A DNA stretch of 64,000 nucleotides from Pseudomonadota bacterium (GTDB taxonomy: Bacteria > Pseudomonadota > Gammaproteobacteria > Steroidobacterales > Steroidobacteraceae): assembly GCA_021785405.1 (NCBI GenBank), contig JAJYFF010000001.1:62001-126000 (forward strand), in the 5' to 3' direction. Below, in pieces: positions 1-64,000 of this stretch. Below the pieces are notes generated by a model, which did no database searches, was not told the origin of the DNA, and saw nothing but the letters and a program-made list of their open reading frames with translations. Position numbers and translations under genes: made by a program. Numbering within the stretch: position 1 is the stretch's first letter; every line of letters begins with the position of its first letter.

Positions 1-2
1 GC

Positions 3-1118
3 GACGCGGGCGTGCTCCGCGGCGGCGCGGGTGCCCGCTTCGAGGTGAGCGACACGCAGAAGCTCGGTGCGGCGTTCGCGCATGCCGGCGTGCTCACGCA
101 CGGCGAGATCCGCGTCGGCGACCGTCTGCAGGCGCAGGTCGACGAGGATCGCCGCCGCGCGATCGCGCGCAATCACTCCGCGACCCATCTGCTGCACGCC
201 GCGCTGCGCGAAGTGCTCGGCGCGCACGTCCAGCAGAAAGGCTCGCTCGTCGCCGCGGACCGGTTACGGTTCGATTTCTCCCATTCCCGGGCGATGACCG
301 CGGAGGAGATCGGCCGCGTCGAGCGGCGCGTCAACGCCGTGATTCGCGCGAACGCCACCGCCGAGACTCGCGTGATGAGTTTCGATGCCGCGGTCGCCGC
401 CGGCGCGATGGCGCTGTTCGGCGAGAAGTACGCGCAGGACGTGCGCGTGCTGAAGATCGGCGAATTCTCGATGGAGCTGTGTGGCGGTACCCACGTGGCG
501 CGCGCCGGCGACATCGGGCTGTTCAAGATCGTCGCGGAAACCGGTGTCGCGGCGGGCGTGCGTCGCATCGAAGCGCTGACCGGCGAAGCGGCCTACGACT
601 GGATCGCCGCCAGCGAACGGTTGTTGGCCGAGCTCGGCACGCTGGTGCGCGGTGGGCGCAGCGATGTCGAACAAAAAGTGCGCGACCTGCTCGAGCGATC
701 GCGCAAGCTCGAGAAGGAAGTGACGCAACTCAAAGCGCGGCTGGCGAGTGGTGGGAGCAGCGATCTCGCAACTGCAGCAAAAGAAGTCAACGGCGTGAAG
801 GTTTTGGCGATGCGCGTCGAGGAGACCGATCCGCAGAGTCTGCGCAGCGCGGTCGACCGCCTGAAGAGCAGCCTCGGCGACTCCGTCGTCGTGCTCGGCG
901 CGGCGCATGAGGGAAAGGTGTCATTTGTCGTCGGGGTTTCCCCTAATGTGAGCACGCGCATCAAGGCGGGGGAGATCGCCAGCATGGTCGCCGGCGAGGT
1001 CGGTGGACGTGGCGGCGGCCGCGCCGATTTCGCGCAAGCCGGCGGAAATCAGCCACAAAATCTCTCGCAAGCGCTCGATCGCGTGGAACCCTGGGTCCGC
1101 AGTCGCCTCGCGGAATGA
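3..1118 (+). CDS. alaS: Alanyl-tRNA synthetase, C-terminal part (5' truncated by window edge)
   Basis: ORF open at the left edge; RNHSATHLLHAALREVLG editing-domain motif, MELCGGTHVARAGDIG, and a C-terminal DHHA1-like GRGGGRADFAQAGG. Confidence 0.95.
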   Translation, partial: DAGVLRGGAGARFEVSDTQKLGAAFAHAGVLTHGEIRVGDRLQAQVDEDRRRAIARNHSATHLLHAALREVLGAHVQQKGSLVAADRLRFDFSHSRAMTAEEIGRVERRVNAVIRANATAETRVMSFDAAVAAGAMALFGEKYAQDVRVLKIGEFSMELCGGTHVARAGDIGLFKIVAETGVAAGVRRIEALTGEAAYDWIAASERLLAELGTLVRGGRSDVEQKVRDLLERSRKLEKEVTQLKARLASGGSSDLATAAKEVNGVKVLAMRVEETDPQSLRSAVDRLKSSLGDSVVVLGAAHEGKVSFVVGVSPNVSTRIKAGEIASMVAGEVGGRGGGRADFAQAGGNQPQNLSQALDRVEPWVRSRLAE

Positions 1119-1377
1119 CCCTGCGTCGCAGTGCGTCGACCCCGTGCGCGGCCCGTCGGCGCGCGGCGACGGTCTAGGGTTTTTTGTCACACGCGTGATA
1201 AGTTACCGACTGCGGAAGACCGGCTCCGGTAGGCTTGCCGCAGGACGGTGACGCGGGGCAACTCTCACCGATCACGATGCACTCTCGGATCGAACGAATC
1301 AGGATTTGACTTGCCTATTGATATGACGGTGACCGTGATCGCGGAATGACCGCGCCCGGGGGCGCCAGGAGTCGATG

Positions 1378-1623
1378 ATGTTGATTTTGACGAGACGGAT
1401 CGGCGAGACCTTGATGATTGGTGAAGAAGTGACCGTCACGGTGCTCGGCGTCAAAGGAAATCAGGTGCGTATCGGCGTGAACGCGCCCAAGGACGTCGCG
1501 GTGCACCGCGAAGAGATCTTCGAGCGCATCAAGCGCGAGGAGCAAGGCGGGGCGTCGAGTCATCCGGACGGTCACGGAGACGACCAGTCGGCCCGACCGG
1601 CGCTCAAACTCGGCGGTCGTTGA
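1378..1623 (+). CDS. csrA: Carbon storage regulator CsrA
   Basis: [47 protein letters not shown] is the canonical CsrA sequence; downstream of alaS. Confidence 0.97.
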
Positions 1624-1728
1624 TCGACCGGCCGCGCCAGCCTCTCTCGACACGGCAGGGTTTTTGATTTGGCCCGCGCGGGCGGGTATCATCGCGCGCT
1701 CCGCCGAGGGTATCGTTCAGCGCCCGCC

Positions 1729-1819
1729 GGAGAGATGGCCGAGTGGTCGAAGGCGCACCCCTGCTAAGGGTGTATGGGTCAAAAGCCCATCGAGGGTTCG
1801 AATCCCTCTCTCTCCGCCA
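1729..1819 (+). tRNA. tRNA-Ser(GCT)
   Basis: GGAGAGA/TCTCTCC acceptor stem, anticodon arm cccctGCTaaggg, long variable arm, GTTCGAATCC T-arm, encoded GCCA end. Confidence 0.95.
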
Positions 1820-1863
1820 AATTCGTCGCGCAATATCCACCAGCCGCTCGGCATTCGCGCGGG

Positions 1864-2292
1864 TCAGGGGTCTCGGGGGACGCGGCGGCCCGCCGCGTCG
1901 ATCAGCGGTTCGCCATCTTCCTTGTAGAACGGACCCTTCTGGGGCAGCGGCAGGATGTCCAGCACCGCCTCCGACGGCCGGCAAAGCTTCGTGCCCCACG
2001 GCGTCACGACGATCGGCCGGTTGATGAGGAGCGGATGCGCCAGCATCTGGTCGACGAGTTGCGCATCGGTCCAGTGCGGCGCGCCGAGACCGAGGTCCGC
2101 ATAGGGGGTTCCCTTCTCGCGCAGCAGTTCCCGGGGCGTGATGCCCATCGCACCGATGAGGCGCTCCAGCGTAGCGCGGTCTGGCGGCGTCTTCAGGTAT
2201 TCGATGACCGTGGGTTCGATGCCGGCATTGCGGATCAAGGCCAGTGCATTGCGCGACGTACCGCAGGCGGGGTTGTGGTAGATCGTCACCAT
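1864..2292 (-). CDS. arsC: Glutaredoxin-type arsenate reductase ArsC
   Basis: MVTIYHNPACGTSRNALALIRNAGIEPTVIEYLKTPP; catalytic HNPxCGTSRN motif. Confidence 0.93.
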   Translation of the reverse strand: MVTIYHNPACGTSRNALALIRNAGIEPTVIEYLKTPPDRATLERLIGAMGITPRELLREKGTPYADLGLGAPHWTDAQLVDQMLAHPLLINRPIVVTPWGTKLCRPSEAVLDILPLPQKGPFYKEDGEPLIDAAGRRVPRDP

Positions 2293-2300
2293 CGGCGATC

Positions 2301-3356
2301 TCATCGACGATGCGCCTGCGTCGCCTGCACGCGCGCGCCGCGTTCGTACCAGCCCTTGCTGCGACGAACCAGCGACACGACCGAGAGCATGACCGGCACC
2401 TCGATCAGCACGCCCACCACGGTGGCGAGCGCCGCTCCGGACTCGAAGCCGAAGAGGCTGATCGCCGCGGCGACCGCGAGCTCGAAGAAGTTGCTCGCAC
2501 CGATCAGCGCGGACGGACCCGCGACGCAGTGCGCCTCGCCGCTCGCCCGATTGAGGAGGTAGGCGAGGCCGGCGTTGAAATAGACCTGGATCACGATGGG
2601 AACGGCCAGCAGCGCGATGACCAGCGGCTGCGCGAGGATCTGCGCTCCCTGAAAGCCGAACAGCAACACGAGCGTCGCGAGCAGCGCGAGCAAGCTCAGG
2701 GGACCCAGGCGCGCGAGCACGGACTCGAGCCGCTTCGCAGCGCCGCCGGACAGCAGGCGCTGGCGTATGCCCTGGGCGATCAGGACGGGCACGACGATAT
2801 ACAGCGCCACGGAGAGCAGCAGCGTGTTCCAAGGAACCGTCACGGCCGAAAGGCCGAGCAACAGGCCGACGAGCGGCGCGAACGTCACGACCATGATGAG
2901 GTCGTTGAGTGCCACCTGCGAGAGCGTGAAGTGCGGTTCACCGTCCGACAGGTTGCTCCACACGAACACCATCGCGGTGCAGGGTGCGGCCGCCAGCAAA
3001 ATGAGCCCTGCGATGTAGCTGTTGATCTGGTCGGCGGGAAGGTAAGGCCGGAAGATCCAACCGATGAACAGCCAGCCGAGCACCGCCATCGAGAACGGCT
3101 TGACGGCCCAGTTCACGAACAGCGTGACGCCGATGCCGCGCCAGTGCTTGCCGACGTCGCGCAGCGCCGCGAAGTCGATCTTCATCAGCATGGGGATGAC
3201 CATCAGCCAGATCAGCACGGCGACCGGCAGATTGACCCTGGCGACCTCGGTCGCGCCGATCGCGTGAAACACGCCCGGGAACAGGTGCCCGAGCCCGATG
3301 CCGATGACGATACAGGCGGCGACCCAGACGGTGAGGTAGCGCTCGAACGTCGACAT
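2301..3356 (-). CDS. ACR3-family arsenite efflux transporter
   Basis: 351 aa multi-spanning protein; MSTFERYLTVWVAACIVIGIGLG, AAPCTAMVFVWSNLSDGEPHFTLSQVALNDLIM typical of ACR3; adjacent to arsC. Confidence 0.92.
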   Translation of the reverse strand: MSTFERYLTVWVAACIVIGIGLGHLFPGVFHAIGATEVARVNLPVAVLIWLMVIPMLMKIDFAALRDVGKHWRGIGVTLFVNWAVKPFSMAVLGWLFIGWIFRPYLPADQINSYIAGLILLAAAPCTAMVFVWSNLSDGEPHFTLSQVALNDLIMVVTFAPLVGLLLGLSAVTVPWNTLLLSVALYIVVPVLIAQGIRQRLLSGGAAKRLESVLARLGPLSLLALLATLVLLFGFQGAQILAQPLVIALLAVPIVIQVYFNAGLAYLLNRASGEAHCVAGPSALIGASNFFELAVAAAISLFGFESGAALATVVGVLIEVPVMLSVVSLVRRSKGWYERGARVQATQAHRR

Positions 3357-3501
3357 CGCTCAGTCCTTCTCGACCGCGCGGCGCGCGGCGTCGACGTCGA
3401 GGCGGCTGTCCCGCGTTACCCGTCGCCCGACGGCGGAGGCCGTCGTGCCGTCGAGACCGAAAGCACCGATCGCCGCTGGGTCGCCCCGGCGGTTCGCCAC
3501 G

Positions 3502-4062
3502 TCACGAGTTGCCGTTGGCGACGACCCACGCGGCATACGCTTGCATGAAACCCTGCAGGAACTTGCGCGTACCGTCGTTGACGAGTTTACCGCTCGCGTC
3601 GAAGAGCTTGTCGGCGCCGCCGACATAGGCCTCCGGCTGCGCCATCGTCGGCACGTTCAGAAACACGAGTGACTGCCGCAAATGATGGTTGGCACCGAAC
3701 CCGCCGATGTTCCCGGGAGAGACGCTGACGATCGCACCCGGCTTGCCGCTCCATGCGCTCTTCCCGTACGGCCGCGATCCGACATCGATCGCGTTCTTCA
3801 GTGCAGCAGGCACCGAGCGGTTGTACTCGGGTGTGACGAACAGAACCGCGTCGGCCGCCCTGATGCGTCCGCGAAACGCGGTCCACTGCGCCGGCGGATC
3901 GTCATCGGTGTCCTGGTTATAGATCGGCAGCTGCCCTATCTCGACGATGCTCAGCGTCAGTTCCGCGGGCGCGAGTTCGGCGAGTGCGTGCGCTACTTTG
4001 CGATTGAGCGAGTCCTTGCGAAGACTGCCGACGATGACCGCGACGTCTCGTGTCCTGTCCAT
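3502..4062 (-). CDS. NADPH-dependent FMN reductase (ChrR/YieF-like)
   Basis: VIVGSLRKDSLNRKVAHAL and FVTPEYNRSVPAALKNAIDVGSRPYGKSAWSGKP flavodoxin-like motifs. Confidence 0.85.
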   Translation of the reverse strand: MDRTRDVAVIVGSLRKDSLNRKVAHALAELAPAELTLSIVEIGQLPIYNQDTDDDPPAQWTAFRGRIRAADAVLFVTPEYNRSVPAALKNAIDVGSRPYGKSAWSGKPGAIVSVSPGNIGGFGANHHLRQSLVFLNVPTMAQPEAYVGGADKLFDASGKLVNDGTRKFLQGFMQAYAAWVVANGNS

Positions 4063-4177
4063 GCGTGCTCCTTCTCGTTGTTCGACCCACCGCACACCGC
4101 CCGCATCCTTGCGGGCAGCGCGAAACGCTCGCCACCTCGATCGTCGCCTGGGCTGCCGCGACGGTCGAGACGACCGC

Positions 4178-4810
4178 TCAGGCGGCTTTCAGCCAGGCTG
4201 GCGCGATACGCGTGCCGAGTCCGGCGCCGTAGCCCAAATAGATGTTGAGGCCGGCGACGGGCTCGAGGTAACGCGCGTTCTTGAGCCCGCCCGCGTCCAT
4301 CGTCGCGAAGCCTATGCTCTCTGCGATCGTCTTCGCAACCTGCTTGGCCCGGGCGCTGTCACTCGCGATCATGACCGGCACGATCTGACCGCGGCCGAGG
4401 TCGGCACCCGCTCCCAGGACTTCGGCGAACACGGTGTTGAACGCCTTGGCGACCTCCGCTTCCGGGAACGCCTTCGCGATTTCCTCGGCCGCCGACGTGT
4501 CGTGGCCGATCGTGAGCCCCATGTAGTCGGCGGTCAGGGGGTTGGTGATATCGATGACGACCTTGCCGCGCAGGTCACCCAGTGAGCGCAGCGCGGTGAT
4601 GGCGTCCGCGAAGCCGGTGGCCAGGATAACGGCTTCCGCATTGGCCGCTGCCGTCGCGGCGGGAGCGGCGACGACACCGCGATGGCCGCTCGCAACGGCC
4701 TTCGCCTTCTCGAAGTTCCGGGCCGTGACGACGACTTCGTGACCCGCACGGGCGAGTTGCTTGACGAATGCCGAACCCATGTTGCCGGCGCCGACGACTG
4801 TGATTTTCAT
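4178..4810 (-). CDS. NADPH-dependent F420 reductase-like dinucleotide-binding protein
   Basis: MKITVVGAGNMGSAFVKQLARAGHEVVVTARN Rossmann motif; VVIDITNPLT. Confidence 0.8.
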   Translation of the reverse strand: MKITVVGAGNMGSAFVKQLARAGHEVVVTARNFEKAKAVASGHRGVVAAPAATAAANAEAVILATGFADAITALRSLGDLRGKVVIDITNPLTADYMGLTIGHDTSAAEEIAKAFPEAEVAKAFNTVFAEVLGAGADLGRGQIVPVMIASDSARAKQVAKTIAESIGFATMDAGGLKNARYLEPVAGLNIYLGYGAGLGTRIAPAWLKAA

Positions 4811-4953
4811 GACCCATTCCTCGCTGTCGATGTGAATTGAAGTGGTCTCTCATCACGCGGGCGCTGATGCGTCGCGTATGGCAACAAGCTACGCAGTGGC
4901 CTCCCGGGAATAAATCGCCTATCGTGAGATCGACTGTTCCGCGGGGTGAGACA

Positions 4954-5853
4954 ATGGATCGGTTCCTCGAGATGCAGACTTTTGCGGCCGTCGTCGACGC
5001 CGGCAGCTTCGTCAAGGCGGCGGAATCCCTTGGCCTCGCCAAAGCCGCGGTGTCGCGTTACGTCGACGCGCTGGAGGAGCGTCTGCGCGTACGTCTCTTG
5101 CACCGTACGACGCGCCGGTTGTCATTGACCGAGGCGGGTCAGGTGTTCCACGCGCGCGCCAAGGAGTTGCTCGCTGGTGTCGAGGAAGCCGAAGCGGAGG
5201 TGACTTCGGCAACCGTTGCCGCCGCCGGTCTCTTGCGAATCAATGCGCCGGTCACCTTCGGGATCCGGGAGCTCGCGCCGTTGTGGGGGCGATTTCGGGC
5301 GCTGCACCCCAACGTCAAGCTGGACATCACGCTCTCCGATCGGATCGTCGACCTCGTCGAGGAAGGCTTCGACGTCGCTGTGCGCATCGCCTCGCTCGGC
5401 AACTCATCGCTCATCAGCAAGCGTCTGGCGACGACGCGCGTCGTGCTGTGCGCGACGCCGCAGTACCTGAAGGTCCGGGGAACACCGACGGTGCCCGCCG
5501 ATCTCGCGGGACACGCCATTATTTCCTATAGCTACTTCGCTTCACGTGACGAATGGATCTTCGATGGACCCAAGGGCCGCGTTGCCGTACGGACCGACCC
5601 GATCGTGCACACCAATAGCGGCGACACCTGTCGAACGCTGGCGCTGGCGCACCAGGGGATCATTCTGCAGCCGACGTTTCTCGTGGGCAGCGATCTCAAG
5701 AGCGGCGCACTCGTCGAATTGATGCCCGAATACCGCTGCGCGGAGCTCGGCGTCTTCGCGGTCTACCCGTCGCGCAAGCACGTCGCTGCCAAGGTACGAG
5801 CGCTCGTCGAGTTCCTGGCCGGCGCGTTGGCCGGGCGCAGCCCCCGTGACTGA
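4954..5853 (+). CDS. LysR family transcriptional regulator
   Basis: MDRFLEMQTFAAVVDAGSFVKAAESLGLAKAAVSRYVDALEERL N-terminal wHTH; divergent from 4178-4810. Confidence 0.9.
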   Translation: MDRFLEMQTFAAVVDAGSFVKAAESLGLAKAAVSRYVDALEERLRVRLLHRTTRRLSLTEAGQVFHARAKELLAGVEEAEAEVTSATVAAAGLLRINAPVTFGIRELAPLWGRFRALHPNVKLDITLSDRIVDLVEEGFDVAVRIASLGNSSLISKRLATTRVVLCATPQYLKVRGTPTVPADLAGHAIISYSYFASRDEWIFDGPKGRVAVRTDPIVHTNSGDTCRTLALAHQGIILQPTFLVGSDLKSGALVELMPEYRCAELGVFAVYPSRKHVAAKVRALVEFLAGALAGRSPRD

Positions 5854-6028
5854 CGATCTGCGATCGATCCCGCGATCGCCCGTCGGCAGCGGATCCCGAT
5901 CGTCCACGTCGCATTGCCTCGACGGCTGAAACAATCCGTCTCAGCGGGCACCGTTTTTTCATCGACGAATACCCGCTACCTTGCCGACTCGGCCGGCGGT
6001 TTTCGCCTGCAAGGCCCGGGGTTCCGTC

Positions 6029-7090
6029 ATGCTCATCGAGGGTCGTTGGACAGAGAATTGGCAGCCGGTGCAGAAGGCCGACGCGGAGGGTCGCTTCATC
6101 CGGCAAGAGTCCCGTTTCCGGCACCGTATTTCGACCCGCAGCGAGTGGGGGTTCACGCCCGAGCGCGGCCGATACCATTTGTACGTCGCCTATCTATGTC
6201 CCTGGGCTTCTCGCGCGCTGATCGCGTTGCGTCTCAAGGGCCTCGACGACGTGATCAGCGTGAGTGCCGTCGACCCACGGCTGAGCGAGCAGGGCTGGGA
6301 ATTCACGGGTGCCCTTGGCACCGATCGCGATCCCTTGGAAGGGGCTCGCTACCTGCATCAGATCTACACGCAAGCGGATCCCCAGTTCACGGGGCGTGCC
6401 ACCGTGCCGGTGCTCTGGGACCGCCGGCGGCGCACGATCGTCAACAATGAATCCGCCGACCTGCTCCTGATCCTGAACCGCGACTTTGATGCGTTCGCGG
6501 ATCCGAGTATCGATCTGCGTCCCGCCGCGCTCGAGCGAGAGATCGAACCGGTGAATGCGCGGCTCTACGAGGATTTCAACAACGGCGTCTATCGGGCGGG
6601 CTTCGCCGTTACCCAGATGGCGTACGACGAAGCGGTCGAGCGTGTGTTCGCCACGCTCGACTGGCTCGAGGACCGCCTGTCGAATGCCCGTTGGCTGGTG
6701 GGCGATCAACTCACGGAGACCGACATTCGGGCGTTCGTCACGCTCGTCCGATACGATCTCGCGTATTTCGGGCTCTTCAAGTGCAACCGTCGCCCGCTGT
6801 CGGCGTATCCCGCCGTGGTTGCCTACCTCGCGCGTCTGCTCGAGATACCCGCGTTCGCGGCGAGCGTCAGACCCGAGCAGATCAAGGCGGGTTACTATTC
6901 CATCAAGGCGCTCAATCCGAACGGAATCGTGCCTCGCGGCCCGCAACTCGACTACCTCGGCGCGATCGGCGATGCCGCGACGCCGACCCAGGCCAGCCAG
7001 TGCGCCAGCGCCACCCGCCGCGTGATCACGGTCGCGACGGTCAACGGTGACTGTCGGCCGAGGATCGCGACGTCCGGTCCAGTCCCGTGA
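6029..7090 (+). CDS. Glutathione S-transferase (glutathionyl-hydroquinone reductase family)
   Basis: RYHLYVAYLCPWASRALIALRLKGL (CPW motif), SADLLLILNRDF, DWLEDRLSNARWLVGDQLTETDI. Confidence 0.88.
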   Translation: MLIEGRWTENWQPVQKADAEGRFIRQESRFRHRISTRSEWGFTPERGRYHLYVAYLCPWASRALIALRLKGLDDVISVSAVDPRLSEQGWEFTGALGTDRDPLEGARYLHQIYTQADPQFTGRATVPVLWDRRRRTIVNNESADLLLILNRDFDAFADPSIDLRPAALEREIEPVNARLYEDFNNGVYRAGFAVTQMAYDEAVERVFATLDWLEDRLSNARWLVGDQLTETDIRAFVTLVRYDLAYFGLFKCNRRPLSAYPAVVAYLARLLEIPAFAASVRPEQIKAGYYSIKALNPNGIVPRGPQLDYLGAIGDAATPTQASQCASATRRVITVATVNGDCRPRIATSGPVP

Positions 7091-7304
7091 GGCCCTCCGC
7101 ATAGGCGCACAGACATTGCTTGGAACAGAGAACGACGGCGGGCGCCTGGTCGTCGAGCGATCCGCCGTTGGGATGCCGGGTCAGGCGCAGGTGCGGCGCC
7201 GGGCGACGCCCATCGAGGTAGCCGATGTCGCGCTCGCACACGTCGCAGGTGAGCACGACGATCTCTTCCGGCGGATTGAATTCCCCAGTCTTTCGTGATC
7301 CCAT
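7041..7304 (-). CDS. Small cysteine-containing hypothetical protein
   Basis: 87 aa; LTCDVCERDIGYLDG...VVLCSKQCLCAY, two Cys clusters suggesting a zinc-ribbon-like fold. Confidence 0.45.
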   Translation of the reverse strand: MGSRKTGEFNPPEEIVVLTCDVCERDIGYLDGRRPAPHLRLTRHPNGGSLDDQAPAVVLCSKQCLCAYAEGLTGLDRTSRSSADSHR

Positions 7305-7578
7305 GCGTGCGACCTTGTTTGCTGCGAGTAGCGGAGTGTAACGAGCGGACCGCACTGAGCCCTCGCCGAAGGAAGCCGAGCGAGGTGGATGGACCGTGAT
7401 GCACCATAACACGTTGCCGCGGGGTGATCCGTCGTTTGCGGTTGCCGCGAGCCGAATGCGCGCCGATGTTCCGCGAGGTGCTGCGCGAGAAGTGCAAGCG
7501 CCTGCGGCGAAAAACGCGTAAAAAGGTGATGGTGGAGCGTGTTTCGGCTTCGCACGCCGGTTAGGACAGCCAACGTCG

Positions 7579-7830
7579 ATGATTTCTCTTCCCGGAGCGC
7601 CCGTGACCATGGATTCGAACGACCTGTCGATCGCAGCTGCGGCGTACCGTGACGCGTTCGGGCACGAGGTGCCGACGCAGGTGCAGCAGATGTTTGCGAC
7701 GCGCCCAGGTCCGCTGGTCATGGAGATTCGCCAGGCCATCGCGCTCGGCCGCGCGGTCCCCGGCTGGCGCACCCTGGCGCGCAATTCCGAGGCGACGATG
7801 GCGGTGGCGTTCACGCCGCCCGGCGTCTGA
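7579..7830 (+). CDS. Hypothetical protein
   Basis: 83 aa ORF, no family recognised. Confidence 0.4.
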   Translation: MISLPGAPVTMDSNDLSIAAAAYRDAFGHEVPTQVQQMFATRPGPLVMEIRQAIALGRAVPGWRTLARNSEATMAVAFTPPGV

Positions 7831-7912
7831 TCCAAGCGTCCTGCGGCGACTCGACTGACCGTCGGGACGCTGCCATTTTCATCCAAGCAATCGTCCAGAA
7901 CATCGAGGTTCC

Positions 7913-8050
7913 ATGAGACCACCCAACTACCGCAATCTGAAGAAACAGCGCGAAGAAACCAAGAAGCGCGAGAAGCTGGAACGCCTGGCGAAGCGCCAAC
8001 CGCCACGCCCGGTCGACAGCGAGACGACCGAAAGAAAAGAGCCCGGTTGA
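7913..8050 (+). CDS. Short basic hypothetical protein
   Basis: 45 aa, MRPPNYRNLKKQREETKKREKLERLAKRQPPRP; below the supplied ORF track length cutoff. Confidence 0.4.
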   Translation: MRPPNYRNLKKQREETKKREKLERLAKRQPPRPVDSETTERKEPG

Positions 8051-8377
8051 GCCTTACGGAGCGTTCAGCGCAAGGAAGCGAGCCGCAAAACGCGAGCACC
8101 AAGGCGAGTCGTCGCCGACGTGATGCGAATCATGAGCGGGCGAGGACCGGGTCTGATATCATGTCATGCGATCGTTGCCCGTCCGTATGAGTCAGGCGCC
8201 CCATCTGGCGCCCTGTCCGCAGCCGAATAGACCTCGATCAGGTGACACGACGCGCTGATCGATGGCTGCCGGGATTCTCTCGAAGCTCTTTGACGGTACC
8301 GCTTGTGTTTTGACGCGTCCCGCGCGGGTTGCCCGTGCACGGCCGCGAAATCGATCATTCATTTGGATACACAGCAC

Positions 8378-8686
8378 ATGGCCAAGATTTACGTTGGAAA
8401 CCTGCCTTTCAGCGCGACCGAAGAGTCCGTGCGAGAGCTTTTTGGCGCTCACGGCGCCGTACAGTCCGTCGCGCTCCCGAACGATCGCGAGACCGGCCGC
8501 CCCCGCGGTTTTGGTTTCGTCGAGATGTCGGCTACCGACGCCCCGAAGGCGATCTCGGCGCTGAACGGGCACGCGATGGAAGGCCGCTCGTTGCGCGTCA
8601 ACGAGGCGCAAGACAAGCCGGCCGGCCGCTCGGGCGGCGGCGGTGGTGGTGGCGGCGGCGGCTTCCGCGCGTCCAATCGCTGGTAA
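8378..8686 (+). CDS. Glycine-rich RRM-type RNA-binding protein
   Basis: MAKIYVGNLPFSATEESVRELF (RNP2) and RPRGFGFVEM (RNP1), followed by a poly-Gly tail. Confidence 0.95.
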   Translation: MAKIYVGNLPFSATEESVRELFGAHGAVQSVALPNDRETGRPRGFGFVEMSATDAPKAISALNGHAMEGRSLRVNEAQDKPAGRSGGGGGGGGGGFRASNRW

Positions 8687-8773
8687 GTCATCGCAGCGAT
8701 ACCTCATCCCGGGGGCCAGTGATGGCCCTCGGGGTGAATCGCGAACGACCGTCAGGGGACGGTCGCGCCGCAT

Positions 8774-9982
8774 TCACCTCGCTTCGCGGCGGAGCAGCCC
8801 GCGCATCGCGTCGAGTCCCTCGCCGGTGGTGCGCCGTCCATAGCCGATGCGGAAACGATCGGTCGGCGTGGCCGTCAGCACGGACGCGTAGACGGAGGCC
8901 GGTATGAGAACGACGCCCGCCTGTTCCACCATTCGCTGGCAGAACGCTTCGACTCCCGCAGCCCCCTTGTAGCGCGGGAACATCACGACACCGCCGTCCG
9001 GCACGTAGCGATCGAACAGTTCCGGGTATTCGGCGAGGAACGCGGCTACCTGCGCGTAGCCTTCTCGCGCGATGGTCCGTGTCCGTTCGAGCACCGATTC
9101 GCGGTGCTGGAGCGCGACGAGCGCCAGGCGTTCCGAAGGCCCGCTGTTGCAGATCGACAGGTAGTGCTTGTAGCGCACCATCCGCTCGAGCAATGCGCGA
9201 TCCCGACAGGCGATCCAGCCGATCCTCAGGCCCGGCAGGCCGTAGGCCTTGCTCATCACGTTGAGCGAGACCCCTCGTTCGTAGACATCCACGGCCTGCG
9301 GCAGCCGCTTCGACGGGTCGTGCTCGATGAGTCGGTACACTTCGTCCGAGAACAACCAGATCCCGTGCTTGCGGCACAAATCGACGAGCGCGACGAAGCG
9401 CTCGCGTTCCAGGATCTTCCCGGTCGGGTTGTGCGGAAAGTTGACGTAGAGGACGCGGGTGTTCGGGCGAATCGCCGCGGCGACCTGATCGAGGTGCAGC
9501 GTCCAGTGCTCCTCGGGATCGAGCGCGACCCCGGAGACCGCGCACTGCGACAGCGGCAGGGTCTCGGCGGACTGGTAGTTCGGCGTCACGACGATCGCGT
9601 GATCCTGGGGACCCAGCAGCGCGCGGTAACAGCAGTAGACGCCTTCCTCGGCCCCCGCAAAGCACAGAACGTCCTGCATCGAGCAGTGCTCGTAAGTCGC
9701 GGCGATCGCTTCGCGCAGTTCCGGCGCACCGTAGGGTTCGGTATACCCGAGTCGCTGGTCGAGCAGTGCATCGAGCGCGGCGTCACCGCCGAGCGCGAGC
9801 AACTCCCGGATCGATAGCGTTTCGGCGTCCGAGGCCGTCATGTGGTGGCGCGCGGAGAATTCCCAGCGGCCGAGATAGGTCTCCAGTCTGAATTCCGGCA
9901 GGGTCGGCGACCTCGTGTCGGCGACCGCGCCCGTCTGCGGCTCACCACCGGGGGCTCGGTCAGCGGGAGTGCGCGGTGTCAT
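8774..9982 (-). CDS. PLP-dependent aminotransferase class I/II
   Basis: VLYVNFPHNPTGKIL, FSDEVYRLIEH, SLNVMSKAYGLPGLRIGW (PLP-lysine motif). Confidence 0.92.
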   Translation of the reverse strand: MTPRTPADRAPGGEPQTGAVADTRSPTLPEFRLETYLGRWEFSARHHMTASDAETLSIRELLALGGDAALDALLDQRLGYTEPYGAPELREAIAATYEHCSMQDVLCFAGAEEGVYCCYRALLGPQDHAIVVTPNYQSAETLPLSQCAVSGVALDPEEHWTLHLDQVAAAIRPNTRVLYVNFPHNPTGKILERERFVALVDLCRKHGIWLFSDEVYRLIEHDPSKRLPQAVDVYERGVSLNVMSKAYGLPGLRIGWIACRDRALLERMVRYKHYLSICNSGPSERLALVALQHRESVLERTRTIAREGYAQVAAFLAEYPELFDRYVPDGGVVMFPRYKGAAGVEAFCQRMVEQAGVVLIPASVYASVLTATPTDRFRIGYGRRTTGEGLDAMRGLLRREAR

Positions 9983-10614
9983 GCGGCATCGTCCTTGCGT
10001 GCCGCGCGCGCGCTGGCCAAGCGCTTGTAGAACGTGGCGCGCGAGCAGCCGAGGACGTCCGCCACGTGATTCGCGGCGCCACGCACCTCGAACAGGGCGC
10101 GATCATCGAGGCGTACCAGCAACGCGATCTGATCGGCGACACCCAGACCCGCGATCGTCGCGCGGCGCTCGGCCAGGAATGTCGCGACTTCGTCGTTGAT
10201 CGCCTCCCGCCAGTCGAGGGGGAACAGTGCCTTGCCGCGTGGCAAGCCCGGATCGGGCAGCGTGAGCAACCCGGCCAGCGCGGCGCGGGCCACCTCGAAC
10301 GCGGACACATCGACATTGATGCACAGCAGTCCTTCGGGCACCCGCTCGGCGTTGCGCAACACGATGGAGATCGATCGCAGCGCGCGCCCATCCCAATTGG
10401 ACTTCGCGTAGGGGCCAATCACGTCGTGCTCGAAGGACCCGACGTTCGCGCGGTCGTTCAGCGAGGGATCGCCGACGCGTCGGCGTGAGAAATTGCCGGC
10501 GATATGCGCGATGCGATCCGAGCGCAGGTCATGAATGACCACCTCGGCGTGCGGGGCGAGCAACGCCGCGACGGCGTTGCTGAGCGGAACATAGGGGGCC
10601 GGCGACCAGGACAT
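9979..10614 (-). CDS. YheO/DauR-like PAS-HTH transcriptional regulator
   Basis: N-terminal LLAPHAEVVIHDLRSDRIAHIAGNFSRRRVGDPS (YheO-like PAS) and C-terminal ANHVADVLGCSRATFYKRLA HTH; 4-bp overlap with aminotransferase. Confidence 0.75.
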   Translation of the reverse strand: MSWSPAPYVPLSNAVAALLAPHAEVVIHDLRSDRIAHIAGNFSRRRVGDPSLNDRANVGSFEHDVIGPYAKSNWDGRALRSISIVLRNAERVPEGLLCINVDVSAFEVARAALAGLLTLPDPGLPRGKALFPLDWREAINDEVATFLAERRATIAGLGVADQIALLVRLDDRALFEVRGAANHVADVLGCSRATFYKRLASARAARKDDAA

Positions 10615-10750
10615 GCCGGGATGCTAAGCCGTTGGAGACGATACGTCCAGTATAGACAAATAGTATTTTCCCGGCGGGCGTCTTGGCGCCCGGGCGAACC
10701 TGACCCGAACGCGACCGCGAGGCCACTGGATCGTCGCCGCTTGACATGAT

Positions 10751-10768
10751 GGTAAGTAATAACTTACC
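10751..10768. promoter_or_regulatory. Perfect 18-bp inverted repeat GGTAAGT-AATA-ACTTACC, candidate ArsR operator
   Basis: Lies 7 bp upstream of the ArsR ATG at 10776; a TTGACA hexamer lies at 10741-10746. Confidence 0.65.
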
Positions 10769-10775
10769 GTAAGCC

Positions 10776-11102
10776 ATGGCTAACCAAAACTCCGCGCCGC
10801 TCGCGTTGTCCGCCCTGGGTGACGCGACGCGACGCACCCTATTCGAACGCCTGGCGAAGGCGCCCGCGGCGGTCGTCGACTTGGCGCGTGGTCTGCCCGT
10901 GAGTCGCCCGGCCGTCTCGCAACACCTCAAGGTGCTGAAAGCCGCGGGCTTGGTTCGAGAGGTCGCCGCCGGCACGCGGCGCATCTATCACGTCGACCCG
11001 AGGGGAATCGGCGCGATGCGCGAGTGGCTGGATCAGCACTGGCGCGACGCCTTGGCCGCGTTCCAGGACTATGCGGATGACATCACCGAGGAGGAATCAT
11101 GA
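10776..11102 (+). CDS. ArsR-family transcriptional regulator
   Basis: ALSALGDATRRTLFERLAKAPAAVVDLARGLPVSRPAVSQHLKVLKAAGLV wHTH. Confidence 0.93.
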   Translation: MANQNSAPLALSALGDATRRTLFERLAKAPAAVVDLARGLPVSRPAVSQHLKVLKAAGLVREVAAGTRRIYHVDPRGIGAMREWLDQHWRDALAAFQDYADDITEEES

Positions 11103-11557
11103 TCGCCCCCATCCAGTGCAACGTCGAGGTGAAGGCTTCCACGGCGAGGGCTTTCGAGCTCTTCGCTCAACACATGGGTGCGTGGTGGCCGCGCGGCAAG
11201 ACCCCCGCAGGCCGGCCGCACGCCGAACTGATCATCGAGCCGCGCAAGGACGGACGCTGGTTCGAACGGGATGCCGATGGCCAGGAGACGCCGTGGGGCA
11301 AGGTGCTGGCCTGGGAGCCGCCGCGGCGCCTGGTCCTCGGCTGGCAACTCGATCACCACTTCCGCTTCGACGCGGACCGGCTGATGGAGGTCGAGATTCT
11401 CTTCGAGGCGCTCCCCGGCGGTGGGACTCGGGTGCGCCTCGAACACCGTGACCTGGAGCAGCTGGGCAGCGAAGCCGAGACTTTCGCCGGCAAGGTGCGC
11501 TCGGGCTGGCCGGAACGTTTGGGCGACTTCGCGCAGTACGCCGTCACCCACCCGTGA
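11099..11557 (+). CDS. SRPBCC (AHSA1-like) domain protein
   Basis: VEVKASTARAFELFAQHMGAWWPRGK, GRWFERDADGQETPWGKVLAWEPPRRLVLGW; ATGA overlap with ArsR gene. Confidence 0.87.
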   Translation: MIAPIQCNVEVKASTARAFELFAQHMGAWWPRGKTPAGRPHAELIIEPRKDGRWFERDADGQETPWGKVLAWEPPRRLVLGWQLDHHFRFDADRLMEVEILFEALPGGGTRVRLEHRDLEQLGSEAETFAGKVRSGWPERLGDFAQYAVTHP

Positions 11558-12005
11558 GGTGCGTCGCCGGTCGACCGGCGTCGACCTCGACCGTCCAGGT
11601 GACCGATGCGTCGTCGCGCAGCGAGGAGCGGACGCTGCAATATTTGGTGACCGAGAGTTCGACCGCGCGCGTCGCCTTGTCGAGCGTCACCCCCGGCGCC
11701 GTGATCCGAAAGTGCAGGACCGCGGCGGACAAGCGGCGCGGGGTCGATGCGACGCGATCGGCCTCGACCTGCACGGTGAGCGCCCGAACGGGCGTGCGCT
11801 GCTTCTCCAGGATCGTGACGACGTCCACCGACGCGCAGGTCGCGATCGCTGCCAGCAGCAGGTCGAACGGACTCGGCGCCGATTGCGCGTCGCCGTCGAT
11901 TCGAACGGCCGCGCCTGCCGACCGACCGGCCTCGAAGACCAAGCCCCCGAGCCACTGCACCTCGATCGGTGGATGCGCCGGAATTGCGGACGTGGGTTGA
12001 TTCAC
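11544..12005 (-). CDS. OsmC/Ohr family protein
   Basis: SAPSPFDLLLAAIATCASVDVVTILEKQRTPV and ELSVTKYCSVRSSL two-cysteine pattern; GTG start assumed. Confidence 0.8.
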   Translation of the reverse strand: MNQPTSAIPAHPPIEVQWLGGLVFEAGRSAGAAVRIDGDAQSAPSPFDLLLAAIATCASVDVVTILEKQRTPVRALTVQVEADRVASTPRRLSAAVLHFRITAPGVTLDKATRAVELSVTKYCSVRSSLRDDASVTWTVEVDAGRPATHLTGG

Positions 12006-12009
12006 CGGA

Positions 12010-14496
12010 TCACTCCTCTCCGTGTTCGGCAATGCTCGACTCGCGCTCGCCACTTTGCCAGCCGCTGCGACCGCGTCGCTCGATCGCCCCGTCGTCGCCG
12101 ACGCGAAACAGGTGCAGCCACTCGTTCTCGACGAGCTGGCGTACCGTCGCGTGCTTCGCGATCACGCGGTCGATCATCTCCCGCGGCGCCTCGATGACCA
12201 CCGAGAGCCGCAGCGGCGTGTGCCGCCAGTGCGCACCGTCGTGGACCGATTGCCGCGAGAGACCGACTCGCAAGTCGCCGGTGTTGCCTTCGAACACGCC
12301 GATATGCCCGCAGGCGACGTTGTGCAGCACCTTGTTACCGCTGCCGTAGCGTTCCGGAGCGACCGTCGAGGCATAGTATTGTAGGTTGATCCAGTGGGTC
12401 ACGACCATCGGCGCGGTCATGATGAGCTCGAGTACCCGTCCGTCTCGATCCTCCGGCCAGACGTAGTCGTGGAGGAATGCGCGACCTCCCAGGTCGAGAC
12501 CGCGCGTGCGCGAGCGCGGGGCGACGATGAACGCGGCGTTGTCCGCAAGACCCCACTCCGGACGGGTCTGCGCCCAATCGCGTGCGCGCCGGCGAAGCTC
12601 GCGCAACAACGCGTCGGGGCGATCCGCGAGGGCGCCGAGGCCGAGACTCGGTGCGCGCTCGGCGCGCGTACGCCGACCGGCCTCGGCGAGCGCAAGTCGC
12701 AGGCGCTCGAGGTCCGGCGCGTGGCTCGACGGCAGCGCGTCGAGATCGAACAGCCGGACTTCGTCGGTGGTCGTGTTGTGGAGCGCGGCGATCGCGATCG
12801 TGTCCGCGGGAATGCGAATGTCGTGATCGATCAGCGCGAGCCGCAGCGCCGGATCGTTCAGCAACGCGGCGAGCACCCGCGCGTTGACTTCGCCGGTGTG
12901 CCCGCCGCAGGCGCCGCAGTCGAGCGCGGCCGCTTGCGGGTTGTTGGCGCTCTGGCTGCCGTGGCCGACCAGTACGAGCAGGCGGGCGAACCCCGAGGTG
13001 AGGCTCATCGCACGCAAGATCGAGGCGACGAGTTCCGCGTTGCGGGCGACCTCGCCAGGGTCGCCCCGCTGCAGTCGCGGATGCAGGCGCTGCGCATCGG
13101 TCGCGCGGAGCGCGAGCGTTTCCAGCGGCTGCGGATCCCGCCCGAAATGTCGGCGCAGCAGCGCCCCGAGATAGCCGAGGCCGAGGGTTTCGACCAACGA
13201 GAAGTTGCCCGTCGGCAAGCGTTGGAAGGGTTGCCACGCGGCTCGCGCGCGCAGCGCGTGCTGACGCCGGTCGCCGATCGCCCGATCCCGGTGCGCATCA
13301 CCGCTCGACTCCGTGACTTCGAGCGCGGGGGCGAGCAGTCCCGGAAGTTGCGGCCGCGCGGCGGTGGTGCCGATCGGCCGGTAGCGGATCGGTAGACCGA
13401 AGAAGCCGGCGAACCCGCGGGTCTCTAGCGCCGGATCCGCGCTCTCCAGCGAGCGACGGAAGCGCTCCGAACGCACGTCGATGCAGAACACGAGTTGCGC
13501 GGCGCTCGCGTGCGGCGCTCGTGACGCCGCCGTGGCGGCAGCGTGTCGGCGCAACTCGCCGATCAACCGGTCCTGATAGTCGATCTCCTGGGCGCGTTGC
13601 CAGACTGCACCGAAGGCCTCTGGGGCAGGGTCGGGGATCCGACGCGCGCGTCGCCACTGCTCGCGCCATCGCTGCGTCTGCGCTGCGCAATGCCGGCCGT
13701 CGTCGAGCAGCGCCTCCCAGCTCGCCCGGATCGCGAGCAACGCCCGCAGGTTCGGATCCGAGGCGCCCGCGAGCGCCGCGTCCCAGCCGAGATACGCGCA
13801 CCACGAGGCCCAGCCGTTGATGCGCAACAAGCAAACCTGCAGGAAGGTCTCGGCGTCGTCGGCGATGTCCAACCGCTCGAGCGACCAGGCGAGTGCGGTC
13901 TCCGCGTTCGGCGGCAGGTCGCGCGCGCGCGCGCGGATCTCGGGTGCGTGCATCAAGGGTTCGAGCGAATGGTCGACCTGCAGACCGTTCCGCCAGCCCT
14001 CGAAGAGGCCTTGCGTCGGGCTGCGATGCCAGTCGGCTTGATGTTCATCGAAATTGGACGCGCAATACTGGCTGATCTGCTGGGTGATCGTCTCGCGCCA
14101 CCGCAACCCCCGCGGGTGGCCCGGATCGTCGTCCAGTACGTCCGAGAGCAACGGCAGGCCGGGGCGATTCAGCGGGCTCGCCTGCAAGGCAGCGACCGCG
14201 TCGTCGCGCGAGGTGCACCGATCGTGTTCCGCGAGTGCGCGCGAGAGCGCCGCGGGGCTGATCTCGCCGGCCTGCCACGCGCGCCGATACTCCTCCGGGG
14301 CGAGCATCATCCGGCTCCCGGTCAGCCGAGCGATCGTCGCCGCGGCGTGTGCGAACGGGCGATCGATGAGACCCCAGAACGGATTGACCGCGATCTGCCG
14401 ATCGAGCGGCCAGTTCGGTGCGATCGTGCGGCACGCACCGTCGATCGCCGCGGCCAGCGCCGCGGACGGCGCGGTGTCCGCGCGCACGCGGGTCAT
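12010..14496 (-). CDS. dabA: DabA-like (DUF2309) inorganic carbon transport subunit
   Basis: AAQLVFCIDVRSERFRRSLE and LVLVGHGSQSANNPQAAALDCGACGGHTG, beta-carbonic-anhydrase-like Cys/Asp/His/Cys zinc-site motifs; paired with the membrane subunit gene. Confidence 0.9.
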   Translation of the reverse strand: MTRVRADTAPSAALAAAIDGACRTIAPNWPLDRQIAVNPFWGLIDRPFAHAAATIARLTGSRMMLAPEEYRRAWQAGEISPAALSRALAEHDRCTSRDDAVAALQASPLNRPGLPLLSDVLDDDPGHPRGLRWRETITQQISQYCASNFDEHQADWHRSPTQGLFEGWRNGLQVDHSLEPLMHAPEIRARARDLPPNAETALAWSLERLDIADDAETFLQVCLLRINGWASWCAYLGWDAALAGASDPNLRALLAIRASWEALLDDGRHCAAQTQRWREQWRRARRIPDPAPEAFGAVWQRAQEIDYQDRLIGELRRHAAATAASRAPHASAAQLVFCIDVRSERFRRSLESADPALETRGFAGFFGLPIRYRPIGTTAARPQLPGLLAPALEVTESSGDAHRDRAIGDRRQHALRARAAWQPFQRLPTGNFSLVETLGLGYLGALLRRHFGRDPQPLETLALRATDAQRLHPRLQRGDPGEVARNAELVASILRAMSLTSGFARLLVLVGHGSQSANNPQAAALDCGACGGHTGEVNARVLAALLNDPALRLALIDHDIRIPADTIAIAALHNTTTDEVRLFDLDALPSSHAPDLERLRLALAEAGRRTRAERAPSLGLGALADRPDALLRELRRRARDWAQTRPEWGLADNAAFIVAPRSRTRGLDLGGRAFLHDYVWPEDRDGRVLELIMTAPMVVTHWINLQYYASTVAPERYGSGNKVLHNVACGHIGVFEGNTGDLRVGLSRQSVHDGAHWRHTPLRLSVVIEAPREMIDRVIAKHATVRQLVENEWLHLFRVGDDGAIERRGRSGWQSGERESSIAEHGEE

Positions 14497-16085
14497 GGGC
14501 CGCTCCCGTTCGGTTCGAAATCCCGGGTGGCCGCACCCGCAGACCTCGGGGTATCCGCGCGGACCGGCCAGAGCCGGAACGTCCAGCGCGTGAATCGCTC
14601 GTCGAGGTAGAACCCCGCGTACACCCACGAGTAGAGCCGGGCCGCGAGCGCGGACCGGCCGAGCGCGCGCCGCCCGCGCGTCACCAGCGTCGCTTGCGCG
14701 AGATACAGCAGCAGGAAGCCCGCCAAGACCGCATCCGCGAGCGGCGCGGGCACGGGCGTCGTGGCGATCATCCCGAGCCGCGCGGACAGGAAGGCGTGGA
14801 ACAGGAGATAGAGTTGCGTCGCGCCCGCGAGCGCGAGCAGGCGCACCGCGAAGCCGGGGATCGCCGTGATCGCCGGCGGCCACAACAGCGTCGCGAGCCC
14901 GCTCGCGAGCAAGGCCGCCGCGATCGCGGGGATCGACGGCACACCCATCGCCCGGTGCCAGAGCAGCGCCGAACCGAACACCACGCTCCACGCGATCGGC
15001 CACGCGAGGATCGGACCCGCAAGCGCGGGTGCGGCAGACCCCGCGACGGCGTCGGTCGACATCCGCCGCGCGAGGCTGTCGCGGACCGTGTCCCCCGCGC
15101 AGAGAAATGCGTACGCCTTGTACGCAGCGTGCGCGATCAGGTGCAGCAGGGCGAGGTCGTACAGGCCGAGGCCGCACTCCATGACCATGAATCCCATCTG
15201 TGAGCAGGTCGACCAGGCAAGCCGCACCTTCACGGTGATCCGGGTCAACATCACGAGCCCCGCGAGCACCGCGGTGAGCCCGCCGACCCCGACCAGCAGC
15301 GCCCGCGCGGTCGGGGCGGCACCGATCAGCGGTGCCAGCCGGATGAGCACGTAACCGCCCAAGTTGACGACGCCGGCGTGCAGCAGCGCCGACACCGGCG
15401 TCGGCGCTTCCATCACCTGAATCAGCCACCCGTGCAGCGGCAATTGTGCGCACTTCAACAGCACCGCGATCGCGATCAAGGTTGCCGCCACGGCGGCGGA
15501 CGACGGCAGCACCGGGGCCGCGCGCGCGAGCGCCGCGAGCGCGCCGAGGTCGAGCGTTCCCCACTGCCGGTAGAGCAGGACCGCGGCGCCGACGAGGCAG
15601 GCCTCGGCGAGACGACTGGCGAGGAATTTCTTGTGCGCGACGATGATCGCCGCCGGCCGGTCGGGATAGAACGTGAGCAGTTGATGCAGCGCCAAGCTGC
15701 TCGCGCTCCACGCGGCGATCAGCACCGCGAGATTGGCCGTCACGACGACGAGACTCACCGAAGCCAAGGTCGCGAGGTACGCGACGACGAAGCGGGTCTG
15801 CCCGGGTTCCCCGTCGAGATAACGCCGTGCGTAGTCGCCGATGATCCAGCCGAGATACGCGATCAGCAGCGCGACCAACGCGGTGGCCACCGGAACCGAC
15901 CCAGCGGACCTCGGGGCCGGGTTCGCCAGTGCAGCGATCACGCCGATCAGGGCCAGTACGAGCACGGCGCGGGTCGCGATCGCGAGCGAGCGCCAGCGGG
16001 CGGTCGGCCACGCCGCGGCGAGCAGCGCGGCCGCGAGATACGCGCCGGGAATGGCCCAGAGCGGCGCGGTGGTTTCTGCAATCAT
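14493..16085 (-). CDS. dabB: DabB-like NADH-quinone oxidoreductase subunit L family protein
   Basis: Multi-spanning; HGWLIQVMEAPTPVSALLHAGVVNLGGYVLIR and KVRLAWSTCSQMGFMVMECGLGLYDLALLHLIAHAAYKAYAFL antiporter-family motifs; 4-bp overlap with dabA. Confidence 0.9.
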   Translation of the reverse strand: MIAETTAPLWAIPGAYLAAALLAAAWPTARWRSLAIATRAVLVLALIGVIAALANPAPRSAGSVPVATALVALLIAYLGWIIGDYARRYLDGEPGQTRFVVAYLATLASVSLVVVTANLAVLIAAWSASSLALHQLLTFYPDRPAAIIVAHKKFLASRLAEACLVGAAVLLYRQWGTLDLGALAALARAAPVLPSSAAVAATLIAIAVLLKCAQLPLHGWLIQVMEAPTPVSALLHAGVVNLGGYVLIRLAPLIGAAPTARALLVGVGGLTAVLAGLVMLTRITVKVRLAWSTCSQMGFMVMECGLGLYDLALLHLIAHAAYKAYAFLCAGDTVRDSLARRMSTDAVAGSAAPALAGPILAWPIAWSVVFGSALLWHRAMGVPSIPAIAAALLASGLATLLWPPAITAIPGFAVRLLALAGATQLYLLFHAFLSARLGMIATTPVPAPLADAVLAGFLLLYLAQATLVTRGRRALGRSALAARLYSWVYAGFYLDERFTRWTFRLWPVRADTPRSAGAATRDFEPNGSGP

Positions 16086-16156
16086 CGAATGGCCTCCGAA
16101 TACGACGAGCGGGCGCAGTATCGGTTCGACGGGGGTCCAAGTAAAATAGAATGATC

Positions 16157-16171
16157 AGAACATATCGTTCT
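16157..16171. promoter_or_regulatory. Inverted repeat AGAAC-ATATC-GTTCT in the dabB/LysR divergent region
   Basis: Perfect 5-bp arms in the short AT-rich intergenic region, immediately upstream of the LysR start. Confidence 0.45.
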
Positions 16172-16178
16172 TTTTTAT

Positions 16179-17102
16179 ATGACAACCATGAAGCCACTCA
16201 ACTTTCGGCACCTGCGGTACTTCTGGCAAGTCGCCAAGAGCGGTCACCTGACGCGGGCGGCGCACGAGCTGCGGGTCTCGCAATCGGCGTTGTCCGCGCA
16301 GATTCGCCAGCTCGAGGGCTATTTCGGCAAAGCGCTGTTCGACCGCGTCGGTCGGCGCCTGACGCTCACCGAATTCGGTGAGACGGTGCTCGACTACGCG
16401 GACGGGATCTTCGGTCTCGGCCAGGAGCTGATGGCGACGGTGCGAGGCGGCATGGGGCAGAGCGTCCGGCAGTTGCGGGTGGGCGCGGTGGCGACGCTGT
16501 CTCGAAACTTCGTCGAGAACCTGCTGCGGCCGATCTTGGGCCAGCCGCGGATTCGGCTGAGTCTCGAATCCGGCACGCTCGAGGAATTGCTCGGCCGCCT
16601 GCAGGTCCACAACCTCGACGTCGTGTTCTCCAATCGCCCGGTGGCCACCGATGCGGGGCGAGCCTGGCGTTGCGTGCGCATCGATCGGCAGTCGGTGTGT
16701 CTCGTCGGCCCACCGCGTCCCGGGGCGGGGCGCTTTCGCCTCCGCGCGGACGCGGCCGGACAGCGCTTCGTCGTTCCCGGTCCGAGCAGCGACATCCGCA
16801 GCCAATTCGACGCGTGGTGCGAGAAGCGCAAGCTGCAGATCGAGGTCGCCGCGGAAGTCGACGACATGGCGATGCTGCGGCTGCTGGCGCGGGATTCCGG
16901 TGCGATCACCGTGCTCCCCGAAGTCGTCGTCCAGGACGAGCTGCGCGACGGCCGCCTGCGCCGGTATTGCTCGGTCCCGGGCGTATTCGAGAACTTCTAC
17001 GCGATCACCGCGCATCGCCGCCAGCCGTCCCCGATCCTGCAGACGCTGATCGTCCCTCGGGCCGCTACCGAAGCGCGGGCGAGGTCAGCGGACGAACGCT
17101 GA
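16179..17102 (+). CDS. LysR family regulator divergent from dabBA
   Basis: MKPLNFRHLRYFWQVAKSGHLTRAAHELRVSQSALSAQIRQLEGYFGKALFDRVGRRLTLTEFG. Confidence 0.92.
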   Translation: MTTMKPLNFRHLRYFWQVAKSGHLTRAAHELRVSQSALSAQIRQLEGYFGKALFDRVGRRLTLTEFGETVLDYADGIFGLGQELMATVRGGMGQSVRQLRVGAVATLSRNFVENLLRPILGQPRIRLSLESGTLEELLGRLQVHNLDVVFSNRPVATDAGRAWRCVRIDRQSVCLVGPPRPGAGRFRLRADAAGQRFVVPGPSSDIRSQFDAWCEKRKLQIEVAAEVDDMAMLRLLARDSGAITVLPEVVVQDELRDGRLRRYCSVPGVFENFYAITAHRRQPSPILQTLIVPRAATEARARSADER

Positions 17103-17223
17103 CGGGCATCGTGCGTCCAATAGAGCGGCTCCATCTGGCCCCCGGCGGATTTTCTGCTAGACTGCGGGGCCTCAAAACGGCGGCGACCGCGGTGCGGTAT
17201 ACCTCCGCCATATGTCACGCGCT

Positions 17224-17300
17224 GCGCCCGTAGCTCAGTTGGATAGAGCGTCTGGCTACGAACCAGAAGGTCGGGAGTTCGAATCTCTCCGGGCGCGCCA
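17224..17300 (+). tRNA. tRNA-Arg(ACG)
   Basis: GCGCCCG/CGGGCGC acceptor, D-arm GCTCAGTTGGATAGAGC, anticodon arm tctggctACGaaccaga, T-arm GTTCGAATC, encoded GCCA. Confidence 0.96.
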
Positions 17301-17301
17301 C
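17282..17301 (+). repeat. att-like direct repeat copy 1 (tRNA-Arg 3' end)
   Basis: aatctctccgggcgcgccac. Confidence 0.85.
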
Positions 17302-17339
17302 ATAAACATTGGCCGATCAAACACTTGGCGACTCCTCCG

Positions 17340-17560
17340 TCAGCCGATACGGCGTCGAAGCCAGGTGGTCGCGGGGGCTTTGCGGGACTCGGTGATACAG
17401 GCCTTGTCCGCCGTCGCGATCAGACTCGTCATTCCCGCCTGGGAGTAATGCGTCGTGATGCGCCCGCTCTTGTGCCCAAGTAGATCCTGACGATGCTCGA
17501 AGCTCACGCCGGCGGCCCTCAGTCGCCGTCCGAATGGATGCTTCAAGTCGTGAACCCCCC
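17340..17560 (-). pseudogene. Tyrosine recombinase/integrase C-terminal remnant
   Basis: HDLKHPFGRRLRAAGVSFEHRQDLLGHKSGRITTHYSQAGMTSLIATADKAC resembles the integrase C-terminus (box II region); upstream part not recoverable in frame. Confidence 0.75.
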
Positions 17561-17885
17561 CCGGATCGTCCTAAACCCCTCGGCGGCGCCTTGGCCATGA
17601 TGGAAGCTTTGACGGAATAATATATGCGTCCGCTGCCTTTACTGAGGTCACTGAGTACGGAGCGGTAGGCCTGGTGCTGGGTGGGACGGCTGGCTTTGTA
17701 GCGGGCGCCATTATAGTTGGGACATTCTCGGCCCCCGGCCCAATTAAATTCACGATGTCGCACTTAAATCATGCGAATGAAATATTCGATACCTGTAGCT
17801 CTCGTCATGTGCTGTCAGAACGGGATACTTGGGCACTCGTGCGATGTCGAGGAAATGCAGACACAGGATTGCCCGTTGGAGGGGC

Positions 17886-18389
17886 ATGCAAGTGAGTATT
17901 CAAAGAGTGCCTCGGGTTTATTTTCGCTTGGAACTGCCTTCTGCGCGTAGGGCGCGTCGACAGATCATGCAGATGCTCGAAAGGCACTTGTCTGCCAATT
18001 TTAGTCAGGTTCGGAGATTTTCGTTCAACATACTTCCCGTCTCGCAGCTAATGCTTATTGCGGACGGCAATAATTTTATTGTATCTCTAGCACGCGAGCT
18101 GCGTAGAGGACAGGATGATCGCGCATGGCTGTTCACAATAAATCCACTTGACTACCCGGTCCCAATTAGAAATTTACCGACACACGAGGAAAGAAAGTAC
18201 TTGAAGGGCCTCATGCTTGTCAGTGTTGAGATAGAGAAGTTTCTAACCAACATGCGCAGTGTTACACGTCAGGCTTGGTTCTTTGAGGGGTGGGAAGCCA
18301 AGAAACCTGGAGTGCGAACGCCGGCGGAGTTGCCGTGGCAAGTGGAAGGTCCGGAGCACAGCGGCACTGAGAACCAGACGTTGTCGTGA
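17886..18389 (+). CDS. Hypothetical protein in tRNA-Arg island
   Basis: 167 aa, MQVSIQRVPRVYFRLELPSARRARRQIMQMLERHLSANFSQVRRFSFN; codon use differs from the surrounding high-GC genes. Confidence 0.5.
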   Translation: MQVSIQRVPRVYFRLELPSARRARRQIMQMLERHLSANFSQVRRFSFNILPVSQLMLIADGNNFIVSLARELRRGQDDRAWLFTINPLDYPVPIRNLPTHEERKYLKGLMLVSVEIEKFLTNMRSVTRQAWFFEGWEAKKPGVRTPAELPWQVEGPEHSGTENQTLS

Positions 18390-18853
18390 TCTGTGTAGTA
18401 CGCAAGAACTCGCTCATGCCGCGGCATGCTCCAGAAAGTACTCGTGATGCAGACCGCCAAGGACTGAGTTGGCGCGCACGGCGGAGTTGGACGCTTCGAT
18501 TGATTTCGATGAGCGCAATAACAACCCTAGGGCCTGTTGACATTCATAGCTCGTTGCTGAGCCAGACGAATGATGTGCCCACAGCGGTGAGAGCAGGGCA
18601 AGCGCCAGGGCGTCCATGGCAGAGCGTAGAACAACTGGGCGGAACGCCGACGGAGCCGGTGTGGGCTTCAGGGCCCCTCAGATGCGGTCGCTGGGGCCGT
18701 TCTGCTCGCGCGAGCACCTAAGGCCGGCGGAAGTCGAGAGGCTCCTGCGGGCCATCGCGATGCTCCGTGAATTTGCACCCGACAGGCTGAACTGAATTCA
18801 GCGCGTGTAAGCGATTAATTGACGAACGTCGTCCATCTGCTTACACTTCGTCG

Positions 18854-19129
18854 GTGCTCAAGAGCTTCAGGGTCAAGGCACTTGCCGAGCTGTGGTCCAG
18901 TGGATCAAGCCGGAAAATCGACAGCAGGCTGCACGAGCGGATCTTGCGAAGGCTGGACAGATTGGATGCCGCGACATCGGTAAAGCAGATGGATATGCCA
19001 GGGTTTGATTTCCACCCCCTGCAGGGCAAGCCCCAGCGCTACTCGGTGCACGTCAATGGACCGTGGTGCCTGACGTTTGAGTTTGAAGGCGGGGACGCGC
19101 TGCGTGTGGACTTGGAGCAATACCATTAG
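18854..19129 (+). CDS. higB: HigB/RelE-family toxin
   Basis: GTG start; VKALAELWSSGSSRKIDSRLHERILRRLDRLDAATSVKQMDMPGFDFHPLQGKPQRYSVHVNGPWCLTFEFEGGDALRVDLEQYH. Confidence 0.9.
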   Translation: MLKSFRVKALAELWSSGSSRKIDSRLHERILRRLDRLDAATSVKQMDMPGFDFHPLQGKPQRYSVHVNGPWCLTFEFEGGDALRVDLEQYH

Positions 19130-19142
19130 CCGGAGAACTCCT

Positions 19143-19451
19143 ATGGCCGAAATCGTTGCGAAACGAAATTCGAAGCGCTGCCCAACCCATCCCGGGGCGC
19201 TGCTGCGCGAGGACATCCTGCCGGTGCTGAAGCTGCCCAAGACGGTGATCGCGGATGCGCTGGGCATATCCCGCCAGCACCTGTATGACATTTTGCGCGA
19301 GCGCAAGCCGGTCTCTGCCGAGGTTGCGGTCCGCCTCGGCGCCGCCTTCGGGGATGGCCCTGACGCGTGGCTGCGCATGCAGGCCGCCTATGACGCGTGG
19401 CACGCCGTGCGAAGGGTCGACGTCAGCAAAGTTCCTCGCCTCGCCGCGTAG
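19143..19451 (+). CDS. higA: HigA-family antitoxin (XRE)
   Basis: CPTHPGALLREDILPVLKLPKTVIADALGISRQHLYDILRERKPVSAEVAVRLGAAFGDGPDAWLRMQAAYD. Confidence 0.93.
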   Translation: MAEIVAKRNSKRCPTHPGALLREDILPVLKLPKTVIADALGISRQHLYDILRERKPVSAEVAVRLGAAFGDGPDAWLRMQAAYDAWHAVRRVDVSKVPRLAA

Positions 19452-19898
19452 CGACATCGATGCGGGGCCTGAGCCCGTGGCGTACGAATTTGACGGGGGA
19501 GGGACGAGTTTCCGGCCGATCGGCGCGCGTGGTGTCGGCGAGCGCGCCGGAACGCCGAAGCCGAAGGACATGCTCAAGTACCTTCGCCGGGCCCCGAAGG
19601 TGTCGCCGGCAGATGAGGATCGGCCGTAACCGCACTCCCACGAACGCGTGGGCCGCATCCAGCGTGACGATGGTGTGCGCTGCGCGAATTGCCCATCACG
19701 CGGCGATCGGGGTTTCGAAGAACCCACGGAATACGCGATAGCGAGATGCTTGCGGGACTTCTGCGTGACTCAGCGCTGCCTCGTGATGCGCCGTGGTGAC
19801 AAATGCAACGATATCCCGGCGGCGGTGTCGGTCGCCGGAGCGAAGCGACGGCGATCCCGAGCGTGAGCGAGGGATTAGCGGCCGCCGCGGCCGCGAAC

Positions 19899-19918
19899 AA
19901 TCTCTCCGGGCGCGCCAC
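19899..19918 (+). repeat. att-like direct repeat copy 2
   Basis: aatctctccgggcgcgccac identical to tRNA-Arg 3' end. Confidence 0.85.
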
Positions 19919-20226
19919 TTCCAGTCGACCTGACGATCGCCGGTCACGATCCTCGGAATAGGCGATTCTCTTCCTGGGGGGGCCGATCACATCCAATTGA
20001 TGGCGGTTGACCCACCCTGCGAACTTCGTCAACAGCAAGTGAATGGGTTGAAGTCGCGGGGACATCGCTGCCGAGCAAATCGGGTCGACAGCTAATCGTG
20101 GCTAGACAGGCCGTCAGGCGGGGTGCCCTTCGTGTGCCGTGCCGTCTGTATAACTGGACATTACCCGCCTGGATGGTTTTCTGGCGAGTTCGTGTGCGCC
20201 GCGCTCGGCACCGCTTTGTTTGCCGC

Positions 20227-20898
20227 TCAGATGCGCGACAGACTTGCGGAAGCGCCAGGCTTGCCACCGAGGCCGCGCTGCGCAGCAAACACGGCGGCCT
20301 CGACGCGCGAAGAGAGCCCCAGCTTGCGCAGGATCGCCTTTACATGCAGCTTGACCGTGCCGTCGCAGATGCCCAGACAGCGGGCAATGATTTTGTTGCT
20401 TTCGCCTTCGGCCAGATGGCGCAAGATCTCAAGTTCCCGCGGGGTCAGTCCCTCGAAGAGCGCGTGGGACGTCTCACCGTTTGCCTCGCCACGCTGCACC
20501 ACCTCTGCGAGAACCGCAGTGAGCTCAGGAGTGACAACGGTCTTGCCCTGAAGCACTTCGTGCAGCGCCTGCACCAGCGCCTCAGGGTCCATGTCCTTCA
20601 GGAGGTAGCCCTGCGCGCCACAACGCAGTGAGCCAACCAGATCGCGTTCATCATCGCTGGTGGTGAGCATCACCACCGGCCGGCCGAGGCCGCCTTCGCG
20701 CAGGCGCTGAAGCACCTGCAGTCCGTTCATCCCGGGCATGCGCAGATCAAGCAGCACGACGTCGGGCTGGATCTGCGCGGCCAGGCGTACGCCATCCTCG
20801 CCGTTTCCCACGACGCTGACTGCGATGCCGCGCCGCTCCAAAAGACCCTTCAACCCTGCCCGAAACAGCGTGTGATCATCGATGATGAGGACGTGCAT
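20227..20898 (-). CDS. NarL/FixJ-family response regulator
   Basis: MHVLIIDDHTLFRAGLKGLLERRG, VVLLDLRMPGMNGLQVL, LTPRELEILRHLAEGESNKIIARCLGICDGTVKLHVKAILRKL. Confidence 0.94.
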   Translation of the reverse strand: MHVLIIDDHTLFRAGLKGLLERRGIAVSVVGNGEDGVRLAAQIQPDVVLLDLRMPGMNGLQVLQRLREGGLGRPVVMLTTSDDERDLVGSLRCGAQGYLLKDMDPEALVQALHEVLQGKTVVTPELTAVLAEVVQRGEANGETSHALFEGLTPRELEILRHLAEGESNKIIARCLGICDGTVKLHVKAILRKLGLSSRVEAAVFAAQRGLGGKPGASASLSRI

Positions 20899-20905
20899 GG
20901 TCCGT

Positions 20906-22537
20906 CTACCCAGCCGCCTGAACAGGCACTCGGACCTCGCCGGGCAAGGGGAATGAGAGTATCACGCGTGTTCCTTCCCCCACCTCGCTCTCCACCCGCA
21001 GCGCTCCGCCGAGACGGCGGGCCCGGTCCTGCATGATCGACAGGCCGAGATGCTCCCCAGGACGCTCCTCGATCTCGCTCTGCCTGAAGCCGACGCCATC
21101 ATCTTCGATCAGCACCCAAGCGGCATTTTCGGCCTCCTCGCCGCGCAGGATGACGCGCACGTGGCGGGCCTTGCCGTGCCGGCGCACATTCGCCAAAGCT
21201 TCCTGCACGATCCGCAGGACCTGCATCTCGAGATGTGCCGGCAGCCGGGTATCGTGCCATTCCTGCTGAAGGAAGATATCGACGCCGCTGTCGTGGGCGA
21301 AGCCTTCCACGACCTTCTCGATCGCCGTGACGAGGCCGCTGCGTTCCATCGGCGACCTGAACTGCACCAGCAGCTCACGCAGTTCCCGATTCGCCTCATC
21401 CAAGCTGTTGGTAATGCGGCTGAGATTGCTCCGCACCGCCGGCTGATCGCCTGCCAGCAGGGTGTCGTCCAACGTGCGCACCTGGAAGCGCAGACTGCTC
21501 AGCGTCTGAGCGAGCGAATCGTGCAACTCGTGCGCGAGCATGGTGCGCTCCTCGACCACGCTCAGCCGTTTGGCCTCCTCGTCCAGGCGCGCCTTCTCGA
21601 TGGCCATTCCAAGGTGGCGGCCGATGTTCCTGAGCAGATCGTTGAGATCTTCCCGCGGAAATGGCAGCGGCCGTTCCAGAAACAGGTTGTAAATGCCGAG
21701 CACCCGGCCGCGGTAGGTCAACGGCACGGCCACCATTTCCATGCGCTCGTCGCAGGGCACGATCGGCCGACCGAGTAAGCAGCGGCAAGCCTCCGCACCG
21801 TGGGATTGCACCGCCCGCCCAGAAACCGTTCTGCCGCACAGGCACTGCCCCACCGGTACCAGTCGCTCGCGGCCCACGACCTCATCATCAAGTCCTTCGC
21901 TGGCGACCAGCCGCAGCTGCCCGTCCTGGGTCAGCAGCCGCACGAGACCACCGCGGGCCTCGACCACCTCGCTGATGATTTCGAGGAATTTCCTCAGCAG
22001 CTGGTCCAGATCACGCGAGGTGTTGATAGTTGCCGCCACGTCGCAGAGGATCTCCAGCGAGCGCGTTTTCTGGGCGATGCGATGCGTCGCCTTCTGCACC
22101 CGCGCTTCCATCTCCGCCGACAGGCCGCAGACCATCTCGCCGAGACCGTTCAGATCTTGCGTCAGACCGCGAAACACGCGGGATTGCGGCTCCGACATGG
22201 GTTCTGAGAAGTTGCCGGCGCGGACACGGGCCGCCCAATTGCGCAAATGCGCCAGCGGCTGCAGAAGCTCACGCCGGATGCGGCGCTGCTGAAGAATGGT
22301 CAGCGCCGCCACCACGGCGGTCAACGCCAAGGCCAGTACGACAAGCTGCGTGCGCCAGGTCGGTTCAACACTGAACAGCAGCACCAGTGCTCCGAGAAGT
22401 GCCAGCGCGCCCAGTTGCAGCTGCAACGGCAAGCCGAGCCTGCTGCCGTCCCAATCGCGACATGTGGCGGGCCCGATCGCAGAGGGCACCGCTTCGATCT
22501 GCGCGGCTGAACGCTGCATGCGCCCGATCGCACTCAT
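20906..22537 (-). CDS. NarX-like histidine kinase (HAMP-GAF-HisKA_3)
   Basis: GAF with VGQCLCGRTVSGRAVQSHGAEACRCLLGRPIVPC; H-box ERTMLAHELHDSLAQTLSSLRFQ; N-box/G-box LANVRRHGKARHV, LIEDDGVGF. Confidence 0.92.
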   Translation of the reverse strand: MSAIGRMQRSAAQIEAVPSAIGPATCRDWDGSRLGLPLQLQLGALALLGALVLLFSVEPTWRTQLVVLALALTAVVAALTILQQRRIRRELLQPLAHLRNWAARVRAGNFSEPMSEPQSRVFRGLTQDLNGLGEMVCGLSAEMEARVQKATHRIAQKTRSLEILCDVAATINTSRDLDQLLRKFLEIISEVVEARGGLVRLLTQDGQLRLVASEGLDDEVVGRERLVPVGQCLCGRTVSGRAVQSHGAEACRCLLGRPIVPCDERMEMVAVPLTYRGRVLGIYNLFLERPLPFPREDLNDLLRNIGRHLGMAIEKARLDEEAKRLSVVEERTMLAHELHDSLAQTLSSLRFQVRTLDDTLLAGDQPAVRSNLSRITNSLDEANRELRELLVQFRSPMERSGLVTAIEKVVEGFAHDSGVDIFLQQEWHDTRLPAHLEMQVLRIVQEALANVRRHGKARHVRVILRGEEAENAAWVLIEDDGVGFRQSEIEERPGEHLGLSIMQDRARRLGGALRVESEVGEGTRVILSFPLPGEVRVPVQAAG

Positions 22538-22673
22538 GCTCTAATGGCCCCCTTCGGCGCCCGCACGCGCCGCCCACCCGGGCAGACACACCGGCCGCGT
22601 GGCGCGGTACCGAGTATAAGCCTATTAGAAAAAGCTAAACTATTTCAGCGCGCGTCGCAAGTGCGTAGCAGTC

Positions 22674-24074
22674 CTACGCCATCATCTGTTGGCCGCCGCG
22701 CCTCGGTGCACCCTTTACCCTGCGGCGCACGAAGCTCACGAAACGCCGCGGCCAGGGATTGGCTTCGCAGGCGTGCAGATGGGCATAACTCGCGAGCAGG
22801 TTGCGGTAGACGATGCCGTCGCGCCGGCCATCGATCCCGGTTCCGCGCAGCACTTCATAAGCGTAATCCAAGTCCCCACTGACATTTGTCAATGTCGAAT
22901 AATGAAACTCATGCGCATCAAATTGCGCCCGAGCATCCGGCCAGGGCCCCTGGCCCGTCTCACGCAGCCGGACATAGCCGTGGCCCGCCGGACGCTGGCC
23001 CATCACGACGTCGGCGGGGATCGCGCCGACCATCTCGACACGCCGGCTCTGCCAGCTGATGCTGCGAGCGAGATACATCAGACCGCCGCATTCGGCATAG
23101 ACGGGCAGCCCGGCCTCGATCGCAGCGCGCAGCTCCCGACGCAGGCTCAGGTTGGCCCCCAGTGCATCCAGGTGGGTCTCCGGAAAGCCGCCACCGATGA
23201 ACAGGCCCTCGACCGGCGGGAGGTGCGGATCGCGCAGCGTGTCGAACTCCACCAACTCGGCCCCCGCTTCCCGGAACGCCTCCAGGTCCGACGCGTAGTA
23301 GAAGCCGAAGGCGGCATCGCGCGCGATGCCGATACGCACATCGAGGTGACGGCGGGGAGCGCGCGCAGGTCGGGACACCGGCGGCAGCGCCTCTGCCGTC
23401 GCGGCGATATCCGTCAGTGCACCCAGGTCAACCGATGCGCCCACGGCCGCCGCAATGCGCGCGATGGTCTGTTCCGCGGCGCCAGACTCGCTGGTCGGGA
23501 TCAGGCCCAGGTGGCGCTCGGTGATGGCGAGCGACGGGTCGAACCCGATCGCCCCGATCACGCGAACGGGCGTGTAATGCTCGATCGCCGCGCGGAGCTT
23601 TCCTTCGTGGCGGGCTCCCGCCACGTTGTTCAAAATCACGGCGGCGATGCGCACGTCGGGGGCGAAGGCCTGATAGCCGAGAATCAACGGCGCGATTCCG
23701 CGCGCCATGCCCTGTGTGTCGATCACCAGCACCACCGGTGCGCCGAGCACCCGCGCCAGCGCGGCGTTGCTGTCGCTGCCATTCAAATCCACTCCGTCGT
23801 GCAGGCCCTTGTTGCCTTCCACGAGGGCGATATCGGCTGCCTGCGCGTGGCGGCCAAAGCGCCCCGCGATCTCCCGCGGGGTCATGGTGCGGAAATCGAG
23901 GTTGTGGCACGGTCGGCCGGCCGCTGCGGTGAGCCACATCGGATCGATGTAATCGGGACCCTTCTTGAACGGTTGCACGCTCATGCCGCGCCCAGACAAC
24001 GCGCGGCACAGGCCCAGGCTGACCGTCGTCTTACCCGAGGACTTGCTGACTGCCGAGATCATCACATGCGGCAT
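22674..24074 (-). CDS. dsrN: DsrN, cobyrinic acid a,c-diamide synthase-like (siroheme amidase)
   Basis: MISAVSKSSGKTTVSLGLCRALSGRGMSVQPFKKGPDYIDPMWLTAAAGRPCHNLD; last gene of dsr operon. Confidence 0.93.
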   Translation of the reverse strand: MPHVMISAVSKSSGKTTVSLGLCRALSGRGMSVQPFKKGPDYIDPMWLTAAAGRPCHNLDFRTMTPREIAGRFGRHAQAADIALVEGNKGLHDGVDLNGSDSNAALARVLGAPVVLVIDTQGMARGIAPLILGYQAFAPDVRIAAVILNNVAGARHEGKLRAAIEHYTPVRVIGAIGFDPSLAITERHLGLIPTSESGAAEQTIARIAAAVGASVDLGALTDIAATAEALPPVSRPARAPRRHLDVRIGIARDAAFGFYYASDLEAFREAGAELVEFDTLRDPHLPPVEGLFIGGGFPETHLDALGANLSLRRELRAAIEAGLPVYAECGGLMYLARSISWQSRRVEMVGAIPADVVMGQRPAGHGYVRLRETGQGPWPDARAQFDAHEFHYSTLTNVSGDLDYAYEVLRGTGIDGRRDGIVYRNLLASYAHLHACEANPWPRRFVSFVRRRVKGAPRRGGQQMMA

Positions 24075-24090
24075 GATCCGGGTGTCCTCC

Positions 24091-25329
24091 TCAGGTCGCT
24101 TCCGGCACCCTCGCGGTTCCCGCGACTGCGCTGTGCGATTCGACAGGTTCGTCGACGAGGCTCTCGGGCAGGAACGGCAGCAGTTTCAGCGCAAGCAGGA
24201 TGAGGAGCACAGCGAGCGCACAGCCGCCGAGGCCGAGGGCGCACTCCGGAAGGCTCGGGGCGTAGAAGTTCACCACGCCGTCGTAGAAGGAACTGGAGAC
24301 GTGCATCCCGGGAAAAATCGACAGGGGCCAGGCCTGGCCACCGATAATGATGTCGTACATGAGGGCAAGCCCGCCCACAACGACAGACGCTGATCCCCAG
24401 CCGACCGCGGCGCGCGACCGGCGCGTCTGAGGGAGCCAGAACAGCAGCATCGGCAGCACGCCGCCGAGGAACACCGCTCCGCACCAGAAGAGGAGGGTGT
24501 AGATGCCGCCGTTCAGCAGGAGAAAGGCCTCGGCACCGCGAAATTCGGCCTCGTAGAGCTTGGTGATGTGAAACGCGAGCAGGAAGTACAGCACGCCCGC
24601 GGCGAACACGCCGAGGAGATTCTTAAGCCGCATCAGAGTGGCATTGCCCAGAGGCCGGCCCGTGCCCTTGCACGTCACCATGAGCACGAGGAGGAAAATC
24701 GCCAGGCCCAAGGCGAACGACATCACGATGAACATCGGCGCCATGATCGCCTCGTCATAAGGTTGGCGTGCCACCAGGAAGCCGAAAATCGAGCCGGTGC
24801 CCGTGGTGAGGATCAGTCGCCACAGGAAGGCAGCCGTGCCGACCATGCGGGAATAGCCGTTCAGGCGCCGCTCCATCATCACCCACAGATAGAACCCGGT
24901 CACCGCCGTAAAACCGGTGTAGAGAAAGATGTTCCAGGCGAAGATCGATTGGAAGTTGTAGTGCGTCATGGCCACGACGAGGCGGTCCGGCCGGCCCAGA
25001 TCCAGCACCAGGATCGCGAGTCCGCCGATCAGCAGTGCGACGGCCAGCAGCCCGGACAGTCGCGCCAGGGGCTTGTACGCCACCTTGCCGAAGACCGAGG
25101 CGATGGAGGCGACGTTGAGCGCCCCCGAGGCCGCCACGATCAGAAACACCGCGAAGACATGCGGCAAGCCCCAGACCACCTGATTGGTCATGCCGGTAAT
25201 GATGTGGCCGAAGTGCTCCATGAACCATGCCGCCGTCAACCCTGCCGCCACGAATGCGGCGAGCAACGCCACCAGCGCCCAGAACCCGACGCTGTCTCCT
25301 TCGATCTCGCGGTAATGGATGACGCTCAT
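24091..25329 (-). CDS. dsrP: DsrP, NrfD/PsrC-like integral membrane subunit
   Basis: 412 aa multi-spanning; downstream of dsrO in dsr operon. Confidence 0.93.
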   Translation of the reverse strand: MSVIHYREIEGDSVGFWALVALLAAFVAAGLTAAWFMEHFGHIITGMTNQVVWGLPHVFAVFLIVAASGALNVASIASVFGKVAYKPLARLSGLLAVALLIGGLAILVLDLGRPDRLVVAMTHYNFQSIFAWNIFLYTGFTAVTGFYLWVMMERRLNGYSRMVGTAAFLWRLILTTGTGSIFGFLVARQPYDEAIMAPMFIVMSFALGLAIFLLVLMVTCKGTGRPLGNATLMRLKNLLGVFAAGVLYFLLAFHITKLYEAEFRGAEAFLLLNGGIYTLLFWCGAVFLGGVLPMLLFWLPQTRRSRAAVGWGSASVVVGGLALMYDIIIGGQAWPLSIFPGMHVSSSFYDGVVNFYAPSLPECALGLGGCALAVLLILLALKLLPFLPESLVDEPVESHSAVAGTARVPEAT

Positions 25330-25332
25330 CCT

Positions 25333-26145
25333 CTAGAGCCCCTCGTAACGCACACCGGTGTCGAGCATCAGGTCGGCGCGCAACTGCACCGCGGGATGAT
25401 GCGCCAGCGCGCGGCGGATCGCGCTCGCAGGGTCGTTCAGATCGCCGAAGGTCATCGCACCGTTGCCTTTGCGCGCACACGCCTCGACGCAGGCCGGCGC
25501 CGTCCCGGCATCGACCCGCGGCACGCACAGCGTGCACCCTTCCACCGTGCCTTTTCCGCGCGGAGCCCACGGTTTCTGGCCGGAAAGATCCTCGCTGACG
25601 AAGGAGCGCGCCTTGTACGGGCAGGCCATCATGCAAAAGCGACAGCCGATACAGATGTGTCGATCGACGAGCACGATGCCGTCGGCGCGCTTGAAGGAGG
25701 CCCCGGTGGGACAGACCTCCACGCAGGGCGCATTCGCGCAATGCTGGCACATCACCGGTACCGAGCGCGAAAACCCCGTACGCGGATCGGACACCTGCAC
25801 CTTGCGAATCCATTGCGGATCGGTGGGCCGACCCTCGTTCTGCCAACCGTTAACCGATGAGCACGCCGTGACGCAGGCGGTGCAGGACGGCTTGCACTTG
25901 GTGGTGTCTATCAGAAGTCCCCAGCGCCTCATGGCGCTCGCGGCGTCGCTCTTCGGCGCGTCGCGTTGCGCATAGGCGATGAGGCTTATCCCCGGGGCGA
26001 GCGCAAGAGTGACCGCCCCGGCGATGCCGAGAAAGCGACGCCGGTCCTGGTCGCAAGCGACCTCCGGCAGGGCAGTGTTGCGCATCCCGAAACGCAGGGC
26101 TGCCTGCGCCTCGCGCCGACCGGAGCGCGGCTTCACCGGGTTCAC
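25333..26145 (-). CDS. dsrO: DsrO, periplasmic ferredoxin-like Fe-S protein
   Basis: DQDRRRFLGIAG twin-Arg-like signal; CKPSCTACVTACSS, CQHCANAPCVEVCPTGA, CIGCRFCMMACPYKAR; GTG start overlapping dsrJ. Confidence 0.93.
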   Translation of the reverse strand: MNPVKPRSGRREAQAALRFGMRNTALPEVACDQDRRRFLGIAGAVTLALAPGISLIAYAQRDAPKSDAASAMRRWGLLIDTTKCKPSCTACVTACSSVNGWQNEGRPTDPQWIRKVQVSDPRTGFSRSVPVMCQHCANAPCVEVCPTGASFKRADGIVLVDRHICIGCRFCMMACPYKARSFVSEDLSGQKPWAPRGKGTVEGCTLCVPRVDAGTAPACVEACARKGNGAMTFGDLNDPASAIRRALAHHPAVQLRADLMLDTGVRYEGL

Positions 26146-26717
26146 GGCCGCCCCCTGAAGCGCCCCCGGCGATTGACTGCCGGTTGCGCCGCCGGGTCCT
26201 TCGCGCCATCGGCGCCCACCCTTGCGGCGGGCGTCGATGCGGCACTGGCGGCCACGATCGCGACCGCCCGTGCCCACGCCGCAGTGTCACCGCGCTGGCC
26301 CGTGGGCACCGCAGGCGGCGCTCGCCTGACTCCATCGGCGATCTCGTACGCGACATCCGGCCGGTTGGTATGACAGGAAAAGCAGTCGATACGCATCCCG
26401 ACGTACTGATGGCATGCATTGCAGAAGAACTTGCCGCTGTTCACCGAGGGATACTTCCCATCCGCCAGCCGCGACACATGGCAGGCGATGCACCCGGGGA
26501 GCGACTCGCGCTTGTGGCGAATTCCCTCGTGCACCGCCTCGTCACGCAGCTGCATCAGGAGCTTCATGTGGTTCTTGCGCATCCACTCCGTCGGGAGGAC
26601 GCAATGAGCACCCTTCGCCGCCGGGATCCTCGGCAGCGGCACCCGGCCCGCGACGGCCGGCACCGCCGCGACCATCGCGAGCAGCACGGTCGAGATGATC
26701 AGCCGGATTGCCGCCAT
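26142..26717 (-). CDS. dsrJ: DsrJ, triheme cytochrome c
   Basis: Signal peptide plus three CxxCH: CIACH, CNACH, CFSCH. Confidence 0.94.
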   Translation of the reverse strand: MAAIRLIISTVLLAMVAAVPAVAGRVPLPRIPAAKGAHCVLPTEWMRKNHMKLLMQLRDEAVHEGIRHKRESLPGCIACHVSRLADGKYPSVNSGKFFCNACHQYVGMRIDCFSCHTNRPDVAYEIADGVRRAPPAVPTGQRGDTAAWARAVAIVAASAASTPAARVGADGAKDPAAQPAVNRRGRFRGRP

Positions 26718-26722
26718 TGCCG

Positions 26723-28651
26723 CTACTCGCCCAAGCCCATCTGGATATAGCCGCTCGGACAAACGTCGTGGCAGACATGGCAGCCGATGCATCGGCTGTA
26801 GTCGGTGAAGACGTAGCGACCGATGGTGTGCTGTGCCTTCGGCACCTTCTTGACCGCGGTCTGCGGGCAGTAGACCACGCAGTTATCGCATTCCACGCAC
26901 AGGCCGCAGCTCATGCAGCGCTTGGCCTCGGCAACCGCCTGCGCTTCGAGAAGCGTCTTGATGCGCTCGCTCCCTTCGCCGAACACGGCGGCGAGACGCC
27001 GCTCCTCGCGTTCAATGCGCGGCTCCAGCGTGAAATGACCCAGGAACAGATCCGAGGACTTCACGATCTCGCGTTCGGCGCGATTCTCGAAGTTGTGCAC
27101 TGCGAAGGCGGCGTCGCTCGTGCCGCGCACCGGCCCGTGCGGATAGTCGGACAGCGCGATCCCGGCGTGATGCAGCGCCTGGAGCAGATCGAACTGATGC
27201 TTGTCGACTTTGGGGCGTTTGGCGGGCTCGGCGCCGGAAAGAAAGGCATCGATTCCCTCGGCGGCGATCCAGCCATGGCCGATGGCCGTGGTGAGCAGGT
27301 GCGGCGTGACGATATCGCCGCCGACGAAGTGGCCCCGATGTCCCGGCACCTCGAATACCCCGTCGGCGCTGATGGCGTCGCGCCCGTTGTTCAGCGCCTC
27401 GAGACCGACCAGGTCGCCCTTCTGACCGACTGCAAAGATCACCAGGTCGGCCTCCAGCTCGAACTCACCTCCGCCCTCGATGCGCACCGGGACATTCCTC
27501 TCGATGCGGCACGCCGCGTAGCGCACGGCGCGGGCATTGCCTTTTCCATCCAGGAGGATCTGCACGGGCATCACGCCGCCGTGAATCTCGACGTTCAGCG
27601 AGCGCGCATCCGCCACTTCGCGCGGAGAGGCCTGCAGTTTGTCCAATGGGAAGATCGTCGTCAGCGTCACCTGCGCACCGCCAGAAGCCGCCTGCGCCGT
27701 CACCGTATCGGCGGTATAGGTCGGTGGCTTGCTGGCCGCGCCCCCATCCTGTCCGGATAGCTTGCGCGCAACCGTGGTGACGTCGATCGAGGTGTCGCCG
27801 CCGCCTATGACGATGATGCGTCGCGGCACCGCGCTCAGCCGCCCGTCGTTGAAGGCATGGAGGAATTCGATGCCGTCCAGGCAGTTGGGCGCATCTGCGC
27901 CCGCAATGGGCAGCTTGCGACCCATTTGCGTGCCGATTCCCCAGAACACCGCGTCGTAATCCCGCGCCAGTTCCTCGAGACTGACGTCCCTGCCTACTCG
28001 GCAATTCACGCGCACCGCTACACCCGTATCGAGAATACGCTGGACCTCGCCGTCGAGGACCTCCGCCGGCACGCGATAGCGCGGCACGCCATAGCGCAGC
28101 ATGCCGCCGAGGTTGGCTTTCTGTTCAATGATGGTCGGCTTGTGGCCGCGGCGGCGAAGCTGGTAGGCGCACGAAAGCCCCGCCGGACCGCCGCCGATCA
28201 CCGCGACCTTCCGACCCGTCTCGTTGGCGGGCGGATCGAACCGATAGCCTTCCTTCAGTGCGGTATCACCGATGAACTGCTCGACGGCATTGATGCCGAC
28301 ATGATCGTCGAGATCGTTGCGGTTGCAGCCGCTCTCGCACGGTGCCGGACAGACCCGTCCCATGACGGCGGGGAATGGATTGGCGTCGGTCAGGCGGCGG
28401 AAGGCGTATTCCGGCCAGGACTGACCCTGCGTCGGCTTGTCGAGACCCCGCACGACGTCGAGCCAGCCGCGGATGTCCTCGCCCGAGGGGCAGCTCCCCT
28501 GGCACGGCGGCGTGCGTTGCACGTAGGTCGGGCACTTGTGGGAATGGCCAGCCTGGAAAATCGCTTCGCGCCACGACCGCAGCGCCGACTCACCATTGCG
28601 GTACCGACGGAACGTCGGCCCCGCACCCTTGTCGTGCGCCGATATCGACAT
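26723..28651 (-). CDS. dsrL: DsrL, NAD(P)H:acceptor oxidoreductase (GltD-like) with C-terminal ferredoxin
   Basis: CPAPCESGCNRNDLDDHVGINAVEQFIGD; VAVIGGGPAGLSCAYQLRRRGHKPTIIEQ; C-terminal CMSCGLCVECDNCVVYCP. Confidence 0.95.
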   Translation of the reverse strand: MSISAHDKGAGPTFRRYRNGESALRSWREAIFQAGHSHKCPTYVQRTPPCQGSCPSGEDIRGWLDVVRGLDKPTQGQSWPEYAFRRLTDANPFPAVMGRVCPAPCESGCNRNDLDDHVGINAVEQFIGDTALKEGYRFDPPANETGRKVAVIGGGPAGLSCAYQLRRRGHKPTIIEQKANLGGMLRYGVPRYRVPAEVLDGEVQRILDTGVAVRVNCRVGRDVSLEELARDYDAVFWGIGTQMGRKLPIAGADAPNCLDGIEFLHAFNDGRLSAVPRRIIVIGGGDTSIDVTTVARKLSGQDGGAASKPPTYTADTVTAQAASGGAQVTLTTIFPLDKLQASPREVADARSLNVEIHGGVMPVQILLDGKGNARAVRYAACRIERNVPVRIEGGGEFELEADLVIFAVGQKGDLVGLEALNNGRDAISADGVFEVPGHRGHFVGGDIVTPHLLTTAIGHGWIAAEGIDAFLSGAEPAKRPKVDKHQFDLLQALHHAGIALSDYPHGPVRGTSDAAFAVHNFENRAEREIVKSSDLFLGHFTLEPRIEREERRLAAVFGEGSERIKTLLEAQAVAEAKRCMSCGLCVECDNCVVYCPQTAVKKVPKAQHTIGRYVFTDYSRCIGCHVCHDVCPSGYIQMGLGE

Positions 28652-28684
28652 GCTACATCCCCCCGCCGCGCCGGCTTTCCGTTC

Positions 28685-30181
28685 TCATGAATTCGTGCCC
28701 AGCTGGATGGCGTTGCTCACGAGCTGATGCACGCTCACGATCGTCTCCATCGGGAACTCGTAATAGGGAAGCACCTTGCTGAACTGGCTCTTACAAATCG
28801 CGCAGATGGCCGCCATGTGCGTCACGCCGTGCTCCTGCTGCACCTCGCGCAGCGCCTGCATGCGCGGCAGCGCGCCCTTGACCCGCAGTTCCAACAGCTC
28901 ATCGGTCAGAAGGCCGCCGCCGCCGCCGCAGCAGAATGTCTTCTCGCCGATGGTTTCAGGCGCCATGTCGAAGAAGTGGTTGCAGCTCGCCTTGATCACC
29001 TCTCGCGGCAGCACGAACTGCCCGCCCGGCCTCGCGCCCATGCGCGTGGCCCGCGCCACGTTGCAGGAATCGTGAAAAGTAACCCTCATGTGATCGTTGG
29101 CTTCCCTGTCGAGCTTGATCGCGCCCCTCTCGATGAGATCGTGCGTGAATTCGATGATGTGCTGCGGCACGGGGTAGCGAGGATCCAGGAAATCGAAGGG
29201 CCCGGCGAGGGTGTTCCAGAAGCTGTAGGCCACGCGCCACGCATGGCCGCATTCCCCCACGACGATGCGCTTGACCTTCAGGTCGATGGCCGCCTTGCGG
29301 ATGCGTAGCGCCACCTTGCGCATCTGCTCGTAGTTGCCGATGAACAGGGCGAAGTTCGCTGCCTCGGACGCGTAGGAGCTCAATGTCCAGCTGATGCCTG
29401 CCTGATGGAAGACCTTCGCATAGCCGATCAGTCCGTCGATGTGCGGTTCGGCGAAGAAGTCGGCCGAGGGCGGGATCAGCAGGACCTCGGCGCCTTGCAC
29501 ATCGAGCGGGAAGCGCACATCGACGCCGGTGTCCTCCTTGACATCCTCTTCCAGGCCTTCGAGCGTGTTGGCGAGCGCCGGCGCAGGCAGGCCCAGGTTG
29601 TTGCCGATCGTGTGCACCTTGCCGAGAATCTCGTTGCAGTACTTCTGGCCGACGCCGATCTCATCCAGGATCTCGCGAGCCGCCATCGAGATCTCGGCCG
29701 TGTCGATGCCGTACGGGCAGAACACGGAGCAGCGCCGGCACTGCGAGCACTGATGAAAATAGCTGTACCATTCCTCGAGCACGCTTGGATCGAGGTCGCG
29801 CGCACCGACGAGCCTCGGAAAGAGCTTCCCCGCGAGCGTGAAATGGCGCCGGTAGATGCTGCGCAAGAGATCCTGCCGCGCCACCGGCATGTTCTTCGGA
29901 TCTCCCGTGCCGAGGAAGTAGTGACATTTGTCGGCGCAGGAGCCGCACTTGACGCATGCATCGAGATGGACGCGCAGCGATCGGTATTTGCTCAGCAGTT
30001 CCCCGAGCTTCGCGACGGCCCGCTCCTCCCAGTTCTCTACCAGCTCTCCCGGAAAGCCGAGCGCCTGCTGGTGCCGCGGCGCGGCCTTGAAGGGTGCGCT
30101 CTTAGCCATCACCCCCGGCTGAAGATCCGGAATCTCGAGATACTCCCCCACCGCGGGGACCTTGAATTCCACCTTCGCCAC
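28685..30181 (-). CDS. dsrK: DsrK, HdrD-like Fe-S protein
   Basis: CVKCGSCADKCHYFLGTGDPKNMPVARQDLLRS; CSQCRRCSVFCPYGIDTAEI; CCGGGGGLLTDE; GTG start. Confidence 0.95.
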   Translation of the reverse strand: MAKVEFKVPAVGEYLEIPDLQPGVMAKSAPFKAAPRHQQALGFPGELVENWEERAVAKLGELLSKYRSLRVHLDACVKCGSCADKCHYFLGTGDPKNMPVARQDLLRSIYRRHFTLAGKLFPRLVGARDLDPSVLEEWYSYFHQCSQCRRCSVFCPYGIDTAEISMAAREILDEIGVGQKYCNEILGKVHTIGNNLGLPAPALANTLEGLEEDVKEDTGVDVRFPLDVQGAEVLLIPPSADFFAEPHIDGLIGYAKVFHQAGISWTLSSYASEAANFALFIGNYEQMRKVALRIRKAAIDLKVKRIVVGECGHAWRVAYSFWNTLAGPFDFLDPRYPVPQHIIEFTHDLIERGAIKLDREANDHMRVTFHDSCNVARATRMGARPGGQFVLPREVIKASCNHFFDMAPETIGEKTFCCGGGGGLLTDELLELRVKGALPRMQALREVQQEHGVTHMAAICAICKSQFSKVLPYYEFPMETIVSVHQLVSNAIQLGTNS

Positions 30182-30182
30182 G

Positions 30183-30926
30183 CTAGACCTCGTCCCCGGC
30201 ACCCTCGAGCTGCGCCGCCCAGGGCGCCAGATGCCGCCGCTCGCGAGCATCATCTACTTGGTTGCGCGTCGGGCTGAAGAAGACCCCGGGCGCATGCAGC
30301 AGCTTGCTGAACGGGAATGCGATCAGCAGCGCCGCCACCATGCTCAAGTGCGCCAGCAGCAGGGGGCTGTCCGGCAGCGGCTGCCAGTCGAAATAAAGAA
30401 GCCCCAGAACAAAGGCCTTGAACGACACGATGTCGGTGTGATCGAGGAACTTGATCGCAAGCCCCGACAGACCAATGCCGAGCAGCAGCAGCAGCATCAG
30501 GTAATCCGACGGTTGGCTGATGTAGCGCACCCGCGCGATCAGGACACGGCGCCCGAGAAGCCCCAGCAGCCCCACCACCATCACCACGCCGCCATAGACG
30601 CCGAACGGCTGCACGAGCACCGTCCAGAACCAGATCGGCTGAATGAAATAGCGCAGGTGACGCACCACCTCGAGCAGCAGCCCCAGGTGGAACATGACCG
30701 CGAATATCCAGGTCCACTTGCTGGACTTGAACAGACTCTCGAACAACGCGACTTCGCGAGCCACTCGAAAGACCACGCCGGTGCGGGTCACCGGCGCTGG
30801 CATCGTCGGTATCTTCAGCGGCGCCGGCGTGCGCGCATACGTCAATACCCTGTACGAAACGCCGAGCCCGAACACTGCAGCCGCCCCGTACAGCAGGAGC
30901 GCGTATATCACGGTCATGATCGGCAT
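30183..30926 (-). CDS. dsrM: DsrM, NarI-like membrane cytochrome b subunit
   Basis: 247 aa membrane protein between dsrC and dsrK; FHLGLLLEVVRHLRYF, LLLAHLSMVAALLIAFPFSKLLHAPGVFFSPTRNQVD. Confidence 0.95.
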   Translation of the reverse strand: MPIMTVIYALLLYGAAAVFGLGVSYRVLTYARTPAPLKIPTMPAPVTRTGVVFRVAREVALFESLFKSSKWTWIFAVMFHLGLLLEVVRHLRYFIQPIWFWTVLVQPFGVYGGVVMVVGLLGLLGRRVLIARVRYISQPSDYLMLLLLLGIGLSGLAIKFLDHTDIVSFKAFVLGLLYFDWQPLPDSPLLLAHLSMVAALLIAFPFSKLLHAPGVFFSPTRNQVDDARERRHLAPWAAQLEGAGDEV

Positions 30927-31022
30927 CGAGCGCGCCCTCCCGGCCCCGGCACCGGGCACCGGCCCCTCCCGTCGCGCATCCGCCCCCGATGACCGGACCT
31001 CGCGGCGGCCGCTATCATGCAA

Positions 31023-31361
31023 TCAGATGCAGCCCGTCGGCTTCGGCAAACCGGCATAGCGGCAGGCCTGTTTGGCCGGACCATACGGAAAGAGCTCGTA
31101 CAGGTACTTGCTGTTTCCCTTCTCCGGGCCGAGCTTCTTGCCGATCGCCTTGGTGAGCACACGGATCGCCGGCGCCACCTGATACTCCGCGTAATACTCG
31201 CGCAGGAAATTGATCACTTCCCAGTGATTGCTCGTGAGCGCGATGTTGTCGTCCGCCGCCATGGTTCTCGCCACATCCTCATTCCAGTCGGCAAGGTTGA
31301 TCAGATAGCCCTCTTCATCGACCGCCACTTCCTTATCTTTCAGCGCCACTGCTGCAGTCAT
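31023..31361 (-). CDS. dsrC: DsrC, sulfur carrier protein
   Basis: C-terminal KQACRYAGLPKPTGCI with both conserved cysteines. Confidence 0.97.
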   Translation of the reverse strand: MTAAVALKDKEVAVDEEGYLINLADWNEDVARTMAADDNIALTSNHWEVINFLREYYAEYQVAPAIRVLTKAIGKKLGPEKGNSKYLYELFPYGPAKQACRYAGLPKPTGCI

Positions 31362-31421
31362 GTCTCTGCTCCCGATATGACGTTTACAAACCTCATCGCC
31401 ACCCGTATGGGCACTCGCATC

Positions 31422-31730
31422 TCACACCCAGGCCTGCACATGATGATGTTCGGCGACAAGGTCGACGAAACCGCCGTAATCGACCACCTCGATTCCTGCG
31501 ATTACCTCCTCGGGCGTGAAGCCACGCGCGGCGAGGTCCGGTCCAAGCACGTAGAGTCGCCTGTCCTTCGCTGCGTCGACGAGCTTCGCGTTCGCCTCGA
31601 TGGACTTCAGCGCGCCATAGACGGCATCCTCCAGCAGAAGGATGCTACAGCCCGGACGTGTAAGGCGAAGGCAGGACTCCAGATCCCGCGTCTGCAGCGG
31701 AGACTTGTTCGTCGTATGCAACACGGCCAT
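31422..31730 (-). CDS. dsrH: DsrH
   Basis: MAVLHTTNKSPLQTRDLESCLRLTRPGCSILLLEDAVYGAL. Confidence 0.93.
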   Translation of the reverse strand: MAVLHTTNKSPLQTRDLESCLRLTRPGCSILLLEDAVYGALKSIEANAKLVDAAKDRRLYVLGPDLAARGFTPEEVIAGIEVVDYGGFVDLVAEHHHVQAWV

Positions 31731-31742
31731 TTCGCGCTCCGG

Positions 31743-32138
31743 TCAAAAGCTCAGCACCACGTCCTGCTCGTCCATCAGTACGCTGAGCTCGGCGGAACCC
31801 AGCACGCGCACTGGCACGAGAAGGTCTTCAGGCGCGAGACCCCGCGCCTGCAGCGATTCGCGCTCCACGTAAAGCTTCTCGATGTCGTAATCACCCAGCG
31901 CCCGGTATGACGGGGAGAAATTCTTCTGGCCGATGCCCTTGGTCTGCTGGCCCTTCTTCAGCTGATAGACCCCATCATCCGCGAAGACCAGGGTCATGTC
32001 CTGATCAAAAGCCGCTCCAATCAGCACGACCTCCAGCGCCTCGAGCGCATAGATGGTTCCATAAGGCGCCTTGCGGTTGACGATCATGAAGCGCTTGACC
32101 TTGCGGTTCCCGCCTTCGTCTGCTTCCGTATCGCTCAT
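31743..32138 (-). CDS. dsrF: DsrF
   Basis: KRFMIVNRKAPYGTIYALEALEVVLIGAAFDQDMTLVFADDGVYQL. Confidence 0.93.
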   Translation of the reverse strand: MSDTEADEGGNRKVKRFMIVNRKAPYGTIYALEALEVVLIGAAFDQDMTLVFADDGVYQLKKGQQTKGIGQKNFSPSYRALGDYDIEKLYVERESLQARGLAPEDLLVPVRVLGSAELSVLMDEQDVVLSF

Positions 32139-32151
32139 TCTCGCCTCGAGT

Positions 32152-32511
32152 TCAGTCGCCAAAGACCACAAGCCGGTCGGCCTCGATGCCGGCCTGAATC
32201 AGTTGTCCGAGACCGGAGATGTTGAACCCCGGCGCGAGGATCTCGGCCTTGATGCCCCGGCGCAGCCCCGCCGCAACGCACACCACCATGTCGAGATGGT
32301 GCTTGGCCGCGAGCGCCGACCACTGCCGGGTGACGTTCCGGTCATCCTGGGGAGGTTCGGTGAGCTTGTTCGCGTTGTTCACGCCGTCGTTGTAGAAGAA
32401 CACACGATAGATCTCATGCCCCTTTGCCAAGGCCGCCACGGCGAACTGATAGGCAGAATCGGAGGCCTGATGCTGATATGGCCCCTCGTTCACGAGTATC
32501 CCGAACTTCAT
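32152..32511 (-). CDS. dsrE: DsrE, sulfurtransferase subunit
   Basis: MKFGILVNEGPYQHQASDSAYQFAVAALAKGHEIYRVFFYNDGVNNANKL; conserved Cys in DMVVCVAAGLRRGI. Confidence 0.95.
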   Translation of the reverse strand: MKFGILVNEGPYQHQASDSAYQFAVAALAKGHEIYRVFFYNDGVNNANKLTEPPQDDRNVTRQWSALAAKHHLDMVVCVAAGLRRGIKAEILAPGFNISGLGQLIQAGIEADRLVVFGD

Positions 32512-33611
32512 CGCCCGCTCCCGGTGCCCGCCGAAAGGCGGATATGCGCCGAGGCATTCAGGCTCCCGCGACCGCCGCGCCAGTTATCGATGTGATAGGG
32601 CGTGAACGGCAGACCGGTCAGCTCGAAGAAGCGCGGCCAGCCGATGCGCTCGATCCATTCTCCGATGCGCTCCCAGTCCCTGGCATCCTGCTGATAGGTG
32701 CGCAGGATCTTCTTCACCGCGGTCGCCACTTCCGGCCAGCGGGGCGGGTTGTTGGGCAGACCTGCCACGGCGAGTTTGTGGAACGTCGGGCGCGTGCGGG
32801 CATTGGAGTGCTTCCCGCCCACCCAGATCGCGATTTTGGTGTGCTCCGGATCATTGATCTGCATCGGCGGGCACGGCGGATAGCACGCTCCGCAGCAGAC
32901 ACATTTCGTCTCGTCGACTTCCAGCGTCGGCTTGCCGTTGACCACGGCCGGCCTGATGGCCGCCACCGGGCAGCGAGCCACGACCGCCGGGCGCTCGCAG
33001 ACATTGGCCACCAGATCGTGGTTGATCCGGGGCGGTTTGGTGTGCTGGATGTTGACCGCGATGTCGCCCTGGCCGCCGCAGTTGATTTCGCAGCAGGACG
33101 TGGTGATCCCAACTCGATTGGGCATGCGCTCGTTGGCGAACTCCTCGTGCAGTTCATCCATCAGCGCCTTGACCACCCCCGATGCGTCGGTGCCGGGGAT
33201 GTCGCAATGCAGCCAGCCCTGCGTATGGGAGATGGTCCGCACGGAGTTGCCGGTGCCGCCGACGGGAAACCCCGCCGCCCCAAGCGCCGCGATCAGCGCG
33301 GCAAGCTTGGTCTCCTCGCCGACGATGAACTCGATATTGCTGCGAATGGTGAAGCGTATGTAGCCGTCGGCGTACCTGTCGGCGATGTCGCAAAGCTTGC
33401 GGACCGTGAATACGTCCATCTGCCGCTGCGTTCCGGCGCGCACGGTCCACACATGATCGCCGCTCTCGGCGAGATGATGCAGCACGCCCGGACGGGGCCG
33501 TTCGTGCCACTTCCATTTGCCGTAGTTCTTCTTCAGGATCGGATGCATGAATTGAAACGCATCCGGAACGCCGCTCTCGACGGGCATGCGGGGCTTGGCG
33601 GGATCGCTCAT
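32508..33611 (-). CDS. dsrB: Dissimilatory (reverse) sulfite reductase beta subunit
   Basis: TTSCCEINCGGQGDIAVNIQHTKPP siroheme/Fe-S motif; CVCCGACYPPCPPM ferredoxin insert. Confidence 0.97.
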   Translation of the reverse strand: MSDPAKPRMPVESGVPDAFQFMHPILKKNYGKWKWHERPRPGVLHHLAESGDHVWTVRAGTQRQMDVFTVRKLCDIADRYADGYIRFTIRSNIEFIVGEETKLAALIAALGAAGFPVGGTGNSVRTISHTQGWLHCDIPGTDASGVVKALMDELHEEFANERMPNRVGITTSCCEINCGGQGDIAVNIQHTKPPRINHDLVANVCERPAVVARCPVAAIRPAVVNGKPTLEVDETKCVCCGACYPPCPPMQINDPEHTKIAIWVGGKHSNARTRPTFHKLAVAGLPNNPPRWPEVATAVKKILRTYQQDARDWERIGEWIERIGWPRFFELTGLPFTPYHIDNWRGGRGSLNASAHIRLSAGTGSGR

Positions 33612-34885
33612 GGCGCACCCCCGGTATCTTGAGCGCCTTGACGCGCATTCCATTTCGCGACTTCCTCCTCCCAGCCGTCGGTACGGACGTAGGGATTGGT
33701 GCGCGGATGCAGCACCATGCTCGGATCGGGTTCAAGACCGATCGCCTTGAGGAAGTTGGCGAAACCAATGCGTTCGATCATCTCGCCGGTACGCTCGTGC
33801 TCCAGCGCGTTCTCGGCGAAGAAGTCGATGATGTTCTGTGACAGTGCCTGCAGCTTCTCGAAGTCCTCGTCTGTTTCCAGCTTCATGAACGGCACGATCA
33901 CCGTGCCGAACAGGTCCCCGATCTTGAGCGTACGCTTGCCGCCGAGAAGGATGGTTACGCCGCGGTCCGTGCCGGGGCGCAGCGCCTTGGGCATGACGTT
34001 GATGCAATGCATGCAGCGCACACAGTTGCGGTTGTCGATTTCGATGGTGTCGTCATCCTTGAGCGACACGCAACGGGTCGGGCAACGCGTGACGACGTTG
34101 TCGATCACTGCCTGGCGAGTGCTCCCGGACACGTGCTTGCGCACCTCGTCCTGATCGATCCGGATATCGTCGCGCCACGTGCCGATCACCGCCATGTCGG
34201 CGCGTTGGATGGCGTTCATGCAGTCGTTCGGGCAGCCGGAGAACTTGAATTTGAACTTGTACGGCAGCGCCGGGCGATGCATGTCGTCCAGGAAGGCGTT
34301 GATGATCTGGGTGTGGGCGCGGATCTCGTCGTAGCAGGACTGCTCGCAACGCGCATGTCCCACGCAGGACATCGAGGTACGGACGGCCGGCCCGGCACCG
34401 CCGAGGTCGTACCCCAGCTCGTTCATCTCGTCGAAGCAGGGCTGAACGTTGCGGCTGCTGCAGCCCTGCAGCATGATGTCGCCGCTCTGCCCATGCAGGG
34501 CGATCAGGCCGGATCCGTACTTCTCCCACACGTCACAGATCTTGCGCAGCGCGTCGGTGGAGTAGTGCATGCCGGGCGCGGGCATGACGCGCAGCGTATG
34601 AAACTCCGCGGCCTCCGGAAACTCCGGCTTGCCGTCCTCGCCGCGCAGCTCCGTAAAGCGCGGGATGACACCGCCGCCGTAACCGATCACGCCCACGGTG
34701 CCGCCCTTCCAGTACCCACGCTTGGTTTCGTAGGACCGTTCGAGCTGCCCGAGCAGGTCTTTCATCATGCCGGCGTAGGGTTTGTCCTGCGCACCGGCCA
34801 GGCGCTTCAGGCCTGAGACGAAGCTCGGCCATGGACCGCCTTCAAGTTGGTCCAGCATTGGTGTTTCTGGTGTTTTCGGGCTCAT
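33608..34885 (-). CDS. dsrA: Dissimilatory (reverse) sulfite reductase alpha subunit
   Basis: CVGHARCEQSCYDE, FKFSGCPNDCMNAIQRADMAVIGTWRDDI, CVRCMHCINVMPKAL. Confidence 0.97.
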   Translation of the reverse strand: MSPKTPETPMLDQLEGGPWPSFVSGLKRLAGAQDKPYAGMMKDLLGQLERSYETKRGYWKGGTVGVIGYGGGVIPRFTELRGEDGKPEFPEAAEFHTLRVMPAPGMHYSTDALRKICDVWEKYGSGLIALHGQSGDIMLQGCSSRNVQPCFDEMNELGYDLGGAGPAVRTSMSCVGHARCEQSCYDEIRAHTQIINAFLDDMHRPALPYKFKFKFSGCPNDCMNAIQRADMAVIGTWRDDIRIDQDEVRKHVSGSTRQAVIDNVVTRCPTRCVSLKDDDTIEIDNRNCVRCMHCINVMPKALRPGTDRGVTILLGGKRTLKIGDLFGTVIVPFMKLETDEDFEKLQALSQNIIDFFAENALEHERTGEMIERIGFANFLKAIGLEPDPSMVLHPRTNPYVRTDGWEEEVAKWNARQGAQDTGGAP

Positions 34886-35040
34886 ACGGTTGCGTCGCAA
34901 GTTGTCGGTTCCGACCCTCTCGGGCTCCCGAAGCCATCCCCGCCGCACACGACACAGCGGGCCAGGGCACTCTGGAGAGAACTCTAGGCGCGCGCGGCGC
35001 TGCTCGGTATTGCGCAGACGGAATAGCCGGGCCTGCGGCG

Positions 35041-35067
35041 CGGTATCTCCTTTGGGATATATGCGGC
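35041..35067 (-). promoter_or_regulatory. Palindromic motif upstream of dsrA, shared with cysG upstream region
   Basis: Reading on minus: GCCGCATATATCCCAAAGGAGATACCG; compare GCCGATATGTTCCTTTGGAGATATACCG at 37267-37294. Confidence 0.5.
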
Positions 35068-35094
35068 GCGCGCCTGGCGCGGAAGCTTTACGGC

Positions 35095-35784
35095 ATGAGA
35101 TCGCGCTACTGGAGCGACGACGCGGAAGAGGCCGCGGACGCTGCCTGCACGGCAGCCGATCTGTCATTTGCGCTATCGGGCCGGACGATCCCCTTCGAGT
35201 ACCCTCGCGCCCTGTGCCTCGCGGCCACCAAGCTCCTGCCCTGGTTGCCATCGGTGCGCGCTGCCGGGTTGCGTCTCGCCCTCGGGGCCGAGTCGGCCAA
35301 CGGGTGGCAGCGTGACGAAAGTGACGGCGCGCTCATCTATCTTCCCAAACGCGCGCGGTTGGTATTGCGTCTGCCATTGGAGCGGATCGGCGACGGGCGC
35401 GTACTGGCCGGCAACACGCTGTGGATTGCCGACTGTCCGCTGCGGATTGGCCCGCCAACCGTCGTTTCGCTCTCGCCAGCCGAGACGCTCTATGCTCGGC
35501 ATGTCATCGATGAGACGCACGACGAGAGCCTCTTCCTCGACCGCGTTGCGCAGGCGATGCACTCTCTTGGGTTGGCGCGTCCAAAGCTCATGTGCGGCAA
35601 GAGCCGGTGGATCGCCACTCCGCAGGGCGCTCTGCGTACGCGTAGTGTGATGATCGCCTGCCTCGCCCCACGCGAGTCGTTCACCGTGTTGGCGAACGGC
35701 ATCGGCACCGGTCGGTTGCTGGGGTGCGGGCTGTTCGTGCCCTACAAGCGGTCCGCGTCGTACCCGCGCGGCGCTGAGGATTAA
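35095..35784 (+). CDS. Orphan Cas6/Cmx6-like RAMP endoribonuclease
   Basis: ADLSFALSGRTIPFEYPRALCLA...RARLVLRLPLERI...LAGNTLWIADCPLRIG...ETLYARHVIDE...GIGTGRLLGCGLFVPYK; C-terminal segment fits the Cas6 Gly-rich loop GhGxxxxxGhG exactly (GIG-TGRLL-GCG). Confidence 0.72.
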   Translation: MRSRYWSDDAEEAADAACTAADLSFALSGRTIPFEYPRALCLAATKLLPWLPSVRAAGLRLALGAESANGWQRDESDGALIYLPKRARLVLRLPLERIGDGRVLAGNTLWIADCPLRIGPPTVVSLSPAETLYARHVIDETHDESLFLDRVAQAMHSLGLARPKLMCGKSRWIATPQGALRTRSVMIACLAPRESFTVLANGIGTGRLLGCGLFVPYKRSASYPRGAED

Positions 35785-35787
35785 GAC

Positions 35788-37209
35788 CTATCCGACCGCT
35801 CTCACGGCGGTCTCCTCGGCGACGCCCGCCGGCTCAAACCAGGCGAAACGCTCGTGGAGCCTGACCACCTCGCCGATGATCAGCAGCGCAGGCGGGCGCA
35901 TCGCGCCCTCCGCGGCCTTTGCCGGCAAGCCCGCCAGATCACCGATCAACACGCGCTGGCTCTGCGTCGTGCCGTCCTGAACCAGCGCGGCAGGCGTTGC
36001 GGCCGGCAGACCCGCCTCGATCAGCCGCCTGCAGATCGGCTCGAGCGTGTGCAGGCCCATGTAGATTACAAGGGTCTGACGAGGCTGGGCCAGTGCGTTC
36101 CAATCGAGATCACCCCCGTCTTTGAGATGTCCCGGAACGAACACGCAGCTGTGAGCGAAATCGCGATGGGTCAGCGGAATGCCCGCGTAGGCCGCGCAGC
36201 CCGATGCCGCCGTAATGCCCGGCACGACCTGAAACGGAATGCCCTCTGCGGCCAGCGCATCGGCTTCCTCGCCCCCACGGCCGAAGATGAAAGGATCGCC
36301 ACCCTTGAGGCGCAGCACGCGTCTACCCTCGCGCGCAAGTCGAACCAGGATTGCGTTGATCTCCTCCTGCGTCAGGCAGTGCTCGCCACACGCCTTACCG
36401 ACATAGATGCGCTCGGCGCCACGGTGCGCCAAATCGACAATCGCCGGCGCCACCAGCCGGTCGTACACCACGACATCGGCCTGCTGCATCAGGCGCAGGG
36501 CCCGGAAGGTGAGCAGGTCAGGATCGCCGGGACCGGCGCCCACCAGATACACCTCCCCGACCGAAAGCGACGAGGGCGTATGCTGCTGCAGCGCGACCTC
36601 GATGGCGCATTTGGCCGCCCGCTCCCGACCCGCCAGCATCATCTCGGCGGCAGGCCCGTGCAGCACCTCTTCCCAGAAGCGGCGGCGCTGCGCCGCGCTC
36701 TTGAATCGGCGCTTGACACGCTTGCGCAAGCCCTGCGCCAGCGTCGCGAGCCTGCCATAGGTCGCCGGCAGCATCGTCTCGAGTTTCGTGCGCAGCATGC
36801 GCGAGAGAACCGGCGAGGCGCCGCCCGATGAGACTGCCACGATCACTGGCGACCGATCGACGATGGACGGCACGATGAAGCTGCAAAGCTCGGGCGCATC
36901 GACCACATTGACCGCAATTGTGCGCTCACGACACAGCCTGGAGACCTCGCTGTTGACACCCGGGTCGTCCGTCGCGGCGATGACCAGAGCGCAATCCTCG
37001 ATATCGCTGGCGCGAAACGTGCGCGCGCGGTGACTGAGTTTTCCCTCAGCGCGATAGCGCGCGAGGCTTCTGCCGAGCTCGGGTGCCACCACCGTGACGG
37101 CGGCGTTCGCCCGCATCAGCAGCTCCGCCTTGCGCGCAGCCACCTCGCCACCGCCTACCACGAGGCAGGAGCGCGAGCGGACATCGAGAAACACCGGCAA
37201 GAAATCCAT
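35788..37209 (-). CDS. cysG: Siroheme synthase (precorrin-2 dehydrogenase/ferrochelatase + uroporphyrinogen-III methyltransferase)
   Basis: MDFLPVFLDVRSRSCLVVGGGEVAARKAELLMRANAAVTVVAPEL; VYLVGAGPGDPDLLTFRALRLMQQADVVVYDRLV; LRLKGGDPFIFGRGGEEADALAAEGIPFQVVPGITAA. Confidence 0.96.
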   Translation of the reverse strand: MDFLPVFLDVRSRSCLVVGGGEVAARKAELLMRANAAVTVVAPELGRSLARYRAEGKLSHRARTFRASDIEDCALVIAATDDPGVNSEVSRLCRERTIAVNVVDAPELCSFIVPSIVDRSPVIVAVSSGGASPVLSRMLRTKLETMLPATYGRLATLAQGLRKRVKRRFKSAAQRRRFWEEVLHGPAAEMMLAGRERAAKCAIEVALQQHTPSSLSVGEVYLVGAGPGDPDLLTFRALRLMQQADVVVYDRLVAPAIVDLAHRGAERIYVGKACGEHCLTQEEINAILVRLAREGRRVLRLKGGDPFIFGRGGEEADALAAEGIPFQVVPGITAASGCAAYAGIPLTHRDFAHSCVFVPGHLKDGGDLDWNALAQPRQTLVIYMGLHTLEPICRRLIEAGLPAATPAALVQDGTTQSQRVLIGDLAGLPAKAAEGAMRPPALLIIGEVVRLHERFAWFEPAGVAEETAVRAVG

Positions 37210-37266
37210 GCATCACCAGAGCTGAGCAACGATTAGGCACTCATTACAGAGGCAGCGCGGGGCCGT

Positions 37267-37294
37267 CGGTATATCTCCAAAGGAACATATCGGC
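37267..37294 (-). promoter_or_regulatory. Palindromic motif upstream of cysG, shared with dsrA upstream region
   Basis: Reading on minus: GCCGATATGTTCCTTTGGAGATATACCG, about 58 bp upstream of cysG ATG. Confidence 0.5.
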
Positions 37295-37329
37295 TCGCCA
37301 ATGGGGATAAATCGGGTCCTACGTCACAC

Positions 37330-38075
37330 CCTGCGCGCCGAGCCGACTGGCGAGGCGTCACCGTGTCGTCTGCAATGGCTTTCCCAGACATAGGGCACCC
37401 AGCTGGCCGTCGATGCTGAAGGGTGCCCAGCGCGATTCGCTGGCGTGGTGCCGTCGCGGGATCGGTGCACGCGAGCTGCGCTGTAATAGAGTCTGACAGC
37501 GTCGAGCTTCCGGTGCAGATCGATCGAATTCCAGAAGAACGTGCGATCGAGGAATTCGCGCCGGATCGTCCCGATCGGTCGTTCGACGAAAGGGTGCGAC
37601 ATCGGGGCATACGGTGCCGGGCCGTCGATGTACTCGCCGCCGACGCCAAAGCCGACGATACGCCGCGTGAAAACATCGATGACCCCAAGGACTCAATGGC
37701 TGCGAAGCAGGATGGACTCGCAACGACACTGGTCCACGCTCCAGAGGCTGTCCTTGGTTTGCGCGATGAAGGTGAGCCAGGAGGGGCCGGAAGCGCCTGG
37801 ATGTTCCGGGCAATAGTGTTTTGCGAGCACCCGGCGGACGACATCCTTATCATTCGGCACGCAGTATGCGTGCGAGATCTGCTCGGCAATGCGTTGATTC
37901 CCGAATCGGGGGTTGCGGCGCTTCATCTCGAGGATGGAGGCGACGATTTACTGCGTCGGGCTCCCGTGGACGAGAACAGGCGCCGATATTTTCGATCGAG
38001 CAGCTCGTCGAGCCAGGCGATCAGGGAGACCAATCAGCACAAGACTGCTCGTATGCGGGGTCCCACGCCATGATC
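37330..38075 (-). pseudogene. Frameshifted/deleted integrase-core (rve) transposase remnant
   Basis: Fragments in different minus frames: NPRFGNQRIAEQISHAYCVPNDKDVVRRVLAKHY...PSWLTFIAQTKDSLWSVD and SHPFVERPIGTIRREFLDRTFFWNSIDLHRKLDAVRLYYSAARVHRSRDGTTPA. Confidence 0.7.
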
Positions 38076-38129
38076 GGCGAATTCGCACCCGACACGTCGT
38101 TACCCCGATACTTGCTTGTCGCGAGGGAT

Positions 38130-39845
38130 TCAAGAGGCGAGGCCGATCCTCTTCAAGATCTGACGAAACCTCGGCGTTGCGCGTACGCGATCGAACCTGC
38201 GGTCTGCTTTCAGAATGACCAAGAAGAAGTCGCGTTCCTGGCAGGCCTTCTCGAGCGACTCAAGTGCCTCTGCCTCGTTGCCTAGTCCCAGGCAGGTGAG
38301 CGCGGCATCCACGTGGCACGGACTGCGACGCGCGGGATCCCGCAAGTTGCGGAGAACGCGATGGGCATCTGCAGTCCTCCTGGCCGTTCCGTAGGCATAG
38401 CCGAGAGCTCCCTGCGCCAGCGGCGCGCTCGCCGCTCCGCGGCATGCGCCCTCGAGCACGACAATCGCTTCGTCCAGTCTGCCTTGTTGTCCGAGCGCCA
38501 TCCCCATCGCCAAGTGTGCGCGCAGCGATTGCGGATCCATCACCAAAGCTTGGCGCGCTACTCGGATGGCGGCGTCGGATCGGCCGCACAGGTAAAGCAC
38601 CCCGGCGAGGTTGGCGCAGATGCTCGGCGAATGAGGCTCGAGCCGCTGCGCCTTCCTGGCCTCCCCGATCCCCTCGCGGAATCGCCCCAGCTCCGCGAGA
38701 AGCAAGCCGTACCACTGATGCGTTGTCGCGTGATCGGGCTCAAACTCCAGAATGGTCCTGAACTGCCGCTCTGCGCCCGCCCAATCCCAATCGTAGTGCC
38801 ACCGGACAAAAGCCAGCGCGCTGCGTGCTTCGATCAGTGTTTCGTCCAACTCGATGGCATTCACGGCGGCGACTTTGGCTTTGGGCATCAGACGGCAGGC
38901 CGGGAGCGGCGCCAGCATGGGAAGCAAGGCATAGCTCGCGGCTATTCCGGAATGTGCCGGAGCGTACCCCGGGTCGAGCCGAATCGCCTGCTCGAAGTAT
39001 CGGATCGCCCGGCGGAGTCCGCTTTCCGAGCGCTTGTTCCAGTGATATCGGCCCTGAAGATAACGCTGGTAGGCCTCGGGGCTTTCGGCATACCTCCGTG
39101 AAAGCAGCTTGCGTTGCTGGGCGCCGAACAGCAGCGCCAGCGCTCCCGCTACCTGCTCGGCAACGGAATCCTCAAACTCCAAGAGCTCGGAACGCTTGCC
39201 GTCGAACGACTCCGCCCAAACCAGCGCCCCCGTCTTGGCGTCGAGCAACTGGGCGGTGACCCGCACGCGCCCACCCCACGCCTGCACCTTTCCGCCGAGC
39301 GCGAAAGCTGCAGTGAGCTGGCGCCCTCGACCGAGCGCGCTTCCCCGCGTTCGTGCGGACGGCGAGGCCGTTGCGTTGGGCCGCAACGTGCACTCGCGGA
39401 GAGTGACGACCTTGGTAGTCAGCGCGTCTGTGATGCGCATACCGACTGATTTGTCGGCAAAACTGTTTCCCAGCAACTTGAAGGGCAGGACCACGAGCGA
39501 TTTCTCGCCTCCGATTTTTTCCGGCGGCACCGGCTCCACGGGAGCGGCTAACCGGTAGCCACGTTTCGGAACCGTCTCGATGTAGTGCCTCCCGTCCCGA
39601 AATCCTCCCAGGACTTTCCGCAAATCGGAGACGTGGCGGGCGATGCTGCCCTCTTCAACGAAGCTGCCGGCCCAGACTTCGTCGAGAATGTCCTGCTTGC
39701 TCACGACGGCGCCCTGGCCTCGCGCCAGGACTCGGAGGATTTCGAACGCCTTCGGGGTCAGAGGGACGCGTTCGACCCCGCGGAGCAGAACGCCGGACTC
39801 CGGACCGAGAAGGTATGGGCCGAATCGCAACGATGCCTGCCGCAC
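38130..39845 (-). CDS. Winged-helix (OmpR/CadC-type) DNA-binding protein with TPR repeats
   Basis: LRFGPYLLGPESGVLLRGVERVPLTPKAFEILRVLARGQGAVVSKQDILDEVWAGSFVEEGSIARHVSDLRKVLG; C-terminal TPR; GTG start assumed. Confidence 0.85.
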   Translation of the reverse strand: MRQASLRFGPYLLGPESGVLLRGVERVPLTPKAFEILRVLARGQGAVVSKQDILDEVWAGSFVEEGSIARHVSDLRKVLGGFRDGRHYIETVPKRGYRLAAPVEPVPPEKIGGEKSLVVLPFKLLGNSFADKSVGMRITDALTTKVVTLRECTLRPNATASPSARTRGSALGRGRQLTAAFALGGKVQAWGGRVRVTAQLLDAKTGALVWAESFDGKRSELLEFEDSVAEQVAGALALLFGAQQRKLLSRRYAESPEAYQRYLQGRYHWNKRSESGLRRAIRYFEQAIRLDPGYAPAHSGIAASYALLPMLAPLPACRLMPKAKVAAVNAIELDETLIEARSALAFVRWHYDWDWAGAERQFRTILEFEPDHATTHQWYGLLLAELGRFREGIGEARKAQRLEPHSPSICANLAGVLYLCGRSDAAIRVARQALVMDPQSLRAHLAMGMALGQQGRLDEAIVVLEGACRGAASAPLAQGALGYAYGTARRTADAHRVLRNLRDPARRSPCHVDAALTCLGLGNEAEALESLEKACQERDFFLVILKADRRFDRVRATPRFRQILKRIGLAS

Positions 39846-40132
39846 CGCCGTCTCCCGGAAAAGGTAAGAATTCTGTAAGGACTTCCGGCCGGGCTGTCTG
39901 GTAGAAATCCTGGCACAGAACGGCCGGGGGCAAAAGTGAATTCTCACGCGCCGGGGCGAGTGTGGACTGTGTCCAGCATCAGCCTGGAAAAAAGGGCCTA
40001 CCCCAGATTCCTAGTGGCATTGTTCATCAAAATCAAGCTCTTGATTATGCGCGTAGTCCACGACCCGAAGCCGACGGCCGGCCCGACATGGGCATTTGGT
40101 AACTCCGAAGAACCAATCGCAGGAGGTGCAAC

Positions 40133-40726
40133 GTGACACCCAAGCTCAGAATCAGCCTCTGCCTTACATTGGTCGCTGCCCTTTCGTTTGTGGCCAGCCA
40201 CGCGCGGGCGCAGCAATGCTCCACACAGACCACGAAGGGAAGATACGTAGTGGTTGCCTCCGGGTTCCTTACGCCGCCAGGGGCGGTCTCACTCGCCCCC
40301 GCGAAGTTGCTCGCTACTGCTACCGCTGATGAAACCGGGCACTTCACGGGAAGCGGAACGCTGATGGTCGGCGGTGGTCCGGCCGTGACCCAGACAGTCG
40401 ACGGCATGGAAATGATCAACAGCGATTGCACGGGCACGATCACCTATGCGACTTATATCAACGGCCAACTCGTTGGAAACTTGGACTTCAACTTCATCGT
40501 TTCGCAGCATGGAAACCGAATCGACGGACTTGCGGTAGACACCGGCACAGTCTTGGCCGCCGTACTGACGCGAATATCGCGCAAGCACGAGGCTAGCGAT
40601 GCGGATACATCGCGATCCACAAAGGCAAAGCCCGCGACGACACTGGCGCGCCTACGGCCGAAGGCCCTACCCCAGGAACCTGCCGCGCAAGAATCTACAC
40701 CGAGAGCCGCGCGTCAATCAGGATGA
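40133..40726 (+). CDS. Secreted hypothetical protein
   Basis: Signal peptide MTPKLRISLCLTLVAALSFVASHARAQQ. Confidence 0.6.
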   Translation: MTPKLRISLCLTLVAALSFVASHARAQQCSTQTTKGRYVVVASGFLTPPGAVSLAPAKLLATATADETGHFTGSGTLMVGGGPAVTQTVDGMEMINSDCTGTITYATYINGQLVGNLDFNFIVSQHGNRIDGLAVDTGTVLAAVLTRISRKHEASDADTSRSTKAKPATTLARLRPKALPQEPAAQESTPRAARQSG

Positions 40727-40740
40727 GAAAATCTGCCCGG

Positions 40741-40779
40741 GCGGGGAGCTTCGACGACGTCGTCAGAGAAGCTTCCCGC
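40741..40779. terminator. Large hairpin gcggggagcttc-gacgacgtcgtc-agagaagcttcccgc
   Basis: 12-bp arms with one G:T mismatch around a perfect 12-bp inner palindrome; 15 bp after the stop at 40726; no T-tract. Confidence 0.5.
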
Positions 40780-40905
40780 CGGTGTCAGCTGCATGTTTCA
40801 GTAGAGAGATAACATTAACGCGATTCGCAAATCCCACGAAGACTCTCCCGGACGGGAGCTCGACTTTCCAACTGTCCCGGGGCCGTTTCCCGGCAGGAGG
40901 GGGAG

Positions 40906-42561
40906 ATGAACGCCACGATGATGCCTTACCCTCTGACGTTGACACACATTCTCGAGCGCTCCGGCAAGCTTTTCCAGAAAAGCAAAATTGTCTCACGGAT
41001 GCCGGACCGGTCGCTGCAACGTCACACCTACGACGATTTCTATCGGTATGCAAGAGCCCTTGCGGAGGGCCTGACACGTCTGGGACTCGTTCGCGGCGAT
41101 CGCGTAGCGACGCTGATGTGGAATCACTATTTTCACCTGGGCGCTTACTTTGGGATCCCTGCTGCCGGCGGCGTTGTCCACACACTGAATCTCCGTCTCT
41201 CGCCGATGGACCTCTCCTTGATCGCAAATCATGCCGGCGACCGGTTTCTGATCGTCGACGATGTGTTGTTGCCGCTGTATGAAAAATTGCGAGCGGCAAC
41301 GAAATTCGAGCGCGTCATCGTTGTGCCACTTACCGGCCAGCCCGTGGCAAAGGAATTCGTGGATTGCGAGGCTCTTCTGCGCGAGTCCGTGCACGACCTG
41401 ACGTACCCGGATCTTGATGAACGCGAGGGTGCGGCGATGTGCTATACCTCCGGAACGACAGGCGTGCCGAAAGGCGTGCTTTACTCGCACCGCGCGCTGG
41501 TGCTTCATTCCCTGGCCATGCTTTTTGCGGACTGCGCGGCATTGGCGGAACGCGATGTGATCCTGCCCGTGGTGCCGATGTTTCACGCCAATGCCTGGGG
41601 GCTGCCTTTCGCGGCACCGATGGTCGGAGCCGGGCTCGTCTTTCCCGGACCTCACCTCGATCCCGAGAGCCTCTTGGATCTCGCAGAGCGAGAACGGGTG
41701 ACCATTGCCGCCGGCGTCCCGACCGTCATGATGGGAATCGCGGACGCGCTGGAAAAGTACGCCGGGCGATGGAAACTCGTACCGGGGCTGCGTCTGATCG
41801 TGGGCGGGTCTGCGCCCCCGGAAGCATTGATTCGACGGCTGGATAAACAAGGGATTCGTCTGGTGCATGTTTGGGGAATGACCGAAGCCACGCCGCTCGC
41901 GACTTGGTGCAACCCGATGCCGCAGATGGAGTGCTGGGATGCGGACGCGAAGTACGAGGTGCGCTCTCGACAGGGCAGACCGCTGCCACTTGTGGACCTG
42001 CGGGGAGTAGGGACCGAGGGCGAAGTTCCCTGGGATGGCAAGACACCCGGTGAGCTGCAGTTGCGCGGGCCCTGGATCGCTTCCAGTTATTTCAATTCCC
42101 CGGATGAGCAAAGCAAGTGGTCCGACGACGGATGGTTCCGTACGGGCGACGTCGCCACGATCGACCCTGACGGGTACGTTCGTATCCTTGACCGTTCGAA
42201 GGACATCATCAAGTCCGGCGGGGAATGGATCAGCTCGGTCGACCTCGAGAATGCGCTGATGGCCCACCCGGCAGTGGTGGAAGCGGCGGTCATCGCCGTC
42301 TTCCATCCGAAATGGCAAGAACGACCTCTGGCCGTCGTTGTCCTGCGGGAGGGGGCCAGCGCCACTGCGGAGAATCTCCGCGAGCTGTTAGCCGGCCGGT
42401 TCGCCAAGTGGCAGCTTCCGGACGCGTTCGTGTTCGTGAAGGAAATTCCTCATACCTCCACCGGCAAGATATTCAAAGCGATACTCCGGGAGCGGTTCAA
42501 GAACCTGCGGGCTGACGCAGAGAACCACTTCGCTTGCATGGGCCTGCAGCCGGAAACTTGA
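40906..42561 (+). CDS. Fatty-acyl-CoA synthetase (AMP-forming)
   Basis: CYTSGTTGVPKGVLYSHRAL, GWFRTGDVATIDPDGYVRILDRSKDIIKSGGEWISSVDLE, IPHTSTGKIFK. Confidence 0.95.
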   Translation: MNATMMPYPLTLTHILERSGKLFQKSKIVSRMPDRSLQRHTYDDFYRYARALAEGLTRLGLVRGDRVATLMWNHYFHLGAYFGIPAAGGVVHTLNLRLSPMDLSLIANHAGDRFLIVDDVLLPLYEKLRAATKFERVIVVPLTGQPVAKEFVDCEALLRESVHDLTYPDLDEREGAAMCYTSGTTGVPKGVLYSHRALVLHSLAMLFADCAALAERDVILPVVPMFHANAWGLPFAAPMVGAGLVFPGPHLDPESLLDLAERERVTIAAGVPTVMMGIADALEKYAGRWKLVPGLRLIVGGSAPPEALIRRLDKQGIRLVHVWGMTEATPLATWCNPMPQMECWDADAKYEVRSRQGRPLPLVDLRGVGTEGEVPWDGKTPGELQLRGPWIASSYFNSPDEQSKWSDDGWFRTGDVATIDPDGYVRILDRSKDIIKSGGEWISSVDLENALMAHPAVVEAAVIAVFHPKWQERPLAVVVLREGASATAENLRELLAGRFAKWQLPDAFVFVKEIPHTSTGKIFKAILRERFKNLRADAENHFACMGLQPET

Positions 42562-42589
42562 GCTCTAACGCGATAATCGAGCGACGACT

Positions 42590-42830
42590 ACCTTTCACAT
42601 GCTGATGCCCGACGGGGGTATCTGGGCGCAGGGGTGAGGCCGGAGTTCGTGCGCATTGCGGCGCCGACACCGCCGGAGCCGCAGGGGCTGGTCGAGAGGA
42701 TCGGCACGCGCTTAGGGAGGCCGTTGGAGCGGCGCGGTATTCTGGTGCGCAGCGTCGACGATGGCTACCTTGACCTCAAGCCGGAGTCTGAAGAGGACGC
42801 TCTCACCCCACACGATACATGGCGTATATG
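42590..42830 (+). pseudogene. IS91-like transposase fragment
   Basis: HMLMPDGGIWAQG (then stop/frameshift) RPEFVRIAAPTPPEPQGLVERIGTRLGRPLERRGILVRSVDDGYLDLKP resembles the central part of IS91-type transposases. Confidence 0.5.
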
Positions 42831-42970
42831 CCGCATATCGCGCGACGCATTTCCGGGTAATTTCCGCCGAGTCCGGCGGCGGCGGGGCGGCGTTCAGACC
42901 GGGCGAGGCTCTGGCTCTGAATGGCATCGCCATCCGCCGCGTAATCCGCTCGAGGCCGGTGGCCCCATGA

Positions 42971-42996
42971 AAAGGGCGGTCCGGGAACGGACCGCC
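42971..42996 (-). terminator. Rho-independent terminator for 43015-43812 gene
   Basis: On minus: GGCGGTCC-GTTCCC-GGACCGCC followed by CTTTT. Confidence 0.7.
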
Positions 42997-43014
42997 TCGA
43001 TCGCTTCGCGTCGC

Positions 43015-43812
43015 CTAATGTCCTGCCGTGTAGCTGAGATCGGCGTCATATCTGTCGACATGCGAGGAGGAACTCGCGATCGCCGCATTCAGCGCCTTGC
43101 GAATGCCTTGCGCCTTGTCGGCGCCATAGACCTTCGCCATCATCGTCCATAACGGCGGGTTGATCTTCCTGCCGAAGTCCGCCCAGTCCTTGTGCGGAAT
43201 CACCAGTATGAAATCCGGCGCGCCCGAACGGCCATCGTTGACCTCGAACGTCATCGAGTAGTCCGGTCTGTGGGTTTTTGCAAAGGCCGCATAAACCATC
43301 TTGACGGAGTTCTTAAACGCTTCATGGGAGGCGTGTCCGCCCTTGAGCGTGAAAGTCACGACCTTGATCAAGTGGTCGCCCGCATCCACGCCCTTCGGCA
43401 TATTGCTCATACCCGGAGCGAGCGTCATGAATGAGCTGGTCTCGGTCAGCAAATGAGGGTTGACGGAATTCATGTACACCGATTCGCAGGCATGGAACTC
43501 TTGTCTCATCTCATCGAAATCTGCCCAGGTGACCGGATCGGAGACATAGGAATAGGAATATGTGTTGCCGGTCACGTGCGCCCATGCCTTCCACGTGTAC
43601 TTGACGCCATGCTCGCGAAAGCACTGGTTGAGAGCTTTCTCGCCCGCCTCGTAGGCCTGTAGCTGGGCTGGTGCCACCACGTCCGTGTAATCCCGCGTAA
43701 CGTTCGCGTGAGTCATTCCCGCGGCCTGCGCGCCGCCAATATGGATATTCGAGAGAATCGGTCCTGCGCCGTCCCAGATCCGGGAATGATCTTGAGTCGA
43801 GTTGGGCGGCAT
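43015..43812 (-). CDS. Hypothetical protein
   Basis: 265 aa, MPPNSTQDHSRIWDGAGPILSNIHIGG; no family recognised. Confidence 0.6.
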   Translation of the reverse strand: MPPNSTQDHSRIWDGAGPILSNIHIGGAQAAGMTHANVTRDYTDVVAPAQLQAYEAGEKALNQCFREHGVKYTWKAWAHVTGNTYSYSYVSDPVTWADFDEMRQEFHACESVYMNSVNPHLLTETSSFMTLAPGMSNMPKGVDAGDHLIKVVTFTLKGGHASHEAFKNSVKMVYAAFAKTHRPDYSMTFEVNDGRSGAPDFILVIPHKDWADFGRKINPPLWTMMAKVYGADKAQGIRKALNAAIASSSSHVDRYDADLSYTAGH

Positions 43813-43920
43813 CGCATTATTCGACCGGCGGGTCGGCGGCCATGCCAATTCGAGGTTACGGACAGGACAAGGATAGGAGCCGGTATCGACCCCCGATACC
43901 GCGGTCACAGGGAGGAGCAC

Positions 43921-45897
43921 ATGAGTCGTTCGATGCGCTTGGCGGTGACGATGTCGGTGGCGGTGATCGCGATTACTTCGGCGGGAGTGGTGGGCGCGAG
44001 CGCCGGCCCGACTCCCGGCTACGTGCCTCCTCCGCTCGCGATCTACGGCCAGCTGCCCTCCGTCGAGGCTCCAGCTCTCTCGCCGTCCGGTAACCGCCTC
44101 GCGTTCATCGAGCGCAAGGGCAGCCGGCGTTATGTCGTGGCGACGGATCTCCAGTCCCGAAAGCTGCTCGCCGCCACCCGCATCGACAACACCAAGGTAC
44201 GTGCGTTGCGCTGGTACGACGAGAGTCACCTGTTGATCAGTTACTCGTCGACCGCGTATCCGCCTTTCGGCTTTGACGGGAGCGAAGATGAATGGTCGTT
44301 CCTGGTGAGCTGGAACATCGCGAAGAATCGCATGCGGTCGATCACGATGCGGGTCCCCGACGAACAAACGTTCAACACCGTCGCGGGAACTATCGAGAGG
44401 CGCGTCGTCAAGGGCCGAACGAAGCTGTTCGTGGTCGGTGCCTATGTCGACTCCCAATACGTCTATCCGGCGCTGTTCTCGTTCGATTTACATGCAGATC
44501 GGACGAGAATCGTGGCCCGCGCCGATTCCCTGCAGACGGATTGGATCGTCGATGCCCAGGGGCGCGTCGCCGCATCGTACACGTATCATATGCGAGGAAA
44601 GGACGAAGGCGATTGGATACTGCGGGTCCGCCACCAGGGCGAGATGCGGCGGATCGCATCGGGCACGGCCGTCCTCGATCCTCCCAACCTCATCGGGTTC
44701 AGTTACGACGATAAATCGTTGATCGTCTCGTTCGCCACGACGCGGGGGTGGACCTGGAAGCCCCTGCGCCTCGCAACCGACTCGTGGGGTGCCCCCCTTG
44801 CCTCCGGAGAGACCTTCTATGAACCCACTCTCAACCCGTTGACCGGGCAGATCATCGGTGGCGTTGTCGACCCGTCGAATCCACGGCAAGTATTCTTCGA
44901 TCCCGCGCTCGAGGCGCAATGGTCGGCCCTGGTCCGCGCATATGCCGGTGATCGAGTCGATCTCGTGTCTTATTCCGATGATCTCGAACGGTTCGTGGTC
45001 CGAGTCTTCGGTCCGCACTACGGTGACCGTTACCTACTGGTCGATTGGCGTACCGTGGACTCGTACCCGATTGGAAACGTCTACCGCGGTCTGTCGACGT
45101 ACGCCCGCGTCCAGCCGATCACCTATCGGGCTGCCGATGGCCTGAAGATCTCCGGCTTCCTGACGCTGCCGCCGGACCGACCCGCAATCAACCTGAGCCT
45201 CGTCGTGTTGCCCCATGGCGGTCCCGCGGCAACGGACGACGGCGATTTTGACTGGTGGGCGCAGGCTCTCGCCTCGCGTGGCTACGCGGTGTTACAACCC
45301 AATTATCGGGGCTCCGACACCACCGATTCACTGCTGCGCGCCGGCTTCGGGGAGTGGGGTCGGAAGATGCAAACGGATCTCTCCGACGGCGTGCACTACC
45401 TCGTCGGGCGCGGTATCGCGGACCCAAAGCACGTCTGCATCGTCGGTGGTAGCTACGGAGGCTACGCGGCGCTTGCGGGCGTGACCATTCAGACCGGCAT
45501 CTACCGCTGCGCAGTGTCGGTCGCCGGCGTCTCCGACCTCGCGAAATTCCTCGAGTGGACCAACGCGACGATGATGGCGAACCGTAACGAATTCACGCGC
45601 TATTGGGATCGCTACCTCGGCGTCACGGGCCCGAAGGATCCACGTCTGCAATCGATTTCACCGATCGATCACGTGAACGCAGTCTCGGTTCCAGTTCTGC
45701 TGATCCACGGGCGTGACGACGTCGTCGTTCCGTACTCGCAGAGCAAGGAGATGGCCGAGGCGCTGCAGCGTGCCGGCAAATCGGTGCAGCTGATCAGTTT
45801 GCCGCACGAGGATCATTGGTTATCCCACAGTGCCACCCGCGAGCAAATGTTGGAGGCCATTGTACATTTTCTCGAACGCAACGATCCGCCCGGCTAG
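43921..45897 (+). CDS. S9-family prolyl oligopeptidase-like peptidase (secreted)
   Basis: N-terminal signal sequence; PNYRGSDTTDSLLRAGFGEWGRKMQTDLSDGVHYLVGRGIADPKHVCIVGGSYGGYAAL (GxSxGG); HGRDDVVVPYSQSKEMAEAL. Confidence 0.93.
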   Translation: MSRSMRLAVTMSVAVIAITSAGVVGASAGPTPGYVPPPLAIYGQLPSVEAPALSPSGNRLAFIERKGSRRYVVATDLQSRKLLAATRIDNTKVRALRWYDESHLLISYSSTAYPPFGFDGSEDEWSFLVSWNIAKNRMRSITMRVPDEQTFNTVAGTIERRVVKGRTKLFVVGAYVDSQYVYPALFSFDLHADRTRIVARADSLQTDWIVDAQGRVAASYTYHMRGKDEGDWILRVRHQGEMRRIASGTAVLDPPNLIGFSYDDKSLIVSFATTRGWTWKPLRLATDSWGAPLASGETFYEPTLNPLTGQIIGGVVDPSNPRQVFFDPALEAQWSALVRAYAGDRVDLVSYSDDLERFVVRVFGPHYGDRYLLVDWRTVDSYPIGNVYRGLSTYARVQPITYRAADGLKISGFLTLPPDRPAINLSLVVLPHGGPAATDDGDFDWWAQALASRGYAVLQPNYRGSDTTDSLLRAGFGEWGRKMQTDLSDGVHYLVGRGIADPKHVCIVGGSYGGYAALAGVTIQTGIYRCAVSVAGVSDLAKFLEWTNATMMANRNEFTRYWDRYLGVTGPKDPRLQSISPIDHVNAVSVPVLLIHGRDDVVVPYSQSKEMAEALQRAGKSVQLISLPHEDHWLSHSATREQMLEAIVHFLERNDPPG

Positions 45898-46016
45898 CGG
45901 CGCTGGTCGCGAACCCGCGGGTGAACTTGACGCGCTTTCACGCGTTATTTGCGCCGCATTCTCGACTGCGTGCGAGGATCACGGCACGCTGAAGTGATCG
46001 GGCCGAGCGGCCGGTT

Positions 46017-46592
46017 TCAGTCGCTACGTCCGAGCAGTGCGCGCTGGAAGGTCACTTGCTCGGGATTTCCTCCCAACCATACCGCGAGCAGGCCGCGCTG
46101 AAAATTTCGTCCCGCGATCGGCGCGCCTTCCGGTCGGCCGTTGAGGCTGAACCGCGTCGTGCCGTCCGGCAGGAAGTCGATCGCGATCAGGTCCCCGTTC
46201 TTGGCTTCGCCGAACGTCCGCATGAGGTCGATCATCGCCGTGACTTTCGGCGCGATCCGCGCTTGCTCGGCCGGCGAATCATTGCGCGCGATCCCCTGGC
46301 GCAGCGCGTCGATCAACTGGCCGGCGTTCAGGTTGCGCGTCAGCGTCATCGATAGACGCTTGGGGCCCGGATCGGTCAGCGCCCGCACGCGATCGGTCGT
46401 CCGCGTCCGCAGGTACAGCGCGCCGACGTAGACGTGGAAGAAGAACTTGGTTCGCAGGCCGGCGCCGTTCAGCACCAACTGCGTGCCGCCGACCTCGGCC
46501 GTGTTGGCGACCCGGATTCCGTCGACCGTGGTCGCACCGGCGCCGCCGCAGAGCGTGGTCGCGAGCGCCACTGTCAATAGCCATTGCTTCAT
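46017..46592 (-). CDS. Chalcone-isomerase-like periplasmic protein
   Basis: Signal peptide; VANTAEVGGTQLVLNGAGLRTKFFFHVYVGALYLRTRTTD. Confidence 0.8.
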   Translation of the reverse strand: MKQWLLTVALATTLCGGAGATTVDGIRVANTAEVGGTQLVLNGAGLRTKFFFHVYVGALYLRTRTTDRVRALTDPGPKRLSMTLTRNLNAGQLIDALRQGIARNDSPAEQARIAPKVTAMIDLMRTFGEAKNGDLIAIDFLPDGTTRFSLNGRPEGAPIAGRNFQRGLLAVWLGGNPEQVTFQRALLGRSD

Positions 46593-46828
46593 CGCGTCTC
46601 TCTCTACTGCCCAGCCGCCGGCGGCGAGTCGTGCCGCCGCGAAGATCACCGCCGCGCTGACCCGAGTCATCGCGGTCGTCAGCGTTTTCGGATCTGCATG
46701 ATAGCGCTCAGGGATCCGTTCGCTCGCGCCAAGGTAAAGAAAAAGACCTCGCGAACAGCGCGGACACGACCCCGAACCGCGCTGGCGGCACCGTGAAGCA
46801 CAAAGTCGCGACGGCGCGGAGCGCCCCG

Positions 46829-47080
46829 CTATAGCTTGGTGACGACGACGCGGCCCTGCGAATTGACGTAGATGTGATAACGCCTGCCGTCCCGGCACTT
46901 GACGCTGTAATCGCTGTCGCCGTTGCGCTTGACCGCGACGATTTTGTCGCAGCGCTTGCCATGCAACGCGATCGTCGCCATCAAGTCCTTGGAAAACGAC
47001 GGACTCTCGGCGCGCGCCGCTTGCGTCGCGCCGAGCAGGGTGGCGGCCGTCACGGCCGCGAGCACAAAATACTGTCTCAT
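46829..47080 (-). CDS. Small secreted hypothetical protein
   Basis: MRQYFVLAAVTAATLLGATQAARAESPS signal; 83 aa. Confidence 0.6.
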   Translation of the reverse strand: MRQYFVLAAVTAATLLGATQAARAESPSFSKDLMATIALHGKRCDKIVAVKRNGDSDYSVKCRDGRRYHIYVNSQGRVVVTKL

Positions 47081-47103
47081 GTCGTCACCTCCAGTGTTCA
47101 TTG

Positions 47104-47811
47104 CTATAGCTGCGCTTTCGCGAATTTCTTCGGATCCGACAAAATCCCCCAAATCGCGCCGCGCGACGCGGCGATGTCCGCGGCAAGCGGCGGGTCGGAA
47201 CCCTGGAGCAGCGACAGCACCTTCATCAGCAAAAGGTCGTAGCGCTGGTGGAGGTCGGCCATCGATGCATGACTTTGGCCGCTGTAGCGCGCCTGGAATT
47301 GGGCCAGCAGATCGTCGACCTGATTCTTCAGCGAGAGCTTGGTGAACAGACCGATCGCGTGGGTGTCGCGAAGCCGCTGTTCCAGGGACTTCAAATCGAG
47401 GTTTCCGGCATGTGCCGGCGGCGCCGCCTTCACCGGCGGCGGCGAGGCAGTCACGTGCGGCGGCGAGGCTGTCACGTGCGGCGGCGACGCGGGCACGGGC
47501 GATCGCGAAGCCGGAGCGAGCCGCGCCACAGCCGGGGGCGTCGCGGGCGTGTGTGGTGACCGGTTCCCCGTCGAGGCCTTCATCTTCGGCAGCGCGCGCG
47601 CCGCCGGCTCTGGCATCGACGCCGGCGCGACCGAGGGACCTGACGGGGTCTCTTCGACCCGGCGGGGCGCCGCCGGCGGCGGCGTCACACGTGTGGGCGT
47701 CGGGCTCGGCGGCCGCAGCGGCGGCACGGGCTGTTGCACGCAGCCGCCGAGCACGCCGATGACCAGCAGGATCGCCGATGCGGCGCGCATCGATGAGCGG
47801 GCAAAGCGCAT
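47104..47811 (-). CDS. Proline-rich putative lipoprotein
   Basis: Lipobox VLGGCVQQP; Pro-rich linker with a 7-aa repeat. Confidence 0.65.
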   Translation of the reverse strand: MRFARSSMRAASAILLVIGVLGGCVQQPVPPLRPPSPTPTRVTPPPAAPRRVEETPSGPSVAPASMPEPAARALPKMKASTGNRSPHTPATPPAVARLAPASRSPVPASPPHVTASPPHVTASPPPVKAAPPAHAGNLDLKSLEQRLRDTHAIGLFTKLSLKNQVDDLLAQFQARYSGQSHASMADLHQRYDLLLMKVLSLLQGSDPPLAADIAASRGAIWGILSDPKKFAKAQL

Positions 47812-48056
47812 ATAGTCTCCGTGTCGCGAGTCGCGACCACCGCATCCGGGGACGCAACACAGTATATCGCCGCCGCGCCGCAGCGAACGGCTTTCAATGC
47901 GTGCGGCGCCGGGTGGAATGCCGGCGCCAGCACCTTGCCGGCGCCAACACGATGTATCCGGCCTTTTCAAAGGCCTTTGGTTGACGCGCGAGGGTTGGCT
48001 GCGCGGGTCGATCTCGTCCGTGCTGTCGGTCTCAATCATGAACCGCCGTCTCACGC

Positions 48057-48554
48057 TCACAAATCGAGTGCGAGATACTCCGCGCCGGCGACCGGGTTGG
48101 ACCCGTAGGGATCGATGGGCTGGAAGCCGAGCGTGCGATACAGCGCCCGCGCGGCGCTCATGCTCGGCAGCGTGTCGAGACAGAGGCGCGTGTACCGCAG
48201 CGCGCGGGCGTGATCGCAGATCCGCTCGACGAGCTGCCGTCCCAGGTTCTGGCCGCGCACCGCAGGGCGCACGTAGAGCCGCTTCATCTCGCAGGCGCCG
48301 TCGTCGAGCGCACGCAAACCAACGCAGCCCACCGCGTCCGTGCCGCGTCGTGCGAGCAGCAGTCGGCCGGAGGGCGGTGCGTAACGTCCCGGCAGTGTCG
48401 CCACCTCAGCATCGAAGTCTTGAAAGCACCGGTCGACGCCCACGCCAGCGGCGTACTCGCGAAAGAGCGCGCGCACCGTCACGAGATCCCGCGGGAAGTC
48501 GGCGTCCTCGATCGTGAACGGTGCCGCCGTGAGTCCTCTCGAATCGGGTGTCAC
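48057..48554 (-). CDS. GNAT-family N-acetyltransferase
   Basis: CEMKRLYVRPAVRGQNLGRQLVERICDHARALRYTRLCLDTL; GTG start. Confidence 0.88.
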   Translation of the reverse strand: MTPDSRGLTAAPFTIEDADFPRDLVTVRALFREYAAGVGVDRCFQDFDAEVATLPGRYAPPSGRLLLARRGTDAVGCVGLRALDDGACEMKRLYVRPAVRGQNLGRQLVERICDHARALRYTRLCLDTLPSMSAARALYRTLGFQPIDPYGSNPVAGAEYLALDL

Positions 48555-49387
48555 GGCCCGCCGCCAAACAGGGCGTCGAGTTCGGCGTGCGGCATCGCCG
48601 AGCCGAGTCCGTCGAAGCGACCGTCCGCGGCGAGCCGGCGCGCGGCGCTGAGGAAGCCCGTCCAGGCCGCCCGCGCGAGCGCACCACCGACGCTGATGCG
48701 CCGCACGCCGAGCGCCGCAAGGTCCGACACGGCGAATTCGCTCGTCCCGCTGATCAATACGTTCACGGGTTTCGGGGCCACCGCTTCGACCACGGCGGCG
48801 ATCTGCTCGCGCGTACGGATCCCGGGCGCGTACAGGCAGTCGGCGCCGGCGCTCGCGTAGGCGCGGAGCCGCCGGATCGTCTCGTCGAGATCGGGTCGGC
48901 CACGAATGAACCCTTCCGAACGTCCGACCAGCAGGACGTCGGCGCCGGCGCGATCGATCGCCTGACGCGCCGCGCGCAGCCGCTCGACGGCGACATCCAG
49001 TGCATAGAGCGGTTCGGTGGCCACCCCGCTCGCATCCTCGATCGACAGGCCCGCGACGCCGGTGTCGACCGCCCGGCGCACGTTCTCGGCGACGCCCGCC
49101 GCGGTCGCGGCGTAACCGCTTTCGAAATCGGCATTGATGGGGACGCGCGCCGTCGCGACCAGGATCTGTAGATGCTCGAGGACCCGATCGCGGGGCATGG
49201 CGCCGTCCGCGCGTCCTTGCGACCACGCGAAGCCGGAACTCGTCGTCGCAAGCGCCGGGAAACCCAAGGACTGCAACGCCAGGGCGGAACCGACGTCCCA
49301 GGGATTCGGGATCACGAAGCAGCCGCGTTCGTGCAGGCGTCGGAAGGTGCGCCGTTTGTCATCGACGGTAATGGCTGGGGAGTTCAT
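48551..49387 (-). CDS. Isocitrate lyase/PEP mutase family protein
   Basis: CFVIPNPWDVGSALALQSLGFPALATTSSGFAWSQG, NADFESGYAATAAGVAENVRRAVDTGVAGLSIED. Confidence 0.92.
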   Translation of the reverse strand: MNSPAITVDDKRRTFRRLHERGCFVIPNPWDVGSALALQSLGFPALATTSSGFAWSQGRADGAMPRDRVLEHLQILVATARVPINADFESGYAATAAGVAENVRRAVDTGVAGLSIEDASGVATEPLYALDVAVERLRAARQAIDRAGADVLLVGRSEGFIRGRPDLDETIRRLRAYASAGADCLYAPGIRTREQIAAVVEAVAPKPVNVLISGTSEFAVSDLAALGVRRISVGGALARAAWTGFLSAARRLAADGRFDGLGSAMPHAELDALFGGGP

Positions 49388-49546
49388 CGGTGCGTGTCCG
49401 CTGGGTGCGCGGTGGAATCATCGCGCCAGACGCCGACGGGTGCAATCGACGGGTATGAGCGGTCTTTCTGGGCCTTTGCGAGCGCTGCCGTGGGGCGCCA
49501 GGGCCGTGCTACGCTGGCGTGCAGCAGCAGCGGGGAGGGGGCGACG

Positions 49547-50686
49547 ATGGATGCCAAAGCCGGGGCGCGCGAGCGCCTGGAATCGGTTCGCAGCGGGCTG
49601 ATCGAGTTGAGTCATCGTATCCACGCGCACCCGGAGCTCGGCTTCGAGGAGGAAAAGGCGAGCGCCTGGCTCTGCGAGCATCTCAGCGAGGCCGGCTTCT
49701 CGGTGGAGAAGGGCATCTGCAACCTGCCCACCGCCTTTCGGGCCCGCGCGGGCTCCGGGCCGCTGCATGTGGCCTTCTGCGCCGAATACGACAGCCTTCC
49801 CGGTATCGGGCACGCGTGCGGACACAACCTCATCGCCGCCGCTTCGCTCGGGGCGGCGATCGCAGCGGCGCAGGTCGCCGACGAGATCGGTCTGACGGTG
49901 AGCGTGATCGGTACGCCGGCCGAGGAGGTCGGTGACTCAAGTGGCAAGATCCTGTTGCTCGAGCGGGGCGCGTTCGCCGGGATCGACGCGGCCATGATGG
50001 TCCATCCGGCGCCGATCGACATGTGCCGGGCGAAGATCATCGCCGCATCGATGTTCGACGTGCACTGCACCGGAAAGGCATCGCATGCCTCGGCGTTCCC
50101 GGAGCTCGGCATCAACGCCGCGGACGCGTTGACGGTGGCGCAAACCGCCATCGGGTTGCTGCGGCAACACATTCGCGACACCGACCGCATCCACGGCATC
50201 GTCACGCACGGCGGCGATGCGCCGAACGTCGTGCCGGCACATACCTCGGCCCGTTACATCATTCGCGCGGAGACGCTCGAACAGCTGGCGGAACTGCGCG
50301 AGCGGGTGCGGCGGTGCTTCGAAGCCGGAGCGCTCGCGACCGGCGCGACGGTCGAGATCGTCGGCGGCGAGAAGCCCTATGCCGAGATGCGCCACGACCC
50401 GCGCCTCGCCGAGCTCTACCGGCGCAATGCCGAGCAGATCGGGCGCTCGTTCCCGAACCCCGGGGTCTGGGAGAACCGGCCGACGGCATCGACCGACATG
50501 GGCAACGTGTCGCTTGCGATTCCGTCGATTCATCCGATGATCGGCATCAATTCGTTGCCCGCGGTCAACCACCAGCCGGAGTTCGCGGCCCATTGCGTCA
50601 GCCCCGATGCGGATCAGGCGTTGTTCGACGGAGCGCTCGCGATGACTTGGACCAGTATCGATTTGGCGGACGTCGGTGCCCCTTGA
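49547..50686 (+). CDS. M20-family amidohydrolase/peptidase
   Basis: HRIHAHPELGFEEEKAS, FCAEYDSLPGIGHACGHNLIAAASLGAA, GNVSLAIPSIHPMIGI. Confidence 0.9.
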   Translation: MDAKAGARERLESVRSGLIELSHRIHAHPELGFEEEKASAWLCEHLSEAGFSVEKGICNLPTAFRARAGSGPLHVAFCAEYDSLPGIGHACGHNLIAAASLGAAIAAAQVADEIGLTVSVIGTPAEEVGDSSGKILLLERGAFAGIDAAMMVHPAPIDMCRAKIIAASMFDVHCTGKASHASAFPELGINAADALTVAQTAIGLLRQHIRDTDRIHGIVTHGGDAPNVVPAHTSARYIIRAETLEQLAELRERVRRCFEAGALATGATVEIVGGEKPYAEMRHDPRLAELYRRNAEQIGRSFPNPGVWENRPTASTDMGNVSLAIPSIHPMIGINSLPAVNHQPEFAAHCVSPDADQALFDGALAMTWTSIDLADVGAP

Positions 50687-50824
50687 GGTGGGCGGGGCCG
50701 GCGTGCAACGCAATCCGCGTCCAGTAGGGCCGCGCTGCGGATCGTTGCAGCGACCTCTTCGTTGGCGCTTGCGCCGCCAGCGAAGGGCGCCGCCGCCACG
50801 TCATGTCGACGGGGCGCACGGGTC

Positions 50825-52186
50825 ATGACGCAAGACGCCGTACAGACGATGCAATCGGTACGAACTTCTTCCGGCCTGTTGCGAGTACTCGGCACCGCCT
50901 TTGGCGTAGCGCTTGGGATCGGCGGCATGGTCGGCAGCGGCATCTTCCGGACGCCGGGAATCATCGTCGGCCATGCCGGCACGCTGGGCATTGCGGCGCT
51001 GCTGGTGGTCGTCGGTGGTGTCCAGACGTTCCTGTCCGCCAATCTCTGGGCGGAGGTGTCGACGTCGATTCCCTTGTCGGGCGGTACGGTCGTCGTCGTC
51101 CGTCGGGCCTTTGGCGACACCGCCGCGCTGATCACGGGGTGGACCGATGCGCTGGCTGGCGTGGCGGCCTCCGCGCAGCTCAGCGCGGCCGGCGCTGGCT
51201 TTCTGGCGGTGATCCTTCCCCGTCTGACGTCCCATGGCGGTGTGACGGCGGCGGCGCTCACGATCATCGTGGCGCTGATCAACTGGCGCGGAGTCGTGAT
51301 GGGCGAAGTCGCGCAGATGGTCGCGAGCGTCGCCAAGGCGCTGGTGATCATCGCCCTGATCGCCGTGCTGTTCTGGATGACACGGCTCGCCGCGCCGACA
51401 GTCACGCTGGACACACCCAGCATGGTTGCTCCTTTCGGCAGCCTGTTGATCGGTTATCAGTTGGTCTATGGCGCTTACGCGGGTTGGGCCTTGCCCGGCT
51501 ATTTCGCCGAGGAAACGACCAATCCCGGACACGCCATCCCGCGCGCGTTGTTCTGGTCGGTGGCCGGCGTCATGGGGTTGTATCTGCTGATGCTGGCGGC
51601 ATTGGCGCATGCGTTGCCGCTGGCGTTGCTGTCGCGCGCCGACTTTCCGGCGGGCATTGCGCTCGCGCACGTGCTGGGTCCGGCGAGCAGCGCCGTGCTG
51701 GCGGCGATCGCCTTCATCACCGTGTTAAGCTGCCAGAACAGCAACTTCATGCCCGGCACCCGCGTGTTGTTGGCGATGGGTCAGGCCGGCTATGCGCCGC
51801 GGCAGCTGACACGGGTCAATCGCGGGGGGACCCCGGATGTTGCGCTGCTGGTGTTCACGCTGCTCTGCATCGGACTGGCACTGACCGGCCGTTACGAGTT
51901 GATCTTCATCTTGATGGGGACGCTCGACATGGCACTGACCGCGATCACCGATCTCGCGTATCTGCAACTGCGACGCCGGGAGCCGGCACTGGCACGCCCG
52001 TTCCGCGCGATTGGCCACCCGGTGCTGCCGCTGCTCGCGCTGACACTGGATTTTGGCATCTTGCTCGCCGTCGCGATCGCCGATATGCGGAGCGCCATGT
52101 ACGCGATGATCGCCGTCGCGTTCGGCGTGATCGTGGCGCGGATGACGGCGCGCGCGCGGGCGGCCCGCGCGGTTCAGGCCGTCTGA
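50825..52186 (+). CDS. APC-superfamily amino acid permease
   Basis: FGVALGIGGMVGSGIFRTPGIIVGHAG; multi-spanning. Confidence 0.88.
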   Translation: MTQDAVQTMQSVRTSSGLLRVLGTAFGVALGIGGMVGSGIFRTPGIIVGHAGTLGIAALLVVVGGVQTFLSANLWAEVSTSIPLSGGTVVVVRRAFGDTAALITGWTDALAGVAASAQLSAAGAGFLAVILPRLTSHGGVTAAALTIIVALINWRGVVMGEVAQMVASVAKALVIIALIAVLFWMTRLAAPTVTLDTPSMVAPFGSLLIGYQLVYGAYAGWALPGYFAEETTNPGHAIPRALFWSVAGVMGLYLLMLAALAHALPLALLSRADFPAGIALAHVLGPASSAVLAAIAFITVLSCQNSNFMPGTRVLLAMGQAGYAPRQLTRVNRGGTPDVALLVFTLLCIGLALTGRYELIFILMGTLDMALTAITDLAYLQLRRREPALARPFRAIGHPVLPLLALTLDFGILLAVAIADMRSAMYAMIAVAFGVIVARMTARARAARAVQAV

Positions 52187-52245
52187 GCGGGAAGGCAGCC
52201 GCGCGCGCGTGCTAGGCTGCGTGCAGACGATCGGGAGGCCCCGGC

Positions 52246-52842
52246 ATGATCACGCTGTATCACCGTCCCAAGACTCGTTCCACGCGATTTCTGTTCTTGC
52301 TCGAGGAGCTCGGGGCGCCGTACGTCGTCCGGGTGGTCACGACACGCAATCGCGACGGCAGCGGCGCCGCCGATCCGGCGAATCCGCATCCGCATGGCAA
52401 GGTGCCGGCGATCGACGACGACGGCGTCGTCGTGTTCGAATCGCCGGCGATCGCGCTCTACCTGACCGATAAGTTTCCGAAGAACCGCATCGGCCCGCTC
52501 GTCGGCGATTCGGACCGCGGCGCGTATCTGTCGTGGCTCTCGTATTACACCGGTGTATTCGAGCCAGCTTTCCTGTCGAAATTCATGAACGTCGAGGTTC
52601 CGCGGGCGACCGCGGGCTGGGTCGCGGTCGAGGAGTGTCTGCCGGCGGTGCTCGACCGTCTCGCGCGCGGTCCGTACCTGCTCGGTGATCGCTTCAGTGC
52701 GGCGGACGTGTTGTATGCGACGACGTTTGCGTTGTTTGCGAACAGCCCACTGCTCCCGCAGTCTCCGGTGATCGCCGAATACGTTGCCCGGGTGACGGCG
52801 CGGCCTGCGTTCGCACGCGCGGTGGCGAGGGACGGCGGCTAG
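52246..52842 (+). CDS. Glutathione S-transferase family protein
   Basis: MITLYHRPKTRSTRFLFLLEELGAPYVV, HPHGKVPAIDDDGVVVFESPAIALYL. Confidence 0.92.
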   Translation: MITLYHRPKTRSTRFLFLLEELGAPYVVRVVTTRNRDGSGAADPANPHPHGKVPAIDDDGVVVFESPAIALYLTDKFPKNRIGPLVGDSDRGAYLSWLSYYTGVFEPAFLSKFMNVEVPRATAGWVAVEECLPAVLDRLARGPYLLGDRFSAADVLYATTFALFANSPLLPQSPVIAEYVARVTARPAFARAVARDGG

Positions 52843-52990
52843 TTGCCGGGCGAACGCCGTTCCCGACGATCGAGCCGCGCGGCCCTCGCCCAAAATCGAT
52901 GCGACTGGCGTGCCGATGGCCGCCGAGTCACGCGACTCCGCGCGGCACGCCAATCGCATGACTCCCGAACGGCTTGGAGCCGCCGTCTGG

Positions 52991-53389
52991 TCAGTTGTTC
53001 TTGATGCAGGGATCCGTCGTGGTCGCAGTCGGTCGGCGCAGGGTTGTGAGCGTCGAGTACTCTTGCCCACCGATGGTCGCGTACAGGCGGTAGATCCAGG
53101 TGCCGGTCGTGCTGCTGCTGTTGTTCAGGTCGCTGAGCGTGATCTGCTTGCTGCCCGGAACGACCGTCGGGGTGCCGAAGATGTCCGCATTCGGTGCGGT
53201 GCCGACCCACGCGAAACCCGGATTGGGGGCGTTCATCGCATTGAACGTTCCGGCCGCGGCGTTGCCGTCCAGCTGCCAGGTGATCGTCTGGGGGTTCGGA
53301 TCCCGGCTGACCTCGTTGGCGTTGTTTCTCTGGTCGACATCGAGCGCATTCTGGGTCGTGTCCAGCGTGACCGACAAGTTGTAAGGCAT
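52991..53389 (-). CDS. Small conserved-looking hypothetical protein downstream of TIR gene
   Basis: 132 aa, MPYNLSVTLDTTQNALDVDQRNNANEVSRDPNPQTITWQLDGNAAAGTF; overlaps 3' end of the TIR ORF in another frame. Confidence 0.6.
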   Translation of the reverse strand: MPYNLSVTLDTTQNALDVDQRNNANEVSRDPNPQTITWQLDGNAAAGTFNAMNAPNPGFAWVGTAPNADIFGTPTVVPGSKQITLSDLNNSSSTTGTWIYRLYATIGGQEYSTLTTLRRPTATTTDPCIKNN

Positions 53390-55596
53390 GGGACTCTCCT
53401 CGTGATGGTCGTGGGTCGATGGATCAAGGCGTCTTCGAGCCGTACCTCGAACGCCGCGTTGGGCGGGTATTCGATGTCGGCGCGCCGCAGGGCCCGCACG
53501 AACGCCGGATCCCGATAGCCGCTCGACCAGAGGGTTCGGATCAACGGCAGGGCTTCTGATTTGCGCTCGAGCGCGAGCAGCGCGCGCACCTGCAGGCCGA
53601 GCAGGCGCGGATCCTTGCGCCCGGCCGTCGGCGCACGCAGTGCGGCCAGGGCCTGTTCGCGTAGCCGCGCGGCGGCCGGCGCGGCCGTGGTGAGCCGCGC
53701 CAGCAACAGCTCGGCATCGGCGTGCGCGAGCACGAGCTCTCGGTCGTTCGGGTCCTTGCGGGCCAGCGGCCGGAGGGCGTTCAGCGCCGCGCCGACCAGC
53801 ACGCGCGCCGCGTTCTCGTGTCCGAGAGCGAGCCACTGCGCGGCGCGTTCAGCGCGTACCTGCGCGTATTCGCGGCGCCACGCGCTGTTCGCCGGGTCTT
53901 GCGCCGTCAGTCGCGCGAACGTCGCCAGAGCCTTCGCCGTCAGGGCGGATGCCGATCGCAGATCGCCCTCGATCCGCAGCAGCCGACTGAGCTGGGTCTC
54001 GTACAGCGCCAGCTCCTCCTGCACGCCCGCCAGGGTTGGATCGACGGCGGCGACGCTGCGGGCCGTCGCGACCGCCTCCTGCAGGTCGCGCACACCGCTC
54101 GCGTTCTGGCCTGCGAGCGCGAGCGTGCGGCCGAGAATCGCATGAACCCGCAGCATGTTCGTGCGCTGATCGTTGTTCTTCGGGTCACGGGCGCTCAAGC
54201 CAGACTCGATCGCATCGTCCGCCGCGTAGTTCGCGATCGCCTCGAGCAGGTCGCCGCGCATCAGGGCCATCTTGCCGATGTTGTCGTACGCAACCCCCAG
54301 CCGCGCGATCGCGTGGACGTCGTTCGGGCGCATCGCCACCAGTCGTTGGCACAAGGCCAGCATGCTGGCGTATTCGGCGGATGCGTCGGCCAGTCGATTC
54401 GTCGCCTCGCGGACGTGGCCGATGTCGTTGTCGATCGTGGCGAGCTGGAAGATCAGTTGGGGGTTCGATGCCGCGTGGGTTTGGGCGCGCAGCAGGATCC
54501 GCTGTGCCGCGAGAAACTGGGCTTCCGCAGCGCGCAGATCGCCCTGATACCAGCGGGTCATCCCGATGAACGCGACGGTCTCCGCGTAGAAGAGCTGCCG
54601 GGGTACGTTCGCGGGTTCGGCATCGGCGAGCCGGGCGCCGATCTTGGTGGCCGCGAGATAGGACTGCATCGCCTCCGGGAGATGACCCTGGTCGAGGCGC
54701 ACGCTGCCGATCTTCTCGAATGCCCGGGCCCGCTGCGCGAGCGCTTCGTCCGTGACGTCCGTGGTCGGCAGGGACTGGAAGTACTTCATCGCCTGATCGT
54801 CGACCGCCTGCATGATATCGAGCCGCTGCACTTGCGCGAGCTTGTCGTTCAAATCGCCGAGCATGAAGTTCACGAGCGTCTCGGCCTGCTTTTGGCGCCG
54901 CTCGGCGTCGCGTCGCGCGATCGTCGCGGCAATCGCGAGCACGATCGTCACGACCATGATCGCGACCGCGAGCGCCGTGACACCCGAGAGTCGGCGGATG
55001 CGCCGTTGCAGTTCGCGCTGGCGCAACGCGTCGAAGCCCAGCCCGAGCATTCCGGCGACCAGCTTCAGCTTCGCGCGCGTCCGTCGATCCTTGCCGGGTC
55101 GCAGATCGGCCGCGATGGGCTCGGTCCGCCGCGTCGTGAGTTGTCCGTCGGCACCGAGTTCGAAGCGCAGCGCCGGTACGAAGCATTCCTGCTGCGCATC
55201 CCCTGCCTTCTCGCCGGCGTCAGGCTCGCCGTCGACGATGACGCAGAAGATGCGATCGCCGCGCCCGAGGCGCTTGAACGACAGCACCTCCTCGTTGACC
55301 CAGCGCGACGCTGCCGCGGCCGGCGAACAGATCACGATCAGGTTCGCGCTCGCGGCGAGCGCTTCGTTGACCGCGCGGCTCAGGTCGGTGGCACTCGGCA
55401 GTTCGTCGCGATCGCGGAAGATCGGTGCTAGCCGGCGCGGCACGACGCCCGCGGCGGTCTCGGACCCGACCAGGCGGCGCGGCACGCGATAGGTCTCGAG
55501 CGCCTTGTGCAGCCAGCGTGCCCAAGCCTGGTCGTGGTGGCTGTAGCTGATGAAGGCGCGGTAGCGGAAGGCGAAGCTGGAATGGCTCACTTCCAT
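53233..55596 (-). CDS. TIR-domain protein with transmembrane helix and TPR repeats
   Basis: YRAFISYSHHDQAWARWLHKALETYRVPRRLVG...PIFRDRDELPSATDLSRAVNEALAASANLIVICSPAAAASRWVNEEVLSFKRLGRGDRIFCVIVDGEP; TM segment VTALAVAIMVVTIVLAIAATIA; TPR-like C-terminal half. Confidence 0.88.
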   Translation of the reverse strand: MEVSHSSFAFRYRAFISYSHHDQAWARWLHKALETYRVPRRLVGSETAAGVVPRRLAPIFRDRDELPSATDLSRAVNEALAASANLIVICSPAAAASRWVNEEVLSFKRLGRGDRIFCVIVDGEPDAGEKAGDAQQECFVPALRFELGADGQLTTRRTEPIAADLRPGKDRRTRAKLKLVAGMLGLGFDALRQRELQRRIRRLSGVTALAVAIMVVTIVLAIAATIARRDAERRQKQAETLVNFMLGDLNDKLAQVQRLDIMQAVDDQAMKYFQSLPTTDVTDEALAQRARAFEKIGSVRLDQGHLPEAMQSYLAATKIGARLADAEPANVPRQLFYAETVAFIGMTRWYQGDLRAAEAQFLAAQRILLRAQTHAASNPQLIFQLATIDNDIGHVREATNRLADASAEYASMLALCQRLVAMRPNDVHAIARLGVAYDNIGKMALMRGDLLEAIANYAADDAIESGLSARDPKNNDQRTNMLRVHAILGRTLALAGQNASGVRDLQEAVATARSVAAVDPTLAGVQEELALYETQLSRLLRIEGDLRSASALTAKALATFARLTAQDPANSAWRREYAQVRAERAAQWLALGHENAARVLVGAALNALRPLARKDPNDRELVLAHADAELLLARLTTAAPAAARLREQALAALRAPTAGRKDPRLLGLQVRALLALERKSEALPLIRTLWSSGYRDPAFVRALRRADIEYPPNAAFEVRLEDALIHRPTTITRRVPCLTTCRSRWTRPRMRSMSTRETTPTRSAGIRTPRRSPGSWTATPRPERSMR

Positions 55597-55886
55597 GCGC
55601 GCTGCACTCCGGTTCTTAAAGGATCCCCGGCACTCGGCGATGCCGTACTCTCGCACCGTACAGCGTGTACCCGCGGGGGCCACCGAGAAAGGCCCCCTCG
55701 GCGCGTTCGCGGGTCACCTGCAACGCTAACTCCACGTCCTAGACTAGCACGGTCCGCGGGCTCGGATGATAGCCTCGCCGTCGGGCCGCTCGGCCGTCCG
55801 CCACGGTCGGCGCGCCCGGCATTTCGATGCCCCGATCATCGCGCCGCTATCCTATCCTCGGCGGCATCCATGCTACGGTAGCCGGC

Positions 55887-57188
55887 ATGAATGCCAGCAC
55901 ACGCGACGCGGGCCTGGTCCGCTCGGTCGGACCTTGGGGGCTTGCCGCCAGTATCGTCAACATGGTGGTCGGCGCATCGATCTTCGTGGTCCCGGCACCA
56001 CTCGCCGCGAACGTCGGCCTCTACGCGCCGTTGGCGATCGTGGTCTGCGCGATCGCGGTCGGCGCGGTGGCCGTTTGCTTCGCCGAGGGCGGCAGCCGCA
56101 TACCGAGCAGTGGTGGCGCCTACGGCTACATCGAGGCGGCTTTCGGCCCGATGACCGGGTATGCCGCGGGCACCCTGCTCTGGTTCGGCGACGCGCTCGC
56201 ATCCGGCGGCATCGCCGCAGCGCTTGCCGACGTGGTCGTGCAATTGCTGCCGCCGGCGGTCGCGGCGCCGGCCCATGCGCTGATCGTGGTCGGCACGATC
56301 GGCGGGATCGCGCTCGTCAACATGAGCGGTGTCGACCGCGGCATGCGCCTGGTCAATGGGACGACGCTGGTGAAGCTGCTGCCGCTCGCGGTGTTCCTGC
56401 TGGTGGGCGCCTTCGCGCTGCATGGCGCGAATTTCCAGCATCCCGCGCCGGTGAGCGGCGGCGGCATGGGGCGCGCGATGATCCTCGCCGTGTTCGCGTT
56501 CATGGGCATGGAGACTTCGCTGTGCGCGAGTGGCGAGGTCGCGCGACCCGAGCGCACCATTCCGCGCGCGCTGGCGATCGCGATGGGCTCGGTGACCTTG
56601 CTGTACGTGGCCATCCAGATCATCGCCCAGGGGATGCTCGGGTCCGCGCTGGCGTCCTCCTCGGCGCCGCTCGCCGACGCGATGGCGCGCGTCGATCCCA
56701 CGCTGCGGTTGCTGATGCTGGCGGGTACGAGCCTGTCGATGTTCGGTTACCTGAGCAGCGACATCCTCGGAAGTCCGCGGATCCTGTTCGCGTTCGCGCG
56801 CGATGGCCTGCTGCCGAGCGCGCTGGGGCGGGTGCATCCGCGAAGCCACGCACCGCACGTGGCGATCGCTTGTTATGCGCTCTTCGCGATCCTGCTCGCG
56901 CTCACCGGATCCTTCGCCGAGCTTGCGGTGCTGTCGGCGCTCGCGAGTGCCGGGTTCTACATCGCCGGCTGCGCGGCGACCTGGCGACTCGCGCGGCAGG
57001 GCGTCGCACGCGCCGGCACGCCGTTGAATTTCCGCTGGCTCGGCATCGCCACGGTCGTCGGCATCGGCAGCATGATCGCGTTGATCGCGCTCGCTTCGCG
57101 CACCGAGATCCTGGGCCTGTTCGCGCTGATCGGCGCGAGCGTGCTCATCTACGTGCTGCAGACCCGGCTGTTCCGGCGACGCGGATGA
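55887..57188 (+). CDS. APC-superfamily amino acid permease
   Basis: VGPWGLAASIVNMVVGASIFVVPAPLAANVG; multi-spanning. Confidence 0.88.
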   Translation: MNASTRDAGLVRSVGPWGLAASIVNMVVGASIFVVPAPLAANVGLYAPLAIVVCAIAVGAVAVCFAEGGSRIPSSGGAYGYIEAAFGPMTGYAAGTLLWFGDALASGGIAAALADVVVQLLPPAVAAPAHALIVVGTIGGIALVNMSGVDRGMRLVNGTTLVKLLPLAVFLLVGAFALHGANFQHPAPVSGGGMGRAMILAVFAFMGMETSLCASGEVARPERTIPRALAIAMGSVTLLYVAIQIIAQGMLGSALASSSAPLADAMARVDPTLRLLMLAGTSLSMFGYLSSDILGSPRILFAFARDGLLPSALGRVHPRSHAPHVAIACYALFAILLALTGSFAELAVLSALASAGFYIAGCAATWRLARQGVARAGTPLNFRWLGIATVVGIGSMIALIALASRTEILGLFALIGASVLIYVLQTRLFRRRG

Positions 57189-57216
57189 CGGTCGGTCGCG
57201 CGGCGGGCACGTCCGG

Positions 57217-58494
57217 TCACTGCGCCGGCGCCGCCGTCAGGGACTCGGCGCCGATCCAGCCGAGCGGCGCGGCCCGGCGCACCACGAACAGCCAGCAGCA
57301 CGCGCCGACGATCGCCACCGCAGCCGCCACCAGGAACGCCGCCTGGTACCGGCCGGTCCAATCGATCAGCGCGCCGGTGACGATCGGGGCGACGATGCCG
57401 GGCACGTTGCCGATCGCATTCTGAATCCCGATCCACTTGCCCGCAGCGCGGGGCCCCGCGAGCATCTGACCGATCGTGAAGAGGTTGAAGGAACACAGCC
57501 CGAAAGCCACCGACGTGGCGAGCAGACCCGCGATCGCGACGTGCGCGTTACCGAGCGCGCAGGCCATCATGCACAGAAAGCCGATGAATTGTGAGGACGC
57601 GATGATCGTGATGCGCACGCGACTCGGATCGGCGCCGCGGGCGATCCGTCGGTCGGTGAGCCAGGCGGCGCCGCAGCAGATCGCCGCCGACAGCGCGTAC
57701 ACGGCGCCGCCCAGACGGGCCATGGCGGCGAGCGAGTAGCCCTGAGACCGGACGAGATACAGCGGTAGCCACGACAACACCAGATAGAACGGGTAGTTCG
57801 CGCAAAAGTGACCGATGCTCGCGCCCCACAGCTCGCGCTTCGCGAGGAGTGCGCGAAACGTCGGCTCGGGCACGCGGGCGTCGCTCCGCGCCTGCGTCGC
57901 GAGAGCCCGCGTGCGCATCACCCAGGGAACGAGCCACGCCAACGAGATCGCGCCGAACACGATGAACAGTGGGCGCCAGCCGGCCGCCGCGATGAACAGT
58001 CCGCCGACGAAGGTGCCGACCGCCGGTCCGGAGTAGACGCCCGACACCACCAGGGCGTTGGCGATGCCCAGCCGTTCGGGGGGCACGTGCTGCGCCAGCA
58101 ATTTCGAGCTCGCCGGAAAGCTCGCGCTCTCGCCGAGCCCGAGCAGAACCCTGAGCATCAGCAGCATCGCGAATCCGCTCGTGAATCCCGTCGCAAGCGT
58201 CGCCGCCGACCACAGCGCGAGGCCGAGGGCGAGCGTGCGATACGCGTTGATCCTCTGAACGAGCCAGGCGGCGACGATCTGCGCCGGCACGTAGACCCAG
58301 AAGAACGCGGACACCAGGGTGCCGTACTGGATGTTCGACAGACGCAGATCGGCCTTGATCAGCGGGGCCGCGGTCGCAAGATTGCCGCGGTCGACGTAGT
58401 TGATGAAAATCGCGAGCGCCATCAGCCCGACGATGCCGCGGCTGAAATGGGCGGACCCGGCGTGGTCCCGCGGTCGCTGGTCGTTCTTGTTCAT
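57217..58494 (-). CDS. MFS transporter
   Basis: NYVDRGNLATAAPLIKADLRLSNIQYGTLVSAFFWVYVPAQIVAAWLVQRINAYRTLALGLALWSAAT (ACS-family-like). Confidence 0.92.
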   Translation of the reverse strand: MNKNDQRPRDHAGSAHFSRGIVGLMALAIFINYVDRGNLATAAPLIKADLRLSNIQYGTLVSAFFWVYVPAQIVAAWLVQRINAYRTLALGLALWSAATLATGFTSGFAMLLMLRVLLGLGESASFPASSKLLAQHVPPERLGIANALVVSGVYSGPAVGTFVGGLFIAAAGWRPLFIVFGAISLAWLVPWVMRTRALATQARSDARVPEPTFRALLAKRELWGASIGHFCANYPFYLVLSWLPLYLVRSQGYSLAAMARLGGAVYALSAAICCGAAWLTDRRIARGADPSRVRITIIASSQFIGFLCMMACALGNAHVAIAGLLATSVAFGLCSFNLFTIGQMLAGPRAAGKWIGIQNAIGNVPGIVAPIVTGALIDWTGRYQAAFLVAAAVAIVGACCWLFVVRRAAPLGWIGAESLTAAPAQ

Positions 58495-58618
58495 GGAACT
58501 CCCCGATGGTGCTGGGCTAAGCTGTCACGAAAGCCGGCCGCTGTCGCGGCATTTCGGCGCCAGCCGGGCGCCGCCCGCTCGGCCAGCCCCCAAACCGCCC
58601 ATCCGGAGATGCCAAGCG

Positions 58619-59053
58619 ATGCCACAGCGACGACTGATCGGTTCCGGTTCGCGCTTCGAGGCCGAGATCGGCTATTCCCGCGCGGTCGTTCAAGGCGACT
58701 GGGTGTTCGTGGCCGGCACCACCGGCTTCGACTACGCCGCGATGACGATCGCCGACGATCTGCCCGCACAGACCGAGCAATGCCTCAAAAACATCGCTGC
58801 CGCGTTGGCAATGGCGGGCTCGTCGCTGCGCGACGTGGTGCGGGTCAGGTACATCCTGCCGAACGCGGCGGACTTTCCCCAGTGCTGGCCCATCCTGCGC
58901 AAGCACTTCGGCGAGGTGCGTCCGGCGGCGACCATGCTCGCCGCCGGCCTCGCGGATCCCCGAATGCGCATCGAGATCGAGGTGACCGCGCTCAAGCAGT
59001 CGGTGCCCCGCACGCGGCCCCGTTCGCGGCGAAAATCCGTGTCGCGAGGATAA
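58619..59053 (+). CDS. RidA family protein
   Basis: SGSRFEAEIGYSRAVVQGDWVFVAGTTGFDYAAMTIADDLPAQTEQCLKNIAAALAMAGSSLRDVVRVRYIL. Confidence 0.92.
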   Translation: MPQRRLIGSGSRFEAEIGYSRAVVQGDWVFVAGTTGFDYAAMTIADDLPAQTEQCLKNIAAALAMAGSSLRDVVRVRYILPNAADFPQCWPILRKHFGEVRPAATMLAAGLADPRMRIEIEVTALKQSVPRTRPRSRRKSVSRG

Positions 59054-59225
59054 CGAGCAGGGTATCCTGCCGATGCCCAGGCCCGGGGCGTGCGAACCCT
59101 CGGTACGGTGGCGCGATGGTCACGGAATCATAAGAAGACGCCTTGATTCGTCCACCGGCTCACGCGTCGATCCCGGATCGAAGGGATCGCGATGGCCGGA
59201 TCACCGACCGACGGGGGAGAAGTCG

Positions 59226-59975
59226 ATGAGTGCGACCGCGAGACTCGAATCCTTCCCGCTGCAGCGGGGTACCGACCGGGGATTCTTTCTGATCCTGTTG
59301 ACCTTGATCTGGGCGGGAATCGTCGCCGGTTTCGTTCCCGACATGTTCCTGCACCTCGAGGGGCACCACGTTGCCTACGCATGGATCGTGCACGTGCACG
59401 CGATCGCTTATCTCGGTTGGCTCGCGCTGCTGACCACGCAGATGGCGCTGATTCGCTCGGACCGTCGGGACGTGCACCGGCGGGTCGGGTGGATCGGGCT
59501 CGGGCTGATCGTCGCGATGGTGGTGCTCGGACCGGCGACCGCGGTGATCATGGCGCAGCGAAAGTTCGGGACGCCGGATAGCGACCCGTCGTTCCTGATC
59601 ATTCAGTTCATGATCGTCGCGAATTTCGCGGTGACGGCATCGGCCGCGTTCGCGCTGCGCCGCAATAGCGCGGCGCATCGGCGGCTGATGATCCTCGCGA
59701 CGATATTTCTGAGTTCCGCGGGGTTCAGCCGCTGGCTTGCCCCACCGCTCGGCCCGTTGCTCGGCACGGGGGTCGGGTCCCTGTATCTACAGCTTTTCGT
59801 GTGCAGCGACATCCTGCTGCTCGCGATCGGGGTTCACGATTGGCTGACGCGCGGACGTTTGCAACGCGCGTACGCGATCGCCGCGCCGCTCGGTATCCTG
59901 AGCCAGGTGCTGATGGTGTGGATCTACACGCTACCCGGGTGGAAGACGATCGCGGTTCGACTCATCGGACACTGA
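59226..59975 (+). CDS. Multi-spanning membrane protein of unknown function
   Basis: Several hydrophobic segments; HVHAIAYLGWLALLTTQMALIRSDRRDVHRRVGWIGLGL. Confidence 0.75.
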   Translation: MSATARLESFPLQRGTDRGFFLILLTLIWAGIVAGFVPDMFLHLEGHHVAYAWIVHVHAIAYLGWLALLTTQMALIRSDRRDVHRRVGWIGLGLIVAMVVLGPATAVIMAQRKFGTPDSDPSFLIIQFMIVANFAVTASAAFALRRNSAAHRRLMILATIFLSSAGFSRWLAPPLGPLLGTGVGSLYLQLFVCSDILLLAIGVHDWLTRGRLQRAYAIAAPLGILSQVLMVWIYTLPGWKTIAVRLIGH

Positions 59976-60018
59976 CGCCTCGTTCGATGGCGATGGGCTT
60001 CGAGTTGGAGAGCGGCAC

Positions 60019-60279
60019 ATGAAGAAACTCAAGCACGAAGCGGAGCTGTTCAAGGCGGCCTTGCTGGCTGGGATTCAGTATGCGGAGGCGCGCAAGGCGG
60101 TCGAATTCGAGGCAACCGACTCGGCGAGCGACAAGGCCCTCTACGTGTACCGCTTGCTCGTCCATGACCAGCGCATCGCACCCATGCCGGAAGACCAGAT
60201 CAGTGAGAAATCGATACGACATCGGCTCGCCACCTGGTATGCGCATCAGTTGCCCGACGGCCACCCGCTGTTGAGGTAG
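60019..60279 (+). CDS. Hypothetical protein
   Basis: 86 aa ORF MKKLKHEAELFKAALLAGIQYAEARKAVEFEATDSASDKALYVYRLL. Confidence 0.5.
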   Translation: MKKLKHEAELFKAALLAGIQYAEARKAVEFEATDSASDKALYVYRLLVHDQRIAPMPEDQISEKSIRHRLATWYAHQLPDGHPLLR

Positions 60280-60332
60280 ACCGCGACCGCCTCGTTGGCG
60301 GATCTCGAGTCGATCATTCCTCCGCGGTCGGC

Positions 60333-61127
60333 TCAGCCGCCGAAGACTTTCTTCAGCAGAGCGGTGCCGCGCGCGGCGGGATTCTCCCGGATCGACTGCT
60401 CCTGCTCGCCGATCACCGTGAACAGTCCGTCCAGGGTCTTGCGAGTCACGTAATCGTCGAGGTTGAGCGGGCTGCCGTGGTGGTTCGCGGGCTTGCCGCC
60501 GAACGATTCCAGGGCGCCGAGCGCGCCGCCGATCTCGCCGCCGACGCCGCTCGACGTGAACGCCTTGTACTTGCGGGTCACGCCCACGCGGTCGGTGGCC
60601 GCGGCGACGATCGGGTGAATGCGGGCCGCCAGCGCCTGGCCGGCGACGCGCCGGAAATAGTCGGTCGCGGCGTGATTGCCGCCGGTGAGAATCCGGCGGG
60701 CGTCGCTCAGGGTCATTTTGCGAATCGCGTCGCCGAATATCTGCGCGACCTGGGGAACTGCCATCTCGGCGGCGCGGTTCATGCTGAGCTCGAACGCATC
60801 GACCTGGGCACCCTGGCCCAGCTTGCGTGCGAGATTTGCCGCCTGCTCGAGCTTGCCCGGCAGCGGAATGCGGACCTTGGGGTTGTTCCAGAACCCGTTC
60901 TTGCGGCCCAGGCTCCGGATCGCGTTCTGGGTGCCCGTCGCCAGGGCCTCCTTGAGGCCGGCGGCGATCTCGGTGGTGGGCAGGCCCCTGCCGAGCTGAG
61001 CGGAATTGCGCGGCCCATTGACCGCTTGCAACAGATCCTGGAACGGATTGTCAGCGGCATGAGCCGCCGCGAGACCGGTCGCGGTCAGGGCGGCTGCGAA
61101 CAGGGCATGTCGTACGATGAGGCGCAT
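60333..61127 (-). CDS. DUF4197-family protein
   Basis: Signal peptide; GLPTTEIAAGLKEALATGTQNAIRSLGRKNGFWNNPKVRIPLPGKLEQAANLARKLGQG. Confidence 0.85.
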   Translation of the reverse strand: MRLIVRHALFAAALTATGLAAAHAADNPFQDLLQAVNGPRNSAQLGRGLPTTEIAAGLKEALATGTQNAIRSLGRKNGFWNNPKVRIPLPGKLEQAANLARKLGQGAQVDAFELSMNRAAEMAVPQVAQIFGDAIRKMTLSDARRILTGGNHAATDYFRRVAGQALAARIHPIVAAATDRVGVTRKYKAFTSSGVGGEIGGALGALESFGGKPANHHGSPLNLDDYVTRKTLDGLFTVIGEQEQSIRENPAARGTALLKKVFGG

Positions 61128-61291
61128 GACGACCTCGCAGAGTCTCGAGGGACCGTCCTATAGTCTATCCGTCGGATCGGCGCGGGGCACGGCAAACTCG
61201 CAAGTTGCGCAATGGTTCCCTGGCGGATCGAAACGATGGGAGTAACATTGTTCAATCGCCGGCGTGGGGCGGTGTTTTGCGGGGTTTCGAC

Positions 61292-63145
61292 ATGCCAGAG
61301 ACGAAGGCCGGCTTGCGCGCTGCCCCGCCGGCGGCGATGCAGGCGACCGATACGGCCGATCCAAGGTACTACCACCGTGTGGTCGACTGCCAGTGGGCCT
61401 GCCCCACCCACACCGATGTGCCGGAGTACATCCGGCTGATCGCGCAAGGTCGGTTCGCCGACGCCTATCTGTTGAATCGCGCGTCGAACGTGTTCCCCGG
61501 AATACTCGGTCGGGTCTGCGATCGGCCGTGCGAGCCGGCCTGCCGGCGCGGGCGCGTCGAGGACAAACCCGTGGCGATCTGCCGCCTGAAGCGTGTCGCG
61601 GCCGATCTGAAGGGAACGGGAATCGCGGACCGGCTGCCGAAAGCGCCGGCCCGCTTGAACGGCAAGCGGATCGCGTGCATCGGCGCCGGTCCCGCGTCCT
61701 TGACGGTCGCGAACGATCTGGCGCCGCTCGGCTACGCCGTGACGATCTTCGAGCGGCACGGCGCGCCCGGCGGGCTGATGCGGACCAACATCCCCTCGTT
61801 CCGGCTGCCGCAGTCCGTGCTCGACGAGGAGATCGGCGTGATACTCGATCTCGGCGTGTCGCTGAAACTCGGTGCACCGATCGACAGTCTGAGCCGGTTG
61901 CTCGCGGAGGGGCGGTTCGACGCGATTTTCGTCGGCTCGGGCGCGCCGAAGGGCAAGGATCTGCCGCTGCCGGGCCGGCAAGCCGCCAACGTTCACATCG
62001 GTATCGATTGGCTCGAATCGGTCGCGTTCGGTCACACCGGTTCGATCGGCGAGCGGGTGCTGATCATCGGCGTCGGCAACACCGCGATGGATTGCTGCCG
62101 CACGTCGATGCGTCTCGGCGCGAAGAGCGTGAAGGTCATGGCGCGCAAGCCGCGCAGCTTCTTCAAGGCGTCCGACTGGGAACTGGAGGATGCCGAGGAA
62201 GAACGCGTCGAGATCGTCGTGAACCACGCCCCGACGGCCTTCGTTCTCGACGCCGGCCGGGTGGTCGGCATGCGCTTCAATCGCATGGAGTACGACCTCG
62301 ACGGCACCCGGATCGTCGCGGAACGCGTCGTCGACGAAGTGACGATTCCCTGCGACGAGGTGATCCTCGCGATCGGCCAGGAGAACGCGTTCCCGTGGAT
62401 CGAGCGCGATGCGGGCGTCGAGTTCGACCGCTGGGACCGGCCGGTGGTCGATCCGCTCACCTTCCAGTCGACGCGCCCGGACGTGTTCTTCGGCGGCGAC
62501 GCCGCGCAGGGACCGAAGAACATCATCTGGGCGGTCGAGCACGGTCACCAGGCCGCGCTCTCGATCCACGCGTACTTGAGCGGTCTGGCGCCCGCGGACC
62601 GCCCGCGGGAGGCCGTCCGGCTCTCCAGCCGGAAGATGGGTCTGCACGAATGGGCCTACAAGAACGACTACGCACCGCTCGAGCGGCGGCTGATGCCGCA
62701 CGTCTCGCTCAAGGAGCGGTTCAAGAAGATCAGCATCGAGGTCGAGCTCGGCTTCACCCCGGAGCAGGCCGCGCAGGAAGCGCAGCGCTGCCTGAACTGC
62801 GACGTGCAGACCGTGTTCGAGGCGCCGCAGTGCATCGAATGCGACGCCTGCATCGACATCTGCCCGGTGGACTGCCTGACGATCGCCACGAACGGTTCCG
62901 AAGCCGAGGTGCGCGCCCGGCTGCGGGCCCCCGCGCTCGATCCGTCGCAGCCGCTGTTCGTGTCCGCGCCGTTGAAGCAGACGGGCCGCATCATGGTCAA
63001 GGACGAGAACCTTTGCCTGCATTGCGGCCTGTGCGCGGAGCGCTGTCCGACCGCCGCTTGGGACATGCAGAAATCCACCCTTCACTGGCCTCACGCCGAC
63101 TACGGAAGTTCGACATGTCACTCACACGAGCGAAAGACCGCGTAA
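61292..63145 (+). CDS. GltD-like NAD(P)H oxidoreductase fused to C-terminal 2x[4Fe-4S] ferredoxin
   Basis: CDRPCEPACRRGRVEDKPVAICRLKRVAAD; RIACIGAGPASLTVANDLAPLGYAVTIFERH; CIECDACIDICPVDCL and CLHCGLCAERCPTAAW. Confidence 0.92.
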   Translation: MPETKAGLRAAPPAAMQATDTADPRYYHRVVDCQWACPTHTDVPEYIRLIAQGRFADAYLLNRASNVFPGILGRVCDRPCEPACRRGRVEDKPVAICRLKRVAADLKGTGIADRLPKAPARLNGKRIACIGAGPASLTVANDLAPLGYAVTIFERHGAPGGLMRTNIPSFRLPQSVLDEEIGVILDLGVSLKLGAPIDSLSRLLAEGRFDAIFVGSGAPKGKDLPLPGRQAANVHIGIDWLESVAFGHTGSIGERVLIIGVGNTAMDCCRTSMRLGAKSVKVMARKPRSFFKASDWELEDAEEERVEIVVNHAPTAFVLDAGRVVGMRFNRMEYDLDGTRIVAERVVDEVTIPCDEVILAIGQENAFPWIERDAGVEFDRWDRPVVDPLTFQSTRPDVFFGGDAAQGPKNIIWAVEHGHQAALSIHAYLSGLAPADRPREAVRLSSRKMGLHEWAYKNDYAPLERRLMPHVSLKERFKKISIEVELGFTPEQAAQEAQRCLNCDVQTVFEAPQCIECDACIDICPVDCLTIATNGSEAEVRARLRAPALDPSQPLFVSAPLKQTGRIMVKDENLCLHCGLCAERCPTAAWDMQKSTLHWPHADYGSSTCHSHERKTA

Positions 63146-64000
63146 ACGATTTCGTGATCAAGATCGCGACCGTCAACGGCACCGGTTCGGCGAGCGCCAA
63201 CGGGCTGTTGTTGAAGTCGATCTTTCGCAGCGGCGTGCCGGTCGTCGGCAAGAATTACTTCCCGTCGAACATCCAGGGCTTGCCGACCTGGTACGAGATC
63301 CGCGTCACGCGCGAGGCGCACCGCGCGCGCTCCGGCCGCGTCGACCTGATGGTGGCGTTGAACCCCGAGACCTACGCGCGCGACCTGAAGGACGTCGTAT
63401 CCGGCGGCTTCTTCATCTACGACTCGACCTGGCCGCGGCCGGCGCTCGAGAAGCGCGACGACGTCACGGTGCTGGGCGTGCCGCTGGCACGGCTCTGCAA
63501 CGAGAATTTCGAGGGCGTGCGCACCCGGATATTGATGAAGAACATCTGCTACGCCGGCGTGCTCGCCGCGCTGTGCTCGATCGACTTGGGTGTCATGCGC
63601 GGCTTGCTCGGCGAGACCTACGCGAAGAAGCCGAAGCTCGTCGACTCCAACATGAAAGCCATCCAGTTGGGCTACGACTACGCACGCGCGAATTTCGAGT
63701 GCCCGCTCGGCTTGCGCGTTGAGAAGATGGACGCGACCCGCGGCCACGTGATGATCGACGGCAACACCGCCGCCGCGCTCGGCTGCGTGTATGCGGGCGC
63801 GACCGTCGGGGCGTGGTATCCGATCACGCCATCGACCTCGCTGATGGACGCGTACAAGGGGTTCTGTCAGAAGTTGCGGGTCGATCCGGCCACGGGCCGC
63901 AAGAAATTCCTGATGATCCAGGCCGAGGACGAGCTTGCCTCGATCGGCATGGTCATCGGCGCTTCGTGGAACGGCGCCCGCGCGTTCACGGCGACCTCGG
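63115..64000 (+). CDS. 2-oxoacid:acceptor (2-oxoglutarate:ferredoxin) oxidoreductase alpha subunit, truncated by window end
   Basis: MSLTRAKDRVNDFVIKIATVNGTGSASANGLLLKSIFRSGVPVVGKNYFPSNIQGLPTWYEIRV; GNTAAALGCVYAGATVGAWYPITPSTSLMDAYK; missed by ORF track because it is open-ended. Confidence 0.9.
   Translation, partial: MSLTRAKDRVNDFVIKIATVNGTGSASANGLLLKSIFRSGVPVVGKNYFPSNIQGLPTWYEIRVTREAHRARSGRVDLMVALNPETYARDLKDVVSGGFFIYDSTWPRPALEKRDDVTVLGVPLARLCNENFEGVRTRILMKNICYAGVLAALCSIDLGVMRGLLGETYAKKPKLVDSNMKAIQLGYDYARANFECPLGLRVEKMDATRGHVMIDGNTAAALGCVYAGATVGAWYPITPSTSLMDAYKGFCQKLRVDPATGRKKFLMIQAEDELASIGMVIGASWNGARAFTATS

Follow-up and report, generated by a model that had tools for sequence, protein, structure and literature searches.

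A non-CRISPR Cas6 homologue inherited together with the reverse Dsr pathway of sulfur oxidation

Throughout one bacterial class, a clade of non-CRISPR Cas6 homologues is co-inherited with the reverse Dsr (rDsr) pathway. We regard these dsr-linked proteins as a new, non-CRISPR variant within the Cas6 family. As a CRISPR-less protein of this family adjoins dsr in nearly all sulfur oxidisers of the class, a CRISPR-type component seems to have been recruited into energy metabolism. The rDsr pathway is a major route of sulfur oxidation, used by free-living as well as symbiotic bacteria, and is under study in genetic model strains. In the open-licence literature, we found neither a description of a dsr-linked Cas6 nor any link between Cas6 and dsr. 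The analysis started from a stretch of DNA of 64,000 nucleotides, referred to as the window, which contains the following genes.

28685–33653, minus strand: remaining rDsr operon genes within the window (dsrB, E, F, H, C, M and a DsrK-like gene)
33608–34885, minus strand: dsrA, divergent partner of the cas6-like gene
35095–35784, plus strand: cas6-like gene, 229 aa, member of the dsr-linked PF09559 clade
35788–37209, minus strand: cysG, siroheme synthase, convergent; adjoins cas6 in the window's genus

A Cas6 family gene without a CRISPR setting

The cas6-like gene is separated from the start codon of dsrA (34885) by 209 bp, and its stop codon is 3 bp from that of the convergent cysG gene, exactly as the original prediction had described. 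The statement that no transposon ends lie nearby needs a footnote, as a transposase core remnant (rve_3, PF13683) is present upstream of cysG (37324–37602, minus strand). The start codon at 35095 is backed by relatives which align from residue 1. A longer frame of 317 aa starting at 34831 was rejected: relatives give it no support, and it would overlap dsrA and the putative operator described below.

The 229-aa protein belongs to the Cas6 family. It matches the Pfam model PF09559 over its whole length (residues 22–218, E-value 5.4e-44, 150.9 bits at a cut-off of 26.7 bits), and a sequence search of the PDB identified 8fcj_B, the Cas6 protein of a type I-B CRISPR-associated transposon (CAST), with an E-value of 2e-8. 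When the AlphaFold model (pLDDT 87) was compared with the PDB by Foldseek, the top matches were all Cas6 proteins, and the double ferredoxin-like Cas6 fold is present. The closest solved structure is that of CAST type I-B Cas6 (8fcu and 8fcj, TM 0.76 and 0.81, 25% identity), followed by Pyrococcus furiosus Cas6. The sequence and structure matches together make the assignment right, so that the Cas6-like nature of the reading frame, for which a fold comparison had been proposed, was borne out. The translation ends in NGIGTGRLLGCGLFVPYKRSASYPRGAED; its Gly-rich loop is GIGTGRLLGCGLF, and the loop glycines are near-invariant among 100 relatives.

The more specific resemblance to Cmx6, the Cas6 of CRISPR type I-MYXAN, stood only in part. 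It agrees with the PF09559 match and the Gly-rich loop, but the window copy reaches 87.9 bits with the NCBIfam model TIGR02807 (cas6_cmx6), below the model cut-off of 98.85. All three dsr-linked relatives tested score above it (105–129 bits), and TIGR02807 would thus name them 'type I-MYXAN Cas6/Cmx6'. Since both TIGR02807 and PF09559 match the non-CRISPR clade, annotations will report a type I-MYXAN Cas6 where there is no such system, and CRISPR gene counts obtained with either model are inflated in sulfur oxidisers.

The setting of type I-MYXAN genes (cas3, cas8, cas7, cas5, cas1 and a CRISPR array) is not that of the window gene. CAST type I-B Cas6 belongs, as a subunit, to a Cascade guided by crRNA, whereas no Cascade gene is found near the window gene. 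We searched the genome from which the window derives (2.92 Mb in 133 contigs, 96% complete) for PF09559, Cas1, DevR/Cas7 and Cas3. It contains a single PF09559 gene; Cas1 and DevR/Cas7 were not found, and the Cas3 search gave only helicase matches below the cut-off. Repeat arrays were absent from the window, as originally predicted, and from 34 dsr-linked loci (447 kb) when analysed with a script that detected arrays in six of six control plasmids. As a contrast, loci L018 and L020 hold genuine CRISPR operons, which comprise cas3, cas8, cas7 and more cas-like genes, and a CRISPR setting is also found in loci L163–L174.

Co-inheritance with the reverse Dsr pathway

To survey the gene across genomes, 387 genomes were drawn evenly from the window's class, which, judging by its members, most probably corresponds to the Gammaproteobacteria of GTDB. 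DsrA hits were counted if E < 1e-30, a limit that excludes assimilatory sulfite reductases. PF09559 occurs in 121 genomes, almost always as a single copy, and DsrA in 123. Both are present in 115 genomes and both absent from 258, while six have only PF09559 and eight only DsrA (odds ratio 618; Fisher P = 4e-80, a value which overstates the case because related genomes are not independent). The 115 genomes span about 60 families. The tie to sulfur oxidation rather than to CRISPR that had been proposed for the window gene is therefore no local accident.

Where both genes are on the same contig, they are divergent in 84 of 86 pairs, with gaps of 0.3–4.5 kb. Several of the exceptions to co-occurrence are contig ends: in four of the eight genomes with DsrA only (G131, G141, G173, G278), dsrA is less than 0.7 kb from the upstream contig end, and in G190, which has cas6 only, the contig stops inside dsrQ, a TauD-like gene dealt with below. 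Among relatives in public genomes, most keep dsrA divergently upstream, with DsrA identities of 65–100%; those with kept synteny include gammaproteobacterial, Ferrovaceae and Sideroxydans MAGs. Two near relatives with the same synteny (L014, L008) have record titles that say Alphaproteobacteria, a label that may be wrong. In a phylum-wide sample, PF09559 was found in none of 44 genomes from outside the class with DsrA above the cut-off.

Genomes of only 1.0–1.6 Mb retain the cas6-like gene, even where it is unlinked from dsrA. In two small genomes the unlinked gene (L096:8779-9441 and L097:7666-8379) lies beside apparent rnc (RNase III) and era genes.

We aligned 100 non-redundant dsr-linked PF09559 proteins with nine CRISPR-linked ones. 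The two sets separate in the tree with bootstrap values of 99–100, the CRISPR side being represented by just these nine members. The tree is unrooted and thus gives no direction of evolution, which the term 'domesticated' implies.

These data bear on the view that the gene encodes an ordinary displaced crRNA nuclease serving a CRISPR system elsewhere in the genome, as its naming by TIGR02807 would suggest. Cas1 is present in 54 of the 121 genomes with PF09559 and in 85 of the 266 without it, a weak association that is no stronger than that between Cas1 and DsrA. As the gene thus tracks DsrA and not Cas1, belongs to a clade separate from CRISPR-linked Cas6, and is the only copy in a genome devoid of detectable Cas1, DevR/Cas7 and above-cut-off Cas3, we consider this view highly improbable.

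The gene, present in 115 of the 123 rDsr genomes of the class, appears to have gone unremarked so far, probably because annotation pipelines call it a CRISPR protein.

The dsrA promoter palindrome and candidate RNA targets

The intergenic region between dsrA and the cas6-like gene contains a palindrome that is found throughout the class. The elements seen in the window are listed below.

34981–34987, minus strand: putative −10-like box of dsrA by sequence pattern, CTAGAGT (class consensus CTAGACT)
35008–35025: degenerate second element TATTGCGCAGACGGAATA on the dsrA side, about 34 bp away from the first, a spacing that relatives retain
35044–35061: palindrome TATCTCCTTTGGGATATA, window copy of the class-wide TATCCC-N4-GGGATA; putative operator in the divergent dsrA/cas6 promoter region
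37272–37289: second operator-like palindrome TATCTCCAAAGGAACATA, upstream of cysG

At two or fewer mismatches, the window has three matches to the pattern (0.01 expected), two of which are the two strands of the site at 35044. The element was found at the same stringency in 67 of 81 divergent intergenic regions, compared with about 0.8 expected from shuffles, and perfect copies occur close to once per genome. In 20 DsrA genomes from outside the class, the best match has 3–5 mismatches. A degenerate copy lies 31–34 bp nearer to dsrA, followed by the CTAGACT (TAGACT) box at a near-fixed distance. When cas6 and dsrA are apart, the element remains with dsrA. Extra copies precede a DsrC-like gene (L196) and a TusA/cytochrome/flavocytochrome c-like cluster (L228), these genes having been named by eye from sequence. 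TATCCC-N4-GGGATA is likely to be the operator of a sulfur-oxidation regulator, and as such offers a concrete handle on dsr gene regulation. At 38130–39947 (minus strand), the window also codes for a 605-aa protein that combines an OmpR-type DNA-binding domain (PF00486) with TPR repeats, a possible regulator.

The cas6-like protein might itself be a transcriptional co-regulator which acts via this element at the dsrA promoter. Palindrome and gene share a broad distribution, as the counts within and outside the class illustrate. However, the protein also occurs in several genomes in which no element could be recognised (L019, L021, L089, L105, L106, G160), the element follows dsrA when the genes are apart, and it resembles what an ordinary dimeric DNA-binding regulator would recognise. 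We regard such a role as unlikely.

Repeats of type I-MYXAN fold as GAUGCC-N4-GGCGUU, much like UAUCCC-N4-GGGAUA, and this makes it tempting to see in the palindrome a Cas6 substrate. This candidate was rejected. Substitutions, counted by eye, are about equal in the two arms and show no one-strand G-U bias; the degenerate copy on the dsrA side and the near-fixed TAGACT box speak against it, as do the persistence of the element beside dsrA when cas6 is elsewhere and its occurrence before other sulfur genes.

A defined repeat sequence or hairpin is what Cas6 enzymes usually recognise. A structured dsrA leader was rejected as a target: the leaders have a mean z of −0.75 and no hairpin motif in common. 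No common hairpin was found on the dsrQ side or in the dsrA–dsrB spacers either, and for the window's own intergenic region the covariation term is merely −0.18 kcal/mol, so that RNA structure there was dismissed as well. Strong hairpins occur at the same place, with differing sequences, in the dsrA–dsrB spacer (L056–L087 and others) and in the dsrC–dsrM spacer (L085, L086, L087, L093, L101). The dsrH–dsrC, dsrC–dsrM and dsrA–dsrB hairpins were nevertheless discarded as targets, being variable in sequence and, in the case of dsrA–dsrB, absent from the window's genus, where this spacer of 17–26 nt is too short to hold one.

The original prediction had suggested that the protein processes the dsr polycistronic mRNA or a small RNA. 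For a nuclease acting on dsr mRNA, the strong spacer hairpins of many genomes could be cited, as could the finding that dsrEFH and dsrC transcripts exceed those of dsrA in Allochromatium vinosum (Grimm et al., 2010, as cited in PMC3397948). These hairpins differ from genome to genome, which does not fit the usual targets of Cas6 enzymes, and the only strongly conserved palindrome stays with dsrA rather than with cas6 when the genes are apart. In addition, the acidity of most members and the loss of CRISPR-invariant Lys and Arg, described below, tell against processing, and the window copy lacks the His residues that are conserved in 84 of 100 relatives. Our data support processing neither of dsr mRNA nor of a small RNA; for dsr mRNA it is a possible activity that we judge improbable.

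Residue conservation, gene neighbourhood and possible function

With type I-MYXAN Cas6 (Cmx6; TIGR02807, PF09559), the dsr-linked proteins share the full-length Pfam family, the fold, the Gly-rich loop and several individual residues. R90 is present in 100 of 100 dsr-linked and nine of nine CRISPR-linked proteins, R133 in 92 of 100 and nine of nine, and His at alignment column 37 in 89 of 100 and eight of nine, respectively. The glycines and the Cys of the loop are retained. The CAST protein has Asn at column 37, so the His there may not be the catalyst. A second His, at column 61, is characteristic of the dsr-linked set, being present in 84 of 100. In the window's genus, column 37 is mostly occupied by Tyr and column 61 by Arg; the window copy has Tyr at column 37, as do most of its near relatives.

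Apart from the missing array and cas genes, their own clade and, for the window copy, the low TIGR02807 score, the dsr-linked proteins differ from type I-MYXAN Cas6 in the following respects. They have lost the Lys of column 149 and the Arg of column 210, both invariant in the nine CRISPR proteins, and have gained the family-specific W48, W69 and a Cys-Gly pair at columns 191–192 (Cys in 70 and Gly in 99 of 100). A function as sulfur carrier through the Cys-Gly motif was rejected, as the Cys is present in 70 of 100 only. Most members are acidic, with a median pI of 6.0 and a net charge of −4, in contrast to the basic CRISPR-linked Cas6 (pI 9.3–9.8, charge +6 to +12). The window copy, with a pI of 9.0, is basic, unlike most dsr-linked members. 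In the window's genus the gene is under purifying selection (dN/dS 0.13–0.31), which is looser than for dsrA (0.06–0.11).

We lean, with reserve, towards the protein being an accessory of rDsr, probably regulatory, that binds RNA and in most species possibly cleaves it. It would keep the nucleic-acid pocket of Cas6, with the Gly-rich loop and the invariant Arg, to accommodate a narrower RNA ligand of the cell. In species with the conserved His residues, which are the majority, the protein may still cleave this RNA, while in the window's genus it more likely binds without cleavage. It would thereby adjust dsr expression or sulfur flux, perhaps jointly with the DsrC paralogue described below. 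This reading is favoured by the Cas6 fold, the linkage to dsrA, the lack of a comparable dependence on Cas1, the retention in small genomes, the separate clade, the purifying selection and the pocket residues, whose conservation speaks for nucleic acid as the ligand. Against it stand the acidity of most members, the loss of the CRISPR-invariant Lys and Arg, the lack of a common hairpin and the operation of rDsr without the protein in the 44 DsrA genomes from outside the class.

In relatives, the common gene order is dsrA, divergent from a TauD-like gene, which is followed by a 236-aa protein (in some cases), the cas6-like gene and a DsrC paralogue; a PKHD-type hydroxylase and two uncharacterised proteins are often close to this module. 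Downstream, the cas6-like gene usually has a DsrC-family gene as its neighbour. The adjoining paralogue is a member of the DsrC/TusE family (PF04358) which ends in RKGGY and lacks the C-terminal cysteines of DsrC. DsrC paralogues of this kind may be regulatory. A TauD-like gene upstream of dsr has been named dsrQ (Lenk et al., 2012, as cited in PMC7596348). In the present loci, the gene of the TauD family that is divergent from dsrA agrees with that account, and the cluster to which the cas6-like gene belongs begins with it; the dsrQ passages of PMC7596348 name no Cas6-like gene behind it. The window's genus has a reduced module, with the cas6-like gene directly between dsrA and cysG. There, dsrQ was not found in a search run without a positive control, and the DsrC search gave canonical DsrC only and no paralogue.

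The acidic pI of most members argues instead for a protein partner. The double ferredoxin-like fold would then have been reused in an adaptor that binds the DsrC paralogue or another sulfur-relay protein, and no nucleic acid. The lost Lys and Arg and the usual DsrC-family neighbour agree with such an adaptor, as do L019 and L021, where the DsrC paralogue and a TusA-TusA fusion are directly downstream of the cas6-like gene. Yet conservation of the Gly-rich loop, R90 and R133 equals that in CRISPR Cas6, and the window's genus keeps the protein while showing neither paralogue nor dsrQ. We take this role to be a serious if rather unlikely alternative. In order of preference, we thus place an RNA-directed accessory before a protein adaptor, followed by a co-regulator at the operator, processing of dsr mRNA and, last, a CRISPR function.

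It is quite conceivable, if conjectural, that rDsr of the class (most likely Gammaproteobacteria) comes with a Cas6-type protein of its own, which binds or cleaves RNA, and with a dedicated palindromic operator. If true, this would place a Cas homologue in core energy metabolism and add an overlooked layer of control to sulfur oxidation in some 60 families. The gene would also stand as a clear example of a Cas6 homologue at work outside CRISPR, for which a single phenotype, in dsr function, can be predicted.

The 236-aa protein of the module (L095:7891-8598) has no Pfam or NCBIfam match. Another uncharacterised protein of about 190 aa, without a Pfam match, recurs near the module in several loci (L021:11519-12115, L092:6913-7479, L102:7980-8540 and L098:3377-4030).
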